DNA of 59,072 nucleotides, from the NCBI GenBank assembly GCA_019235885.1, contig JAFAKB010000073.1:1-59072 (forward strand), written 5' to 3'. Shown here in pieces: positions 1-59,072 of this stretch; the stretch's first letter is position 1, and every line of letters starts with the position of its first letter. The notes under the pieces are model-generated. The model ran no database searches and was not told the origin of the DNA. It saw nothing but the letters and a program-made list of their open reading frames with translations. Origin of the DNA: Candidatus Eremiobacterota bacterium. Lineage in GTDB: Bacteria; Vulcanimicrobiota; Vulcanimicrobiia; Vulcanimicrobiales; Vulcanimicrobiaceae. A program made the translations under genes and the position numbers.

Positions 1-75
1 GGCCAACAGGAGACCAAAACGCTCGCGCCAGTTAAAGGACGCGAGCTGGCGGGCTTGCATTGTGGATAAAGTTCG

Positions 76-100
76 CTCCAGCCCGCTGGAGTACTTTTTA
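76..100 (+). terminator. possible rho-independent terminator
   Basis: A 6-bp inverted repeat (CTCCAG/CTGGAG, loop CCCG, 76-91) is followed three bases later by five T. It would end a plus-strand transcript entering from outside the window. The stem is short, and no gene for it is visible in bases 1-75. Confidence 0.35.
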
Positions 101-135
101 AGAGGGGAGCATTTACGGGGGCGGCAGCTAAATTT

Positions 136-213
136 TGGGGTGACTGACGGGATTTGAACCCGCGACCTTCCGCTCCACAGGCGGACGCTCTAACCAGCTG
201 AGCTACAATCACC
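136..213 (-). tRNA. tRNA-His (GTG anticodon)
   Basis: Read on the minus strand, the sequence folds into a cloverleaf with a seven-base anticodon loop CTGTGGA, anticodon GTG for histidine. An extra 5' G opposite C73, the histidine identity signature, precedes the acceptor stem. The 3' CCA is encoded. It is the last of three closely spaced minus-strand tRNAs (Pro, Arg, His), probably one transcript. Confidence 0.95.
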
Positions 214-268
214 ACGCGTCGAACGCCGACGATTACACGCGCGCGCGAGCGGGGCCTGCGCGGAAAGT

Positions 269-344
269 TGGCGCGCCCGGAGGGAATCGAACCCCCATCG
301 TTCCGCTTAGAAGGCGGATGCCTTATCCGTTAGACCACGGGCGC
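269..344 (-). tRNA. tRNA-Arg (TCT anticodon)
   Basis: The minus strand forms a complete cloverleaf with acceptor GCGCCCG pairing with CGGGCGC and a 3' CCA encoded. The anticodon loop is CTTCTAA with anticodon TCT, reading AGA/AGG arginine codons. One base separates it from tRNA-Pro. Confidence 0.95.
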
Positions 345-345
345 G

Positions 346-422
<77 letters not shown>

Positions 423-489
423 CAGGCCCCATCGTACCACATGCGCAAAATGGGGCTCGCAATTCCTTCGCAGGTCCCGGGAGGCTCTC

Positions 490-2478
490 TTGCTGCGCCG
501 TCTCGTTCCCGTTGCCGCCGCGGCGGCGCTCCTCACTTCGCCGGCGCTCGCCGCGCCGTCCCAAGGCCTGCCGCCGCTGCAGGAGAGCGATCTCCGCCGG
601 CTCGTGACGCTGGTCGATCCGCAAATCGCGCCGGACGGCAAGCGCGTCGCGCTGGTCGTGCGCCGTCCCGACTTCGAGAAGAACCGGTACCGGAACGCGC
701 TGGTGCTCGTCGACGCGCGCACCGGCGCGGCGCGCACGCTGGTGCACGAGCGCGACGACGTGAACGGCGCGCGCTGGTCGCCGAGCGGCGACCGCATCGC
801 CTACCTCGCCACGCCGCCGAAGGATCCCGCCGAGAAGGACGAGCCGCAACAGCAGCTGTACGTGCTGCGCCTCGACGGCGGCGAGCCGGCCGTCGTCACG
901 ACCGCGAAGAAGGGCGTCGAGTCGTTCGCTTGGCGTCCCGACGGACGCGGATTCGCTTACCTCGCACGCGACGACTCGCCCGACGCCAAGCGCATCGCGG
1001 CGCACGACGACTGGTTCGAGGTCACCGACAACGCGTGGACCTCCCGCGGAAACGGCGCGCCCGCGCACCTCTGGACGGTCGACGCCGACGGAAAGCGCGC
1101 GCACCGCGTTACGCGCGGAACATGGTCGCTCGACGGCGATCCGGCCTACGCGCCGGACGGACGCAGGGTCTTCGTCATCCGCACGCCCACCGCGTCAACG
1201 AACCACTATCGCGCCCGCTCGCTCGTCGCGGTCGATCTCGCCAGCGGCCGGCTGCACGAAATGGCGCCGCACGTCCGCGGCGCGGACAGCGCGCGCGTCA
1301 CGCCGGACGGCAAACAACTGATCTACACCGGCGAGCACCCGACCGCGTTCTCGCAAGCCGAGCTCTACGCGAGCGACCTCAACGGCCGCAACCGGCGAGA
1401 TCTCACCGCGCGGCTCGACCGCGACGTCCAATTCGCCGAGTTTCTTCCGCACGACCGCCTCGCCGTCGGCGCCGACGACGCGACGCGCGACCGCCTCTTC
1501 GCACTCTCTCCCGACGGCACGTCCCGGACGCTGCCGCTCGGCGACGTCGACCTTTCCGGCGGCGCGACCGCCTCGCGCGACGGCACGCTCGTCTTCGTCG
1601 GAACGACGTCGGTGCACCCCGCGGAGCTGTACGTCCTGCGCGACGGCGCGCGCGCGCCGCAACGCCTCACGCACTACAACGACGCGGTCGCCGCGCACGC
1701 GATGGGCCGCACGCGCACGATCACTTGGCGCAGCGCCGACGGCTTTCACCCCGACGGCGTGCTAACTGAGCCGGTCAACGTCGTGCGCGGTAAGAAATAT
1801 CCGCTGGTCGTGCTGATCCACGGCGGCCCGACCGCCACCTCGACCGAAGGCTTCAACGGGCTCGTGCAGTTGATGTCCGCGCGCGGCTGGTACGTCTTTC
1901 AGCCGAACTACCGCGGCAGCGACAACCTCGGCCGCCGCTTCGCGCAGGCAACGGTCCCCCGCATCACGAGCGCGCCGGCGCAAGACGTCCTCGACGGCGT
2001 CGACGCGGTCGTGAAGCTCGGCGTCGTCGACACCGCGCGCATCGGCGTCTCGGGCTGGAGCGAGGGCGGATTGCTGACGTCGTGGCTGATCGCGCGCGAT
2101 CACCGCTGGCGCGCGGCGATGTCGGGCGCCGCCGTCAACGACTGGACCGGCTACGCCGACCTGACCGACGCGAAAGACTTCGCACCCTCGTTCATCGGCC
2201 CGTCGCCGTGGACCAGCGATCGAATGCGCGCATTCTACGACGCCGAGTCGCCGCTGACGTACGCCGCCGACGTACGCACGCCGACGCTCATCATGACCGA
2301 TGCCGGCGACTTTCGCGTTCCGACGCCGCTCGCGTACGAGTTCTACCATGCCGTCCGCGCGACCGGGACGCCGGTCGAGATGGTCGTCTTCCCGGTGAAC
2401 GGCCACAGCCCCAGCGACCCGCTGCACCGGGAGGATCGCATACACCGCTGGGTCGATTGGTTCGCCAGGCACTTGTGA
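490..2478 (+). CDS. secreted S9 family peptidase (prolyl oligopeptidase type), copy 1
   Basis: A 662-residue serine peptidase of the S9 (prolyl oligopeptidase/acylaminoacyl-peptidase) family that cleaves short peptides. The N-terminus has a signal peptide (basic MLRRL, then an Ala/Leu-rich core ending near ALAAP), so it acts outside the cytoplasm. Residues about 35-400 are WD40/TolB-like beta-propeller repeats (motifs such as WSPSGDRIAYLA). The C-terminal alpha/beta-hydrolase domain has the triad Ser524 (GWSEGG), Asp607 (GDFRVP) and His639 (NGHSPS). I chose TTG at 490 because GGGAGG lies five bases upstream and the next residues form the signal peptide. It heads a run of three paralogues; the next starts 10 bases downstream. 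The exact substrate is unknown. Confidence 0.9.
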   Translation: MLRRLVPVAAAAALLTSPALAAPSQGLPPLQESDLRRLVTLVDPQIAPDGKRVALVVRRPDFEKNRYRNALVLVDARTGAARTLVHERDDVNGARWSPSGDRIAYLATPPKDPAEKDEPQQQLYVLRLDGGEPAVVTTAKKGVESFAWRPDGRGFAYLARDDSPDAKRIAAHDDWFEVTDNAWTSRGNGAPAHLWTVDADGKRAHRVTRGTWSLDGDPAYAPDGRRVFVIRTPTASTNHYRARSLVAVDLASGRLHEMAPHVRGADSARVTPDGKQLIYTGEHPTAFSQAELYASDLNGRNRRDLTARLDRDVQFAEFLPHDRLAVGADDATRDRLFALSPDGTSRTLPLGDVDLSGGATASRDGTLVFVGTTSVHPAELYVLRDGARAPQRLTHYNDAVAAHAMGRTRTITWRSADGFHPDGVLTEPVNVVRGKKYPLVVLIHGGPTATSTEGFNGLVQLMSARGWYVFQPNYRGSDNLGRRFAQATVPRITSAPAQDVLDGVDAVVKLGVVDTARIGVSGWSEGGLLTSWLIARDHRWRAAMSGAAVNDWTGYADLTDAKDFAPSFIGPSPWTSDRMRAFYDAESPLTYAADVRTPTLIMTDAGDFRVPTPLAYEFYHAVRATGTPVEMVVFPVNGHSPSDPLHREDRIHRWVDWFARHL

Positions 2479-2488
2479 GGCATCACGC

Positions 2489-4537
2489 ATGATCGCATCC
2501 CTGCTCTTCGCCGCCGTCGCGCTTGCGCCGGCGGGGCCCTCCGCTGCACCGGCGCCGGCGCCGGCCGCACCGGCGACGGCCGCGCCCGCGGCGCCGAAAC
2601 CGCTGACGCTCGAAGCGCTGCGGCAAACCGTCTCGGTGCGCGAGCCGGCGATCTCGCCGGACGGCAAGCGGATCGCCTACGTGCGCGGCGTCGGTGACTT
2701 CAAAGCGGACGTCGAGAAGACGGAGCTGATCCTCGTCGACGTCGCGAGCGGCGCGCGGCGCGTGCTGACGCAAGACCGCAGCGACGTCTCGAACCCCGCG
2801 TGGTCGCCGGACGGGACACGGATCGCGTTCCTCGCCGCGCCGGCGAAAGACGAGATGCCCGAGATCTACGTGCTCTCGCTCGACGGCGGCGACGCGCAGC
2901 GCATCACGCACGTGCGCGGGACGATCGGCGGTTTCGCATGGCGCCCTGACGGCCGCGCATTCGCGTTCACGCTGCGCGACCCGCAATCCGGCGCCGGCCC
3001 CGCGCCGTCGCCCTCGCCCGGAGCTGCGAAACCCTCACCGTCACCGACGCCGAAAGGTTACGTCGAAGCGTTCACCGTCACCGACGAGCACTACCTCACC
3101 CGCGCGCCCTCGCGCCCGTCGCACCTGTGGACGATCGACGCCGACGGCGCGAACCCGCACCAGATCACGCACGGCGCGGCCAGCGACAGCGGGCGGATCG
3201 ACTGGCTTCCCGGCGCGAAACAGATCGTGCTCACCGAACAGCCCGACGCGATCTTCGCGCACCTCACCAAGCAGCACGCCGTCGTCGTCGACCTCGCACG
3301 CGGAACCACTCGTCCGCTGCGCGCTGGGACGGTCGACGGCGGTGCGGTGCTCTCGCCCGATGGCGCGCGCGCGGCGGTGCGCGTGCCGCGCCACGCCAAC
3401 GTGTACTTGCAGAACGACCTCGCCGTTCGTCGCGTGAGCGACGGCGCCGACGTGTCGAACACCGTCGCGCTGGACCGCAACGTGCGCTGGTGGGACTGGC
3501 TCGACGACCGCACCGTGCTGGTCGGCGCCGCCGACGGCGTGCGCCAGTATCTCTGGCGCATCCCGGCCGACGGCGGCGCGGCGGCGCGCTACGACTTGGG
3601 CGAGGTCGACTTCGGCAACGACGCGACGGTCGCGCGCGACGGAACGATCGCGTTCGTCGGCCATCTTCCCGACGGCGCCGGCGAGCTGTACGTGCTGCGC
3701 CGCAACGCGAAGCCGGTCGCGCTCAGCGACGAGAACGGCTGGCTGCGCGGCTACGCGCTCGGCCGCTCGCAGCGCATCGACTGGACCTCCGACGGCATGA
3801 ACGTCGACGGCGTGCTGACCTACCCGCCGAACTATACCGCCGGCAAGCAATATCCGCTCGTGCTCGTCATCCACGGCGGCCCGGTCGGGACCTCGACGCG
3901 CGCGTTCAACGGGCTCGCGCAGCTGCTCGCATCGCACGGAGATCTCGTGCTGCAGCCGAACTACCGCGGCAGCGACAACTCCGGCGATGCGTTTCTGCAG
4001 GCGATCGTCGGTCCGGTCACCAGCGGCCCCGGCCGCGACAACCTCGCCGGCGTCGAAGCGGTGAAGAAGATGGGGATCGTCGATCCCGCGCGGATCGGCG
4101 TCTCCGGCTGGTCGGGCGGCGGCCTGCAAACGTCGTGGCTGATCGGCCACGCGACGTTCTGGCGCGCGGCGCTCAGCGGCGCCGCGGTGGACGACTGGTT
4201 CGAGCAGGCGACGCTCGCCGACATCAACGAGGAGTTCGCCGCGACGTTCCTCGGCGGCGCGACGCCGTGGACCGCCGACGGCCGCGCGAAGTACCGCGAC
4301 GAGTCGCCGATCACGTACGCGAAGAACGTCAAAACGCCGACGCTGATCCTCACCGACAGCAGCGACCAGCGCGTTCCGATCTCGCAGTCGTTCGCGTTCT
4401 ACCGCGCGCTGCAAGGCAACGGCGTCGACGTGCGCATGATCGAGTTCCCGCGCGTCGGCCACAACCCGACCGATCCGGTCGGCCGCGAAGCGCGCGTTCG
4501 CATCTGGACCGAGTGGTTCGACAAGTGGCTGAAGTGA
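2489..4537 (+). CDS. secreted S9 family peptidase, copy 2
   Basis: The second of three tandem S9 peptidases, 682 residues. A signal peptide (MIASLLFAAVALAPAG) is followed by a Pro/Ala-rich spacer (about residues 18-38), a beta-propeller region and a C-terminal hydrolase domain. The catalytic triad reads Ser542 (GWSGGG), Asp626 (SSDQRVP) and His658 (VGHNP). A Pro/Ser-rich insertion near residues 170-190 is absent from the flanking copies and looks like a flexible loop. The upstream gene ends 10 bases before this ATG, and the stop codon overlaps the next start (TGATG), so the three are probably co-translated. Substrate preference cannot be read from the sequence. Confidence 0.9.
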   Translation: MIASLLFAAVALAPAGPSAAPAPAPAAPATAAPAAPKPLTLEALRQTVSVREPAISPDGKRIAYVRGVGDFKADVEKTELILVDVASGARRVLTQDRSDVSNPAWSPDGTRIAFLAAPAKDEMPEIYVLSLDGGDAQRITHVRGTIGGFAWRPDGRAFAFTLRDPQSGAGPAPSPSPGAAKPSPSPTPKGYVEAFTVTDEHYLTRAPSRPSHLWTIDADGANPHQITHGAASDSGRIDWLPGAKQIVLTEQPDAIFAHLTKQHAVVVDLARGTTRPLRAGTVDGGAVLSPDGARAAVRVPRHANVYLQNDLAVRRVSDGADVSNTVALDRNVRWWDWLDDRTVLVGAADGVRQYLWRIPADGGAAARYDLGEVDFGNDATVARDGTIAFVGHLPDGAGELYVLRRNAKPVALSDENGWLRGYALGRSQRIDWTSDGMNVDGVLTYPPNYTAGKQYPLVLVIHGGPVGTSTRAFNGLAQLLASHGDLVLQPNYRGSDNSGDAFLQAIVGPVTSGPGRDNLAGVEAVKKMGIVDPARIGVSGWSGGGLQTSWLIGHATFWRAALSGAAVDDWFEQATLADINEEFAATFLGGATPWTADGRAKYRDESPITYAKNVKTPTLILTDSSDQRVPISQSFAFYRALQGNGVDVRMIEFPRVGHNPTDPVGREARVRIWTEWFDKWLK

Positions 4538-6522
4538 TGCAACGGCTCGCCCTTGCGCTCACGGCCGCGGCGAGCGCCGTGATGCTGCTCGGCGCCGCGC
4601 CGCGCCCGCTCGAGCTCGGCGATTTGCGCCGGCTGGTGACGTACGGAAACGTTGCGATCGCGCCCGACGGACGGCACGTCGCCGCGATCGAGCGCCGCGC
4701 CGACTACAAAGAGAACAGAATGCTCGCGCGCCTCGTCCTCATCGACGTGCGCACGCGCGCGAAGCGCGTCCTCACACCGGACCGCAACAGCGTCTCGAGC
4801 GCGGTCTGGTCGCCGAGCGGCGACCGTATCGCGTTCCTGAGCGCGGGCGGTGAGAAGAAGACTCCGCAAGTCTGGGTGCTCCCCGTCGACGGCGGCGAGG
4901 CGATGCGCCTCACCGACGCCGAGCGCGGCGTCGAGGGTTTCGCCTGGCGCCCCGACGGCCATGAGATCGCGTACGTCACCGCTGACGAGCCGGCGAACAA
5001 GAAAGAGATCGGCGCGCACGACGACGCGTTCACCGTCACGCGAGAAGCCTGGACGGCGCACGCCGCCGCGACGCCTTCGCACATCTGGCTGATCGCCGCC
5101 GGCGGCGGCACGGCGCACCGCCTCACCTCCGGAACGTGGAGCGTTGCGGGCGGCGACCTCGCCTATCGGCCCGACGGACGCGCGATCGCGTTCTCACGCA
5201 ACCCCGACGGCACGGTCGACACGGTCCTCCGCACGACGATCGGTCTCGCCGACACGAAAACCGGCCGGGTGACCACGTTCGGCGAGCTCGGAAGTAACGG
5301 CCCGAGGTTCGACCGCACCGGGACGTTCCTGACGTACAACCGCCCGAACGCGATCGCCGACGTGCAGAGCGACATCGTCCTCGCGAACGCCGACGGCGCG
5401 CGTGCGGCTGACCTAGGCGCGAAGCTGGACCTGGACGCCGCGGGCGCGGAGTTCTTGCCGGACGGCTCGCTCATCACCGCCGCGACGTACGGGACGCATT
5501 CGCACCTCTTCACGCTCGAACGCAGCGGAGCGGTGACGATGCTTCGAACCGGAGATGTGAACGTCAATGCGCCGTCGGTCGCGCGCGACGGCACCGTCGC
5601 GTTCTCCGGATCGACTGCGACCGATCCGTCCGAGATCTACGTCTTTCACATCCCGGGCAACGTCGTCGTCCGCAAGACCCCGCATGATCCGTTTCCGGGC
5701 CTGCAGCGCCTGACCTCGGCGAACGGCTGGCTCGCCGCGCACGCGCTCGGCACGAAGCGCACGCTGGCGTACCACGGCGCGGACGGAACGCCGCTCGACG
5801 CGGTGATCACCGAACCGCCCGGCTTCACGAAAGGCAAGAAGTACCCGCTCGTCCTGCTGATCCACGGGGGCCCGACCGGGGCGTCGCGCGCGCAGTTCAG
5901 CTCGCTGACCGCGCTGATGGCCGCGCGCGGCTGGCTCGTGATGGAGCCGAACTACCGCGGCAGCGACAACCACGGCGCGAAGTCCATCGCGACCTCGCTC
6001 GGCAAGCCGATGTCGGTCGCGGGTCAGGACATTCTGGACGCCATCGGGATCCTCGAGCGCGAAGGGATCGTCGACAGCGCGCGCATCGGGGTCTCCGGGT
6101 GGTCGGCCGGCGGGATGATGACGTCGTGGCTGATCACGCACGACACGCGCTGGCGCGCCGCGCTCAGCGGTGCCGGCGTCGACTCGCTGGTCGGCGTCGC
6201 CACGATGAGCGACGTGAACTCCTACGCGCCCGCGCTCTTGCGCGGCGACCCGTGGGCCGATTCGGCGGCGATGCAGCGCGCGCTCGAAGAGTCGCCGCTC
6301 ACCTACGCCGACCGCGTGAAAACACCGACGCTGATCGTCACCGATGCCGGCGACCAGCGCGTCCCGACACCGCTCTCGTACGAGTTCTACCACGCGATCC
6401 GCGCGACCGGAACGCCCGTCGAGCTGCTGGTCTATCCCGTCAACGGCCACTTCCCGACCGACCCGCTCCACGCCGAAGACGTCAACCGCCGCTGGATCGA
6501 CTGGTTCGCCAAGCACTTCTGA
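4537..6522 (+). CDS. secreted S9 family peptidase, copy 3
   Basis: The third S9 paralogue, 661 residues, same architecture: signal peptide (MQRLALALTAAASAVMLLGAA), TolB/WD40-like propeller, C-terminal alpha/beta hydrolase. Catalytic residues are Ser523 (GWSAGG), Asp606 (GDQRVPTP) and His638 (NGHFPTDP). The ATG shares one base with the TGA of copy 2. The frame stays open far upstream, but that extension is Arg-rich antisense-like translation over copy 2, so the ATG at the overlap is the credible start. Copies 1 and 3 are closer to each other in length and motifs than either is to copy 2. The intergenic region after it carries GGAGGG for the next gene. Confidence 0.9.
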   Translation: MQRLALALTAAASAVMLLGAAPRPLELGDLRRLVTYGNVAIAPDGRHVAAIERRADYKENRMLARLVLIDVRTRAKRVLTPDRNSVSSAVWSPSGDRIAFLSAGGEKKTPQVWVLPVDGGEAMRLTDAERGVEGFAWRPDGHEIAYVTADEPANKKEIGAHDDAFTVTREAWTAHAAATPSHIWLIAAGGGTAHRLTSGTWSVAGGDLAYRPDGRAIAFSRNPDGTVDTVLRTTIGLADTKTGRVTTFGELGSNGPRFDRTGTFLTYNRPNAIADVQSDIVLANADGARAADLGAKLDLDAAGAEFLPDGSLITAATYGTHSHLFTLERSGAVTMLRTGDVNVNAPSVARDGTVAFSGSTATDPSEIYVFHIPGNVVVRKTPHDPFPGLQRLTSANGWLAAHALGTKRTLAYHGADGTPLDAVITEPPGFTKGKKYPLVLLIHGGPTGASRAQFSSLTALMAARGWLVMEPNYRGSDNHGAKSIATSLGKPMSVAGQDILDAIGILEREGIVDSARIGVSGWSAGGMMTSWLITHDTRWRAALSGAGVDSLVGVATMSDVNSYAPALLRGDPWADSAAMQRALEESPLTYADRVKTPTLIVTDAGDQRVPTPLSYEFYHAIRATGTPVELLVYPVNGHFPTDPLHAEDVNRRWIDWFAKHF

Positions 6523-6594
6523 GCGCGGGAAGGACGAGTCCGCTTCCTCCCTAAGCTCCTTCGCCCAAACCTATCCGCCGAAGGAGGGACGCAC

Positions 6595-7596
6595 ATGACG
6601 CCTTCTCGCAGCGCATTTCTGGCCGGCGCCGCCGGCGCGGCGGCCGCGACCGTCGCGGCGCCGACGATGATCGCCGCGGCCAGCCCCGCCGCCGTCGCCG
6701 CGGCGACCCGCGGCATGACCTTCACCACCCTGCGCGACGGGGGTGTCGACCACGTCGGCGTTCGCACCGCGCGCGGGATCGTCGATGTCGCGCGCGCCGC
6801 CAAGGCGCTCGGCATCGCCTCGCCGCCGCTGACGGTCGACGACGTGATCGCGGGCCGCGGCGACGTCGCCGCGCTCCCGCGCATCGTCAAAGACGCGCCG
6901 GCGTCGTCGATTCGCAGCGAAGGCTCGGTGCAGTACGGGCCGGTGGTGACCGCGCCGCCGAAGATCGTCTGCGTCGGTTTGAACTACCGCGCGCACATCG
7001 AGGAGACCGGCGAGAAGCCGCCGCCGTTCCCCGACCTGTTCAACAAGTACAACACCGCGCTGAACCGCCACAACGGAACCGTCGCGGTCTCGAAGTGTCC
7101 GGCGGTGAAGTTCGACTACGAGTCCGAGCTGGTGATGATCGTCGGCAAGACCGCGCGCAACGTGCCGGAAGCCGACGCGCTCGGCTACGTCTTCGGCTAC
7201 ACGACCGGCAACGACTTCACCGCGCGCGATCCGCAGCAGCGCGTCTCGCAGTGGATGACCGGCAAGACGCCGGACGAGTTCGCGCCGATCGGACCCTGGC
7301 TCGTCACCGCCGACCAGATCCCGAACCCGCAGACGCTCCAGATTCAAACCTGGGTGAACGACGAGACGACGCCGCGCCAAGACGCCAACACCGCGCAGAT
7401 GATCTTCAACTGCGCGCACATCCTGAGCTACACCTCGACGTTCATCACGCTCGTCCCCGGCGACGTCATCTTCACCGGCACGCCGAGCGGCGTGATCACC
7501 GGCTATCCCAAGGACAAGCAAGTCTGGCTCAAACCCGGCGACCGCGTCCGCACCACGATCTCGAAGATCGGAGAGCTGCACTTCACCTTGACGTGA
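6595..7596 (+). CDS. fumarylacetoacetate hydrolase (FAH) family protein
   Basis: A 333-residue FAH-superfamily protein (fumarylacetoacetase, 2-hydroxyhepta-2,4-dienedioate isomerase and acylpyruvate hydrolase relatives). The C-terminal two-thirds holds the fold, with KIVCVGLNYRAH at its start, the metal-ligand cluster FDYESEL and TGNDFTARD, and the closing GDVIFTGTPSGV. Unusually for this normally cytoplasmic family, about 40 N-terminal residues look like an export signal (SRSAFLAGAAGAAAA, Ala-rich). The motif resembles a Tat signal but lacks the twin Arg. The start has GGAGGG a few bases upstream. It follows the three exported peptidases by 72 bases. The reaction is not fixed by sequence. 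Confidence 0.82.
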   Translation: MTPSRSAFLAGAAGAAAATVAAPTMIAAASPAAVAAATRGMTFTTLRDGGVDHVGVRTARGIVDVARAAKALGIASPPLTVDDVIAGRGDVAALPRIVKDAPASSIRSEGSVQYGPVVTAPPKIVCVGLNYRAHIEETGEKPPPFPDLFNKYNTALNRHNGTVAVSKCPAVKFDYESELVMIVGKTARNVPEADALGYVFGYTTGNDFTARDPQQRVSQWMTGKTPDEFAPIGPWLVTADQIPNPQTLQIQTWVNDETTPRQDANTAQMIFNCAHILSYTSTFITLVPGDVIFTGTPSGVITGYPKDKQVWLKPGDRVRTTISKIGELHFTLT

Positions 7597-8378
7597 AGGC
7601 TTCGGCGCCGCTCCGCAGAGTCGCGACCGTCCTCGGGGTCGTCTTCCTGATCGCCGCGGGGGTCTTCATCTACCGCGGCGTTCAGCGCAGCGTCCCGCCG
7701 CGCGCGGCGAGCTCCACGGCTGTGCGCGCGACCGCGCGGCCGAAGCCGCCGCGCACCCCGGCGCGGCTCGCGCGGACGACGGCCGGACCGCCGCGGGCAA
7801 CTGAAACGCCATCCGCCCGCACCGAAGCGAGTCCGGTCGTGGCGGCTAGGATTAGGGCCCCGCACGATGTCAAGCTTGTGCGCGGCGGAGAGAAGGTGCA
7901 GCAGCTCCTCGCCGCCGCGCACTCGCCGGCTCATCGGCCGCGTTCTGCACCGGCTCACCGGCCGCGTTCCGCACCGCCGCCGCAGCGAACGGCGGCGCCG
8001 CCGAGGGCCGTTGCGGTGGACGAGGAATGCGAGCGGGCATCGCACTACGAGCAGGCCGCCGCGAACGACCAAGCGGGAACGCTCGCGATCTACAACGCCA
8101 CCGTCTCGGGCTTGGCGGCAAATGCGAGCTGCGCGGACGCAACGTTGCGGATCGTGAACGAAGCGTATCTGCGCTCGCTGCGCGCGCCCGCGGAAGCGCA
8201 GTTGCGCATCGGAGACTGGAAGGCCGACCTCAACCTCGGCGATGAGTACTTGCGGCGCTGCGTCGCGATGCCGGCGCTGCGGGGAACGAAGGCGGCCGCC
8301 GACTGCCGCATGCAGCTTTCGATCAACCGCACCATGCGAGCGCGGCTGAGCGCGCTCATCTCTCCGACCGCCCGCTGA
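7593..8378 (+). CDS. membrane-anchored hypothetical protein with Pro/Arg-rich linker
   Basis: Unrecognised 261-residue protein. GTG at 7593 overlaps the upstream TGA (GTGA), indicating translational coupling. Residues about 9-29 form one membrane segment (VATVLGVVFLIAAGVFIYRG). A low-complexity Ala/Pro/Arg linker follows to about residue 145 and includes an internal repeat (AHRPRSAP twice). The C-terminal 115 residues look folded and contain four cysteines (DEECER, ASCADA, RRCVAM, ADCRMQ), possibly two disulfides if the domain lies outside the membrane. The function is unknown; the operon suggests an envelope role. Confidence 0.6.
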   Translation: MKASAPLRRVATVLGVVFLIAAGVFIYRGVQRSVPPRAASSTAVRATARPKPPRTPARLARTTAGPPRATETPSARTEASPVVAARIRAPHDVKLVRGGEKVQQLLAAAHSPAHRPRSAPAHRPRSAPPPQRTAAPPRAVAVDEECERASHYEQAAANDQAGTLAIYNATVSGLAANASCADATLRIVNEAYLRSLRAPAEAQLRIGDWKADLNLGDEYLRRCVAMPALRGTKAAADCRMQLSINRTMRARLSALISPTAR

Positions 8379-8400
8379 GTGCGCGCGACGCGGGGTCGCT

Positions 8401-8432
8401 CGCTTCGGGCGGTGGCGCCGCCACCCGAAGCG
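8401..8432 (+). repeat. strong hairpin after the upstream operon
   Basis: An almost perfect inverted repeat (arms CGCTTCGGG and CCCGAAGCG, inner GTGGC/GCCAC) starts 22 bases after the preceding stop codon. No U tract follows, so it may be a weak terminator, an mRNA 3'-end stabiliser or a Rho-linked hairpin. Confidence 0.5.
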
Positions 8433-8449
8433 AACCCGTCGCAGGTCGC

Positions 8450-8531
8450 GGGCACGTGGCGGAATCGGCAGACGCGCTGGATTTAGGTTCCAGTGGGGCG
8501 ACCCATCCGAGTTCGACTCTCGGCGTGCCCA
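8450..8531 (+). tRNA. tRNA-Leu (TAG anticodon)
   Basis: Cloverleaf with acceptor GGGCACG/CGTGCCC, an extended variable arm typical of class II tRNAs, and anticodon loop TTTAGGT (anticodon TAG, leucine CUN codons). Discriminator A is present but CCA is not encoded, unlike the neighbouring Gly, His, Arg and Pro tRNAs. Confidence 0.95.
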
Positions 8532-8534
8532 CTT

Positions 8535-8566
8535 GGGTTTTGCGCTCTTGACGAGCGCAAGAACCC
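8535..8566 (+). terminator. hairpin downstream of tRNA-Leu
   Basis: Inverted repeat GGGTTTTGCGCTC / GAGCGCAAGAACCC with a five-base loop begins four bases after the tRNA. No U run follows. It is probably a processing or termination hairpin for the tRNA transcript. Confidence 0.45.
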
Positions 8567-8628
8567 GGGCGTCCTCCCTGCGGTCCGGGCGCCTGGAAGG
8601 TAACGCGCCGCAAGCGGCGCCGTTGGCC

Positions 8629-8658
8629 TTGACGGTGCGCAGGCTGGTTCGATACACT
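8629..8658 (+). promoter_or_regulatory. sigma-70-like promoter for tRNA-Gly (and possibly tig)
   Basis: TTGACG (8629-8634) and TACACT (8653-8658) are separated by 18 bases, about 45 bases upstream of tRNA-Gly. With no obvious terminator between that tRNA and the next gene, tig could share the transcript. Predicted by consensus only. Confidence 0.5.
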
Positions 8659-8702
8659 CCCAGGGTTCGTCCGCGGGCCCTACGAATCGGCTCCGACGGG
8701 TC

Positions 8703-8777
8703 GCGGAAGTAGCTCAGCGGTAGAGCATCGCCTTGCCAAGGCGAGGGTCGCGAGTTCAAATCTCGTCTTCCGCTCCA
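8703..8777 (+). tRNA. tRNA-Gly (GCC anticodon)
   Basis: Complete cloverleaf with acceptor GCGGAAG/CTTCCGC, anticodon loop TTGCCAA (anticodon GCC, glycine), discriminator T and encoded CCA. Confidence 0.96.
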
Positions 8778-8839
8778 GTTCGAATTGACGACGGCGGGCG
8801 CTTGCCCGCCGTCCCCGCTTCCGGAGGTTTCCCGTCCAC

Positions 8840-10168
8840 GTGCCCTCGACGCTGAAGCCGCTCGACCCCACGCAGGTCGAGCTCGAGATCGGCATAACGC
8901 CTGAAGAGTACAGCGCGGCGCAGGACGCCGCGTTCCGCAAGCTCTCGCGCAACGCGAAGATCAAAGGCTTTCGGCCCGGCAAGGTCCCGCGCAAGATCTT
9001 CGAGAGCACCTATGGGACCGGCGCGATCATCGAGAACGCGCTCGACGATCTGCTGCAGAAGAAATACCCGGCCGCGCTCGAGGAGCACGGGATCGAGCCG
9101 CTCAACCGCCCGTCGGTCGAGTTTCTTCCCGGCGAAGAAGGCGAGCCGCCGCGCTTCAAGGCGGTCGTCGCGGTGCGCCCCGAGTTCGAGCCGCAGGGCT
9201 ACACCGGCATCGAGATCCCCGACGTCCCCGAGACCGCGTCCGAAGAAGACGTCGAGCGCACTTTGGACCAGATGCGGCGCGACACCGCGACGCTGCTCCC
9301 GGTCGACCGCCCGGCGCAGCTCGGCGACACCGTCACGCTCGACTACGAAGGTACGATCGACGGCGTCCCGTTCGACGGTGGAGCGGCGCAGGGGCAAGAG
9401 ACCGAGCTGGTCGAGGGGCGCTTCATCCCCGGCTTCGCGAGCGGCATCGCCGGGATGAAGGCCGGCGAGACCAGGGACGTCCGCGCGCGGTTCCCCGACC
9501 CGTACGGCAACGCCGACCTGGCCGGCAAGGACGCGGTCTTCACCGTCACCGTCCACGAGGTCAAGGAGCCGGAGCTGCCCGAGCTCGACGACGAGTTCGC
9601 CAAGCGCGTCTCGCGCGCCGAGAGCTTCGAGGAGCTCAAGGCCGAGATCAAGCGCCGGCTCGACCAGACCGTGAAGACGAACGCCCGCCGGCGCGTCTCG
9701 ACCGAGCTGCTCGACAAGATCGTCGCGGTCAACGACTTCCCGCTCCCCGAGGTGCTGGTAGAGCGCGAGACCGGCGCGCTCCTCGACGAGTCTCGCCAGT
9801 ACGTCGGGCGGGCCGGGATCACGTGGGACGACTACTTGAAGCAGAGCGGAAAGACCGAGGACGAGCTGCGGACGACGTTCCGGCCGGAGGCCGAGCGGCG
9901 GGTGAAGACGACCCTCCTGGTCGAGGCGATCGCCCGCAAGGAGGGAATCCATGCGACCGAGCAGGACGTCGAGGCCGAGCTGACCGCGCTCTCGCAGCAG
10001 TACGGCCAGCCGCGCGAGAAGATCGTCGAGGCGCTTCGGTCGAACGTCGGGGCGCTGATCGACGGGATCGTTCGCACGAAGACGATCGACCGCCTGATAG
10101 AGCAGGCAACCCGGGTTCCCGTTCCGCCGAGCCCGGCCGACGCTGAAACTCAAGTCGCGGCCGAGTAG
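8840..10168 (+). CDS. tig: trigger factor
   Basis: Ribosome-associated chaperone and peptidyl-prolyl isomerase that binds nascent chains at the exit tunnel. The 442-residue length matches the family. The N-terminal ribosome-binding domain carries the signature [12 protein letters not shown] (about residues 40-51). The FKBP-type PPIase domain spans about 150-240 ([20 protein letters not shown], then [16 protein letters not shown]). The C-terminal helical chaperone domain fills the rest. The GTG start is supported by the family's N-terminus and a GGAGG 12 bases upstream. It heads the conserved tig-clpP-clpX cluster; clpP follows after 19 bases. Confidence 0.96.
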
Positions 10169-10187
10169 GTCACGGAGGGCGCACAAT

Positions 10188-10808
10188 ATGGGACACCTGG
10201 TACCGATGGTCGTCGAGCAGAGCGCGCGCGGTGAACGCGCGTACGACATCTACTCGCGGCTCCTCAAAGAACGGATCATCTTCGTCCACGGCCCGGTCGA
10301 CGACGGGATGGCCTCGCTCGTGATCGCGCAGCTGCTCTTCCTGGAGCGCGAAGATGCCGATAAGGACATCGACATGTATATCAACAGCCCGGGCGGTTCC
10401 GTGACCGCGGGGCTCGCGATCTACGACACGATGCAGCTCATCAAGCCCGACGTCGCGACGATCTGCGCCGGGATGGCCGCCTCGATGGCCTCGCTGCTGC
10501 TCACGGGCGGCGCCAAGGGCAAGCGCTACGCCCTGCCCTACTCGAAGATTCTGATCCACCAGCCGTGGGTCCAGCAGGTGGGTGGGCAGGCCACCGATAT
10601 CGAAATCCACGCGCGGGACCTGATCGCCACGCGGCGCTCCCTGGCCGGAATTTACGAGAAGACGACCGGGAAACCGATCGAGCAGGTCCTGAAGGACATC
10701 GAGCGCGACTACTACATGACGGCCGAGGAGGCCAAAGAGTATGGGATCGTCGACGGCGTCTTCAGCCGAGACAACCGGACCGTAAGCCCCACCGCACCGA
10801 GCACGTAG
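10188..10808 (+). CDS. clpP: ATP-dependent Clp protease proteolytic subunit
   Basis: Serine peptidase subunit of the ClpXP/ClpAP protease, assembling into a 14-mer barrel in the cytoplasm. The protein is 206 residues, the normal size. The catalytic triad is Ser99 (GMAASMAS), His124 (LIHQPW) and Asp174 ([10 protein letters not shown]). The N-terminus ([18 protein letters not shown]) is canonical. A strong GGAGGGC ribosome-binding site lies before the ATG. It sits between tig and its unfoldase clpX, which begins 9 bases after the clpP stop. Confidence 0.97.
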
Positions 10809-10817
10809 GTCGACCGC

Positions 10818-12089
10818 ATGTTTCGTTTCGGGGACGAGAAAGGACAGCTGAAGTGCAGCTTCTGCGGCAAGTCGCAGGAGCAAGTGCGGAAGTTGATCGC
10901 GGGCCCCGGCGTCTACATCTGCGATGAGTGCATCGAGCTCTGCAACGAGATCATCGAGGAAGAGCTCTACAAGAACGTCGACGAGAACCTGCGGCTGCGG
11001 AACATCCCGAAGCCGAAAGAGATCAACCACATCCTGAACCAGTACGTGATCGGTCAGGAGCGGGCGAAGAAGTCGTTGGCGGTCGCGGTCTACAACCACT
11101 ACAAGCGCGTCAACGCCGGCGGCACCTCCGGCACCGGCGCCGAAGAGGTCGAGCTGCAGAAGAGCAACATCCTGCTCGTCGGCCCGACCGGAAGCGGCAA
11201 GACATACCTCGCGCAGACGCTGGCGAAGATCCTCGACGTCCCCTTGGCGATGGCGGATGCGACCTCGCTGACGGAAGCCGGCTACGTCGGCGAGGACGTG
11301 GAGAACATTCTCCTCAAGCTGATCCAGGCCGCCGACTACGACGTCAAGCGCGCCGAGAAGGGCATCGTCTACATCGACGAGATCGACAAGATCGCCCGCA
11401 AGAGCGAGAACCCGTCGATCACGCGCGACGTCTCCGGCGAGGGCGTCCAGCAGGCGCTGCTCAAGATCCTGGAAGGCACGACGGCCAACGTCCCACCGCA
11501 GGGCGGCCGCAAGCATCCCCACCAAGAGTTCATCCAGATCGACACGACCAACGTGCTGTTCATCTGCGGCGGCGCGTTCGACGGCCTGGAGAAGATCATC
11601 GAAGGCCGCGTCGCCTCGAACTCGCTGGGGTTCCGCGCGAACCCGGAGTCGAAGAAGGACGCGCGCCAGTCGAAGATGCTGCAGCAGCTGATGCCCGAGG
11701 ACTTGCTGAAGTTCGGCCTGATCCCGGAGTTCATCGGCCGCCTGCCGATCGTCGTGACGCTCGACGCGCTGGACGAATTGGCCCTACGGCGAATCTTGGT
11801 CGAGCCGCGGAACGCGCTGGTCCGTCAGTTCCAGAAGATCATGGGCATGGACGGGGTCGAGCTGACGTTCACCAAAGAAGCGCTGATCGCGATCGCGATC
11901 AAAGCCCAGTCGCGCAAGACCGGCGCCCGCGGCCTCCGCTCGATCCTCGAAGAAATCATGCTCGACGTGATGTACGACTTGCCCTCGCTGCAAGGCGTGA
12001 AAAAGTGCGTCGTCAACAAAGAAGTCGTCGAAAAGCGAGAGAGCCCGACATTGGTGTTCGCCGATAGGCCGAAGGATCAGAGCGCGTAA
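10818..12089 (+). CDS. clpX: ATP-dependent Clp protease ATP-binding subunit ClpX
   Basis: AAA+ unfoldase that recognises tagged substrates and feeds them to ClpP. The 423 residues begin with the zinc-binding domain (Cys13, Cys16, Cys35, Cys38). The AAA+ core has Walker A GPTGSGKT (122-129) and Walker B IVYIDEID (183-190). The [11 protein letters not shown] segment and the C-terminal small domain ([17 protein letters not shown]) are typical. It directly follows clpP, so the complete ClpXP pair is encoded here. The following 50 bases hold no clear terminator. Confidence 0.97.
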
Positions 12090-12145
12090 GATAATCCGCT
12101 TCCCCGGCGATTCACGAAGAGAAACCGTCATCCTTGCTTGGCATA

Positions 12146-13210
12146 TTACGGTGGGCTGACGGTGCTCCGCGCATTGACGTTGTATAACAGAAAACCAGCA
12201 GTTGCCACAAAACTCAGCGCCGTAATGGAATCCGGTACTAGGTAGGCGCGGTACTCGCGCAAGTGGATGACCCAGATCGGATTCTTGATGATTGCGACGA
12301 CAAGAAGCGCCGCGACGACGAGACCGCTTCCCGCTGATTCTCTGAGACGCTTCGTCGTCGCTGTGGCAGCCATCGTGGCGAGGGATGTCGAGAACCACAT
12401 CCATCTGAGCAAAACGTAATATACGAAATCATCATAAGGCACCGTACGAATCGCGCTCGCAAACGTTATGCCGGCGAGGGCGACGAGCCAAATAGCGATC
12501 ACGCGTATGAGCCACCGAGACGCTTGTGAGATCGCCGCACGGGCTACGTTTAGACTCGTCGGTTCACTGAGGGACGGTCGTGTTACAAAATACGCGACCA
12601 TCGCGGCGACCGCTCCACAACCACCGAGGACGATGAGGTAAACCGCCTTCCATGCGAGTGCTTCGGTCCTATCGCTTGGTGCCGTCTTGTCCCAGTAGAA
12701 ATTCCACGTAGCAATTATTCCGAAGCTCAGCATCACGATCACGCCGATGAGCCCTGCAGCGTACCACCCGCCAGCGGGGTTTCTTCCACGGAGGAACGTA
12801 AGAAAATGCTCGCGTGCCGCGAATCTCGAGGATGACTCAAATAAGACCGCGAGGGGAGCGACATACGCGATGAAGCCGAGTGACTGTAGCAGATTGATCA
12901 ACGGCCCGTCGAAATGCTCCGGATGATAGGGCAGAAATCCGAGGATTGAGCCGAGGAGCGCGTTGAAATTCAGGGCAGCGACTACGAGCGCTGCTACGAA
13001 CAGTTCGGCACTGAACGACGGTGTGTCGACTTGCGGCGGCGAAGGACTTGCCTCAACAAACAGGCGCGCACGGTCCCGCTGCCGTTCCCGGTCAACTGTG
13101 AGCTGCGCGATCACTAAACAGGCCACGAAGAATCCGCCCGACACGGTAGCTGTCGTTTCAAACAGCCTCGCGTAGTCGACCGTCGACATCGTGACGGCCG
13201 ATGTGAGCAT
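12146..13210 (-). CDS. multi-pass membrane protein of unknown function
   Basis: Unrecognised 354-residue membrane protein with about eight hydrophobic segments, for example VSGGFFVACLVIAQL near the N-terminus, LFVAALVVAALNFNALLG, YAAGLIGVIVMLSFGIIATW and AVYLIVLGGCGAVAAMVAYF. No catalytic motif stands out. Base composition is visibly less G+C-rich than in the neighbouring housekeeping genes, and both flanks are decayed or hypothetical, suggesting acquired DNA. ATG at 13210 lies only about 7 bases after the predicted transcription start; an in-frame ATG at 13189 (MSTVDYAR) is an alternative. Neither has a clear ribosome-binding site. Confidence 0.6.
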   Translation of the reverse strand: MLTSAVTMSTVDYARLFETTATVSGGFFVACLVIAQLTVDRERQRDRARLFVEASPSPPQVDTPSFSAELFVAALVVAALNFNALLGSILGFLPYHPEHFDGPLINLLQSLGFIAYVAPLAVLFESSSRFAAREHFLTFLRGRNPAGGWYAAGLIGVIVMLSFGIIATWNFYWDKTAPSDRTEALAWKAVYLIVLGGCGAVAAMVAYFVTRPSLSEPTSLNVARAAISQASRWLIRVIAIWLVALAGITFASAIRTVPYDDFVYYVLLRWMWFSTSLATMAATATTKRLRESAGSGLVVAALLVVAIIKNPIWVIHLREYRAYLVPDSITALSFVATAGFLLYNVNARSTVSPP

Positions 13211-13223
13211 GTTTCGGTGACAG

Positions 13224-13252
13224 ATGATAGCATAAAGAGATTAGAGAGGCAA
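13224..13252 (-). promoter_or_regulatory. sigma-70-like promoter of the membrane protein gene
   Basis: On the minus strand, TTGCCT (13247-13252) and TATCAT (13224-13229) are separated by exactly 17 bases. The predicted start of transcription falls around 13217, leaving a leader of only a few bases before ATG 13210, so the mRNA may be leaderless. Confidence 0.5.
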
Positions 13253-13369
13253 GGCCGGCCCATCGTGGCGAGGTATCGATGCGGCAAACTCGATCGGAAT
13301 GGCATGTCAGCGCCTTCATCACCAGCATGATCTCGGCGAAGCGGCCTGGAGGTCCTTAGCGGTGTTTCC

Positions 13370-13492
13370 TTACCGTCGGGATACGACGGATAGAACAAGA
13401 AATCGCTCGTCTCCGGTCGTCGGTTCTCCGGTCCAATCGATGCCGAAGTGCTGGAACGTCTGCGGCGCTTTGAACGAAACGATGTTCCTCAT
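13370..13492 (-). pseudogene. small ORF, probably the truncated start of a decayed gene
   Basis: A 40-residue ORF begins at ATG 13492, overlapping the stop of the upstream fragment (ATGA). It reads MRNIVSFKAPQTF and continues through HFGIDWTGEPTTGDERF before ending in low-quality residues. A shifted frame from about 13398 continues plausibly (FYPSYPDGKETPL), so the ORF looks frameshifted near a T run. The family is not recognised. Decay is inferred from the frame switching, not proven. Confidence 0.35.
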
Positions 13493-13690
13493 GATACGTC
13501 GCTCTCGAGCCGTTCGATCCCGCGGTAGATGCCGGCATCGTGCAGTGCGGCGATATCGCTGCAGAACGACCGGGGCGAGCGCCCGAAGTGCTGCTGGTAG
13601 AACTCGTACCGGACGGGGGTCTATGTTCTTTTTGGCCAACTCTTTCAAATCGAGATCGAAACTGCGGACGTCCGATATAATGGAGTCCCC
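13489..13690 (-). pseudogene. frameshifted small gene fragment
   Basis: Two minus-strand frames join into one sensible protein: DVRSFDLDLKELAKKNID in one, then VRYEFYQQHFGRSPRSF running to a TGA at 13489-13491 in the next. The switch falls in a five-C run near 13611-13618; one C fewer would restore a single frame. There is no convincing ATG; a GGGGGG run lies a few bases before an ATT codon. The family is not recognised. It may be a pseudogene, a sequencing error or a frameshifted real gene. Confidence 0.35.
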
Positions 13691-13729
13691 CCTGCGATGA
13701 GGGCGTACTCCTGAACGGAGCTACGTACT

Positions 13730-13766
13730 GCGAGGCGTCGAGCGATCGGCGCCTCGCGGCTTTTCT
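13730..13766 (+). terminator. rho-independent terminator-like hairpin
   Basis: GCGAGGCG (13730-13737) pairs with CGCCTCGC (13750-13757), followed by GGCTTTTCT. A TATAAT at 13676-13681 lies about 50 bases upstream on the same strand, so a short RNA of about 75 bases could be made. No plus-strand gene ends here. Confidence 0.45.
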
Positions 13767-13823
13767 ATGCGGACGGCTGAAATCGAACTGCTGCCCTCCA
13801 GCGGACCTAATCGGGCGAGCGGG

Positions 13824-14213
13824 TTAGCGCGACTCGAAGGTGTAGACATCGGCTCCGGGGAGCGCCGCGACCGTGCGCAGCTTTCCGTTTTGGAAGGTGC
13901 CGCTGACGTGCAGCGGGCGGAAACCGCTGCCGATATCGAGCCAGATCGCCTTTCCGTCGACGCCGCCGGTCACGGTGCGGTAGCTTCCGTCGTCCGGCCG
14001 GTAGTAGCCTTGGACGATTCCGCTCGGGTAGACCGTCAGCGAGAGGGTGCCGTCGTATTCTCCGACGCCGTAGCGGTCGACCAGACGGGTCGGCAGCGTG
14101 TACTGCGCCGGCGCGGTGTTCGCGCCCGGCGCTTCCGTCGCGGCCGGCGCGGCGAGCGGAAGGGCGGCTAGCGCCAGCAATCCGAGCGTTGCGGCAAGTT
14201 TGCGAATGATCAT
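13824..14213 (-). CDS. small secreted protein of unknown function
   Basis: A 129-residue protein with a clear signal peptide (MIIRKLAATLGLLALAALPLAAPA). The mature part is short and probably beta-rich, with motifs YDGTLSLTVYPSGIVQGYYR and GKAIWLDIGSGFRPL, resembling a small exported beta-barrel or beta-sandwich. I set the start at ATG 14213 because the hydrophobic signal follows it directly; the frame is open to 14288, but that extension is Arg-rich and unlikely. No family is recognised. Confidence 0.6.
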   Translation of the reverse strand: MIIRKLAATLGLLALAALPLAAPAATEAPGANTAPAQYTLPTRLVDRYGVGEYDGTLSLTVYPSGIVQGYYRPDDGSYRTVTGGVDGKAIWLDIGSGFRPLHVSGTFQNGKLRTVAALPGADVYTFESR

Positions 14214-14330
14214 AGCGAGTTCATAACACGTCGCTCGCGCGCGATGTTGCGGCGGCGACTTCGTTCGGCGGGTTCTAAGAAAATTCAAATGAAGTCGCTC
14301 GCTAAATGACGAAGCAAGCGCAGGACCACA

Positions 14331-14687
14331 ATGACATCAACGTTTACGACGATCGACGACTACATCGGTTCGCAAGGGGCCGAGGTCCAGCCAGTCTTGC
14401 AGCAAGTGCGTCGCGCGATTTGCGAGGCCGCACCGGGCGCCGAGGAGACGATCAGCTACAAGATTCCGGCGTTCAAGCTCAACGGCGAGGAACTCGTGTA
14501 CTTTGCGGGCTGGAAGCACCACGTCAGCCTCTATCCGGTGCCGAAAGGTGACGCCGCATTCCGGCGCCGCATCGATCCCTACCGCGCCGGCAAAGGCACG
14601 CTCAAATTTCCGCTGAAGCAGCCGCTCCCGCTCGATCTCATCGCGAGCGTCGTCCAGCAGCTGATCGCAGAACGACGTAAGGGTTGA
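14331..14687 (+). CDS. DUF1801 family protein (YdhG-like)
   Basis: A 118-residue protein of the DUF1801/YdhG group, a small alpha/beta domain. The Bacillus relative has been described as a frataxin-like iron chaperone; that role is not shown here. Visible signatures are TIDDYIGSQ at the N-terminus, the central EETISYKIPAFKLNG and the Trp/Tyr-rich GWKHHVSLYPVP, then GKGTLKFPLKQPLP. The length fits a single-domain member. It is monocistronic, flanked by minus-strand genes. Confidence 0.8.
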   Translation: MTSTFTTIDDYIGSQGAEVQPVLQQVRRAICEAAPGAEETISYKIPAFKLNGEELVYFAGWKHHVSLYPVPKGDAAFRRRIDPYRAGKGTLKFPLKQPLPLDLIASVVQQLIAERRKG

Positions 14688-14699
14688 TTCGAATCGAAG

Positions 14700-15140
14700 C
14701 TACTGCGTCGTGAACGAGCCGAGGAGAGCCGGGCTCGTGACCGCTGCGCACGGGGTCGCGACGGTGACGTCTTGCGTCCAGACTTGGTACGTCGTTGCCG
14801 GCGCGAGGGACGGCACGGAAAACGCTGCTCCGGCGGCGTGTTGTTGCGTCGCGTTCGGCGAGGGGACTGGGGTCGGCACCGCCGTCGGCGAGTTCGAGAC
14901 CACCGGGCTTCCCGTCGACGGTATCAGCGTGACGGTGCCGGTATAGCGTGAAAGGACGATCGTTTGAACGTTGTCCGGGATCCCGGTCGACCCCGGCGCG
15001 GGATAGACCAGGTATTCCGGCCCGCTGAGCGTCGCCGGGACGTTGCAGATCGCCGAAGGCGGGAACGTCGCCCCGCCACCGCTGCACGCGGTAAGCGCGC
15101 CCGCGACCAATGCCAAGGAAAACCAGCCGTTCAGCCTCAT
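14700..15140 (-). CDS. lipoprotein of unknown function
   Basis: A 146-residue putative lipoprotein. The signal peptide ends in lipobox LTAC followed by SGGG, so the Cys near residue 19 would be lipidated. The mature region is Pro/Thr/Ser-rich (TAVPTPVPSPNA) and may contain one Ig/fibronectin-like beta domain (AFSVPSLAPATTYQVW is typical of such strands). ATG at 15140 is preferred because GAGG lies nine bases upstream; an ATG at 15149 is also possible. Confidence 0.62.
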   Translation of the reverse strand: MRLNGWFSLALVAGALTACSGGGATFPPSAICNVPATLSGPEYLVYPAPGSTGIPDNVQTIVLSRYTGTVTLIPSTGSPVVSNSPTAVPTPVPSPNATQQHAAGAAFSVPSLAPATTYQVWTQDVTVATPCAAVTSPALLGSFTTQ

Positions 15141-15229
15141 CGCAACCATCCTCGCACCACAACGCCGTTCGCGCAAGCGTGACGTTCATACCGCAGCGTA
15201 CGTTTTCCGTCGCGCTCCCGCGCGCAGGC

Positions 15230-15883
15230 TTACGCGATCAGTTCGACGCGCTGGCTGGAGAGGACGCGGAAGCGCGTGTCGTACGAGAGCATCGCGTCGT
15301 CGATCTTCATGCGGCTGTGGATCAGGACGTCTTGCGCGGTGCGGCCGTGGCCGAGGTCGCGGACGGTGCCAGCGACCATGCGGATCAGCGGCACCGTTCC
15401 GGGCGCGGGCTGGTTCAGGCGTTTCGCGCGGACCAGCGCCTCGACGATCGCGTTCTGCACGACGCCCGGCAGCGAGCGGAACTCGTCGTCCGTTTTTTTC
15501 TGGAACTCCGCCTGCTTCGGCTCGGGCTTGTTCTCGACGTAACGCACGACCGCGTCCCAGTCGTCGGCCGCGATCGCGGTGAAGGAGCAGAAGTAGCGGT
15601 GGACGACGCGCTCGGGCGCCTGCATCGCGTCGCACTGGTCGACGTGGACGCGGCTCGGGATCGTGCGCTGGCGCAGTTGGAACGTGAAGCTCAGCTCCGT
15701 CTCGGCCAGCTGCTTGGGGCAAACGAATGCGACGCCTTCGCGCGAGACCGTCGTCCCCAGCACGGGGATCCGCCGGCCGTCGCTGATCGCGAAGCCGTGG
15801 AACTTCCCGGGGCGCGCGCCAAGGGCGCCGTTTTCAAACCAGCGCTGCTCGCGACGCCCGAAGAGCTGGTCGAAAAGCTGCAT
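15230..15883 (-). CDS. PilZ-like domain protein, paralogue A
   Basis: A 217-residue cytoplasmic protein with an obvious paralogue at 49247-49894. Shared features are an N-terminal M-x-L-x-x-x-L-F block with a WFE motif, a strand reading (V/L)SxxGxAFV, the strand RTIPSRV, the core RYFC(S/T)FTAI followed by a DD motif and AVVRYV, and a C-terminus ending in TRFRV. The order of strands resembles a PilZ (c-di-GMP-binding) barrel, but the classical RxxxR plus DxSxxG pair is not clean. ATG at 15883 is chosen by alignment with the paralogue. The function is unknown; c-di-GMP binding is a guess. Confidence 0.5.
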   Translation of the reverse strand: MQLFDQLFGRREQRWFENGALGARPGKFHGFAISDGRRIPVLGTTVSREGVAFVCPKQLAETELSFTFQLRQRTIPSRVHVDQCDAMQAPERVVHRYFCSFTAIAADDWDAVVRYVENKPEPKQAEFQKKTDDEFRSLPGVVQNAIVEALVRAKRLNQPAPGTVPLIRMVAGTVRDLGHGRTAQDVLIHSRMKIDDAMLSYDTRFRVLSSQRVELIA

Positions 15884-15991
15884 GCCAGGCCACATCATAG
15901 CAAGCTTGCGGCCTGCAACCTGCCCTTTTGGCGCAAATCTTACGGTTCTTTGATCGCGGTCACATCAAAAGCGCGTTTCGAGGCCGCAAGT

Positions 15992-16399
15992 TTACGCCGG
16001 GTTTACGTTCGAGCCCGCTCCCGAGCCGCTGGCCGCGCTCAGAGCGGCGTTGATGCGCGCGGCGGCGTCCGCCGGCGTGTCGGGCGGATCGATGTGCACG
16101 AACAGATGCTTGTAGGTTGAGGCGCCGGGCTGCAGATCGATCACCAGCACGCTGTCCTCGCGCTGGTAGTCGAAAAACACCGTCTCGCCGTGGTACAGGA
16201 ACGTCCCGGCCATCTTGAAGGGCCACGGCGAGTTCGTCCCGATCAGCTTGAGCGACTCCCAGAAGCTCGGCGGCTTGTCGACCGACGCGCCCGCGACGTT
16301 CGCGAGCGGGATCCGAAACGAGCCGTGCACCGCCCAGACCTTGTCCCAGCCGGAGAGCTCCACGCGCAGCGTGTCGCCGTCTACGTTCACCGTTGCCAT
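15992..16399 (-). CDS. PH-like domain hypothetical protein
   Basis: A 135-residue protein resembling a conserved group found mostly in actinobacteria, with the pattern W-x-K-x-WAVHG-x-x-x-(I/V)PLA in which the fold is predicted to be a bacterial PH-like domain. Here the motif reads GWDKVWAVHGSFRIPL (about residues 17-32). KMAGTFLYHGETVFFD and DSVLVIDLQ follow as later strands. No signal peptide or membrane segment. The biological role is not known. Confidence 0.6.
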   Translation of the reverse strand: MATVNVDGDTLRVELSGWDKVWAVHGSFRIPLANVAGASVDKPPSFWESLKLIGTNSPWPFKMAGTFLYHGETVFFDYQREDSVLVIDLQPGASTYKHLFVHIDPPDTPADAAARINAALSAASGSGAGSNVNPA

Positions 16400-16449
16400 G
16401 GATCGTTCTACTCAAGGGCCGTCGCGTGGTTTCGGGGTAGAAGCGGGCC

Positions 16450-16956
16450 ATGGAGACGCAGGCTACGCTGAACGTCACGAGCTCCACGTTTCGTGACGGC
16501 CAAACGATTCCGCAGCGCGCGGTGTTCGACCAGTTCGGCTGCACCGGGCAGAACGAGAGCCCCGACATCACCTGGTCGCCCGGACCGCCCGGCACGAAGT
16601 CGTACGCAGTGACGATCTACGATCCGGACGCGCCGACGACGGTCGGCTTCGTGCACTGGATCGTGTTCGACATTCCCGCCGAGACAACGTCGCTCGCCGC
16701 CGGTGCCGGTGCGAAGAAAGACGCTGGCGTCCACGCGACGCAAGGATTTACCGACTACGGCTTCAGCCGTTACGGCGGCCCGTGTCCGCCGCCCGGCGAT
16801 CCCGCGCACCACTATCATCTGACCGTGTGGGCGCTCGACCTCGAGAAGCTCGGCGTTGACGACACGACGACCTACGCGAAGTTCCGCTTCATCACTCGCG
16901 GACACGTGCTGGCGAAAGGCGAGATCGTCGGCCTCTACGCCAGCCCGGCGAGCTAG
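16450..16956 (+). CDS. YbhB/YbcL family PEBP (Raf-kinase-inhibitor-like) protein
   Basis: A 168-residue phosphatidylethanolamine-binding-protein-family member. Key motifs are the anion-pocket signature YDPDAPT, then HWIVFDIP, the second family signature YGGPCPPPGDPAHHYHL, and the conserved C-terminal KGEIVGLYA. There is no signal peptide, so it is probably cytoplasmic. Bacterial relatives have no settled function; small-molecule binding is the usual guess. It is divergent from the PH-like gene, whose start is 50 bases away. Confidence 0.9.
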   Translation: METQATLNVTSSTFRDGQTIPQRAVFDQFGCTGQNESPDITWSPGPPGTKSYAVTIYDPDAPTTVGFVHWIVFDIPAETTSLAAGAGAKKDAGVHATQGFTDYGFSRYGGPCPPPGDPAHHYHLTVWALDLEKLGVDDTTTYAKFRFITRGHVLAKGEIVGLYASPAS

Positions 16957-16977
16957 CGAAACGCGGATTAGCGAGCG

Positions 16978-18042
16978 CTATGGCTGCGGGCGCAGCCGCA
17001 GCGTTCGCACTGCGGTTCCGCCGTCCGGCGCAAACGCTTCCAGCCGCACGTCGATCACGCCGGCGCCCGCGTCCGGGACGGTGATCTGCCGCGCGAAGTG
17101 GCCGTTCGGGTCGGCGCCCGAGTCGGTGGTGATCGTGCTCTCGTTCGTTTCGCCGAAACTGATGAACGCGCTGCTCGTCGCGACGATGTGGACGCGCGAG
17201 TTCGGTTTCGTCCAGCCCTGCACCGTGAACGTGCGCGGAACCGCGGTGCCGTTCGGCGGCGAGACGTCGCGGAAGTAGTTCTCGTTCGGCTGCGCGGCGT
17301 TCAGGAACGTCCACGACTCCGCGATCCCCGGTGCGGTCACCGCGACGCGGTGCCGGCCGTACGGCAAGTCGTACGTCGGGTCGTACGAGAACGCGTGCGA
17401 GGAGACGTAGGCGTACTGCGTGATGTCGCGCCCGTCGAGCTGCACCCGCACGGCGTTGGCGTCGACCTCGCGCGGGAACGTTCCGCCGATCTGCGGGCGC
17501 AGGCTGCGGACCGTTGCGTTCGGGCTCGGCTCGACGCGCACGAGCCTCAGCGGCGCGCCTTGCGGCACCGGTGTGATGACCACCGGCGGCCCGCCGGGCG
17601 GGGCCGCGCCCGCGACCGGCTGCGTGATGAGCACGGCGCGCGTGCGGCCGTCGTAGTTCACGCTCGCGCCGAGCGCTTGCGCCACGAAGCGGAGCGGAAC
17701 CAGCGTCCGCGCGCCGACGATGAACGGCGGCGAGTCGAGCGTCGTCTGCGCGCCGTTGACGATCGCGACGTTCGCGCCGATCTGCAGCGCGACGGTGGTG
17801 TTGCCGCGCGTCGCAGCGATCTTCCCGTTTTGGTAGACCACCGAGGCGCCCAGTCGTTCGAAGACGCCGCGCAGCGGGACGTACACGCGGCCGGCGCGCT
17901 CGACCGGCGGCTGGTCGAACGCGATCGCCGCGCCGTTGACGCTCACCGAAACGGGCGCGCTTTGCGCCCCGGCCGCGAGCGGAAGCGCGGTCGGCATGAG
18001 AACGGCGAAGAGTGCGGCGAAAGCGGTCGTGCGCGTCATCAT
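16978..18042 (-). CDS. secreted copper-amine-oxidase-N-like (stalk domain) protein
   Basis: A 354-residue exported protein. The signal peptide ends near AAGAQSAP. Residues about 30-150 match the Cu_amine_oxidN1/stalk domain repeat: VNGAAIAFDQPPV, RVYVPLRGVFERLGASV, TLVPLRFVAQALGASVNYD. The middle and C-terminal parts look like Ig-type beta domains (YDPTYDLPYGRHRVAV, TFTVQGWTKPNSRVHI). Despite the domain name there is no amine oxidase; such domains usually occur in surface or wall-associated proteins. Tandem ATGs at 18042 and 18039 both fit. An extension further upstream is antisense-like and rejected. Confidence 0.78.
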   Translation of the reverse strand: MMTRTTAFAALFAVLMPTALPLAAGAQSAPVSVSVNGAAIAFDQPPVERAGRVYVPLRGVFERLGASVVYQNGKIAATRGNTTVALQIGANVAIVNGAQTTLDSPPFIVGARTLVPLRFVAQALGASVNYDGRTRAVLITQPVAGAAPPGGPPVVITPVPQGAPLRLVRVEPSPNATVRSLRPQIGGTFPREVDANAVRVQLDGRDITQYAYVSSHAFSYDPTYDLPYGRHRVAVTAPGIAESWTFLNAAQPNENYFRDVSPPNGTAVPRTFTVQGWTKPNSRVHIVATSSAFISFGETNESTITTDSGADPNGHFARQITVPDAGAGVIDVRLEAFAPDGGTAVRTLRLRPQP

Positions 18043-18071
18043 CCAGGATAACGAGGCTCGGGCCGCTTCCG

Positions 18072-18560
18072 TCACCCCGTCCGGGTCCCGTCTCCCGTGG
18101 CGTCGAGGTCGCAAATCCCGGCTGCTGTAACGGCGGCACGGACGGCCGGCTCGCGCTCGTCGTCGAGGACCCGCTGCAAGATCGCACGAGCCCACGGCGT
18201 CTCGATCGCGAGCAGCGCTTCGACCAGCGCCAGCCGCGCGGACGCATCGCACCCGGCCGCGCGCCGGTCGACCAGTGCCGGCCACCCCGGCGGCTGCGGT
18301 ACTGCGGCGGCGAAGAATGAGTCCGCGTCGGGGATGGAGTGAGCGGCCGGGATCGGCCCGGCATCTGGTGATCCGGCGTCGGGGCCCCAGTCCGCGAATC
18401 GCGAGAACGTGCGCGGTGCGGTGTCCAGAGGCGCGGGCGCGAGCGGCGGCGCGAAGGAAACCGTCGGCCGTGGCGCGGCGCGCTCGGGTGCGAAAATGAC
18501 GACCGCCATCAGCGCGGTGGCGAGCACCGCAAGCAGGGTCGGAATCTGAAGCGTCAGCAT
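18072..18560 (-). CDS. membrane-anchored protein with C-terminal HEAT-like segment
   Basis: A 162-residue protein. One N-terminal membrane anchor (LLAVLATALMAVVIFA), a Pro-rich spacer (about 30-90), and a C-terminal helical part reading ARLALVEALLAIETPWARAI then LDDEREPAVRAAVTAAG, which resembles a HEAT-repeat pair. The start overlaps the end of the upstream 921-residue gene by 7 bases, so the two are almost certainly co-translated partners. Function unknown. Confidence 0.55.
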   Translation of the reverse strand: MLTLQIPTLLAVLATALMAVVIFAPERAAPRPTVSFAPPLAPAPLDTAPRTFSRFADWGPDAGSPDAGPIPAAHSIPDADSFFAAAVPQPPGWPALVDRRAAGCDASARLALVEALLAIETPWARAILQRVLDDEREPAVRAAVTAAGICDLDATGDGTRTG

Positions 18561-21319
18561 GTCGCCGCCGTGGGAGCGGCATGCGCTCGAAGCGCCTCGA
18601 GCAGCGTGGCGCGCGCATCGTCGAGGCCACGGTCGCAGCCGCGCGTGAGCGCGTCCTCGAACAATTCGAGCGGCACGCCTTCATATCGTGCGAGCGTTTC
18701 GTCGAGCAGAGCACCGTAGTGCGCGACGGCTCCGCCCATTCGCGCATCACCGAGGCATTGAGGGAGAAGCGCAACGAGCGCACGCAAGACGCAGGGCGCT
18801 CCGTACGGAGCATCGTCGATTCGCGCAAGAGACGAATCGCCACGCCAGTCGCGGTCGGTGAGCGTTTCCAGCAGTGTCGTTAATGCCGACCGCAGTGCGG
18901 GATCTTCGAGGTCGTCGGCGGCGACGTAGAAGCCTGGGATCCGGAGCTTCACGAACAGCCGGTCGAAGACGTCGTGCAGCGCGGCGCGAACGCGGTCGAG
19001 CGTGTCGGCGATTCGCGCGTCGTACGGCTCGACGGCGTCAGGAAACAACGCGCGGAGCACGAGCACGTGCGCCACCAGCCCGATCTCCGATGTGCCGTTG
19101 AGCAGCCGCTCGATGTCGCGAAGCCGGAGCGCATCGGCCGTCATGACGAACGAGATCGCGGGCGCGGCCGGCTCCGGTTCGGCGATCGCCGGAATCGTCG
19201 GAACGCTTTCCGACGGAATGCTCGGCGTCAAGAAATTCGCCGTCGCAGCACTCGCCGCTGAACAATCGTAGGAGCTTGCCGCAGCCTCGTCGGCAGCGTC
19301 CGTGCACGTCGCCGGCATCGCTGCCGGCATGGGCGCGACGGTGAGCGCCTCGACATGGTACGCGAGAGCCGCGGGCCGCAACGCGAAGCCGTTTCCGCTC
19401 CGTACGCGAACCTGCGCCGGCTCCGCCGCCCGTGTCGTGCCGTTGATGCCGAGCGAGGCCCCGATGCAGACGATCTCCTCGTCGGCCGGCGCGCCTGCGA
19501 GGTACGACATGGCGAGGACGATACGCGTGCCGGCCGGGACGTCGTGAAGAGTCAGACCGTCCTCCTCCAGCGGCGAACGACCGTGCCGATCGAGGACGCC
19601 GTGTCCGTCCAGCGTCGTCGTCCCCGCCACGTACGTTGCGCCGGTAGCCGACACACGAATTACCAACTCGTCGATGCCCTCCTGGACCGCAACGTCGATC
19701 CGTACCGCGAACGCCGCACCAGCCACCGCGTCGTTCGGCGCGTGCAACACGGCGCTAGCGAGGTCGGCCTCGTTCCCTGAAGACTCTTCGGCGCCAGTGG
19801 CGTCCGAGTAATCAACACCCAACGAAGCGGTCGCCAATGCATCCTCTCGATGTGGTGGCTCTTGAGGTGCCCGATCGCGAACTACGAGTTCCACCTCCCG
19901 ACGTGCACGTTCGCCGTCCACATCCGTCGCGATCAGCACGATCGGAAGCGCATCGGGCACCGGACGCGGAACGCCGTCGCCCGGCGCAGCAGCAACGCCA
20001 TCGCCCGGGAGTGCCGGAGCGCCGTCAGCCCAAGAATGCTCCTGATCAAGACAGACATCGAGCGCGACGCACGCTGCAGCACCCGGCGCAAGTGCCCGCG
20101 GCAACGGGACGCCGACGCACGCAATGCGATCGCCGGCTGCGGAGACCGTCAACGACTCCGCGACGTCGCCTGCATTCACGACGCGTACGACGATGCGCGC
20201 AACGCCGCCGGGCGCGACACTCCGCGGAATCTGCATGGCATCGAGCCGCACGTCGCGCACATGCTCGGGTAAGACCGCCGTTTCGACGACGTGCCCACCG
20301 GCGCACACGCCGATCGTTCCACCGCTCCATGCAGCGGGGTACCCAGCAGCGAGCATGATCCGCGTACGTCCGCGCGCCGGAATGAGCCCCAGCGTGATCG
20401 CGCAGCCGGCGGCGGACCGCTCCGCTCGCGCGAACGACGGTTCCTCTTTGCGGTTCTTCCGAGCGCGCCAACTCACCGGAACGCCGTCTACGCCGACCTC
20501 CTCGTCCGTGAGCATCATCCCCTTCGGCAACGTCACGCCGACCGGCACGTCGTGCGCGTCGGTCCAGCCTTCGTTGCGCACCTCGATCGCGATGTGCGTT
20601 CGCCGCCGCGACGGAATCAATCCGACCTCCGGCGCTGCGATCAACGGCTCGGTGACCACGCCCGCGCGTGCCGGAAGCGCGCACGTAACATCGTTACCGA
20701 ACCGCACCTCGCCGTCGTCGGCGCGAATCTCCGCGACGGGCCGCACGACGCGCGCGTTGAACGCGAACGCGATCCGCTGCCCGACATCGAGCCGCGGCGC
20801 TTCGACGACCGCCGGACCGTCGCCGTCGAGCCGCGCGCAGCCGACGGGCGCGGGGACGACGACGCGCACGCCGTGTGCCGGCCCGTCGCCCTCGTTCGTG
20901 ACCTCGGTCCGCACGCGGACGGTCCCGGGGCCGAGCTGCTCGACGAACGTCCCGCTCGCGGCGCCGTAAAACACGGGCCGGCTGCGGACGAGGAGCGCGC
21001 AGCGGTTCGTCCCGAGCTCCGCGCCGTCGAGCCGCAGCACCGCCTGCACGAAGAGCGCGGTCAGATCGTCGACTGGCATCCGGACGCGGGCCAGGATCCT
21101 CGCGACGGCGTCCTCGCCCGGCGCGACCGGCTCGACCGCGACCTCGGTGCCCGCCAGCGGCTCGAGGCCCTCGGCGAGCACGAATGCGACCGTCGCGGGC
21201 CGGCTCGGCAGCGCGCCCAGGTTGCGCGCGCGGAACTCGATGCACACGGTCTCACCGGGGCGCGCGACGCGTGGCTCGACGAAGAGCGCGCGCAGAACGG
21301 GTTCGTAGCCGGCTGTCAT
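18554..21319 (-). CDS. large multi-domain Ig/CARDB-like protein
   Basis: About 921 residues of repeated beta-sandwich segments with the recurring CARDB/DUF11 pattern: VARPGETVCIEFRARNLG, VRVRTEVTNEGDGPAHGV, THIAIEVRNEGWTDAHDVPV and ARIVVRVVNAGDVAESL, roughly every 110-130 residues. The C-terminal 200 residues are helical (LRDIERLLNGTSEIGLVAHV, then LVALLPQCLGDARMGG). No signal peptide or membrane segment is visible, which is odd for CARDB-type domains. I prefer ATG 21319 (MTAGYEPVLRA); a GTG at 21388 is possible. It overlaps the small membrane protein downstream. Function unknown. Confidence 0.58.
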   Translation of the reverse strand: MTAGYEPVLRALFVEPRVARPGETVCIEFRARNLGALPSRPATVAFVLAEGLEPLAGTEVAVEPVAPGEDAVARILARVRMPVDDLTALFVQAVLRLDGAELGTNRCALLVRSRPVFYGAASGTFVEQLGPGTVRVRTEVTNEGDGPAHGVRVVVPAPVGCARLDGDGPAVVEAPRLDVGQRIAFAFNARVVRPVAEIRADDGEVRFGNDVTCALPARAGVVTEPLIAAPEVGLIPSRRRTHIAIEVRNEGWTDAHDVPVGVTLPKGMMLTDEEVGVDGVPVSWRARKNRKEEPSFARAERSAAGCAITLGLIPARGRTRIMLAAGYPAAWSGGTIGVCAGGHVVETAVLPEHVRDVRLDAMQIPRSVAPGGVARIVVRVVNAGDVAESLTVSAAGDRIACVGVPLPRALAPGAAACVALDVCLDQEHSWADGAPALPGDGVAAAPGDGVPRPVPDALPIVLIATDVDGERARREVELVVRDRAPQEPPHREDALATASLGVDYSDATGAEESSGNEADLASAVLHAPNDAVAGAAFAVRIDVAVQEGIDELVIRVSATGATYVAGTTTLDGHGVLDRHGRSPLEEDGLTLHDVPAGTRIVLAMSYLAGAPADEEIVCIGASLGINGTTRAAEPAQVRVRSGNGFALRPAALAYHVEALTVAPMPAAMPATCTDAADEAAASSYDCSAASAATANFLTPSIPSESVPTIPAIAEPEPAAPAISFVMTADALRLRDIERLLNGTSEIGLVAHVLVLRALFPDAVEPYDARIADTLDRVRAALHDVFDRLFVKLRIPGFYVAADDLEDPALRSALTTLLETLTDRDWRGDSSLARIDDAPYGAPCVLRALVALLPQCLGDARMGGAVAHYGALLDETLARYEGVPLELFEDALTRGCDRGLDDARATLLEALRAHAAPTAATC

Positions 21320-21440
21320 ACCGGACTCGGTGCCCGCCGATGCGCCCTCGCATGACCGGGCAGGAGACTCCGAGGTGAGCGGGGACACAGTGGCCCGACA
21401 AAGGGCGCCTCGCGGGGGCGCTCCGAAGAGGGTGGAACCG

Positions 21441-22121
21441 ATGATCGATCTCTCGACGCTTCGCCGGATCCCGTTGTTCCGGGACTTTACCGACGATCAG
21501 TTGTCGCAGGTGCTGGCGACGGTGACGACGCGCCGCTATGCCAAGCACCAGTTCGTCGTGCGCGAAGGCGAGCCGGGCGACACCTTCTTCGTGATCGCGG
21601 CGGGTTCGGTCGCGGTCTGCCGGGTCGGCCCCGACGGGCGCGAGACGATCCTTTCGATCCTCAAAGAGGGCGATTTCTTCGGCGAGATGTCGATGTTCGA
21701 CTCGTCGCTGCGCTCGGCGTCGATCAAGACGCTGACCGACGTCGAGCTCGGCGCCGTCCGCCAAGGGGACTTCCTCGGGCTGATCGACCGCAATCCGCAG
21801 ATCGGCCGGCTGCTGGTGATCGAGCTCTCCGAGCGCCTCCGCGCCGCGAACGCGCTGATCGCCGCGACGACCTCGCAGGACATCCGCGCCCGCCTAGCCT
21901 CGCTGCTGCTGAACCTCGCGGAGCAGTTCGGCGAACCGGTCGACAACGGCACCCGCATCGCGCTGCGCCTGACGAACCAAGAGATGGCGAACATGATCGG
22001 CACCACGCGCGAGACGGTGAACCGGACGCTGAACCGCTTCTGGGACGATCGCCTGGTCGACATGCGCACCGCCCACGTCGTCGTCACCGAACCCGACAAA
22101 CTGCGCTCGCTGATCCCGTAG
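21441..22121 (+). CDS. Crp/Fnr family transcriptional regulator
   Basis: A 226-residue regulator. Residues about 15-125 form a cyclic-nucleotide-binding-type beta-barrel (REGEPGDTFFVIAAGSVAV, then GDFFGEMSMFDSSLRSASI, the phosphate-binding cassette with E and R-S-A). A long dimerisation helix follows, then a C-terminal winged helix with recognition sequence LTNQEMANMIGTTRETVNRT. There is no Fnr cysteine cluster. AGAGGGTGG sits before the ATG. The ligand is unknown, though the pocket keeps cAMP-type residues. It is divergent from the CARDB-like gene and followed 56 bases later by a GGDEF gene. Confidence 0.9.
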   Translation: MIDLSTLRRIPLFRDFTDDQLSQVLATVTTRRYAKHQFVVREGEPGDTFFVIAAGSVAVCRVGPDGRETILSILKEGDFFGEMSMFDSSLRSASIKTLTDVELGAVRQGDFLGLIDRNPQIGRLLVIELSERLRAANALIAATTSQDIRARLASLLLNLAEQFGEPVDNGTRIALRLTNQEMANMIGTTRETVNRTLNRFWDDRLVDMRTAHVVVTEPDKLRSLIP

Positions 22122-22177
22122 CAGCGCGCGCCGCGCGCGCCGGATAGATTTTCTCGCTCACGGGCACCGCCTGCGGC

Positions 22178-23368
22178 ATGATCCCTTCGGCAGCGGTGGT
22201 CCAGCTCGCGACCGTGGCCGGCGCGCTGGCGTCCGCGTGCACGGGCTTTGTCGTTGTTTTCCGTGCCCGTGCAGCGGGCTCCCCGAACCAGACTGCGTTC
22301 CGCAACGCCGCGTCCCGTGAAGCTGTGCTCGTCGACGCGGCGCGGCGGCTGGCATGCGCCGCGCGAGCGTCGGTCGACGCGGTGCGCGACGAGATCGTGC
22401 GCGCCGCTCGCGCGGTCGCTCCGGACATCGACGGCGTCCTCGTCTACGAAGAGGACGAAGGCGCGCTGCGCTGCGTCGTCGCTTCCGGCTCGCGCTTCGC
22501 GTACTTCGACGGGACACGCGTCGCGCTCGACGACCCGTGCTCCTTGCCGTCGCGCGCGCTTGCCGCCGGACATCGCATCACGCTGGCGGACGCCGAGGCG
22601 ACGAAGCTTCATCCCGGCGACTTCGCAGCGGTCGCGATTCCGTTTGCGCGGGAGGCCGGTCGCGCGTGCGTTCTCGCCGTCGCCTCGCAGCGTGCAATCG
22701 AAACGGAAACGATCGATCGCCTCGTGATGCTCGCCGATCAAGCCGCACCGGCGTATCTGATCGCACTGGACCGTGAGCTCGACCGCCGCCGCGCCGAGTA
22801 CGACGGCCTCACCGGGCTGCTGACGCCGCGCGCGCTCCGCCAGCGCCTCGCGGTGCTCGTTGACCGCGCGCGTCTCCAGCCGGCCGCGAGACTGGCGCTG
22901 CTCTTCGTCGATACGGATCACTTCAAATGCTGGAACGACCGCTACGGCCACGCCGCCGGCGACGCTCTCCTGCGCGAGATTGCGCACGTGCTTCGGTCAG
23001 CCGCACATCGCGCGGACGATCTCGTCGCGCGCAACGGCGGTGATGAGTTCTGCGTCGTCTTCACCGAAACGGACAAGTCGACCGCTATCGAGCGCGCCGA
23101 CACGCTGCGCCGCCGCATCGCAGCGCTCGACGTAGCGCGTCTGCGGCCAGCCGATGCAGAGGGCTCGGTGCAAATCACCGCGTCGATCGGCGTCGCCGCC
23201 TTTGCCGCCGACGCCTCGACCGCAAGCGACCTCCTCGAGCGCGCCGACGCGGCGATGTATCACACCAAGGAGACGGGGAGGGACGGCGTCTCCTACGCTG
23301 CCCCGGACCGCTCGCTCGCTCGGCTTTCGATGTGCCCGCCTGTTGCGGAGATGCTCCGGCCGGTTTAA
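22178..23368 (+). CDS. diguanylate cyclase with N-terminal GAF-like sensor
   Basis: A 396-residue protein predicted to make c-di-GMP from two GTP. One N-terminal membrane segment, a GAF-like region (about 50-190: EIVRAARAVAPDIDGVLVYE, then GDFAAVAIPFA), and a GGDEF domain (about 215-375: YDGLTGLLTPRALRQRL, FVDTDHFKCWND). The catalytic motif GGDEF is intact at 287-291, and the allosteric inhibition site RxxD is intact at 278-281 (RADD), so activity with product feedback is expected. Its stop overlaps that of the convergent TonB receptor. PilZ-like proteins elsewhere in the window might respond to its product. Confidence 0.9.
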   Translation: MIPSAAVVQLATVAGALASACTGFVVVFRARAAGSPNQTAFRNAASREAVLVDAARRLACAARASVDAVRDEIVRAARAVAPDIDGVLVYEEDEGALRCVVASGSRFAYFDGTRVALDDPCSLPSRALAAGHRITLADAEATKLHPGDFAAVAIPFAREAGRACVLAVASQRAIETETIDRLVMLADQAAPAYLIALDRELDRRRAEYDGLTGLLTPRALRQRLAVLVDRARLQPAARLALLFVDTDHFKCWNDRYGHAAGDALLREIAHVLRSAAHRADDLVARNGGDEFCVVFTETDKSTAIERADTLRRRIAALDVARLRPADAEGSVQITASIGVAAFAADASTASDLLERADAAMYHTKETGRDGVSYAAPDRSLARLSMCPPVAEMLRPV

Positions 23369-26300
23369 AGACGCAAGAAGAAAAATCCGTACGCCGGGCT
23401 AAAGGCAAGATATGGAAGCGCCGCACCGCCGAGGTTCACGTTGCCGAGCTCGTCTCGATTCCCTTGCGAGATATGGCCGCAGTTGAGGATCGCCGCGAGG
23501 TCGAACTGCGACTTGAACTCGAGGTACACCCACGGCAGCGAGTCCTTCGTTCCGACCTTGACGTCGAAGGCGTCGGTCGAGAACGGATGCTCGAGGCCTC
23601 GCCGGGTGAGCTCGTCGCGAATGTTCGCGAGCAAAGCGGCGGCGCGGTCGTGGTATCGCGCGCTGCAGCTCGGCGCCGTCGTCAGCGCGAACGGGTCCTT
23701 AGGAATCGCTCGGCCGATCGCATAGTACTGCGGCGGACTCGGCTTCTCTTTCGTCGTGGGCAGAATGAAGCCGTAGGTGGATGAGAATAGGAACGAGATC
23801 CCGTTGTAATTCGTCGCCGATCCGATCAGCCCGGCAGCCGTTAAGTCCTTCTCGTCGACGGAGCGGTAATGAAGGCATTTGATGACGGTTGACAGCAGCG
23901 GGATCGTCCTTAGGGTGTATTCGAGCTCGTAGCCGTTGGGGACGTCGTGGTAGGCGACCATCGTATCGGCAAGCGCCGGCGGCGGCGGGACTCCTTTCGT
24001 CCCGTTCCGCAGGCGGAATTCGTAGTACGCGCGCAGCGGCGCGACGAACGCCTCGGCTTTTTTCGCCGTTTCGAAATCGCACGCGGGGTTGTCGTTTCGG
24101 AGCGCGAACGGCGCGCTGACCGGCCCGCTGGGGAGGCCGACGACCGGCCGCGGCGTCTCCGTTCCGCCCGTGAACGCCCGCGCCGTCGGTGCTCCGCGGT
24201 CGGCGACACCGAGTACGGTCGAGTACTCCACCGAGATTCGGCGTCCCGGAAACGGTCGCGCAACCAGCGGGATGCTGCGTCCGTCGATCGTCGTCGCGCT
24301 GAGGGCACCGACGGTTGCGAACGAGCTCGCCAGCGCGTTCGTCACGTTCGTCGCGCGCACCGTCACGGCTCCGCGCTTCGATGTGAATACCGCCCCGACG
24401 TCCAGCGTCCCAAAGGCGCGCGCGTCGAGCGAGTTGTTCTCGGAATAGTAGCGATAGTTGGCCGCAACCTCGAGCGGTCCGTTTTTGTAGTCCACCAGCG
24501 CGCCTGCTTGGACGTACGGAACGCCGAAGAGCTGCATTCCAGGCCGCAAGATCGAACGCGGTGAGGTGACGAACGGTTCCGTCGACGCGAGCCGCGCGCG
24601 AATCAGCGACACGAACGGATCGACGCGAATCGGGCCTTTGGTCACCGATCCGATCGCCCGGAGCCCGCTGTACCGCGTATCAATACCCGTCATGGGCCCG
24701 AAGAGATAGATATCCTGCGAAGTCAGCGGCGGACTGCCGGGACAGACGGTGGGCAGATGCGCGATGCGGTTGGCGTCGGTCAAGAAGGAGCTCGAATCGA
24801 GGAATCCGAGGTCCGCTCCGTTCACCGGATAGCGCATCGGTACGTTGTGCGCAATTTGGTCGAACGCGACGAGCGAGTACGCGCTCGCCGGAGTCGTTCG
24901 CGTGTACGCGAGCCGCTGCGTCGATGTTGAATCGTTCTCGGAGACGACCGTTCCGAGGCGGCCGTACGCCACGCGACCGGCGCACAGGTAATTTAAGAAA
25001 TCGGGCGTCGACGTGAGCCCCGTGACCGAGAGCGCGCCGGCGCCCGCGCCGACGTCGGCGCTGGCGGAGAGCGTCGAATTCGCATCGAGCCGAGCGTCGG
25101 CGCGTGCGCCGAACGAGGTGCTGCGGGAGTCGATGCCGTGCCGCTGCGTCACGCGTAGCGTCGCGCGGGTCGTATTCGAGAGCTCTCGAACCGCGACGAC
25201 GTCGACGACGTCGTTGCGAGTGGTACCGCTCAGCGAAAGCGACGACCCGAGCGCGGACTGTCCGAGCCGCTCCTGCGTCGACGTATTGACGAAAGAAAGG
25301 TCGAAGCGGCTTCGGGCGCCCGCGGCGAAGCTCAAACGCGCCGCGCCGCCGCCGTACTCGAGGGCCGTCTGGCTCGCGGCGGGAAACGGAACGCCGGCGA
25401 TCGTGCGGGCGGAAAGATCCGTGGCACTCGAAGAAGCCGTCCGAAACACGGCGAGATCGTACGTGAAGTTCTCTCGTTGTCCGAGCCATCGCGTCAACAG
25501 AATGCTCGTGGACGATCCGCCGGCTGCCGCAGTTCCGAACGAGCACCGCGTCACGGTCGTCGCATAGGGGCAAAACGGCGTGAACGCTCGATCCGTGCGG
25601 AGAAAGGTCGCGCTCACGGTGTCCGCGCTGCCGGCCAGATATTGCAGCTTCGCCAGCGCGGTTCGGCTTCCCGATCCGCCCCGATGCGAAATAGTCTGTC
25701 CCGACCAGTCGGCAAAGGTTTGTCCCGTGATCTCCAAGTCGGAGAACGTTTCTCCGCCCCCGACCACGTAGCCGAGCGACCCGCTCGAACCACGGGCGAG
25801 CGCCGTCAGTGCCGAGGAGCCTGACGCACCGGCTCGCGCGACGACGTCGAGCAGTGGGTACCGCGTCGGCAGCGCGGTTCGGAAATCGACGCTGCCCGCG
25901 CTGAAGCCTTGCGCCGGCCCGAACGAAACTGAAGCGCTGCTCATGAGATCGCCGCCGAGAACAGAAGCGTCGAACGCGCTTCCGGGGCTGTTCAGCGGAA
26001 TGCCGTCGAGCGTAATCGCGGTCTGCGCGGGATCGTGCCCCTCGAGGCCGTACAGCGCCTGTCCCTGACCGAAATCTCCCAGCGTATCGAGCGAGACGCC
26101 GGGCAGCTTCCCGAGCGCGTCGTAGAGGTTCTCGGAAACGTGCGCGAGCGCGCCGTTGCGCGATACGTCGGAGTACGGCCGTGCACGCGATCGCGTTGTC
26201 GAAACCCGCCCGATCGTTTTGAGGGCGCTTTCACGCTTCGCAAGCTCGAATCGCACGACAGAGCGCTCGCCGGCTTGAACGTTCACCGTCACGACCTCGC

Positions 26301-26571
26301 TCGATTTGTAGGCGGGCGCGCCGGCCTGCACGCGGTACACTCCGGTCGGCACCTCGGCGAACTCCAAGTCTCCGTTTGCGTCCGTCGAACGCGTCGTCGA
26401 AAGCGGTCCGGTCAGTTTCGCCAAACCGCGAAGCGGACGCTGTGTCGCGACGTCGACGACTTGAACGAGAATCGATCCGGTCGATTCCTGTGCTGAGAGG
26501 TTTGCTGGGAAAACGCCGGTCAGCAGAACGCCGATCAGCGCGCACTGCAAAGCGCGGATATAACGCGGCAT
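23365..26571 (-). CDS. TonB-dependent receptor with carboxypeptidase-like N-domain and extra C-terminal domain
   Basis: A 1068-residue outer-membrane receptor. Signal peptide ending near ANLSAQE; residues about 30-110 a carboxypeptidase-regulatory-like (CarboxypepD_reg) fold (GSILVQVVDVATQRPLRG); a plug domain (YDALGKLPGVSLDTL, TAITLDGIPLN); then a long beta-barrel. The receptor-like part seems to end around residue 800. The remaining 260 residues (from about GLPSGPVSAPFAL) are distinct, with four cysteines, and end GFFFLRL. No TonB box is obvious. ATG 26571 is preferred over a GTG at 26592. The ligand is unknown and no transport genes are adjacent. Confidence 0.85.
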   Translation of the reverse strand: MPRYIRALQCALIGVLLTGVFPANLSAQESTGSILVQVVDVATQRPLRGLAKLTGPLSTTRSTDANGDLEFAEVPTGVYRVQAGAPAYKSSEVVTVNVQAGERSVVRFELAKRESALKTIGRVSTTRSRARPYSDVSRNGALAHVSENLYDALGKLPGVSLDTLGDFGQGQALYGLEGHDPAQTAITLDGIPLNSPGSAFDASVLGGDLMSSASVSFGPAQGFSAGSVDFRTALPTRYPLLDVVARAGASGSSALTALARGSSGSLGYVVGGGETFSDLEITGQTFADWSGQTISHRGGSGSRTALAKLQYLAGSADTVSATFLRTDRAFTPFCPYATTVTRCSFGTAAAGGSSTSILLTRWLGQRENFTYDLAVFRTASSSATDLSARTIAGVPFPAASQTALEYGGGAARLSFAAGARSRFDLSFVNTSTQERLGQSALGSSLSLSGTTRNDVVDVVAVRELSNTTRATLRVTQRHGIDSRSTSFGARADARLDANSTLSASADVGAGAGALSVTGLTSTPDFLNYLCAGRVAYGRLGTVVSENDSTSTQRLAYTRTTPASAYSLVAFDQIAHNVPMRYPVNGADLGFLDSSSFLTDANRIAHLPTVCPGSPPLTSQDIYLFGPMTGIDTRYSGLRAIGSVTKGPIRVDPFVSLIRARLASTEPFVTSPRSILRPGMQLFGVPYVQAGALVDYKNGPLEVAANYRYYSENNSLDARAFGTLDVGAVFTSKRGAVTVRATNVTNALASSFATVGALSATTIDGRSIPLVARPFPGRRISVEYSTVLGVADRGAPTARAFTGGTETPRPVVGLPSGPVSAPFALRNDNPACDFETAKKAEAFVAPLRAYYEFRLRNGTKGVPPPPALADTMVAYHDVPNGYELEYTLRTIPLLSTVIKCLHYRSVDEKDLTAAGLIGSATNYNGISFLFSSTYGFILPTTKEKPSPPQYYAIGRAIPKDPFALTTAPSCSARYHDRAAALLANIRDELTRRGLEHPFSTDAFDVKVGTKDSLPWVYLEFKSQFDLAAILNCGHISQGNRDELGNVNLGGAALPYLAFSPAYGFFFLRL

Positions 26572-26713
26572 TTTTATTTCTTCACTCCGCACGCGTTGAC
26601 AGTTGGCTCCCGGGATGCTAGCCTTCCTTCACGGCGCTTGGGGTGTCATGTACCAAGCTTTCACGTTCTCCTGGAGCGCCGTCGTGAATAGCTTGCTGCA
26701 AGCAGTTGTTTCG

Positions 26714-26725
26714 GAACAGCTGTTC
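26714..26725 (+). promoter_or_regulatory. perfect palindrome resembling a Gram-positive LexA box
   Basis: GAACAGCTGTTC is a perfect 12-bp palindrome matching the GAAC-N4-GTTC SOS-box core of Gram-positive LexA, 32 bases upstream of the small secreted gene's GTG. A second inverted repeat, GCTTGCTGCAAGC, lies at 26692-26704. Match by pattern only; one such site can occur by chance. Confidence 0.3.
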
Positions 26726-26756
26726 TCTGTATTTCGTTGCTCTTTGGAGGGCAAAC

Positions 26757-27007
26757 GTGCATATCACGAAGATCTACGCTGCCGCCTCGGCTGCGGCTCT
26801 TTTTGCACTGGGTCTGTCGGTGCCGGCATCGGCACTTGTGCAGCGTTCGTACGTCGTCTCCGGCGGCACGCTGAACATTGGTGGAGGCTCGATCAACTGC
26901 CAAAGCGCTGCACCGTCACGACGCTCGACGACGGCTCTCAGGAGATCGATACGGCGTCGGGAGAGTCGTACTGGACGAACGGTTCCGGCTTGTACGGCGC
27001 GCCGTAG
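26757..27007 (+). pseudogene. small secreted protein gene with an apparent -1 frameshift
   Basis: GTG at 26757, with GGAGGG seven bases before it, opens a protein with a good signal peptide (KIYAAASAAALFALGLSVPA) continuing ALVQRSYVVSGGTLNI. After GGGSINCQ (around 26900-26912) this frame degenerates into Arg-rich residues, while the next frame continues sensibly with RCTVTTLDDGSQEIDT and SGESYWTNGSGLYGAP to a TAG at 27005-27007. The total of 251 bases is one short of 84 codons, so a single missing base would restore an 83-residue protein. Either a pseudogene, a sequencing error or programmed shifting. The family is unknown. Confidence 0.55.
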
Positions 27008-27119
27008 CGGACCACTAAGGCACGCCTGCTTGGGAGCGGGCGGCTCCCGTCATGCCGACGGGATCGGCGGACTCGAATGCCAGCCTGTTGGCACCGTACC
27101 GGCGTATCGTGCGGTTGGG

Positions 27120-29597
27120 ATGACGGCGGGGACGTGCGTGTGCGAAGCGAAGGGCGCGATCGATGTCGCACCCGAGCCGCGCATTGCTCTGACCGCCGTT
27201 CGCGCTCCGACGACGCTCCGGGTCGACGTCCTGCCGCACCTGAAGACCGCGCGGTTCGACCGTGCGCTGAGCTATCGCGTGCCGGACGGCGTCGCCGCCG
27301 GCGTCGGCGACGTCGTGCGGGTGCCGCTCGGGTCGCGCGACGTCTTCGCATACGTTCTTTCGCCGCCGTACCGCGGCGACCCGGAGACGAAGCTGCGCGA
27401 CGTCATCGCCCGCGTCGAGGGACCGCGTGCGTTCGACGCGACGGGCTTGGAACTCGCGCGGTGGATGGCGGAGGAGTACATCTGCTCGTTGCGCGAGGCG
27501 CTGGGCGCGGTCGTCCTCGCGGCGGCGCTGCCGCGCGCGGTCGAGCGCTTCATCCCGCTCGGCGATCCGCCCGATGCGGCGCGTTTCAAGGTCGTTCCGC
27601 CGCGGCTGATCAAGCTGCTGTGGAGCGATTTCCGCGACGGCGTCGCGCCGGACGTCTTGCTGCGCCATCCGGAAGCGCGTCGTGCCGGCGACCGCCGGAC
27701 GCTGTTGCGCGCGCTGGACGCGCTGGTTCGCGCCGGCGCGCTCGAGCGCCGCCGCACGCTCGCGAAAGCCTCGATCGGCGCCGCGACGATGCGCGTCCTA
27801 CGCCCCGGTGACGTGCCGATCAAAGGCAAGAAAGCGCAAGCGCTCGTCGCGCACGTCGCCGCGGTCGGCGAGCTGCGGCGCAGCGACGCCGTGCTAGCCG
27901 GCTTCTCCGACGCGGTGATTCGGCGCGCCGTCCAAACGGGCGCGCTCATCGAAGAAGCGCGCGAGCGGCGGCGCGAACGCACCGCGTGCGTCGTGCTGCC
28001 GCCCCATCCGCCCACCGAAGAACAAGCCGCAGCGATCGCGCGCATCGTCGCGCTGCTCGACGCGCGCGAGCACGCGCAGCTGCTGCTGCACGGCGTCACG
28101 GGCAGCGGCAAAACGTTCGTCTACCTGCACGCGATCGCGCGCGTGCTCGAGCAGGGCGGGCGCGCGATCGTGCTGGTCCCCGAGATCGCGCTCACGCCGC
28201 AGACCGCGGCGCGCTTCGAGGCGGCGTTCGGCGACCGCGTCGCGGTGCTGCACTCCGCGCTCTCCGAGCGCGAGCGGTTCGACGCCTGGCAGGCCGCGGC
28301 GCGCGGCGAGATCGACGTCGTCGTCGGGGCGCGCAGCGCCGTCTTCGCCCCGCTCGCGGACGTCCGCCTGATCGTGGTCGACGAAGCGCACGAGACCTCG
28401 TACAAGCAGGACAGCATCCCGCGCTACGACGCGGTCGCGGTCGCGCGCGAGCGGATGCGCCGCGCGAACGGCGTGGTCGTCCTCGGCAGCGCGACGCCCT
28501 CGCTCGGCGACTACGCGCGCGCGAAACACGGACGCTTCCCGCTCGTGCATTTGCGCCGGCGCGCGACCGCCCAGCCGCTCCCGGCGGTGCGCATCGTCGA
28601 CATGGCCGCGGAGTTCGCGTCCGGCAACCGGCGCGTCTTCTCGACCGCGCTCGCGGAAGCGGTCGCCGACCGCCTCGCGCGCGGCGAGAAAACCGTCTTG
28701 TTCATCAACCGCCGCGGCAGCGCGCGCTTCGTGCTGTGCAGGGTCTGCGGCCACGTCCCCGAGTGCCCGCGCTGCTCGACCGCGCTCACCGTCCACCGGA
28801 GCGAATCGCTGTTGCGCTGTCATTGGTGCGATTACCAGACCACATCGCCCGAGCTGTGCAGCGCGTGCGGCGCCGGTCCGGTGCGCGAGTTCGGCGCGGG
28901 GACGCAAGCCGTCGCCGCCGAGGTGCAGCGGCTCTTCCCCGAGGCGCTCGTCGTGCGCATGGACTCGGACACGACCACGCGCGTCGGCGACCACGCGCGG
29001 CTCCTCGAGCGGTTTGCCGGTGAAGGCGACGTGCTCGTCGGGACGCAGATGGTCGCCAAAGGGCTCGACTTCCCCACCGTCACGCTGGTCGGCGCGGTCG
29101 CCGCGGACCTCGACCTGCACCTCGCCGACTACCGCGCCGCCGAGCGGACCTTCGCGCTCCTCACGCAAGTCTGCGGGCGCAGCGGCCGCGCGCGCGCCGG
29201 CGAAGCCATCGTGCAGACGTACTCGCCCGACCACTTCGCGATCGGCTTTGCCGCCCAGCACGACTACGAGGCTTTCGCGGGCGAAGAGCTGCGTGAGCGA
29301 AGGGCGCTGCGCTGGCCCCCGTACACCCGGCTCGTGCTGATCGGCGCAATCGGCCGCTCGCGCGCAAGCGTCGAGAACGCGATCGCGGTCTGGGCCGGCG
29401 CGCTGCGCGGCGACCCGCGCTTCGACGTCCTCGGCCCCGCGCCGTACCCGGTCGCCCGCGTCAACGAGGAGTGGCGCTACCGCATCGCCGTCCGAACGAA
29501 GGCGCTCGACGCGCTGCGCGACGCGATCCGCGCCCGCGTGCTGCCGCTGGCCGCGCGGTCCGAGGAGGTCCGCATCGCGATCACGATCGACGCCTGA
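27120..29597 (+). CDS. priA: primosomal protein N' (replication restart helicase PriA)
   Basis: A 3'-to-5' superfamily 2 DNA helicase that reloads the replisome at stalled forks. Of 825 residues, about 25-120 form the 3'-fork-binding domain (LSYRVPDGVAAGVGDVVRVPLG). Walker A is GVTGSGKT (325-332) and the motif II box DEAH (421-424). The cysteine-rich zinc region follows (CRVCGHVPECPRCS, CHWCDYQTT, CSACGAG; eight Cys). Helicase motifs V/VI are GTQMVAKGLDFP and QVCGRSGRA. The start is uncertain: ATG 27120 gives a slightly long N-terminus, and the conserved part begins around residue 35. The frame continues upstream over the frameshifted small gene, which I reject. Confidence 0.93.
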   Translation: MTAGTCVCEAKGAIDVAPEPRIALTAVRAPTTLRVDVLPHLKTARFDRALSYRVPDGVAAGVGDVVRVPLGSRDVFAYVLSPPYRGDPETKLRDVIARVEGPRAFDATGLELARWMAEEYICSLREALGAVVLAAALPRAVERFIPLGDPPDAARFKVVPPRLIKLLWSDFRDGVAPDVLLRHPEARRAGDRRTLLRALDALVRAGALERRRTLAKASIGAATMRVLRPGDVPIKGKKAQALVAHVAAVGELRRSDAVLAGFSDAVIRRAVQTGALIEEARERRRERTACVVLPPHPPTEEQAAAIARIVALLDAREHAQLLLHGVTGSGKTFVYLHAIARVLEQGGRAIVLVPEIALTPQTAARFEAAFGDRVAVLHSALSERERFDAWQAAARGEIDVVVGARSAVFAPLADVRLIVVDEAHETSYKQDSIPRYDAVAVARERMRRANGVVVLGSATPSLGDYARAKHGRFPLVHLRRRATAQPLPAVRIVDMAAEFASGNRRVFSTALAEAVADRLARGEKTVLFINRRGSARFVLCRVCGHVPECPRCSTALTVHRSESLLRCHWCDYQTTSPELCSACGAGPVREFGAGTQAVAAEVQRLFPEALVVRMDSDTTTRVGDHARLLERFAGEGDVLVGTQMVAKGLDFPTVTLVGAVAADLDLHLADYRAAERTFALLTQVCGRSGRARAGEAIVQTYSPDHFAIGFAAQHDYEAFAGEELRERRALRWPPYTRLVLIGAIGRSRASVENAIAVWAGALRGDPRFDVLGPAPYPVARVNEEWRYRIAVRTKALDALRDAIRARVLPLAARSEEVRIAITIDA

Positions 29598-29627
29598 GGT
29601 CGCGGCAGCCGGCGAAAAATCTTTACT

Positions 29628-29669
29628 GTGAGCTCACGCATAGTCCTAGGACGTCCGGGGTAGTCCTAG
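29628..29669 (+). promoter_or_regulatory. palindrome plus two direct repeats upstream of a lipoprotein gene
   Basis: A perfect palindrome GTGAGCTCAC (29628-29637) is followed by TAGTCCTAG at 29641-29649 and again at 29661-29669. The two copies are exactly 20 bp apart, about two helical turns, as expected for a protein binding one face of the DNA. The repeat ends 37 bases before the downstream GTG. No regulator is identified. Confidence 0.4.
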
Positions 29670-29706
29670 AGCGGGCGGACACGAAGTCACGAGGACTGGA
29701 CCCAAC

Positions 29707-30423
29707 GTGCGAAGCTATGGATGGCCGGCAGTCGCGATGGCGGCTGCGCTCTCCGCCTGTTCGGGAGGCCACGGCGCGGGCGGCGCCGTTCTTCCCGCTT
29801 GGAGCGGTCCGAACGCCCCGCCGGTGCAGAGCACCGTTCGCGTCGTCGAATGTCACGTCGGCGGCCCCACCCCGACGCCCAAGCCGGGCGGCGGCGGAGG
29901 CAGCGGCGGCGCTTCGTCGGATCTCGACCTGTGCCGGGGGTACAGCGCCGTCATCGACGGCATCGCGGACGGCGACCTGATCGTCTCGGCGGTCTCCGCG
30001 AACCCCGCGATCGTCTCGGTCGTGCCCGATCTGGCCCGCGACAAGAGCCAGCCCACGGAGAACGGCCAGCCGGCGTCGTGGTTCGACGTCGCCGCGCTCA
30101 GCGCCGGCAAGACCACGGTCACGCTGCGCGACGCGCAAGGCCACACCGGGACGGTCACGATCACGGTCGTGAACTGCGGCCCGGCCCCGACGCCGACGCC
30201 GACGCCGGCGCCCACCGCGACCCCCACGCCCACGCCGGCCCCGACCGCGACGCCGCGGCCGACGGCAACTCCGACCCCGACGCCGGCTCCGACCGCCACC
30301 CCGACGCCGGCTCCCACGGCTACGCCGACCCCGACGCCGTCACCGGGACCGTGTCTGGCTTCCAGCCGCCGGCACACCAACGGCAAGGGGCGGAGCCCGC
30401 ATACCGGCGTGGTCGGCTGCTGA
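29707..30423 (+). CDS. Pro/Thr-rich lipoprotein
   Basis: A 238-residue putative lipoprotein. The signal peptide ends in lipobox LSAC-SGG, so the Cys near residue 18 would be lipidated. A glycine-rich linker follows ([14 protein letters not shown]). Residues about 70-155 look like a small beta domain with a probable Cys pair ([12 protein letters not shown] and TITVVNCGP), reading like a BIG2-type domain ([26 protein letters not shown]). The C-terminal 60 residues are [10 protein letters not shown]-type repeats, typical of extended surface spacers. The GTG start is the first that gives a full signal peptide. Function unknown. Confidence 0.62.
30180..30348 (+). repeat. low-complexity Pro/Thr/Ala-coding repeat
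   Basis: Irregular copies of a unit close to CCGACGCCGACGCC and CCGGCGCCCACCGCGACC, coding [10 protein letters not shown]. Such tracts change length easily by slippage, so the gene's 3' end may vary between strains. Confidence 0.7.
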
Positions 30424-30443
30424 GCTTTCCCCTTCCCCCGGGG

Positions 30444-30482
30444 AAAAACGAAGAGGCCGCCTAGCCAGAGGCGGCCTCTTCG
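30444..30482 (-). terminator. rho-independent terminator of rpsT
   Basis: A 13-bp perfect stem (CGAAGAGGCCGCC/GGCGGCCTCTTCG, arms 30449-30461 and 30470-30482) is followed on the minus strand by TTTTT (30444-30448). It lies 19 bases past the rpsT stop and is the clearest terminator in the window. It also faces the end of the convergent lipoprotein gene. Confidence 0.88.
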
Positions 30483-30500
30483 TGTGTCTGAACGACTCGC

Positions 30501-30749
30501 TTAGGCTCGAGCTTGCTTGGCGACGGCGCGCGCGAGGCGCGACTTCTTGCGGGCCGCCTTGTTGGGGTGGATGATCCCCTTGTGCGCCGCCTTGTCGTAC
30601 TGCGCTTCGACGCTCGCGACGACCGCCGGGTCGTTGGAGCTCTTCGCCTTCTTGAAAAGCGTCTTCAGGCGGGTCTTCGTGTCGAGGTTCCGCTGGGTGC
30701 GCTTGTCGGTCTGGCGCACCCACTTCTCGGCGGCTTTGATGTTGGGCAC
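30501..30749 (-). CDS. rpsT: 30S ribosomal protein S20
   Basis: An 82-residue basic protein binding 16S rRNA in the 30S body. The family signature is clear: MPNIKAAEKWVRQTDKRTQR at the N-terminus, RLKTLFKKA in the middle, and DKAAHKGIIHPNKAARKKSR near the end. Length is normal. The start codon is GTG (30749). It follows rsgA by 41 bases on the same strand, linking a 30S protein with a 30S maturation GTPase, and ends in a strong terminator. Confidence 0.96.
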   Translation of the reverse strand: MPNIKAAEKWVRQTDKRTQRNLDTKTRLKTLFKKAKSSNDPAVVASVEAQYDKAAHKGIIHPNKAARKKSRLARAVAKQARA

Positions 30750-30790
30750 GAAGCGTAGCCTACCACAGCGGCACCTTTCGGGACAAGCGC

Positions 30791-31678
30791 TTACGGTGGC
30801 GCGCTGCCGGCGATCTCGGCGTACGAGGCGTACCGGCTGCCCGCGATCCGGCCCTCGTCGACGGCGTGCCGGACGGCGCAGTCCGGCTCGGTCAGGTGCC
30901 GGCAGTCGGCGAAGCGGCAGCGGGTCGCCGGCTCGCGCATCTCCGGAAAGAGCCAGGCCAGCTCGCCGGCCGGCAGCGGGTCGAGCGCGAACTCGCCGAT
31001 CCCCGGGCTGTCGATGAGAAACCCGTCACCGAGCCGCACGAGGCGCGCCGAGGTGGTCGTCTGACGGCCGCGGCCGAACCGTGAGAGGTCGCCGACGATC
31101 CCGATCCCGCCCAGCGCGCGGAAGATGCTCGACTTGCCCACGCCGGAGTTCCCGACCAGCAGCGCGTGCCGGGAGCCGAGCAGCTCCCGCAGGCCGTCGA
31201 TCCCCCGTCCGGCCTTGGGCTGCAGAATCAGCACCGGCACGCCGACCGCGCGATAGATCCCCGCGACCCGTTCGGCGGCTTCCTCGCCGGCCAGGTCGGC
31301 CTTGGTGAGGAGCAGCAGCGGCTCGAGCTCGTGCTGGGCCGCGAACGCGGTCAGCCGGTCGACGATCGCGTGGTGCAGCGGCGGATCGACCAGCGCGGCG
31401 ACGACCGCCAGCGTGTCGACGTTCGCCGCCATCGTCTTGGTGCGCCCGCCGGCGGTCCGCCGCCTCAGCGCGAACCGGCGCGGGTGGACCCCGTCCACGA
31501 CGACCCGGCCTTCGCCCATCACGCGGGCCTCCACCAGATCGCCCGGGACCGGCATTTCGTAGCGCGCCGCCTTGCGCAGCGAAGCCGGCCGCGGCTCGCT
31601 CTCGTCTTCGGCCACGATCCACGCCGCGTTGCGCCCGACCGCGATGACGCGCGCGCGGCGGAGTCCGTCCGCGCTCAC
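30791..31678 (-). CDS. rsgA: ribosome small subunit-dependent GTPase RsgA
   Basis: A 295-residue circularly permuted GTPase that assists late 30S maturation. An OB-fold domain (about 1-75) is followed by the GTPase motifs in permuted order: G4 LLTKADL, then G1 GNSGVGKSS, a Thr-rich G2 (GRQTTTSARL) and G3 DSPGIGEF. The C-terminal zinc knuckle has Cys-Cys-His-Cys (CRFADCRHLTEPDCAV). The start is GTG at 31678, and its 5' end lies 18 bases from a divergent GTG. It is co-directional with rpsT. Confidence 0.93.
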   Translation of the reverse strand: MSADGLRRARVIAVGRNAAWIVAEDESEPRPASLRKAARYEMPVPGDLVEARVMGEGRVVVDGVHPRRFALRRRTAGGRTKTMAANVDTLAVVAALVDPPLHHAIVDRLTAFAAQHELEPLLLLTKADLAGEEAAERVAGIYRAVGVPVLILQPKAGRGIDGLRELLGSRHALLVGNSGVGKSSIFRALGGIGIVGDLSRFGRGRQTTTSARLVRLGDGFLIDSPGIGEFALDPLPAGELAWLFPEMREPATRCRFADCRHLTEPDCAVRHAVDEGRIAGSRYASYAEIAGSAPP

Positions 31679-31696
31679 GCGAACGTCATCGCGACC

Positions 31697-32020
31697 GTGA
31701 TCGTCAGCCGCACCGTTGAACTTGCCGACCCGCTCGCCCGCGCGAACGTGATCGACGCCTTGTGCGGCCCCGGCGCGCCGGCCGGCGTCACCGAGGTCGC
31801 CGAGTCCGGCACGGCGGTGACCGTGCGCTTCGACGACGCCGTGAGCGCCGCCGAGCTCGTCGACGACCTGATCGCGATCGAGTCGCTCTTCGTGCCGGCG
31901 AAGTTCATGCGCGACCTGGCGGTCGACGAAGCGGCGGCGATCGCGGCCGCCGGCCTGGGCGACCCGGAGCTCAACGCGACGCGCGTCATCGAAACGTATC
32001 TCAACGAGCCGCGCCCATGA
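31697..32020 (+). CDS. small conserved-looking protein upstream of cdaA
   Basis: A 107-residue protein with no family I recognise, no signal peptide and no membrane segment. It reads as a compact alpha/beta domain (RTVELADPLARANVIDAL, EVAESGTAVTVRFDDAVS, FVPAKFMRDLAVDEA). Its stop overlaps the cdaA ATG (ATGA), so it belongs to the c-di-AMP operon and may be its first gene. The GTG start at 31697 is a best guess without a clear ribosome-binding site; in-frame starts further upstream would overlap the divergent rsgA gene. Confidence 0.55.
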   Translation: MIVSRTVELADPLARANVIDALCGPGAPAGVTEVAESGTAVTVRFDDAVSAAELVDDLIAIESLFVPAKFMRDLAVDEAAAIAAAGLGDPELNATRVIETYLNEPRP

Positions 32021-32886
32021 CGTGGCCGCACATCGCGCTTCATTTCACGCCGGTCGACGCGATCGACATCCTCGCGACGTCGGTTCTCACGTACTATTTG
32101 CTGCTCCTCATCCGCGGCACGCGCGCGGTGCAGATCATGCTCGGGCTGTTCGTGCTGATCGTCATCCTCGCCGTCTCGAACTTGCTGCACCTGCTCGTGC
32201 TCGCCACGCTGATGCAGTACCTCCTGCTCGGAACCGCGGTCGGTCTGCCGATCGTGTTTCAGCCGGAGCTCCGGCGCGGCCTGGAACAGCTCGGCCGCGG
32301 GCGGCTCTTCGTGCGCGACCGCCGCGCCGAGGACGAGATCGCCGCCGAGCAGATCCGCATCGTCTCGCGCGCCGGGTTCGTTCTCGCGCGGCAAAAAATC
32401 GGCGCGCTGATCGTCATCGAGCAGCAGACCGGGATGCGCGAGTACGTCGAGAGCGGCACGGCGCTCGACGCGCGGCTCTCGCTCGACCTGCTGCTCGCGA
32501 TCTTCAACAAGACCTCGCCGCTGCACGACGGCGCGGTGATCGTGCGCGACCTGCTGATCGAAGGCGCAGCGTGCTTTCTCCCGCTCAGCGACAACACGAT
32601 CGCCGTCGACCGCCACGTCGGAACGCGCCATCGCGCCGCGGTCGGGCTCACCGAGCAGGCCGACGCGGTGGTGGTCGTCGTCAGCGAAGAGAGCGGCTTG
32701 ATCTCGGTCGCGCGGGCCGGCCGGCTCTCGGTGCCGATCGACGACGAAGAGCGGCTGCGCCGCGTGTTGGCGGCGTGTCTGCGCCCGACGCGCCGCCGCG
32801 CCCAGGCCGAGGGCGGCATCCTGGCCAATCTGCTGCCTCGGATTCCGCGTGCTGCTCAACCTCCTCAGGAACAACTTCGGACTTAA
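32017..32886 (+). CDS. cdaA: diadenylate cyclase CdaA
   Basis: Membrane enzyme that condenses two ATP into c-di-AMP. The 289 residues begin with three predicted membrane segments (ILATSVLTYYLLLLI, QIMLGLFVLIVILAVSNLL, VLATLMQYLLLGTAVGLPIV). The DAC catalytic domain (about 95-260) has both signature motifs: DGA at 171-173 within LHDGAVIV, and RHR at 204-206 within GTRHRAAVG. The architecture matches CdaA of Firmicutes, not DisA. The start overlaps the upstream small gene by 4 bases, and cdaR overlaps its end by 38 bases, in the cdaA-cdaR-glmM order. Confidence 0.96.
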   Translation: MTWPHIALHFTPVDAIDILATSVLTYYLLLLIRGTRAVQIMLGLFVLIVILAVSNLLHLLVLATLMQYLLLGTAVGLPIVFQPELRRGLEQLGRGRLFVRDRRAEDEIAAEQIRIVSRAGFVLARQKIGALIVIEQQTGMREYVESGTALDARLSLDLLLAIFNKTSPLHDGAVIVRDLLIEGAACFLPLSDNTIAVDRHVGTRHRAAVGLTEQADAVVVVVSEESGLISVARAGRLSVPIDDEERLRRVLAACLRPTRRRAQAEGGILANLLPRIPRAAQPPQEQLRT

Positions 32887-33526
32887 GGTCCTGGCCGTTT
32901 GCCTCGCGCTCGCAGCGTGGGGCTATTTCCATTTGGCCGCCGCGCCCGGGACGCTGGCGCGGTTCGACCAGACGCTCGAGGTGCCGATCGTGGTGACCGG
33001 CTTGAAGACCGGCTATCAAGCGCGCTACGCCGAGAAGGTCGCGACCGTCGTGATCGAGGTGCCGCGTAGCGGGCAGACCGTCAAGCCCGATCAGGTGCAG
33101 GCGGTGCTCGACGTGAGCGATCTCGTCGAGCCCGGCTTCCACAACGTGCCGGTGAAGATCGTCTCGCCGGAGCTCGCCATCAAGTCGCTCTCGCCCGCCT
33201 CGGTGACGCTCTCGCTCGACCGCTTGGAGTCGCACATCGTCCCGGTCAGCATCGACTACGCCGGCGAACGGCGCGGGATCGTCGTCGACTCGGCGCAAGT
33301 GACGCCCGCGAACACGACGATCCGCGGCGTCGCCGCCGACCTTGCGCGCGTCAGCGGCGTGCGCGTCGAGATTCCGATTCCCGACAAACCGCAACAGTTC
33401 GACAACATGCTCCGCCCGACGCCGACCGGGGCGCGCGGCGAAGAGATCGGCAATGTCCAGGTTTCGCCGAACCTCGTCCGCGTGCGCGCAAGATTCATCT
33501 CCACTACCGGCCAGCGGGCGAAATAG
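32849..33526 (+). CDS. cdaR: YbbR-domain protein CdaR, regulator of CdaA
   Basis: A 225-residue protein with an N-terminal membrane anchor (GLKVLAVCLALAAWGYFHLA) and YbbR-type beta domains facing the extracytoplasmic side (LEVPIVVTGLKTGYQARY, VPVSIDYAGERRGIVVDS). In Firmicutes CdaR binds and modulates CdaA. Most CdaR proteins have three to five YbbR repeats; about two are visible here, so this is a short form. GTG at 32849 lies within the 3' end of cdaA. glmM starts five bases after its stop. Confidence 0.88.
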   Translation: MLLNLLRNNFGLKVLAVCLALAAWGYFHLAAAPGTLARFDQTLEVPIVVTGLKTGYQARYAEKVATVVIEVPRSGQTVKPDQVQAVLDVSDLVEPGFHNVPVKIVSPELAIKSLSPASVTLSLDRLESHIVPVSIDYAGERRGIVVDSAQVTPANTTIRGVAADLARVSGVRVEIPIPDKPQQFDNMLRPTPTGARGEEIGNVQVSPNLVRVRARFISTTGQRAK

Positions 33527-33530
33527 CGCG

Positions 33531-34886
33531 ATGGGCAAGTACTTCGGGACCGATGGTGTGCGCGGCGTGGCGAATGCGGACTTGACGCCGGAGCTCGCGT
33601 ACGCGATCGGGCGCGCGGGCGCGGCGCTGATCGCGCGCGACCAGTCGCTCGAGCGGCCGATCGTGGTCGGCCGCGACACGCGGCTTTCGGGTCCGATGCT
33701 CGAGGGCGCGATCGTCGCCGGGATCACCTCGACCGGCCGCAACGTCGTGCAGCTCGGGATCGTGCCGACGCCGGCCGTCGCCGCGATCACCGCGAGCATC
33801 GAAGCCGCCGCCGGCGTGATGATCTCCGCCTCGCACAACCCGATCGAGGACAACGGGATCAAGTTCTTCGGCGCCGACGGTTTCAAGCTGAGCGACGCGG
33901 TGGAGACCGAGATCGAGTCGCTGATCGAGACGCACGCCGAGCTGCCGCGCCCGACCGGGCTCGACGTCGGGATCGTCACCCAGACGCGCGGCCTGATCGA
34001 CAACTACTTCGCCAAGCTGGTGGACGCGGGTGCCGACCTGCGCGGCTGGACGATCGTCGTCGACGGCGCGTTCGGCGCCGCATACCTGGTCGGCCCGAAG
34101 ATCTTCGAGCGCCTCGGCGCGCGCGTGATCGCGCTGCACTGCGAGGACGACGGAAGCCGCATCAACGTGGACTGCGGAGCGACGAACCTGCGCGCGCTGC
34201 AGGAGCGCGTGCGCGAGGAGATCGCGCGCACGACCGGCCCGGTCGCCGGCGTCGCGTTCGACGGCGACGCCGACCGCGCGCTGTTCGTCGACGAGACCGG
34301 CGAGGTCCTGAACGGCGACCACGCGATGCTGATCGTCGCGCGCGATCTCGACGCGCGCGGCGAGCTGCCGGGCGACACGGTCGTCGGCACGGTGATGGCC
34401 AACATGGGCTTCGAAAAAGCGCTCGAGCGCGAAGGAATCCGTTTGGTGCGCGCGGCGGTCGGCGACCGCTACGTGCTGGAAGCGATGCGCGCGGGCGGCT
34501 ACCGCTTCGGCGGCGAGCAGTCGGGACACCTCATCGACTTGCAGCGCGGCACGACGGGCGACGGGCCGATGAGCGCGGTCGCATTGTTTTCGATCGCCGC
34601 GCGCACGCAGCGCTCGCTGCACGAGCTCGCCGCGGGGCTCGCCGTCTATCCGCAAGTTCTGCTGAACGTGCGCGTCGCCGACAAGTCGATCGCCGATCAT
34701 CCGACCGTGCGCGACGCCGTCGCAAGCGCGGAGCGCGAGCTCGCAAGCGACGGGCGCATTCTGGTGCGCCCGTCGGGAACCGAGCCGCTCGTGCGCGTGA
34801 TGGTCGAAGCCGGCGACGCGGCGCGCACGCGGGCGCTCGCCGAGTCGGTCGCCGCCGCGATCCGGGGAGCCGCCGGCGGCGTATAA
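33531..34886 (+). CDS. glmM: phosphoglucosamine mutase
   Basis: Interconverts glucosamine-6-phosphate and glucosamine-1-phosphate, the step before UDP-GlcNAc for peptidoglycan. The 451 residues show the N-terminal FGTDGVRGVAN, the phosphoserine loop ISASHNP with catalytic Ser101, the metal loop DGDADR (244-249), the sugar loop GGEQSGH, and the C-terminal phosphate-binding RPSGTEPLVRVM. ATG at 33531 is five bases from the cdaR stop. In Firmicutes GlmM can bind and inhibit CdaA, so the operon may couple precursor supply to c-di-AMP. Its substrate-forming enzyme, GlmS, is at the window's right end. Confidence 0.97.
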   Translation: MGKYFGTDGVRGVANADLTPELAYAIGRAGAALIARDQSLERPIVVGRDTRLSGPMLEGAIVAGITSTGRNVVQLGIVPTPAVAAITASIEAAAGVMISASHNPIEDNGIKFFGADGFKLSDAVETEIESLIETHAELPRPTGLDVGIVTQTRGLIDNYFAKLVDAGADLRGWTIVVDGAFGAAYLVGPKIFERLGARVIALHCEDDGSRINVDCGATNLRALQERVREEIARTTGPVAGVAFDGDADRALFVDETGEVLNGDHAMLIVARDLDARGELPGDTVVGTVMANMGFEKALEREGIRLVRAAVGDRYVLEAMRAGGYRFGGEQSGHLIDLQRGTTGDGPMSAVALFSIAARTQRSLHELAAGLAVYPQVLLNVRVADKSIADHPTVRDAVASAERELASDGRILVRPSGTEPLVRVMVEAGDAARTRALAESVAAAIRGAAGGV

Positions 34887-34920
34887 AGGTCCGGGGCCTC
34901 CCAGCCGATCTTTACGATAC

Positions 34921-34996
34921 GGCCGTGGGGCGGGAAGGAGATGGCGGCTCAAAACGCCTATCCCCCACGCCGTGGCCCCCAGGAATGGGGGCGCCG
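34921..34996 (+). other. structured leader/3'-UTR segment between glmM and the riboswitch
   Basis: Two inverted repeats: CGTGGGG (34924-34930) with CCCCACG about 20 bases on, enclosing GGCG/CGCC, then GCCCCC (34975-34980) with GGGGGC. No U tract follows. It may end the glmM transcript or belong to the leader of the downstream hydrolase. I do not recognise a known RNA class. The promoter for the riboswitch transcript should lie within 34887-35049, but I cannot pinpoint it. Confidence 0.35.
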
Positions 34997-35049
34997 GCCT
35001 GGTGTAGTGCTTATCGCTCCATCGGGATTCGAATTTACCTGCTAGCGAT

Positions 35050-35167
35050 CACGGAGTCCGGTGCCCGCAGGCGCCGGAGCGGGGGACCAACCAAGGCAGG
35101 GGTGAACGCGCCGGTCGGCGCGCGGGCGATTTCTTCCGCCCGAACCCGTCAACTAACCCCGTACGTG
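35050..35167 (+). promoter_or_regulatory. ydaO/yuaA-type c-di-AMP riboswitch
   Basis: The leader of the NlpC/P60 gene carries the conserved blocks of the ydaO aptamer in order: a CGGGGGACC-like block near 35080, GGGGTGAA at 35098-35105, CCGCCCGAACCCGTC near 35136-35150, then AACTAACCCCGTA. CACG (35050-35053) and CGTG (35164-35167) can close P1. The class binds c-di-AMP, usually lowering expression, and often precedes wall hydrolases. Only 18 bases separate the aptamer from the start codon and they contain the ribosome-binding site, so control is probably translational; no terminator hairpin fits. Confidence 0.9.
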
Positions 35168-35185
35168 TGGAAGAAGGAGCAGTTC

Positions 35186-35857
35186 TTGCATCGTTCCATC
35201 CTCACCGGGTTGTTCGTGTGCATTCTCTCGGCGGCTCTGCCCGCCGTGGCGAGCGCGGACACGACCAGTGAACAGGGTGCTCCGGCCGTCGTGACGACGG
35301 CCGTGACGAGCGCCGCGCCCGCGCCGGGCGCCTCCGAGGTAGCGGCCCCCACCGAAGGCGCCGACCTCGTCATGTGGAACGCGTCATCCGCAAAGGCCGA
35401 CGAGAGCACGACCGAGACGGTCGCCCCGGCCAAGCTGACGCGCTTCGCCCACCTCAGGAAGTTCGCCGGCGGGATCGCCGCCCGCGGCGCCGCCATGGCG
35501 TCGAGCCTGACCCGGAACGCCATGAAGTTCCTGGGCGTCCGGTACGCCTTCGGCGGGGAGTCGGCCTACGGGTTCGACTGCTCCGGCTACACCCAGCACG
35601 TCTTCGCGATGATGGGCATCCACCTGCCCCGGATGGCGGACGAGCAGTACTACGCCGGCAAGCGCATCACCGGCGCGCCAAAGGCAGGTGACCTCGTGTT
35701 CTTCCACACCTACGCGCCGGGCGTCTCGCACGTCGGAATCTCGCTGGGCGGCGACAAGTTCGTCCACGCCTCGTCGAGCCACGGCGTGATGGTCTCGACC
35801 CTCCACGACTCGTACTGGGGGCCGCGCTACCTCGGCGCCAAGCGCGTCGTCGAGTAA
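35186..35857 (+). CDS. secreted NlpC/P60 family cell-wall hydrolase
   Basis: A 223-residue peptidoglycan hydrolase (gamma-D-glutamyl-diamino-acid endopeptidase family). A signal peptide is cleaved near VASA-D24, then an Ala/Thr-rich linker (about 25-95), then the NlpC/P60 domain. Catalytic residues are Cys132 (FDCSGY), His182 (SHVGIS) and probable third residue His194 (HASSSHG). The TTG start is set by AAGAAGGAGC six bases upstream; earlier in-frame starts lie inside the riboswitch. The c-di-AMP riboswitch in its leader and the cdaA operon just upstream predict control by c-di-AMP. Confidence 0.93.
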   Translation: MHRSILTGLFVCILSAALPAVASADTTSEQGAPAVVTTAVTSAAPAPGASEVAAPTEGADLVMWNASSAKADESTTETVAPAKLTRFAHLRKFAGGIAARGAAMASSLTRNAMKFLGVRYAFGGESAYGFDCSGYTQHVFAMMGIHLPRMADEQYYAGKRITGAPKAGDLVFFHTYAPGVSHVGISLGGDKFVHASSSHGVMVSTLHDSYWGPRYLGAKRVVE

Positions 35858-35858
35858 C

Positions 35859-35890
35859 GTCGAAGCGATTTCGCTTCGCGAAATCGACGG
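35859..35890 (+). terminator. hairpin after the NlpC/P60 gene
   Basis: CGATTTCG and CGAAATCG pair around a CTTCG loop immediately after the stop codon. No U tract follows. Likely the 3' end of the hydrolase mRNA. Confidence 0.5.
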
Positions 35891-35967
35891 GGCGGGCGCG
35901 ACGCGTCGCGCCTGCGCAGCCGGCACGATAACGGAGAAACCCGTTACCTGACGGCGAAGATTCAGCT

Positions 35968-36366
35968 ATGGACGCCGGCGACAACCAAGATCTGCAGCAG
36001 CGAGCGGCCAACGCCTATGTGGTGTGGCCGCTCGCCGTGCTCGATCTCTTCCGCGAGCCGGCCGACGCGACCGCGTGGTCGCGGCTTCACACGCGACAGG
36101 CGTTCGTCTACGGCGTTTTGGCGACGTTCGCGTATCTCGTGCTGCTCGCACTCCCGCTGCTGCTGCTGATCGTGATCCCGCCGCTCGCCGCCTCGACGAC
36201 GGCGGTGGTCGTTCTCTACGCGCTCGGCATGCTGGCCGACTTGGTCGGCGCGTTCGTGCTCATCGGTCTCTCGCTCTCGTACCGCGAGCGAGCGCTCCGC
36301 GGGGAGCTGTTCGCGATCCCGTACGTCACGCCGCTCGCCGACCGCGTCTTTCGTTTGGAGCGCTGA
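35968..36366 (+). CDS. DUF4870/Tic20-like small membrane protein
   Basis: A 132-residue protein with two to three membrane segments (VLATFAYLVLLALPLLLLIVI and VVVLYALGMLADLVGAFVLIG) and a short cytoplasmic C-terminus (YRERALRGELFAIPYV). The pattern of an N-terminal soluble stretch, RQAFVYG before the first helix and a final GE(L/P)xxIPY resembles DUF4870-type proteins. Function unknown. It stands alone between the wall hydrolase and tRNA-Gln. Confidence 0.6.
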   Translation: MDAGDNQDLQQRAANAYVVWPLAVLDLFREPADATAWSRLHTRQAFVYGVLATFAYLVLLALPLLLLIVIPPLAASTTAVVVLYALGMLADLVGAFVLIGLSLSYRERALRGELFAIPYVTPLADRVFRLER

Positions 36367-36434
36367 GCGCGGCGAGGGAACCAGGACGGACCAGCGAAGC
36401 CGTCGCGTCGCGCGCAAAGGCGCACCCGAGCCGA

Positions 36435-36506
36435 TGGGGCGTAGCCAAGCGGTAAGGCAGCGGACTTTGACTCCGCCATGCGTTGGTTCGAATCCAGCCG
36501 CCCCAG
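36435..36506 (+). tRNA. tRNA-Gln (TTG anticodon)
   Basis: Cloverleaf with acceptor TGGGGCG/CGCCCCA, anticodon loop CTTTGAC (anticodon TTG, glutamine), discriminator G. CCA is not encoded. Its 3' half is duplicated 174 bases downstream and a partial inverted copy lies between. Confidence 0.95.
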
Positions 36507-36529
36507 CACTCTGTTCGCTCGGCTCGATG

Positions 36530-36559
36530 TGGCGGAGTCGAAGGCCGCTGCCTTACCGC
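36530..36559 (-). repeat. imperfect inverted copy of the tRNA-Gln D/anticodon-arm region
   Basis: The reverse complement reads GCGGTAAGGCAGCGG and then CTCCGCCA, matching bases 36450-36480 of tRNA-Gln with a few mismatches around the anticodon. It cannot fold as a full tRNA. It looks like a rearranged fragment. Confidence 0.6.
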
Positions 36560-36631
36560 AGCGCAGGCGCTTGCGCCGGAGCGGCATTCAACTACCGGGG
36601 GTCCCCGGCGTGCTTGCACGACGGGGTTTTT

Positions 36632-36684
36632 CAGCGGACTTTGACTCCGCCATGCGTTGGTTCGAATCCAGCCGCCCCAGCACT
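36632..36684 (+). repeat. 53-bp perfect duplication of the 3' half of tRNA-Gln
   Basis: Bases 36632-36684 are identical to 36458-36510, covering the anticodon arm, variable loop, T arm, 3' acceptor strand and four following bases. The D arm and 5' acceptor are absent, so it is not a tRNA. A duplicated tRNA 3' end is the usual scar of integrase-mediated insertion at a tRNA (attL/attR-like); here only 121 bases separate the copies. Confidence 0.75.
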
Positions 36685-36754
36685 TCGCTCCGTTACCGTC
36701 GCGCGAGCGAGCGGCCGCCGCAGGAACCGCGCCGCGCTCGCGCAAGGTGGTTTC

Positions 36755-37762
36755 ATGTCGACGTCGTTCGGCGGCCGTCTGCGCCGCATCGTGGTCGCCT
36801 TCGCGTGCGCGGCGCTGTGCGCCGGGGCGCTCGTTGTCGCAACTCCGCTCGCCGCCTGGGCGGACGACGCCGTCGACGGGTTCAGCCGCGCGCAGTCGCT
36901 CTTCCACGAGCGGAAGTTTCGCGAAGCGATCACCGCGCTCGACACGTACATCACCGCGCACCCGCGCGACGCGCGCGCGATCGTGCTGCGCGGCGACTGC
37001 AAGGCCGACCTCGGCGACAACGACGCCGCGCTGAAAGACTACAACGCGGCGATCGGGATCGATCCGGAGTATCAGTACGCCTACACGACCCGCTGCGAGA
37101 CGCGGCTCCAGCTCGACGATCTTGCCGGCGCGCTCGCCGACTGCAACACGGCCCTGCGCCTCGACGCGACCGACCCGCTCTCGTACGAGGACCGCGGCGA
37201 CGTCTACTTCCAGCGCCAGTCGTACGCGCTGGCGTTGCAGGACTACGACAAGGCGATCGAGCTCGGGCGCACGGGCGCGTACGTGTTCGCGGCGCGCTGC
37301 GACACCGAACGGCTCGTCGGCAAGCGCAGCTTGGCGAAGCCCGATTGCGAGAAGGCGCTCGCGATCGATCCGAAGAGCCGGCGCGGGCTGTGGGCGCGCA
37401 GCCGCCTGGCGATGGTCGAGTCGCGGTACACCGACAGCATCGCCGACCTGAACGCGTACATCGCCTTGAACCCCGAGTCGTCGGACACCGCGTACTACTA
37501 TCGCGGCTTGGCCTACAACCGGATCCACAGTTATCAAAGCGCGCTCGACGATCTGCGCACCTACGTCGGACGCCAGTCGAAGGACCCCGACGGCTACAAG
37601 GAGCGCGCGATCGCGCGCTACGGGGTCGGGGACAAGGCCGGCGCGCTGGCCGACCTCGACCTCGCGCTCAGCGGCTATCGCAGAGACGGCAACACCGCCG
37701 AAGCCGACCGCGTCGCGGCGATGGTGAAGGCGATCGGCGCGGGGCAGCCGCCGCAGCCGTGA
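36755..37762 (+). CDS. secreted TPR-repeat protein
   Basis: A 335-residue exported protein. Signal peptide (RRIVVAFACAALCAGALVVA, cleavage near AWADD). The rest is eight or so tetratricopeptide repeats of about 34 residues: FREAITALDTYITAHPRDAR, DAALKDYNAAIGIDPEYQYA, YALALQDYDKAIELGRTGAY, and so on. TPR arrays form helical scaffolds for protein binding; the partner is unknown. ATG 36755 has AAGGTGG upstream. The stop overlaps the next start (GTGA), so it begins a three-gene coupled unit with SnoaL-like and STAS proteins. Confidence 0.82.
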   Translation: MSTSFGGRLRRIVVAFACAALCAGALVVATPLAAWADDAVDGFSRAQSLFHERKFREAITALDTYITAHPRDARAIVLRGDCKADLGDNDAALKDYNAAIGIDPEYQYAYTTRCETRLQLDDLAGALADCNTALRLDATDPLSYEDRGDVYFQRQSYALALQDYDKAIELGRTGAYVFAARCDTERLVGKRSLAKPDCEKALAIDPKSRRGLWARSRLAMVESRYTDSIADLNAYIALNPESSDTAYYYRGLAYNRIHSYQSALDDLRTYVGRQSKDPDGYKERAIARYGVGDKAGALADLDLALSGYRRDGNTAEADRVAAMVKAIGAGQPPQP

Positions 37763-38106
37763 CCGCGAGCGCGGACGCGCTTGCGACGCTCCTCGACGCG
37801 TTCGGACGGCGCGACCTCGCCACGGCCGCCGATTGTTTCGCCGACGACGCCGCATATCGTGAGCCGCGCCGGCCGCCGCTGCTGGGCCGTGCCGCGATCG
37901 CTGCGCATTTCGCGCGCTTTTCCGCCGCCGCCGGGGACTGGCGCTTTGCAGTCGACGAGGTGATCTCCGACGGCCGGCGCGCGTGCGTGATCTACCGCTA
38001 TGCGGCCGAAGGCGGCGGCGAGGCGGGGCGCGAACGCGCGGGGTGCGCGACCGTGCGCTTCAACGAGCACGGCCGGATTGCGGAATGGCGGGAGTACCAG
38101 GGATGA
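37759..38106 (+). CDS. SnoaL-like/NTF2-fold protein
   Basis: A 115-residue protein of the SnoaL-like NTF2 fold: ADALATLLDAFGRRDLATAA, then FADDAAYREPRRPPLLGRAA, then VDEVISDGRRACVIYRY, closing with RFNEHGRIAEWREY, the typical final strand pair. Members are small enzymes or ligand-binding domains, and the sequence does not say which. GTG at 37759 overlaps the TPR gene's stop, and its own stop overlaps the STAS gene's ATG. Confidence 0.78.
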   Translation: MTASADALATLLDAFGRRDLATAADCFADDAAYREPRRPPLLGRAAIAAHFARFSAAAGDWRFAVDEVISDGRRACVIYRYAAEGGGEAGRERAGCATVRFNEHGRIAEWREYQG

Positions 38107-38495
38107 ACGTCAACGGCAGCGCGTCTCAGCAGCATCACGAGGACCTCTCGATCCACGTGCACTTGATCGACGACACGCAAGTCTTCGAGCTCGTCGGCTC
38201 GCTCGACATCGCGACCTCGCCGACGGTGCGCGCCGCGCTGACGAGCGCCTCGGAACGCGGCAACCACCGGTTGATCGTCGACCTCACCCGCGTCGACTTC
38301 CTCGACTCGACGGGGCTCGGCGCGCTCATCGGCGGTCAGCGCCGCGCGAAGGAGTTCGACGGCGAGGTGCGGCTCGTCGCGAAGGAAGGCCAGATCCTGC
38401 GCCTGCTGCGCATCACCGGCCTCCTCAAAGTCTTCGCAGTCTATCCGACGCTCGATCAAGCCGTCGCGGACGGGCAGCGCGTAGGCGACCTCTAG
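38103..38495 (+). CDS. STAS-domain anti-sigma factor antagonist
   Basis: A 130-residue SpoIIAA/RsbV-type protein. In partner-switching systems the unphosphorylated form binds an anti-sigma kinase and frees a sigma factor. The STAS core is clear: FELVGSLDIATSPTVRAAL, LIVDLTRVDFLDSTGLGALI with the phosphorylatable Ser69, and LRITGLLKVFAVYPTLDQAV. ATG overlaps the upstream stop (ATGA). No anti-sigma kinase, phosphatase or sigma gene is visible nearby, so the partner must be elsewhere. Confidence 0.9.
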   Translation: MNVNGSASQQHHEDLSIHVHLIDDTQVFELVGSLDIATSPTVRAALTSASERGNHRLIVDLTRVDFLDSTGLGALIGGQRRAKEFDGEVRLVAKEGQILRLLRITGLLKVFAVYPTLDQAVADGQRVGDL

Positions 38496-38498
38496 TGC

Positions 38499-38535
38499 CT
38501 TCAGCCTCCGGCTGAAGCCTTCGCGTTCGGGGCTG
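38499..38535 (+). repeat. interspersed hairpin repeat, copy 1
   Basis: The hairpin CTTCAGCC-TCC-GGCTGAAG is followed by GAAGCCTTCGCGTTCGGG, overlapping the 3' end of glcF. The second half recurs at 44350-44371 with one mismatch. Confidence 0.5.
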
Positions 38536-39877
38536 CGCTCCGATCCGCCCTCGAGCGCAGACTCTCGTCCAGTAGCTCGACGACGTGCTTCACGGCGACG
38601 TGCGGCGCGCCGGCGCGGTCGAGCCCGTTGCGGACCTGCAGCGCGCAGCCCGGATTCGAGGTCGCGACGATCTCCGGCGCGACTTCCAAGATGCGATCGG
38701 TCTTGCGGCGCTGCAGACGCTGCGCCATCCCGGGCTGCGTGACGTTGTAGATTCCGGCCGATCCGCAGCACAGCGAGGACTCGTCCATCTCGCGCAGCTC
38801 GATCCCGGGGATCATCGCGAGCAAGCGGCGCGGCGGGGCGGTGATGCGCTGCGCGTGCGCGAGATGACACGCGTCCTGATAGGTCACGACGCCGCGCAGC
38901 GGGCCGAGCTTGCGCTGCGGCAGCCCGATCTCGTCGAGATACTCGAGCACGTCGCGCACCTTGGCGGAGAACGCGACCGCGCGGCTCTCCCATTCCGGAT
39001 CGCCGTGGAAGAGATGGCCGTACTCTTTGAGCGCCGACCCGCAGCCCGCGGCGTTGACGACGTAGACGTCGGCGCCGCTGCGTTCGAAGGCTGCGATGTT
39101 GCGCTTGGCGAGCTCGCGCCCGCGCGGCATCTCGCCGGCGTGAACCGCGATCGCGCCGCAGCAGCCTTGGCCGCGCGGGACGATCGCCTCGACGCCGGCC
39201 GCGTTCAGCACGCGCACGGTCGCTTCGTTCCACGCCGCGAAGGCGACGTGCACGATGCAGCCGGCGTGCACGAACGCGGTCGCGCGCGCATACCCGGGTG
39301 GAGCGAAACGCTGGTCGCGCGGGACGAAGAAGCGCTCGGAGACGCGCGGCGCGAGCGCCTCCACGTCCTGCAGTCCGAGCGCGCGCAGCAGCCCCGTGCG
39401 CCGCACCAGCGCTTGCAAGCCGCTGCGCTGGTAGAGCTTCAGCAGCCGCGCGGCGGCGCGCATCGCCGCCATGCTCGCGAACAGCCAGCCGATCAACACG
39501 GCGCGGCCCAACCGCGCCCACCACGAGCGCGCCGGCCCTTGCGCGCGCACGATCTGCGTGCGGGCGGGCTCCAAGATCTTGCCGTACTCGACGCCGGACG
39601 GGCAGACCGCCTCGCACGCGCGGCAGTCCAGACATTCCGACATCTGGTGCACGAACCCGGGGCTGAGCAGGTCGAGCCGCTGCTCGGCGACCGACTTGAT
39701 CAGCGCGATGCGCCCGCGCGGACCGGACGTCTCGACCAGCGTTTCGACGTACGTCGGACACGTCGGCAGGCACAAGCCGCAGCGCACGCAGCGGTCGAAG
39801 ACGTCGGACGGCGGAACGTCGGGCGCGACGAAACCGCGGCGCGCGCTCGTGGCGTCATCCTGCGCTTGCGGTGTCAT
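38501..39877 (-). CDS. glcF: glycolate oxidase iron-sulfur subunit (GlcF-like)
   Basis: A 458-residue iron-sulfur subunit of glycolate/lactate-type oxidases, carrying electrons from a flavin subunit to the quinone pool. The N-terminus has two 4Fe-4S ferredoxin motifs (CVRCGLCLPTCPTY and CLDCRACEAVCPSG). The C-terminal half has two CCG domains (GCCGAIAVHAG; DESSLCCGSAGIYN followed by NPGCALQVR). The catalytic flavoprotein subunits (GlcD/GlcE) are not adjacent. The start falls beside a palindromic repeat. Assignment to GlcF rather than another CCG-domain paralogue rests on overall length and motif order. Confidence 0.85.
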   Translation of the reverse strand: MTPQAQDDATSARRGFVAPDVPPSDVFDRCVRCGLCLPTCPTYVETLVETSGPRGRIALIKSVAEQRLDLLSPGFVHQMSECLDCRACEAVCPSGVEYGKILEPARTQIVRAQGPARSWWARLGRAVLIGWLFASMAAMRAAARLLKLYQRSGLQALVRRTGLLRALGLQDVEALAPRVSERFFVPRDQRFAPPGYARATAFVHAGCIVHVAFAAWNEATVRVLNAAGVEAIVPRGQGCCGAIAVHAGEMPRGRELAKRNIAAFERSGADVYVVNAAGCGSALKEYGHLFHGDPEWESRAVAFSAKVRDVLEYLDEIGLPQRKLGPLRGVVTYQDACHLAHAQRITAPPRRLLAMIPGIELREMDESSLCCGSAGIYNVTQPGMAQRLQRRKTDRILEVAPEIVATSNPGCALQVRNGLDRAGAPHVAVKHVVELLDESLRSRADRSAAPNAKASAGG

Positions 39878-39898
39878 CCTGAGCCTGTCGAAGGATCA
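39874..39898. repeat. REP-like imperfect palindrome
   Basis: TCATCCTGAGCCTGTCGAAG continuing to GATCA can fold with ATCCT/AGGAT arms. I recall this TCATCCTTCGACAGGCTCAGG-type element as an interspersed repeat in many bacterial genomes. Only one full copy is visible here, overlapping the glcF start; a partial GTCATCCTGCGC lies just beside it. Confidence 0.45.
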
Positions 39899-39934
39899 CG
39901 ATGACCCGGGCTTCGCGAGCGCGAAGCGCCCCCC

Positions 39935-41674
39935 ATGCAGGTCCGTTCCTCGTCTCCGCTGCGCTCCGCTGCGGTACGGACAGAAGCCGTCGATCCGACT
40001 CGCGCGCGCAGCTCCGTCGTCGTCGACGGCCGCGACCGCGCCGCGGCCCGCGCGTTCTACCACGCCGTCGGGTTCAACGACGAGGAGCTCGCGAAGCCGC
40101 TGGTCCTCATCGCGAACACGTGGACCGACGCCATGCCGTGCAACTTCGGGCTGCGCGGGCTCGCCGACCACGTCAAAGCCGGCGTGCGCGCGGCCGGCGG
40201 AACGCCGATGGAGTTCAACACGATCGCGATCTCCGACGGGATCACGATGGGAACCGAAGGGATGAAGGCCTCGCTCGTCTCGCGCGAGCTGATCGCCGAC
40301 TCGATCGAGCTCGTCGCACGCGCGTACGGCTTCGACGCGATCGTCGCGCTCGTCGCGTGCGACAAGACGATTCCGGCCGCCGGGATGGCGCTGCTGCGGC
40401 TCGACGTCCCCGGGATCGTGCTCTACGGCGGCTCGATCGCGCCCGGTCGTTACAACGGCCGCGACGTCACGATCGGCGACGTGTTCGAGGCGATCGGCGA
40501 GCACGCGGCCGGCACGATCGGCGATGCGGAGCTGCGCGCGATCGAGTACGCCGCGTGCCCCGGCGCGGGCGCGTGCGGCGGACAGTTCACCGCCAACACG
40601 ATGGCGACCGCGCTGGAGTTTCTCGGCCTCTCGCTGGTCGGCAGCGCGAGCCCGGGCGCCACCGATCCGCGCAAAGAGAAGGAGGGCTATCGCGCCGGCG
40701 TCAGCGTGATGGAGATGCTGCGCAGCGGGCTCACGCCGCGTGCGATCGCGACGCGCGCCGCGTTCGAGAACGCGCTCGCGGCGGCGACCGGCACCGGCGG
40801 CTCGACGAACAGCGTGCTGCACTTGATCGCGCTCGCGCGCGAGGCCGGCGTCCCGCTGACGCTCGAAGACTTCGAGCGCATCTCGGAGCGCACGCCGATC
40901 GTCGCCGACTTGCGGCCCGGCGGCAAGTACGTCGCGCTCGACGTCGACAAGGCCGGCGGAATCCAACTGATCGCGAAGCGGATGGTCGAGGGCGGGTTGG
41001 TCGACGGCCGGACGCTCACGCCGAGCGGGCGCACCTTGCGCGAGGAAACCGCGAACGTCCAGGAGACGCCGGGGCAGCAGGTCGTCGCCACCGCCGAGCG
41101 CCCGTTCAAGAAGAAGGGCGGGCTGCGAATCCTGCGCGGCAACCTCGCACCCGAGGGCGCCGTGGTCAAGGTCGCCGGCCACGAGCCGTCCCGGCTCACC
41201 GGGCGCGCGCGCGTCTTCGACCGCGAAGAAGACGCGATGCACGCGCTCGACGCGCGCGAGATCGTACCGGGCGACGTCGTCGTCATTCGCTACGAAGGCC
41301 CGAAAGGCGGTCCGGGGATGCGCGAGATGCTCGGCGTGACGTCGGCGATCGTCGGACAAGGGCTGGGCGATTCGGTCTCGCTCGTCACCGACGGGCGCTT
41401 CAGCGGCGCGACGCGCGGTTTGATGGTGGGCCACGTCGCGCCCGAGGCGTTCGCCGGCGGACCGCTCGCAGCGGTCCGCGACGGCGACACGATCACCATC
41501 GACGTGGAGCGGGGCCGCCTCGAGATCGCGCTCACCGGCGAGGAGATCGCCGAGCGGCTGCGCACGTGGCGTGCGCCGCAACCGCGCTATGCCGACGGTG
41601 TCTTCGCGAAGTATGCGGCGCTCGTCTCTTCCGCCTCGGAAGGCGCGGTGACGCGCGTGGCGGCAACGCGATGA
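39935..41674 (+). CDS. ilvD: dihydroxy-acid dehydratase
   Basis: Dehydrates dihydroxy-isovalerate and dihydroxy-methylvalerate in valine, leucine and isoleucine synthesis. The 579 residues show the iron-sulfur cysteines Cys69 (AMPCNFG), Cys142 (ACDKTIPA) and Cys214 ([12 protein letters not shown]), the pattern of [2Fe-2S] enzymes. [22 protein letters not shown] and [11 protein letters not shown] are classic family blocks. The N-terminus is about 30 residues longer than the conserved part, so a later start is possible. The stop overlaps the thrC ATG (ATGA), grouping branched-chain and threonine synthesis, which share threonine as isoleucine precursor. Confidence 0.95.
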
Positions 41675-42927
41675 TCTCGCTGCGCTGCAGCGGCTGCGGC
41701 GAGCAGCCGCCGGACGCCGACGTGCTCGCGTGCCCGTTGTGCGAGGAGCTGCTGGCGTTCGAGCTCCGCACCGACGCGATCAGCGCGTACGCCGTCGAGG
41801 ACCGGGCACGGTTGCGCCGGGCGTCGGTCGATGCGCGCGACCGGAGCGGCGTGTGGCGCTATCGCGAGCTGTTGCCGCCCGTCGCGGACGACGCGATCAC
41901 GACGCTGCGCGAAGGCGACGTCCCGCTGATCGAAGCGAACCGCGGCGCCTCGTACGCCGGCGTCGACCGGCTCGCCTACCTGCATCTCGGAATGAACCCG
42001 ACCGCGTCGTTCAAGGACGCCGGGATGACGGTCGCGATCTCGCACGCGCGCGAGCGCGGCGCGCGCGTCGCGATCTGCGCGAGCACCGGGAACACTGCGG
42101 CGTCGGCGGCGGCATACGCCGCGCGCGCCGGGATGACGGCCGTGGTGATCGCGCCCGTCGACGCGATCAGCGCCGCGAAGGTCACGCAGACGCTCGACTA
42201 CGGCGCGCACGTCGTCGCGGTCGAGGGCGATTTCGACGACGCGCTGCGCGCGGTGCGCCCGCTCGATCCGGCGACCGTCACCGTCGTGAACAGCGTGAAC
42301 CCGTACCGCATCGAAGGGCAGAAGACGGCGGCGTTCGTGCTGCTCGAGCAGCGCCGCTGGCACGCGCCGGACTGGGTCGTCCTCCCGGGTGGAAACCTCG
42401 GCAACGCCAGCGCGCTCGGCAAGGGGTTTCGCGAAGCGCGCGGGATCGGGCTGACGGCGCGGCTTCCGCGGCTGGCCGTCGTGCAGGCGGCGGGCGCGGC
42501 ACCGTTCGCGCGCGCGTGGCGCGAGGATCGCGAGCTGGTTCCGGTGCGCGCGCAGACCGACGCGACCGCGATCCGGATCGGCGCGCCCGCGTCGTGGAAG
42601 AAGGCGCGCGCCGAAGTGCGGTTCTCGGCCGGCACGGTCCTCGACGTGCGCGACGACGAGATCGCCGAAGCTCGCGCGGTGATCGGGCGCGACGGCGTCG
42701 GGTGCGAGCCCGCGTCGGCCGCTTCGCTCGCCGGTCTGCGGCAGCTGGTCTCGAGCGGGACGGTGCCGCGCGACGCCGACGTCGTCTGCGTCCTCACCGG
42801 ACACGTGCTCAAAGACACCGCGTACGCCGAGCGCTATCACGCCTCGAGCGCGCCGCACGCGAACGCGATCGTGCGCGGCACCGATCTCGCCGACTACCTG
42901 AACCTGCTGCTGCTGACGCGCGCGTGA
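41671..42927 (+). CDS. thrC: threonine synthase
   Basis: PLP enzyme converting O-phosphohomoserine to threonine. A short N-terminal zinc-ribbon-like stretch has paired cysteines (CSGCG and CPLC). The PLP lysine is Lys115 within [11 protein letters not shown]. The serine/glycine-rich [15 protein letters not shown] and [15 protein letters not shown] loops bind PLP phosphate. The length of 418 residues fits the short class. The start overlaps ilvD by 4 bases. A hairpin separates it from thrB, its pathway partner. Confidence 0.94.
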
Positions 42928-42930
42928 GAG

Positions 42931-42955
42931 GTCACGTGCGCTTAGCGCCCGTGAC
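42931..42955 (+). repeat. hairpin between thrC and thrB
   Basis: GTCACG and CGTGAC flank an inner GCGC-TTA-GCGC pair. The stem ends 8 bases before the thrB ATG, where it could hinder ribosome access or act as an mRNA processing site. Confidence 0.55.
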
Positions 42956-42963
42956 GCGGACCG

Positions 42964-43863
42964 ATGATTGAGTTCACGGTCAGCGCGCCCGCGTCGAGCG
43001 CGAACCTGGGCGCGGGATTTGACGCGGTCGCGCTCGCGCTCGAGCTGCGGATGACGGCGCGCGTGCGCGAGCGCGCGCCGGGCTCCTCGTCGGAGTGGCG
43101 GTACGGCGGACCGCAGGCGCCGACGCACGACGGTGTGCGCGGCGCGGTCGAACGCGGCATCGTGCGAATCGCGCCGGCCGCGCCGCCGCTGCAGGTCGAG
43201 CTGACGAACGCGATCCCGCTGGGCGCGGGGCTGGGGAGCAGCGCGGCGGCGCACGCGCTCGGGGTCGCGATCGGCGCGCGGCTGGTCGACCGCCCGCCCG
43301 ACGACGACCTGCTCGCGCTCGCCGTCGCCGAGCTCGAAGGCCATCCCGACAACGCGCTTGCCGCATGGTACGGCGGCGCGATCGTCGCCGCGCACGGCGA
43401 GGACGGCCTCAGCTCGGCGCGCTTTTCACCCCCGCCGGTCTCTGCGGCCGTCGTCGTCCCCGAGATCGCGCTGCCGACCGAAGCGGCCCGCGCGCTCATC
43501 CCTCAGACCTACGCGCGCGCCGACGCCGTCCACAACGTCCAGCGGGCGGCGCTGCTCGGCGCTGCGCTCGCAAGCGGCCGGGTCGACCTGCTGCGGGCCG
43601 CGGTCCGCGACCGGCTTCACCAGCCGTACCGGGCGGGGTCGGTTCCGGGCCTGGAGGAGATGCTGGCGCTCGACGATCCCGCGCTCGTCGCGGTCGCGCT
43701 CTCCGGGGCCGGGCCTTCGGTGCTTGCGCTGGCGCGCTCCGGGCCGGAGCGGATCGGGCGCGCGCTGGCAGCGATCTTCGCGCGCCACGGCGTGCGCAGC
43801 GCGGTCCTGACGCCGGCGCTCGCGGCGACCGGCATCACCATAACGACATCTGAACGCGCGTAG
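42964..43863 (+). CDS. thrB: homoserine kinase
   Basis: GHMP-family kinase phosphorylating homoserine for threonine synthase. Visible motifs are the N-terminal PASSANLGAGFDAVALAL, the ATP loop IPLGAGLGSSAAAHALG (about residues 80-96), ELEGHPDNALAAWYGG, and the C-terminal ALSGAGPSVLAL. At 299 residues the length is normal. It follows thrC after 36 bases. No ribosome-binding site is evident before its ATG, and a hairpin occupies the gap. Homoserine dehydrogenase is not nearby. Confidence 0.93.
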   Translation: MIEFTVSAPASSANLGAGFDAVALALELRMTARVRERAPGSSSEWRYGGPQAPTHDGVRGAVERGIVRIAPAAPPLQVELTNAIPLGAGLGSSAAAHALGVAIGARLVDRPPDDDLLALAVAELEGHPDNALAAWYGGAIVAAHGEDGLSSARFSPPPVSAAVVVPEIALPTEAARALIPQTYARADAVHNVQRAALLGAALASGRVDLLRAAVRDRLHQPYRAGSVPGLEEMLALDDPALVAVALSGAGPSVLALARSGPERIGRALAAIFARHGVRSAVLTPALAATGITITTSERA

Positions 43864-43910
43864 CGAGCAAGCTGGAGGGGGAGCCTCCGGCCGCGAGAAC
43901 GTGGGACGTA

Positions 43911-44330
43911 ATGATCAGCGTCAGCGTCGGTTCGCCGGCCGGGATGTGCACCGTCGCAAACCCCGCGTTCTACCGCTACGTGCTTCGACTCGCCGAGGCG
44001 CCGCTGCGCACCACCGCCCTCGACCGCGCCCAGCTCGACGTCCTGGCGAACGTCCCGCACGCGTACGCTGACGAGGAGGAGTGCTCGGGCGACGGTTGGC
44101 GGATCGTCCCCGCGATGTCGTACGAAGACTGGCCGGTCCTCGAAGCGACCCCGCAGCGCCTGCGCGCCGCCTTTCAAACCGCACGGCGCCTGCTGTGGAA
44201 GAACGCCGGCCCGGTCGGCATCAGCGCCGGCGACATGATCGCGATCGACACCGAGATCGAATCCGTTTTGGCCGTCCTGCGCCAAGCGGAAGCCGGCGGC
44301 TTCAGCGTCAACGTCAGCTACGTCAGCTGA
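43911..44330 (+). CDS. hypothetical protein
   Basis: An unrecognised 139-residue soluble protein, with no signal peptide or membrane segment. It appears mostly helical with a Trp-containing core (SYEDWPVLEATPQRLRAA, ARRLLWKNAGPVGISAG). Cys-containing stretches near the start (GMCTVANPAFYRYV) and middle (DEEECSGDGW) show no known motif. It follows thrB by 47 bases, with a GGAGGGGGAG purine run in the gap, but a link to threonine synthesis is not supported. Confidence 0.5.
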   Translation: MISVSVGSPAGMCTVANPAFYRYVLRLAEAPLRTTALDRAQLDVLANVPHAYADEEECSGDGWRIVPAMSYEDWPVLEATPQRLRAAFQTARRLLWKNAGPVGISAGDMIAIDTEIESVLAVLRQAEAGGFSVNVSYVS

Positions 44331-44333
44331 GTG

Positions 44334-44371
44334 GCTTCGGCTTCGCCGAAGCCTTCGCGTTCGGCGCTGAC
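44334..44371 (+). repeat. interspersed hairpin repeat, copy 2
   Basis: Perfect hairpin GGCTTCGGC-TTC-GCCGAAGCC (44334-44354) just after the upstream stop, followed by TTCGCGTTCGGCGCTG. The sequence GAAGCCTTCGCGTTCGG-x-GCTG is shared with 38514-38535, although the hairpin arms differ between the copies. Confidence 0.5.
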
Positions 44372-44448
44372 GCGCCGCTCCGCGCTCGATTTTTCACGGT
44401 AACATCGCCGTCACGGCGCGGTTCCGCGCGGCGTTCATCATCGTCCTC

Positions 44449-44796
44449 GTGCCGACGCGCGAGGACGTTCTTGCAATCCGTTCGATTGGTGAAGCGTTCG
44501 ACCTTTCGAGCCGCAAGGTGCGAAAGCGCGAGGTCGCGCTGATCCGAGTCGCTGTGGCGGAGCGTCTGATTCGGCTTACCGATCATGCGGACGATGCGAT
44601 GTTCGACGAAGCAATCTCCGAAGAGACGATGTGGTATGTGGTTACTCGCGGCCGAGCTCGATCAAAGGATATCGACGAGCGCGCCGGACGACAGATCGGG
44701 ATCAACTTCGAGGCCGACGACGGCCGCCGGCGGCGTATCCGCGTCAAGGTATCATGGGCGGTTAGGTATTTCGTCGCGACCGTTCATACGGTATAA
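44449..44796 (+). CDS. DUF4258-like protein, possible toxin
   Basis: Up to 115 residues; the recognisable part starts around residue 35 with RLIRLTDHADDAMFDEAIS, the DUF4258 pattern of a conserved His followed by an aromatic/acidic helix, then GRQIGINFEADDG and a closing beta pair. DUF4258 proteins are small RelE-fold-like candidates for toxins. The start is uncertain: GTG 44449 is the earliest, and GTG codons near 44518 and 44553 would give a more typical length. The gene at 44806 follows by 9 bases, making a toxin-antitoxin-like pair. Confidence 0.6.
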   Translation: MPTREDVLAIRSIGEAFDLSSRKVRKREVALIRVAVAERLIRLTDHADDAMFDEAISEETMWYVVTRGRARSKDIDERAGRQIGINFEADDGRRRRIRVKVSWAVRYFVATVHTV

Positions 44797-44805
44797 GAGG
44801 ATGAG

Positions 44806-45045
44806 ATGGACGATGAGATGACCCTCGAGAATGCGCTCGTGACGTTCGATAAACGTATGGGACCCGGCGTGCTCGTTCATATCACCGGCATCCCGGCGGA
44901 GATTGTCCGTTCCCCGGGCAAGGGCGATTTGACGCTCTTCGACATGGCGACGTCGGGCCGGCTCCAGCACCTGCTCCGCGTCGCACGCAGGCGCGTGGAG
45001 GTCGGCGAAACCGACGTTACGATCGACTTCACGAGCGACGCGTAG
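44806..45045 (+). CDS. small partner protein of the DUF4258 gene, possible antitoxin
   Basis: A 79-residue acidic protein (MDDEMTLENALVTFDKRMG, then VLVHITGIPAEIVRS, RRRVEVGETDVTIDF). ATG 44806 has GAGG upstream. No known DNA-binding motif is visible. Pairing with the DUF4258 gene suggests an antitoxin or a co-expressed accessory; the role is inferred from context only. Confidence 0.5.
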   Translation: MDDEMTLENALVTFDKRMGPGVLVHITGIPAEIVRSPGKGDLTLFDMATSGRLQHLLRVARRRVEVGETDVTIDFTSDA

Positions 45046-45055
45046 CCGCGGTCGA

Positions 45056-45949
45056 TTACTGGCGGGGGTTGAACAAGCTCCCCAGGACGTTCCCGACGTT
45101 GCTCGTGCCGCCGGCTTGCGTCGCGCCTTCGTATTGGGGCTCGTGATACGTCATCGACTGGAGGCCGAGCCGCCCCGGCCCCGTGAAACGGTTGATGATG
45201 AACGACGCGCCGCCGACCAGCGCGCCGAGCGCGCCCATGATCCCGCCGCCGCCGCCCGACTGCAGCACCGTGACGGTGTCCATCCGGACCGAGGAGTCTT
45301 TCCAGAGCCACGCGCCGGGCTCGACGTCGATCTGCTCGCCGGGGCCGAGCTGTTTCTCGAAGACGTTGCCGTAGCCGTGCAGGAGCAGCAGACCTTCGGC
45401 GTTCGTGGCGCTGAAACGGTCGATGAACAGCCCGCTGCGGGAGAAGAAGACGTTCGCCAAGCCTTGCTGCCAGTAGAAATCGTACGCGACGGTGTTCGTC
45501 GCGAGCAAGAACTGATGCTCGCGCACGTCGACGATCTGTCCTGGGCGCAGCTTCAGCGCGACGATCTGTCCGGGCGCTTCGCGCGACATCGCGATGTTGC
45601 CGGGACCTTGCGCGGTCGAGATGAAGATCTGCAAGCCCGCGAAGACCCGCCGCGCGGCGTTCTTCAAGCCCATGAAGCCGAGTCTCACCTGCGGCTGCTT
45701 CCACAATAAGATGTGGTGCTCGAAGTAGATGCTGGTGCTCGGGCCCAGCTCGACGTCCGCGACCGGAACCAGCTCGCCCTCGACGCGCACCGTGGTGTCG
45801 CCGACGGTGATCGGCTCTTTCGGGTTGTCGCGTTCGGCGATCGGCTCGGTGTACGTGCCGACGCCGATCGGCTGCGGGGCGGGCGCGCCGCAGCTGGGAC
45901 AGAACTTCGATCCGTCGGGGATCGCGCTTTGACAGCTCGGACAGGTCAT
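45056..45949 (-). CDS. AIM24 family protein with N-terminal zinc ribbon
   Basis: A 297-residue protein. Residues 1-22 form a double-Cys zinc ribbon (CPSCQSAIPDGSKFCPSCG). The AIM24/TIGR00266 double-stranded beta-helix domain follows: ARRVFAGLQIFISTAQGPGN, VALKLRPGQIVDVREHQFLL, GLFIDRFSATNAEG, and the Gly-rich GGGGGIMGALGAL loop. Bacterial relatives of the mitochondrial AIM24 protein have no settled function; some are membrane- or tellurium-stress-linked. It is convergent with the DUF4258 pair, the stops being about 10 bases apart. Confidence 0.85.
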   Translation of the reverse strand: MTCPSCQSAIPDGSKFCPSCGAPAPQPIGVGTYTEPIAERDNPKEPITVGDTTVRVEGELVPVADVELGPSTSIYFEHHILLWKQPQVRLGFMGLKNAARRVFAGLQIFISTAQGPGNIAMSREAPGQIVALKLRPGQIVDVREHQFLLATNTVAYDFYWQQGLANVFFSRSGLFIDRFSATNAEGLLLLHGYGNVFEKQLGPGEQIDVEPGAWLWKDSSVRMDTVTVLQSGGGGGIMGALGALVGGASFIINRFTGPGRLGLQSMTYHEPQYEGATQAGGTSNVGNVLGSLFNPRQ

Positions 45950-45982
45950 GCGCGCGAGCGTTCGCCGCGGCTCGGTTCGGGC

Positions 45983-46258
45983 CTACTCGCTTGAGCGAGG
46001 CTCCGCCGCGCCGCGACGGGCCGCGATCAGGCCGACCCCGCCGCCGACCGACGCGAACGCGAGGACGAAGAGCAGGCTCAGCTCGGGCCGGGAGCTTTCC
46101 GGAACGGCGGCGGACGCCGCGCGCTGATCCGCGGCTGGCTGCACCGCCGTCGCGGCAGCCGCGGGTGCGGAACGGGACGGCGCCTCGGCCGCGAGCGCGC
46201 TCGCCGTTCCGGCCAAGGTGAGAAGCGCCAGGAGCGGCGCGAAGCGGAGGCGGAACAT
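45983..46258 (-). CDS. small exported protein with C-terminal membrane anchor
   Basis: A 91-residue protein: signal peptide (RLRFAPLLALLTLAGTASAL), an Ala/Pro/Ser-rich middle, and a C-terminal membrane segment (LSLLFVLAFASVGGGVGLIA) followed by Arg residues. That is the layout of a small surface protein with an LPxTG-like tail, but no sorting motif is present. It lies directly upstream of the AIM24 gene. A very long open frame continues upstream antisense to the glycosyltransferase, but only this terminal part has protein-like composition. Confidence 0.5.
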   Translation of the reverse strand: MFRLRFAPLLALLTLAGTASALAAEAPSRSAPAAAATAVQPAADQRAASAAVPESSRPELSLLFVLAFASVGGGVGLIAARRGAAEPRSSE

Positions 46259-46300
46259 CCCGACCCGTGTACCCGCTTTTCGCCGGGTACGTGGGTTGAC

Positions 46301-46429
46301 ATGGAACGCGAATCGGTGCAGCGCGAGTCGATCGAAGCCGACGAGATCGGGACCGACGACCAAGAGTTCTCCTCGGTCGAAGACGTCGGCTCCGAGCCGA
46401 GCGAAAACCCCGCCGTCGACGACGTGTAG
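46301..46429 (+). CDS. small acidic ORF ending in TAG in frame with the next gene
   Basis: A 42-residue, highly acidic ORF (MERESVQRESIEADEIG, ending ENPAVDDV). Its TAG stop is followed one codon later by the TTG start of the methyltransferase-glycosyltransferase gene in the same frame. It may be a small protein, an upstream leader, or the N-terminal tail of the next protein cut by a nonsense codon. The ribosome-binding site is weak. Confidence 0.35.
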   Translation: MERESVQRESIEADEIGTDDQEFSSVEDVGSEPSENPAVDDV

Positions 46430-46432
46430 CGG

Positions 46433-48193
46433 TTGGAGCAGCGTCCGCCGGGCCGCCAGCGGTTCTCGGTCTTTCATCGCTCCGCCGACGAGGAGGCCGG
46501 CCGCCGCGCCTGGCATCACGCGTACGCCGAGGTGTTTCGGGGCTTCGGCTCGGTGCTCGACGTCGGCTGCGGGACCGGGGTGTTTCTCGACCTGCTGCGC
46601 GAGCGTGGCGTCGGGCGCGTGCTCGGCGTCGACCGCGATCCGGAGATGGTCGCGGACACGCGCGCGCGCGGACACGAGGCGCGCGTGCTGGACGCGCGCA
46701 CGCAGCTTGAAGCGCTCGGCGAGCGCTTCGACGGCATTCATCTCGCGTTCGTGATCGAGACGACGGACGGTGACGAAGGGCTCGCCATGCTGCGCGCGTG
46801 CGCAGCGCTGCTGAAGCCGGACGGGCTGCTCGTCGTGCGCACGCTGAACCCGCGCAACGCCGCGATTCGCGACGGCAGCTTTTGGCTGGAGCCCTGGTCG
46901 AAGCGCCCGTGGCCGCTCGAGACGCTGCACGTCGTGCTGACCGATCTCGGCCTGCGCATCGTCGGCGCGGGGAACGAACCGGAGGGCTGGCAGCACGTCT
47001 ACATCCTCGGCCGCGCGCCGGCGGCACCGCGCGCGCACGACGAGCGTGTCGCGGTCGCGTTTCAAGGCGAGTTCTTCGCGTACAACTCGATGGCTACGGT
47101 GAACCGCGAGCTCGCGAGCGCGCTGCGCGAGCACGCCGACGTCGCGCCGGTGATCGTCCCCGACGAGCCCGCGCCCGAGCCGTCGGTCGCCGCCGATCCG
47201 CGCTTCGGTGCGTTGCGCGCCGCGACGCGGCGCGGCGTTCCCGCTTGCGACGTGCTGATCCGGCAGTCGAACGGCGCAGCGGACTTTCGCCGGCCCGACG
47301 GCGTGGGCGCGCTGGTGCAGATCCTGCCGTGGGAGTACGGCACGCTGCCGCGCGCCTGGGTGGACGCGTTGCGCGAAGGCGGCGCCGACGAAGTGTGGAC
47401 GCCGACCGACTACTGCCGCACGATGTTTCTCGACGCCGGGATCGCGCCCGAGCGCGTCGCGGTCGTGCCGAACGGAATCGACCCGGAGCGTTTCTCGCCC
47501 GAACGCGCGCTCGAGCCGTATCCGCTCGCCACGCGCGCGGCGTTCAAGTTCCTGTACCTCGGCGGCGCGCTCCCGCGCAAGGGCGTCGACGTGCTGCTCG
47601 CCGCGTACCGCAGCGCCTTCACGCGCGGCGACGACGTCGCGCTCGTGCTGAAGCTGTTCGGAACGCAGACCTTCTACCAGCTGGACGACGGGGGCGCCGC
47701 GCTGCGCGCGTTCGCGAACGAAGAAGACGCGCCCGAGCTGCTGGTCATCGACGAAGAGCTCAGCGACGAGGACGTGGTGCGGCTCTACCGCACCTGCGAT
47801 GCGCTGGCGTTTCCGTACCGCGGCGAAGGGTTCGGGTTGCCGATGCTCGAGGCGCTCGCCTGCGGTCTGCCGGTGATTGCAACCGCCGGAGGCGCGGCGG
47901 ACGCATTCTTGGACGACGACGTCGCCTATCGCGTTCCCGCCAAGCGAGTCGCGCTGCGCGGACCGATGCGCGGCGAGACGCTCGCCGGCGAAGGCTGGTG
48001 GCTCGAGCCCGACGTCGACGCGCTCGCGGCAACGCTGCGCCACGTCGCCGCGCACCGCGACGAAGCGCGCGCCAAGGCGCTGCGCGGCTCGCAGCGCGCG
48101 CGCACCGACTGGACGTGGGAACGCGCCGCGGCGGTCGCCGCCGAGCGGCTGCGCGGGTTGCTCGCGCGCACGTCCGAAACGACGGCGCGATGA
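46433..48193 (+). CDS. bifunctional SAM methyltransferase / GT4 glycosyltransferase
   Basis: A 586-residue fusion. Residues about 15-185 are a class I SAM-dependent methyltransferase (VLDVGCGTGVFLDLL at 41-55, GVDRDPEMV, ALLKPDGLLVVRT). Residues about 200-585 are a GT-B-fold family 4 glycosyltransferase: WTPTDYCRTMFLDAGI, VVPNGIDPERFSP, FLYLGGALPRKGVDVLL, and the donor-site EGFGLPMLEALACGLPVIAT. It may assemble and methylate a surface glycan. The TTG start has a weak ribosome-binding site. Its stop overlaps the next gene's ATG. Acceptor and donor are unknown. Confidence 0.82.
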   Translation: MEQRPPGRQRFSVFHRSADEEAGRRAWHHAYAEVFRGFGSVLDVGCGTGVFLDLLRERGVGRVLGVDRDPEMVADTRARGHEARVLDARTQLEALGERFDGIHLAFVIETTDGDEGLAMLRACAALLKPDGLLVVRTLNPRNAAIRDGSFWLEPWSKRPWPLETLHVVLTDLGLRIVGAGNEPEGWQHVYILGRAPAAPRAHDERVAVAFQGEFFAYNSMATVNRELASALREHADVAPVIVPDEPAPEPSVAADPRFGALRAATRRGVPACDVLIRQSNGAADFRRPDGVGALVQILPWEYGTLPRAWVDALREGGADEVWTPTDYCRTMFLDAGIAPERVAVVPNGIDPERFSPERALEPYPLATRAAFKFLYLGGALPRKGVDVLLAAYRSAFTRGDDVALVLKLFGTQTFYQLDDGGAALRAFANEEDAPELLVIDEELSDEDVVRLYRTCDALAFPYRGEGFGLPMLEALACGLPVIATAGGAADAFLDDDVAYRVPAKRVALRGPMRGETLAGEGWWLEPDVDALAATLRHVAAHRDEARAKALRGSQRARTDWTWERAAAVAAERLRGLLARTSETTAR

Positions 48194-49224
48194 ACGGCGC
48201 GCTCAGCGACCAGCGGATCTTCGAGCGGCGCGTGCTGTTCGGTCCGCTGCGCGAGGCGCTCGCCGCCGTGCAGCTGCGCGGGCCGATCGCGCTGCTCGGG
48301 ACGCCGCGTTCGCTCGGCGCGATCGAGGACGACATGTTCGGCGGTGCGGCGGTGCACCGGTTCGCCGGCGCGCGGCTGCACAATCCGCGCGACGTGGTGG
48401 AAGCTGCCGGAAACTTCGTCGAGGCGCGCGGGTGCGCGAGCGTGCTGGCGATCGGGAGCTCGAGCGCGATCGATCTCGGCAAAGCGGTTTCGGACGGGCG
48501 CGACCTCGTGCTCGCGCTCGCGCCCAGCGCGCTCGGCGGCGCGGAGATGTCGCGCGGGTACGGCGTCGTCGAAGGCGATCGCAAATCCGGCGGCCGCTTG
48601 CGCACGCCGGCGCCGATCGTGATCTACGATTCCACGTTGCTTGCGACGCTGCCGGCGCGCGAGCTGGGCTCGATCGGGATCAACGCGTGGGCGCACACGA
48701 TCGAAGCAAGCTACGCGAAGCTGCAGCACGCGCTCGGCACCGCCGCCGCGACCGCGGCCGGACGGCGCTTGCCGCGGCTGCTGAAGCGCGCCGCGACGCA
48801 GCGCGACCAGCCGCTGCACCGCGCGCTGTTCGAGGCCGCGCACCTGGCCGGCTTCGCGCTCGACGCACGCTCGATGGGGTTGCACCACGCGGTCTGCCAC
48901 GTGATCGGCGGGCTGACGCTGATCCCGCACGGAATCGTCAACGCCGTCGTGCTGCCGCACGCGATCCGCGCCAACGCGCGCCTCGCACCGCATGCGGTCG
49001 ATGCGGTCACCGAGTCGTTCGGGATCGCGGACCTTGCCGCGGAAGCGGACGCGATCGCCGCCACCTACGCGCTCCCGCGGACGTTCGCCGAACTCGGTGC
49101 GCCAACGAACTTCGTCGAGCGCGCTTTACCGCGCGTCGCCGAGCACGCGCTGCTGAAGAACAACCCCATCGTCCCCGACAGAGGGACGCTGCGCGAGCTG
49201 CTGCAGCGCGCCTACGGCGGCTGA
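48190..49224 (+). CDS. iron-containing alcohol dehydrogenase family protein, maleylacetate-reductase-like
   Basis: A 344-residue group III dehydrogenase. The nucleotide-binding region shows VLAIGSSSAIDLGKAV (in place of the usual GGGSxxD) and the later APSALGGAEMSRGYGV. The metal site fits MGLHHAVCHVIGGLTLIPHG, with His residues as in maleylacetate reductases. IPHGIVNAVVLPHAIRAN is also typical of that subgroup. The usual maleylacetate reductase context (chlorocatechol or resorcinol genes) is missing; instead it overlaps the glycosyltransferase fusion by 4 bases. The substrate is uncertain. Confidence 0.8.
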   Translation: MNGALSDQRIFERRVLFGPLREALAAVQLRGPIALLGTPRSLGAIEDDMFGGAAVHRFAGARLHNPRDVVEAAGNFVEARGCASVLAIGSSSAIDLGKAVSDGRDLVLALAPSALGGAEMSRGYGVVEGDRKSGGRLRTPAPIVIYDSTLLATLPARELGSIGINAWAHTIEASYAKLQHALGTAAATAAGRRLPRLLKRAATQRDQPLHRALFEAAHLAGFALDARSMGLHHAVCHVIGGLTLIPHGIVNAVVLPHAIRANARLAPHAVDAVTESFGIADLAAEADAIAATYALPRTFAELGAPTNFVERALPRVAEHALLKNNPIVPDRGTLRELLQRAYGG

Positions 49225-49246
49225 GCCCGCCTAGACCGACGCGGGG

Positions 49247-49894
49247 CTAGTTGACGACTTCGACCCGTTCGTCGGGGAAGACGCGGAAGCGGGTCTCGAA
49301 GCCGCGCACGCCGGTGTCGGTGCGGATGCGGCTGTGGACGACGATGTCGCGGGCGCTGCGCCCGTCCTCGAGCTTGCGCGGGACGTCGGAGTCGAGCCGG
49401 ATCAGCGGCGCCATCCCGGCGCCGGGCGGGGCGAGCCGTTTGAGCCGCACCAGATGATCGGCGATCGTGCCCTGCACCGCGAACGAGAACGTGCTGCCGG
49501 CGAAGCCGCCCGGCGCGCCGCCGGCGTTCGGCTCGGGGATGTCGTCGACGTAGCGCACGACGGCCGCGCGGTCATCCTCCGAGATCGCGGTGAAGGTGCA
49601 GAAATAGCGGTGGCTGACGCGCTTGGTGCCGCGCGCCGGCTCGTACTTGATGATCCGCACGCGGCTGGGGATCGTGCGGCGGCGGATCGTGAACGTCACC
49701 GGCACGTCGCTGCCGCCGCCGCGCACGGCGACTTCCGAGACGAACGCCAGGCCGTCGGGCGAGAGCCGCATGCCGACGACCGCGATGCGCTTGCCCTCGG
49801 AGATCGTGACGGCGTCGAACGTCCCGCTGCGCCCGGACGCTCCCTCGAACCACATCCGCTCGGAACTCTTGAAGAGCCCGCCGATCAGATCCAT
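49247..49894 (-). CDS. PilZ-like domain protein, paralogue B
   Basis: A 215-residue protein clearly homologous to that at 15230-15883: RMWFEG near the N-terminus, LSPDGLAFVSE, RRRTIPSRVRIIKYE, HRYFCTFTAI followed by SEDDRAAVVRYV, and the C-terminal GFETRFRVFPDERVEVV. PilZ-like strand order; no enzyme motif, signal peptide or membrane segment. Two paralogues 34 kb apart with the same length argue for a real lineage family. It is convergent with the dehydrogenase and divergent from the recombinase. Confidence 0.52.
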   Translation of the reverse strand: MDLIGGLFKSSERMWFEGASGRSGTFDAVTISEGKRIAVVGMRLSPDGLAFVSEVAVRGGGSDVPVTFTIRRRTIPSRVRIIKYEPARGTKRVSHRYFCTFTAISEDDRAAVVRYVDDIPEPNAGGAPGGFAGSTFSFAVQGTIADHLVRLKRLAPPGAGMAPLIRLDSDVPRKLEDGRSARDIVVHSRIRTDTGVRGFETRFRVFPDERVEVVN

Positions 49895-49988
49895 GTGCCT
49901 AGATTATCGGCAGAGCCGCGCCTGAAAGAAGGGTTCTCATCTCCTTCTCAGTAACTGAAATATTGATTATCGGAACAAGGGGGCGGGG

Positions 49989-50963
49989 ATGGGGAAGAAG
50001 CGCGGACCGGTCTACGAGAGCCCGGAGTACCTGTCGGCCGATCCGGAGATCGCGGCCTTCTCCGAGCAGTACCTCACCATGCGCGGGACGACGCCGCGCA
50101 CCCGCGAGGCCTACCAGCGCGACTTGGAGCACTTCGGCGCGTTTCTGAAAGCGCGCGCGCTCGGCGGCGATCCGGACAAGAAAGCGCCGCCGCCGTACGA
50201 GCAGCTGGCCGGCGCGGCGTACGCGGACATCCTCGCCTATCAGACGCACCTGGCGCGCTCGCGCCGCTACGCGCCGCGCTCGGTTCGCCGCAAGGTCGCC
50301 ACGCTGCGCACGTTCTACAAGCACCTGCGCCGGGCGGGCCGGCGCAGCGACAACCCGGCCGCCGACGCGATCCTCCCGAAGATCGGCAAGCCGCTCCCCA
50401 AGGCGATGCGGGGCGATGAGGTCGCGAAGGTGTTCGCGGTCACGCTCGCCGGGCTGAGCGAGCCGCAGCGGCGGCGGGACCGGGCCATCCTGCAGTGCCT
50501 TTGGTCGTGCGGGGTGCGGCGCGCCGAGCTGGTCGGGCTCGACCTGAACGACGTCGACCTGGAGGGCCGCCAGCTGCGCGTCATCAAGGGCAAGGGCAAC
50601 AAGGATCGCTACGTGCCGATGACGCCCGAGGCGGCGGCAGCGATGCGCGCCTACCTCGACGTGCGCCCGCGCGCCAGCGTCCCGGCGTTCTTCGTCGGGC
50701 GCGGCGACCGCCGGCTCAGCGCGGCAGCCGTGTACAAGATCGTGCGAACGTACATGACGCTCGCCGGGATCACCGAGTATGCTTCACCGCACACCTGGCG
50801 GCACACGGTGGCGACGCTCATGCGCGAGCGTGGTGCGGATCTTCTGTTCCTCAAAGAGTTTCTCGGTCACGAGTCGACCGCGACGACCGAGATCTACACC
50901 AAGCTCGCGCGCGAGCGCTTACGCACGGAGTTCGACAAGTTCCATCCGCGCGAGGACGTCTAG
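49989..50963 (+). CDS. tyrosine recombinase (XerC/XerD-like)
   Basis: A 324-residue site-specific recombinase. An N-terminal SAM-like core-binding domain (about 20-125: LTMRGTTPRTREAYQRDLE) precedes the catalytic domain with Arg177 (GVRRAEL), the GKGNKDR lysine loop, His268 and Arg271 (HTWRH), His294 (LGHES) and nucleophile Tyr303 (TEIYTK). The set is complete, so it should be active. Length fits XerC/XerD-type chromosome dimer resolution, but phage or element integrases look alike. No dif-like site was identified. Upstream DNA is comparatively A+T-rich and repeats GATTATCGG twice. Confidence 0.88.
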   Translation: MGKKRGPVYESPEYLSADPEIAAFSEQYLTMRGTTPRTREAYQRDLEHFGAFLKARALGGDPDKKAPPPYEQLAGAAYADILAYQTHLARSRRYAPRSVRRKVATLRTFYKHLRRAGRRSDNPAADAILPKIGKPLPKAMRGDEVAKVFAVTLAGLSEPQRRRDRAILQCLWSCGVRRAELVGLDLNDVDLEGRQLRVIKGKGNKDRYVPMTPEAAAAMRAYLDVRPRASVPAFFVGRGDRRLSAAAVYKIVRTYMTLAGITEYASPHTWRHTVATLMRERGADLLFLKEFLGHESTATTEIYTKLARERLRTEFDKFHPREDV

Positions 50964-50964
50964 G

Positions 50965-51123
50965 CTATATTCGTGCGCCGCGGCCGGTGATGATGTTGAA
51001 CACCAGCAGCACGATGGCGATGACGATCAGCAGATGGATCAGCCCGCCGCCGAAGTGCAGCAAGAAGCCGAGCAGCCAGAAGATGAACAGGATGACGATG
51101 ATTCCCCAGATGAGTCCGGCCAT
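50965..51123 (-). CDS. lmo0937-family (DUF5670) small membrane protein
   Basis: A 52-residue protein with two membrane segments (LIWGIIVILFIFWLLGFLLH and LIHLLIVIAIVLLVFNI) linked by a Gly-rich turn, matching the tiny lmo0937-type stress-associated membrane proteins. ATG 51123 has GGGAGG about 11 bases upstream. It is convergent with the recombinase gene, the two ends almost touching. Function unknown. Confidence 0.75.
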   Translation of the reverse strand: MAGLIWGIIVILFIFWLLGFLLHFGGGLIHLLIVIAIVLLVFNIITGRGARI

Positions 51124-51173
51124 AAAGACAGAGTCCTCCCTTTCGAGCCCTGCTTGCCCGACCAGGAGGCTTC

Positions 51174-52082
51174 TTAAACGACCGGCCGGGTCGCCTCGCG
51201 GGCTTTGACGAGCGCGGTCAGCGTCTCGTTGTACGGCGTCGGGACCGCGGCGCGGCGGCCCGCCGCGACGACCGCTCCGTTGATGAAGTCGACCTCGGTC
51301 GGGACGCCGGCGCGCAGGTCGTAGAGCATCGAGTTGTCGAGCTCGGCCGTCTGCTCGACGATCGTGCGCACGTACGACCACGGGTCGGTAAACGGGAGCG
51401 GGATCCGCATCGCGTTCGCGACGGTCGCCGCTTCCTGCGCCAGCGAGCGCGCGACGTCGCCGGCGTGCGCGTCGGTCAGCACCACGCCGTTGTGCCGGTC
51501 GAGCAGCGCGGCGACCGGGTTGATCGCCGCGTTCGCGATCAGCTTGCCCCATAGGTGCGGGCGGATGTCGTACGCCGCGCTCGCGTGCAGGCCGGCGTCG
51601 ACGAGCAGCGCGACGACGCGGTTCACGGTTGCGGGCGAAGCGCCGGCGCTGCCGAGCACCGTCGTGCCGTCGCCGATCCGCTTGGCGTCGGCCGAGCCGA
51701 CCGTGAGCGCCGACTCGGTCGTCGCGCCGATGACCAGCGAGATCATCGAGCCGAGCGAGGTTTTGATCGCCTCTTCGTTGCCCAGGCCGTTCTGCAGCGA
51801 GACGATCGCCGTCGCCGGACTCAGCTCGTTCGCGAACGGGCGCAGCGCGCGGAGCGTGTCGGTCGCGCGCACGAACACGAACAGCACCTGCACGCCGAAC
51901 AGCTCGCGCGGCTCGCTGGTCGCCCGCGCGGCCCGCGCCTCGCCGTCGATCTTCAGCCCCTCGCGGTTGACCGTCTCGACGACGTCGCGCTTCCGCTCGA
52001 GCAGGATCACGTCGTTAGAAGCGGCCAGCCGCTGCCCGAACAACGTCCCGAGCGCGCCCGCGCCCACTATTCCGATTCTCAT
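51174..52082 (-). CDS. panE: 2-dehydropantoate 2-reductase (PanE/ApbA family)
   Basis: Reduces ketopantoate to pantoate with NADPH in pantothenate/CoA synthesis. The 302 residues start with a Rossmann motif (IGIVGAGALGTLFGQRL), keep SLQNGLGNEE (substrate loop), and have the C-terminal helical domain with LWGKLIANAAINPV, the family's conserved Lys/Asn block. Many ApbA paralogues act on other keto acids, so the exact role is likely but not certain. It is preceded by the rhomboid gene, 13 bases away. Confidence 0.85.
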   Translation of the reverse strand: MRIGIVGAGALGTLFGQRLAASNDVILLERKRDVVETVNREGLKIDGEARAARATSEPRELFGVQVLFVFVRATDTLRALRPFANELSPATAIVSLQNGLGNEEAIKTSLGSMISLVIGATTESALTVGSADAKRIGDGTTVLGSAGASPATVNRVVALLVDAGLHASAAYDIRPHLWGKLIANAAINPVAALLDRHNGVVLTDAHAGDVARSLAQEAATVANAMRIPLPFTDPWSYVRTIVEQTAELDNSMLYDLRAGVPTEVDFINGAVVAAGRRAAVPTPYNETLTALVKAREATRPVV

Positions 52083-52095
52083 CGCGCTCGGTCCA

Positions 52096-52794
52096 TCACC
52101 ATGCTCGTATCTTCATCTTCTTCTTCTTCGACATGAGACCGATCAGGAGAACCCCCGCGAGGAAGCCGCCGATGTGGGCGAAGTACGCGATCCCGCCGGT
52201 CGACTCCGCCGCGCGGCTGCTGATCGTGCCGAAGCCGTCGAGGAACTGCGTGAGCGCCCAGACGCCGATGACCATGATCGCCGGGAGCCGCACGAACAGC
52301 GGGATGACGAAGACGGGGACAATCGTGCGCACCGAGGCGAACGGAAAGTTCACCAGGTACGCGCCGAGCACGCCCGCGATCGCGCCGGAGGCTCCGAGCG
52401 CGGGGACGTGGCTGCCCGGCGCGACCGCGACCTGCGCGATCCCGCCGGCGATCCCGCACAGCAGGTAGAACACGAAGAACCGGAGGTGGCCGCAGACCGC
52501 CTCGACCGCCCGCCCGAACACGAACAGGAACAGCATGTTGAATCCGATGTGCAGCCAGCCGCCGTGCAGGAACATCGAGGTGACGATCGTGAGCGGCGGA
52601 AACTGCGGCGAGGGCGGCGGCAGCACGACCCAGTGCGTGACGTCGTACGGGATCGTCGCATAGGCGAGGATGAACGCGTCGGGATCCGGCGCGCTCAGCT
52701 CGAGGACCCACACGTACACGTTGACAAAGAGCAAACCGTAGAGGACGAACGAACCGCCCGACAGCCGGTGCTCGTCGTCGCCGATCGGGATCAT
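52096..52794 (-). CDS. rhomboid family intramembrane serine protease
   Basis: A 232-residue protease cleaving membrane proteins within the bilayer. Six or so membrane helices; the catalytic dyad is Ser136 in GASGAIAG and His207 in AHIGGFLAG. The helix-2 motif HGGWLHIGFNMLFLF supplies the His/Asn oxyanion residues. The C-terminal tail is basic (KKKKMKIR). It lies between panE and the MCE gene. Substrates are unknown. Confidence 0.92.
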   Translation of the reverse strand: MIPIGDDEHRLSGGSFVLYGLLFVNVYVWVLELSAPDPDAFILAYATIPYDVTHWVVLPPPSPQFPPLTIVTSMFLHGGWLHIGFNMLFLFVFGRAVEAVCGHLRFFVFYLLCGIAGGIAQVAVAPGSHVPALGASGAIAGVLGAYLVNFPFASVRTIVPVFVIPLFVRLPAIMVIGVWALTQFLDGFGTISSRAAESTGGIAYFAHIGGFLAGVLLIGLMSKKKKMKIRAW

Positions 52795-52819
52795 GCGCTG
52801 CTCGTGCCGCGCGGCGCGC

Positions 52820-54442
52820 TCAGAACTGGTACTGCAGGCCGAACGTCGTGCGGCGGCCCGAATGGAAGATGTCGCGCTCGCCGCCGAACAGCGTCAGCCC
52901 GTTGCCGACGCCGAGGTTGGCGTAGGCGTCGCTCGTCGGGTGGCGCAGGTCGTAGACGCGCGCCTCGAAACCGAGTCCGAGTCCGCGCGTCAACTGCGGG
53001 GAGTAGACCGCGCGCGCGCCGAGCCGCGAGTACAGCACGCCGCCCCCCACCGAGAACGAGGGCGACATCCGCGCCATCGCGCTGAAGTTCCACGACGAGC
53101 GCGCGCCGATGTCGTTCGCGCCGGCATACAGCCAGGTCGAGCCCTTCGGGAGTGCGATCACGTTGACGTCGGTCTGCGGGCCGCGGTCCCCGGTGAGCAG
53201 CGGCGAGCCGCTGGTGTTCGCGTGCTGCGCGTCGAGCGCCGAGACGCGGACTTGCAGCGCGACCAGATCTTTCACCAGCGCGCCCAGCTTGTTCTTCATG
53301 TTGCCCGCCGCGCCGCCGGGCGGCGGGGTCGACCCGAGCGGCGGCGCGCCGGGCGGCTGCGGGTAGGTGCCGTTCGGACGCGGCGACCCGGCCGGGGCCG
53401 GCGTCGCGCCGCGGTCGACCCCGTAGACGCTGGAGCGCCCGCCGAACTGCGCGAGCAGCGAGTTCGCCTTCTGCGCGGCGGCGTCGACGTTGGCAACGGT
53501 GTCGCGCAGCTGCGCTTGGGTCTGTGGGTTGCCGCTCACGTTGTGCAGGTCGTTTGCGATCGAGGCGAACGTGGTGGCGGTCTGCGCGATGCCTTGCGTC
53601 GTCTCCAAGAGGTTCGCCTTGAGCCGCGGATCGGAGGCCAAGTCGGCGACGTGGTCGGCGGTGCGGTTGAGGTCGCGCGCGGAGTTGTCGAGCGAGGCGA
53701 CGATCGCGTCGAAGTGGCCGGAGTTGCGGCGCACCGAGTTGTCGAGCGAGGCGGTGAGGTCGTTGATGTTCGCGCTGCTCTGCTCGACCGCCAGCTGCAG
53801 CGTCGAGGAGATCGAGTCGATCCGCGCGGAGAGCCGCGTGAACGAGCCTTTCGTCGTCGCGCTGATGTCGTTCATGTTGTTCAGCGCGGACTGCAGCGTG
53901 TTGAGCAGCTTCGGCTCGCGGTCGGCGAGCTGCCCGAGCATCGCGTCGACGCGCCGGATCTCGCCTTGGCCCTGCTCCAGGAGGTCCTGGACCGTCGCGG
54001 GGTTCGTCCCCTGCGGCTGCTGGTCGAGCGGCTGCACCTCGTGCGGCAGCACGGCGACCGCGGCCGGCGCGTTGGTCGGCGCGGCGACCCCGAACGGTTT
54101 GGGCTTGGTCAGAACTTGCGGCACGATCTCGACCGTCGAGTCGCCGGTGAGCGGCGCCTGGATCAAGAAGCGGGCGTTGCGCGGGACGTCGACGTTGTTG
54201 TTGATCGCCATGATGACGTCGACGGTGAAGTCCTCAGGGAGCAGCACGGTCTGGTCGACGGTTCCGACCACGACCCCGCTCTCGTAGACCAGCGCGCCTT
54301 TGTGCAGGCCGGCCGCCGATTTGAAGTGCACGCCGATCTTGTAGCGCCCTTGCGTCCCGTAGTTCTCCAGCACGACGAACACGGCGAACAGTCCCAGCAG
54401 GGCCAGGACGGTGAAGATTCCGACGAGTGCTTGTCTGCTCAT
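52820..54442 (-). CDS. MlaD/MCE-domain lipid transport protein with beta-rich C-terminus
   Basis: A 540-residue periplasmic component of an MCE lipid transporter. One N-terminal membrane anchor (VGIFTVLALLGLFAVFVVLE) precedes one MCE domain (about 35-110: YKIGVHFKSAAGLHKGALVY, VDVIMAINNNVDVPRNARF). Long coiled-coil helices follow (about 150-330, many NDISATTKGSFTRL-type repeats), then a Pro/Gly-rich spacer and a final 120 residues of alternating strands ending QYQF, like an outer-membrane beta-signal. It is the last gene of the mlaE-mlaF-mce run, 6 bases after mlaF. Confidence 0.85.
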   Translation of the reverse strand: MSRQALVGIFTVLALLGLFAVFVVLENYGTQGRYKIGVHFKSAAGLHKGALVYESGVVVGTVDQTVLLPEDFTVDVIMAINNNVDVPRNARFLIQAPLTGDSTVEIVPQVLTKPKPFGVAAPTNAPAAVAVLPHEVQPLDQQPQGTNPATVQDLLEQGQGEIRRVDAMLGQLADREPKLLNTLQSALNNMNDISATTKGSFTRLSARIDSISSTLQLAVEQSSANINDLTASLDNSVRRNSGHFDAIVASLDNSARDLNRTADHVADLASDPRLKANLLETTQGIAQTATTFASIANDLHNVSGNPQTQAQLRDTVANVDAAAQKANSLLAQFGGRSSVYGVDRGATPAPAGSPRPNGTYPQPPGAPPLGSTPPPGGAAGNMKNKLGALVKDLVALQVRVSALDAQHANTSGSPLLTGDRGPQTDVNVIALPKGSTWLYAGANDIGARSSWNFSAMARMSPSFSVGGGVLYSRLGARAVYSPQLTRGLGLGFEARVYDLRHPTSDAYANLGVGNGLTLFGGERDIFHSGRRTTFGLQYQF

Positions 54443-54448
54443 TCCAAA

Positions 54449-55201
54449 TCAGATCGGGATCGGCCCGACTTCGCTCCCCTGCAAGAACTGCTGCACGATC
54501 GGGTTCGCCGAGCGCCGAATCTCCTCTGCCGTGCCGTACGCGACGATCGCGCCTTCGAACAGCATTGCGATGTAGTCCGCCATCAGGTAGATGCTTTCCA
54601 GGTCGTGGGATACCACGACGGCGGTCCCGTTCAGCCGCTCGCGCAGCTTCACGATCGTGTCGGTCAGCACGTGCGTGATGATCGGGTCCAGCCCTGTGGT
54701 CGGTTCGTCGTAGAGCACCGCGTGGGGGTTGGTGACGACGGCGCGCGCGAAGCCGGCGCGTTTCACCATTCCGCCCGACAGCTCGGCCGGAAAGCGCTCT
54801 TCGACGTGCGCGAGCCCGACCGACTCGAGCGTCTCGCTGACGACCTTGCGAATCTCGTCTTCCGACATCTTGCTGTGCTCGCGGAGCGGCAGCGCGACGT
54901 TCTCACCGATCGTCAGCGAGTCGAACAGCGCCGAGAACTGAAACGCGAACCCGATCGAGCGCCGCAGGTCGATGAGCTCGCGCTCCTTCATCGCGGTGAT
55001 CTCTTTGTCTCTGACGAACACTCTCCCGGAATCCGGCATCTTCAGCCCGTTCAAGAGCCGCAGGATCGTGGATTTGCCGGCGCCGGAAAGGCCGATGATG
55101 CAGGTGATCGCGCCTTCGACGACGTCCAGCGAGAGATTCTGCATGACGATCTTCGGTCCGTAGCGGACGCAGACGTCGTCGAGCCTTGCCCACAGTTCCA
55201 T
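54449..55201 (-). CDS. mlaF: ABC transporter ATP-binding protein, MlaF-like
   Basis: A 250-residue ATPase that drives the MlaE permease in moving phospholipids between membranes. Walker A is GLSGAGKST, Q-loop QFSALFDSLTIGENV, signature ELSGGMVKR, Walker B AVLYDEPTTGLDP and the H-loop VVVSHD. Those features, including LSGGM-x-KR, are typical of the Mla/Mce ATPases. ATG 55201 overlaps the mlaE stop by one base (TGATG). A longer open frame upstream is the antisense-like continuation over mlaE. Confidence 0.92.
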   Translation of the reverse strand: MELWARLDDVCVRYGPKIVMQNLSLDVVEGAITCIIGLSGAGKSTILRLLNGLKMPDSGRVFVRDKEITAMKERELIDLRRSIGFAFQFSALFDSLTIGENVALPLREHSKMSEDEIRKVVSETLESVGLAHVEERFPAELSGGMVKRAGFARAVVTNPHAVLYDEPTTGLDPIITHVLTDTIVKLRERLNGTAVVVSHDLESIYLMADYIAMLFEGAIVAYGTAEEIRRSANPIVQQFLQGSEVGPIPI

Positions 55202-55977
55202 CAGCTCGACCGGAACAGCAGGTACGAGAGCGCGAAATTGAACATGAAGATCAAGATGATCGCGGTGACGACGGAACCCGTCGTCGACTTGCCGACGCCG
55301 GCCGCGCCGCCGCGCGTCTGCAGTCCCTGGTACGCGCCGATGATCGCGATGATCACCGCGAACACCACCGTCTTGAGCAATCCCTTCAGCAAGTCGGAGA
55401 ACGGCAGCGCCTGGCGGGCCGACTCGACGAACGACTCCGTCGAGATGTGCGCGATGATGTTCGCCACCCACATCCCGCCCAGAATCGCGACGATGATCGC
55501 GATGACGGTCAGCAGCGGAAGCATCAAGACCAAGGCGACGAGACGCGGCACGACGAGCATCCGCGTCGGGGAGAGCCCCAGCGAGAGCAGCGCCTCGATC
55601 TGCTCGGTGACGACCATCGAGCCGAGCTCGGCTGCGATCGCCGCGCCGGTCCGGCCGGCGACGACGACGGCGGAGAGCATCGGTCCGAGCTCGCGCGCGC
55701 TGGCGACCGCGACCGCGCCGCCGACCAGGTTCCCGACGCCGTAGCTCACGGCTTGAAGGGCGCTCTCCAGCGAGACGACCATCCCGGTGAACAGGGAGGT
55801 CAATAGGACGATCGGCCACGACTGCACGCCGAGCAGGTAGGCTTGGTCGAACGTCTCGCGCCAGCGGATGCGAAACCCGACGATGTAGCGGACGGAGTCC
55901 GCGAGCAGCTGGGCGACGCCGCCGGCGTAGGCGAAGACGTTGATCGTCCCCTGCCCGACCTCGTCGAGGACCCTCAT
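55201..55977 (-). CDS. mlaE: MlaE family ABC permease
   Basis: A 258-residue permease of the MCE lipid transporter. About five membrane segments; family motifs are LLGVQSWPIVLLTSLFTGMV, the central conserved ELGPMLSAVVVAGRTGAAIA, the EQIEALLSLGLSPTRMLVVP loop and the C-terminal GKSTTGSVVTAIILIFMFN. It begins 4 bases inside the preceding small gene (ATGA) and overlaps mlaF by one base, giving the gene order permease, ATPase, MCE. Confidence 0.93.
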   Translation of the reverse strand: MRVLDEVGQGTINVFAYAGGVAQLLADSVRYIVGFRIRWRETFDQAYLLGVQSWPIVLLTSLFTGMVVSLESALQAVSYGVGNLVGGAVAVASARELGPMLSAVVVAGRTGAAIAAELGSMVVTEQIEALLSLGLSPTRMLVVPRLVALVLMLPLLTVIAIIVAILGGMWVANIIAHISTESFVESARQALPFSDLLKGLLKTVVFAVIIAIIGAYQGLQTRGGAAGVGKSTTGSVVTAIILIFMFNFALSYLLFRSS

Positions 55978-56309
55978 TCGGGGCGAAATTCAGCGAGCGC
56001 GTCGAGGACGCCTCGCACCGCCTCCACGCGCTTGGCCACCACGCCGCGCTCGGCCGTCAGATTGTACTGCAGCTGGTAGAGCCGTTCGAGCTCGCGGTCG
56101 ACGTGCCGCAGCTGCCCCTTCGCCTCGCGCTCGTACGGCTCGAAGTAGCGCCGCACGGCGGCCAGGTACGCGCGCGCCGCGGCGTCGTCGACCGCGCCCG
56201 CCGCCAGCGCGCGCTCGATCCGCTCCTGCGCCGCCCGCATCGCCTTGGCGGTCAGATGAAACGCCCCGACCGCCGCGGCGAGCGCCGCCAGGCCGGCGCG
56301 CTCAGCCAC
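55974..56309 (-). CDS. small coiled-coil protein between rph and mlaE
   Basis: About 111 residues, mainly helical. A moderately hydrophobic N-terminal helix ([14 protein letters not shown]) is followed by a coiled-coil-like stretch ([32 protein letters not shown]). It overlaps rph by 8 bases (GTG 56309 against the rph TGA) and mlaE by 4 bases. It may be an accessory subunit of the lipid transporter. The start could also be further upstream inside rph. No family recognised. Confidence 0.55.
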
Positions 56310-57021
56310 GCGCCACGGCGTCGCGCTGGAGCTCGAAGAGCCGGCCGATCCCCCCGGCGGCAAGCTCGAGCAAGCCGTCGAGCTGCTCGCGGCTGAACGG
56401 CTTGCGCTCGGCGGTCCCCTGCACCTCGACGAACCCGCCCGCGTCGGTCATCGCCACGTTCATGTCGACCTCGGCTCGCGCGTCCTCTTCGTAGGGCAGG
56501 TCAAGGACCGGCGTACCGCCGACGATCCCGACCGAGACCGCGGCGATCTGCCCCAGCAGCGGCCACTTCTGCTGTTTCTCCGGATCGAAATGCTTGCGAA
56601 GCGCGAGCGCGAGCGCCACCCACGCGCCGGTGATCGAAGCCGTGCGCGTCCCGCCGTCCGCGCCGATGACGTCGCAGTCGACCAGCACGGTGCGCTCGCC
56701 GAGCCGGTCGAGGTCGACGACCGCCCGGAGCGCGCGCCCGATCAAGCGCTGAATCTCGTGGGTGCGCCCGCCGAGGCGCCCCTTGACCGCCTCCCGCTGA
56801 TTGCGCTCCGGCGTCGCGCCCGGCAGCATCGCGTACTCCGCGGTGATCCATCCGGTCCCGCGCCCGCGCATCCAGGGCGGCACCCGGTCCTCGACGCTCG
56901 CCGCGCAGATCACCCGCGTGTTTCCCAGCAAGATCAGCACGCTGCCGTCGGCAAACGTCAGAAACCCCGGCTGAAACGAAACCGGACGAAGCTGGTCGGG
57001 TCCGCGCCCGTCGCTACGCAC
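56302..57021 (-). CDS. rph: ribonuclease PH
   Basis: Phosphorolytic 3'-to-5' exoribonuclease trimming tRNA 3' ends. Conserved blocks are [49 protein letters not shown] then [39 protein letters not shown], and [19 protein letters not shown] 57021 is preferred: it puts the N-terminus at the usual position before RxDGR and has AGGTGG five bases upstream. A TTG at 57039 would add six residues. It heads the minus-strand run ending in the MCE gene. Confidence 0.94.
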
Positions 57022-57062
57022 TTGCACCACCTGCTCCAATGCGCGCGCAACGCGGCCGTACC

Positions 57063-57317
57063 CTACAAGGCGATCGGGCCCTCACCCATTTCGGAGACGT
57101 CGACGATCTCGACGAGCTCGTCCGGCATCGCGTTGATGTGCCCGTAGCCGCGCTGAAGATCGAACTCGATCTTGATCTCGATTCCCGCACGCAGACTTGC
57201 CCGCGCTTCTTCGAGCGTGTCGCCCGCTCCGTACGCGCCGGAGAACTCGGGGCTGCGGCCCCAAACCGATCCGTCCGACGATCGTTCGTATATCCCGTGG
57301 TACGTCATCGAAACCAT
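57063..57317 (-). CDS. hicB: HicB-like antitoxin
   Basis: An 84-residue partial-RNase-H-fold HicB protein ([20 protein letters not shown], then [16 protein letters not shown]). No C-terminal DNA-binding ribbon-helix-helix is visible, so it belongs to the short HicB class. It overlaps the hicA gene by 13 bases with hicA first, the standard order of these modules. An in-frame ATG at 57308 is an alternative start. Confidence 0.85.
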
Positions 57318-57514
57318 CCTGCGTCCTTTGCGATGCTGTGAAACGTCCCCGGCGGCAAATGCTCTTGGCCGTTACGGTGCCAAGGCACGACGATCGATTC
57401 CTTTCTCTGGGGATGCTCGAAGACCCGATGGCTTCCGCGTCCGCGCGCCTTGACCCATACCCAGCCTTCCTTCTCAAGCCGCTTCTGCACGTCTCGCGCC
57501 TTCTGCGTTCGCAC
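57305..57514 (-). CDS. hicA: HicA-like mRNA interferase toxin
   Basis: A 69-residue double-stranded-RNA-binding-fold toxin. The key catalytic His29 sits in GRGSHRVFEHP, followed by the usual VVPWHRNGQEHLPPGTFHSI. The N-terminal helix (DVQKRLEKEGWVWV) is typical. Start GTG 57514; a later GTG (about 57490) is possible. With hicB it forms a complete type II toxin-antitoxin module between rph and glmS. Confidence 0.88.
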   Translation of the reverse strand: MRTQKARDVQKRLEKEGWVWVKARGRGSHRVFEHPQRKESIVVPWHRNGQEHLPPGTFHSIAKDAGWFR

Positions 57515-57583
57515 GAGACCAGCATGGCGCCTCGCGCGATCCGCGGCGTTTCGGCCATGTTACCGAACGTCGCCGGTGAGGGG

Positions 57584-58747
<1,164 letters not shown>

Positions 58748-59072
58748 GCACCAAGCTCGGTGCCGAAATGCACGTCGCCTGCTTCGTCGATGCGGCCGCT
58801 CAGCGTTTCCTTGATCACTTGCGGCTGCTCGAAGATCTCCTTGAGCATGAAGTGCTTGTAGCCGCTCTTTTCCGCGGATCCGGGATCCCACGTTATGGTG
58901 ATCGGAGCGCGGTCGATGCGTTCGCCGTCGTAATCGGTCAGCCGATAGCCGCCGCGATCCACGACGGCGATCTCGCCTTCTTGCATGATGACTTCACGCC
59001 GCGTGTACGGCAGAATCGCCGGCGTGTCGGATGCGACGTACATTTCGCCCTCACCGATCCCGAGCACGAGCG

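Follow-up and report, generated by a model that had tools for sequence, protein, structure and literature searches.

The stretch of DNA analyzed here, referred to as the window, comprises 59,072 nt of contig JAFAKB010000073.1 from Candidatus Eremiobacterota bacterium (GCA_019235885.1; genome G000 in our collection). It contains a gene for tRNA-Gln(TTG), the 3' part of which is repeated a short distance downstream, followed by a gene for a TPR-repeat protein (Table 1). The repeated segment, here called D, extends from the anticodon arm to 3 bp beyond the end of the tRNA, and its two copies lie 174 bp apart from start to start with 121 bases between them. A first-pass annotation, made from the letters alone, had described a perfect 53-bp repeat with this spacing, an inverted fragment between the copies and an intact tRNA gene. 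The repeat search recovered both the direct repeat and the inverted fragment, the latter as a 30-nt pair at 36449-36478 and 36530-36559 with 93% identity (28/30), and the tRNA gene was found to be complete by both ARAGORN and Rfam. The inverted copy is complementary to the tRNA sequence around the start of D, beginning 9 bases ahead of it and ending 21 bases beyond it, and the 19-bp filler that separates it from D matches nothing. With a score of 24 for the inverted copy, against at most 9 in 528 mismatched controls, and with its recurrence in other genomes, the arrangement exceeds what chance would produce.

Table 1. Features of the tRNA-Gln locus in the window, with the evidence for each.
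Feature	Position	Strand	Evidence or remark
Intact tRNA-Gln(TTG), insertion target	36435..36507	+	ARAGORN; Rfam 64.8 bits; 3' part is the left copy of D
Left copy of D (duplicated segment of the target, 53 bp)	36458..36510	+	100% identical to 36632-36684
Filler between D and inverted copy	36511..36529		Right flank: no clear match
Inverted copy of the insertion point	36530..36559	-	28/30; inverted-copy score 24, against 9 or less in 528 controls
Structured element core (R1 model 1-75)	36560..36631	+	67.1 bits, E 5.8e-16
Hairpin P3 (GGCGC / GCGCC)	36566..36577	+	Helix 1 of alignment A4
Hairpin C (CCCC...GGGG)	36603..36626	+	Helix 2 of alignment A4; 6/11 pairs changed on both sides
Right copy of D	36632..36684	+	Read as the displaced original tRNA 3' half, without the 5' half
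TPR-repeat protein gene, downstream	36755..37762	+	Pfam

The right copy of D obtained a tRNA score of 22.3 bits in Rfam, which is under the cut-off of 29, and the only other Rfam matches at the locus, besides the tRNA-Gln itself, were two miRNA matches at chance level. Between the right copy and the TPR-repeat gene sits a leader motif, CCGCAGGA, which is common to the right flanks in G000, G002 and G009 and to the flank of an empty tRNA-Gln in G005. Two reading frames upstream of the tRNA-Gln, a c-di-AMP riboswitch (ydaO/yuaA, 72.1 bits) was identified at 35040-35182, where it overlaps the 5' part of an NlpC/P60 frame at 34925-35857. Open frames on the minus strand at 36216-36587 and 36631-37020 cross the tRNA copies in antisense (LDSNQRMAES, GFEPTHGG) and would be spurious if annotated as genes. 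Elsewhere in the same genome, a contig of 9.4 kb carries 20 tRNA genes within 3 kb (L046, G000:C37:2500-5500), including a second tRNA-Gln(TTG) and a tRNA-Gln(CTG).

The 121 bp between the two copies of D hold a member of a dispersed repeat family that is non-coding and rich in hairpins. Two covarying helices were identified in an alignment of 17 copies, with 94.0% of the cells paired and with 8 pairs in which both sides have changed, in 22 cells altogether, a level of covariation reached in none of 500 shuffles; when the alignment was slid by 1-3 columns, the pairing fell to 31-53%. The structure was derived from the same 17 sequences and the covariation result therefore leans in its favour. 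The single-sequence RNA fold of the 121 bp was no better than shuffles on the plus strand (z 0.69; z -2.21 on the minus strand), and thus the structural claim rests on covariation and not on energy. Hairpin C is terminator-like, and the TTTTT that follows it, up to position 36631, forms the right end of the element. As read from the copies, the canonical form is GGGGnCCCC-stem-GGGG, then hairpin P3, a short linker and GGGGTCCCC-stem-GGGG. The core is about 75 bp and canonical copies are about 105-110 bp; the elements are under 200 bp, non-coding and with internal inverted repeats. Their right end is consistent, their left end occurs with or without a hairpin (hairpin A), and the flanking duplications are variable.

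A covariance model of the core, R1, for which the window's own core served as one of the 17 building copies that it also scores, gave matches at E<=1e-6 in 52 of the 99 genomes of the bacterial family. At a lax threshold of E<=0.1, matches were obtained in 94 of these 99 genomes, with up to 35 matches per genome and with tandem copies of the element in some genomes. The window's genome has four lax matches and, among the matches listed (to about E 6e-6), only the copy at the tRNA-Gln. Outside the bacterial family, weak matches were obtained in 8 of 37 genomes. The best E among these was 1.0e-6, and the strongest match came from a different family within the order. A strict canonical motif was recovered from 26 stretches of the genome collection, 17 of which are titled Candidatus Eremiobacterota and 9 "bacterium" or "bacterium UBP12", and gave no exact matches in viral contigs. 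Of the explanations offered by the first-pass annotation, it is that of a mini-element which has been borne out.

The arrangement is not peculiar to the window. We searched for the locus in 98 related genomes and then in the 99 genomes of the bacterial family, and read the loci individually; along with ordinary tRNA-Gln genes, loci with the complete arrangement were recovered. The same layout, in which a tRNA-Gln is followed by an inverted copy or a hairpin, the core and a second 3' half, was identified in 13 genomes from 7 genera (G000, G009, G002, G056, G120, G012, G042, G051, G111, G110, G107, G134 and G131). The inverted copy is present in 12 of the 13, its place being taken by a hairpin in G051. 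Furthermore, the core is located at tRNA-Gln without a second 3' half in G135 and G108, and with a second 3' half at a contig end in G016. Two tandem units were found in G056, and a second, decayed unit in G111. In the genus of the window, called g1 here, 3 of the 11 genomes have the element, the rest including incomplete ones, and the empty tRNA-Gln loci of G005 and G006 run directly into other sequence.

The first-pass annotation had suggested that the repeat might be the scar of an excised or deleted element. It had proposed to look in relatives for inserts between the two copies, and would have taken the same arrangement in relatives, without any insert, as evidence against its view. Relatives do share the arrangement, but the short stretch between the copies is itself the insert. 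The 3' halves start just 153-229 bp apart in the 13 genomes, so there is no large insert between them, and the idea of a scar finds no support.

Some other tRNA-Gln loci attracted our attention for different reasons. In G107, the second 3' half is broken by another short repeat-like insert (L090, G107:C172). A different palindromic insert, with a duplication from the T-arm to the 3' end, was found at a tRNA-Gln in G016 (L040, G016:C71:700-2700), and other elements may thus also make use of tRNA-Gln. In G037, it is the 5' half of the tRNA-Gln that is duplicated, around another hairpin-rich insert with a CAGGATG motif (L042, G037:C106:35200-37200).

Target duplication is found at many other sites. 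For 75 copies of the core, mostly picked for their model score, we searched the left flank for direct matches to the first 30 bases around the right edge. A direct repeat with a score of at least 13 was obtained for 17 copies, and although start positions from -6 to +24 were searched, all 17 repeats start at -4 to 0 relative to the right edge. Mismatched controls reached a score of 13 in 12 of 903 cases, some of the loci sharing a target gene. Two of the 17 positives represent neighbouring paralogous tRNA genes (L144, L169) and two are the already known Gln and Ser cases (L090, L096), which leaves 13 new ones. The remaining 58 copies showed no duplication at this threshold; such copies may be old or may insert otherwise. 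In the subset with a duplication, D is present to the left of the element and also abuts its right end. D measures 13 to 79 bp, or 82 bp where a tandem unit follows. Among the duplications read, the tRNA targets are those for Gln, Ser, Leu (two kinds), Val, Arg and Ala; the others are the 3' ends of fliG and nusG and one unnamed site. Because D also lies to the left of the element, an insertion into a tRNA gene leaves one complete tRNA upstream, and because fliG and nusG are among the targets, what is duplicated is DNA of the target rather than a fixed attachment sequence. The suggestion that the tRNA-Gln is a site prepared for another element is not supported either; the same core family is also found at unrelated targets and duplicates those targets.

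Altogether, 38 of 92 copies lie within 200 nt of a tRNA gene (21 of 75 if the 17 copies from searches with the tRNA-Gln locus or core are excluded), and all 38 are on the same strand as the tRNA. In L144, L158, L151 and L139, the copies abut the 5' ends of tRNA genes in such a way that the last Gs of the element serve as the first Gs of the tRNA. Yet other copies are located inside RNase P RNA genes (RF00010) at four loci in two genera (L126 1501-1573, L135 1501-1574, L147 1501-1579 and L159 860-938).

The second part of the footprint is an inverted copy of the insertion point. For 27 duplication-bearing copies and one copy without a duplication, we took the reverse complement of what lies left of the core and compared it with the target at and around the insertion point. 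The tabulated rows comprise 26 duplication-bearing copies, 21 of them positive, together with the copy without a duplication (G124/L159b); with a negative copy at tRNA-Ala (L159:390) added, the count becomes 21 of 27. The left start of D in the tRNA-Gln copy of G042 was shifted by hand by 8 bases. The scores of the 21 positive copies range from 11 to 28, whereas the highest score in 528 mismatched controls was 9. On one side of the insertion point the inverted copies cover 4-10 bases and on the opposite side 5-26, with a zero point that is uncertain by a few bases. They were identified at six sites: tRNA-Gln, tRNA-Ser, tRNA-Leu(GAG), tRNA-Leu(CAG), fliG and nusG. Since 12 of the 21 are at tRNA-Gln, and some of these come from close relatives, the six sites are a better gauge of independence than the 21 copies.

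All six duplication-bearing copies that lack the inverted copy have instead a left-end GGGGCCCC hairpin, as does the copy in G124, which lacks both the inverted copy and the duplication. The hairpin and the inverted copy occur together in the two fliG copies and, as judged by eye, in the nusG copy. The inverted segment is immediately adjacent to an AGYGnAG motif in the copies at tRNA-Gln, -Ser and -Leu. Furthermore, the inverted complement tracks variants of the local tRNA in G002 and G012. The same mismatch, GGCC in place of GTCC, is found in the inverted copies of three g1 genomes, which suggests that the inverted copy may there have been inherited rather than newly made; apart from this mismatch, the inverted copy of G002 follows the tRNA variant of its own genome. 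The inverted copy probably arises as the element inserts.

We hypothesize that the repeat is a palindromic mobile element, non-autonomous, which inserts at breaks with a wide stagger, often with fold-back copying, a reading of its mobility and mechanism to which we assign a probability of roughly 60%. According to this hypothesis, the right end of the element would be joined to the D side of the break, and the long single-stranded overhang of D would be filled in, resulting in the duplication. The 3' end of the overhang would often fold back and copy D together with a few bases of the adjoining duplex, yielding the inverted copy, and the fold-back product would then be joined to the left end of the element. 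If U stands for the sequence upstream of D, a staggered break with fold-back copying would be expected to leave U, D, filler, an inverted copy of U'D', the core and D, which is the footprint observed. Fold-back priming at breaks, including a variant with template switching, is discussed for yeast (PMC10622511). The complete identity of the two D copies in the window may reflect a recent insertion or a continuing exchange between them. For the g1 copies, both inheritance with homogenisation and repeated insertion are possible. Counting against the hypothesis are the 58 of 75 copies with no duplication at the threshold, the unmatched filler in the window and the six duplication-bearing copies that lack an inverted copy; moreover, several of the compared copies are close relatives and so do not represent independent events.

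Three candidates for the enzyme were considered, and none follows the distribution of the element. A Y1 transposase (RAYT) was identified in 4 of the 99 family genomes and a reverse transcriptase (RVT_1) in 11 of the 99, and neither was found in the window's genome. A TnpB-type nuclease domain was identified in 9 of 32 genomes chosen from the 99, with two domains in the window's genome. The end-joining protein Ku is present in 75 of the 99 genomes and is weakly associated with strong copies of the element (p=0.037 over genomes, p=0.11 over genera), while no Ku match was obtained in three genomes with the tRNA-Gln insert (G056, G120 and G134, the last of which is 76% complete).

We also considered the possibility of RNA-guided homing, in which the RNA of the element would carry, in front of a constant scaffold of hairpins, a guide of about 11-34 bases that pairs with both sides of the insertion point. 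The guide would direct a putative nuclease, or a putative integration machinery, to one and the same position in tRNA genes and at the ends of genes, leaving the target duplicated and the host gene whole. The complement does span the insertion point in all 21 copies that have the segment, it abuts AGYGnAG in the tRNA-Gln, -Ser and -Leu copies, and the fliG copy of G018 has a match of 13 nt to the fliG genes of G022 and G059, which belong to other genera, but one of 11 nt to its own. Of nine transitions in the complements, seven retain G-U or G-T pairing, which is not significant (p=0.09). The tracking of tRNA variants in G002 and G012 is in line with a guide, but it is explained equally well by fold-back copying or by conversion, and the insertion in G051 is at the same point of the tRNA-Gln without such a segment. 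The two TnpB-type RNA-guided nuclease domains of the window's genome are in favour of a guide, but among the element-rich genomes such domains are present in G018 and G047 and absent from G051, G110, G123, G131 and G052. The cores give a similarly divided picture: cores that share a target across genera resemble one another slightly more than those that differ in both genus and target (0.706 versus 0.676, p=0.001) but no more than cores with different targets in one genome (0.708, p=0.91), in pairs that are not independent. The similarity of the cores does not tell inheritance from repeated insertion. We consider a guide unlikely.

Another hypothesis is that each site represents a single ancient insertion, retained because its hairpins, next to tRNA genes, serve in regulation or processing. 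The copies of D and the inverted copy would have been homogenised, and mobility would be a thing of the past. The uniform orientation of the copies near tRNA genes (38 of 38), the mismatch shared by the three g1 copies and the finding that the nearest core in another genus has the same target in 17 of 25 cases all speak for such an origin. However, the element is patchy within genera, as in g1, where it is present in 3 of 11 genomes, some incomplete, and it occupies many unrelated sites with different flanks. We regard this explanation as rather improbable.

It is likewise a doubtful proposition that the element is SINE-like, in the sense that an RNA copy is primed at the nicked target by target-primed reverse transcription, with variable duplications and untidy 5' ends. 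The consistent right end, the left end with or without hairpin A and the variable duplications fit such a process. The distribution of RVT_1 does not, as G131, which has 29 R1 matches at E<=0.1, is without it, like the window's genome and all but 11 of the 99 genomes, although a divergent or past enzyme could have been responsible.

Given that D is a direct repeat of a tRNA 3' half starting at the anticodon stem-loop, and that tandem units occur, the locus could also be read as a scar, satellite or mini-form of an integrase-borne element with its att site in tRNA-Gln. The same core family duplicates sequence of tRNA-Ser, -Leu, -Val, -Arg, -Ala, fliG and nusG, and a single integrase att site shared with tRNA-Gln would not give duplications of such unrelated targets. 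Furthermore, the 3' halves lie close together in all 13 genomes, and the 121-bp insert is too short to hold an integrase gene. An integrase origin is thus very unlikely, and we reject the integrase scar in particular, since D changes with the target and no att sequence is common to the element and every target. Finally, the window comes from an assembly of 105 contigs and its copy taken alone could still be artefactual, but an assembly duplication or random local rearrangement is hardly credible as a general explanation and is refuted for the repeat family by its recurrence in 13 genomes of 7 genera with different flanks.

How does the element compare with small elements already described? The REP and BIME sequences are dispersed G+C-rich hairpins with RAYT (Y1) transposases. 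Our element resembles them in being a dispersed G+C-rich hairpin repeat with tandem copies in some genomes, and differs from the REP/RAYT system in that a Y1 transposase was found in only 4 of 99 genomes, in that the hairpins have one orientation and in that the target is duplicated. Similarly to the bacterial MITEs, it is small, has no gene of its own and duplicates its target, but there is no fixed duplication length and no parent transposase was identified. Nor did the copies that we read show any terminal inverted repeats belonging to the element itself; the inverted repeats that flank the core are copies of each target and thus do not represent terminal repeats of the kind that define a MITE.

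The closest described kind, as judged by layout, is the YPAL/RU-2 element of Yersinia, which is about 168 bp in size, contains internal inverted repeats and duplicates 3-26 bp of its target (Delihas, 2007; PMC2229807). Its targets are at or next to dyad symmetry, and its mobility was inferred from empty and filled sites (PMC2229807). Both are, on this account, small non-coding repeats with internal inverted repeats and target duplications of variable size, but the duplications reach 79 bp in our element and many of its targets are tRNA genes. Moreover, the inverted copy of the insertion point, which is present in 21 of 27 duplication-bearing copies here, goes without mention in that paper's section on YPAL. 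The same source lists the RPE of Rickettsia, a palindromic repeat of 105-146 bp inside RNA genes, including those for RNase P RNA and tmRNA, with a target duplication given as "?" in its table (PMC2229807). The RPE and our element share a presence inside RNase P RNA genes, in our case at four loci in two genera, a likeness of location. By contrast, the RPE is best known from in-frame insertions in proteins. No description of the present element was found in the open-licence PMC literature, where passages in PMC12306157 did not bear on it, which is weak evidence that it is unpublished.

The finding is of interest for several reasons. To our knowledge, the combination of long, variable target duplications with an inverted copy of the insertion point is an unusual footprint for a bacterial element. 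This footprint narrows the possible chemistry to a widely staggered break with fold-back copying, or to a guide. It also accounts for repeats of the "partial tRNA" class, which one would otherwise take for integrase scars. The pattern illustrates how insertion into essential RNA genes is possible without their destruction, and since the bacterial family holds both filled and empty tRNA-Gln sites, the rules of insertion are directly testable in these bacteria.
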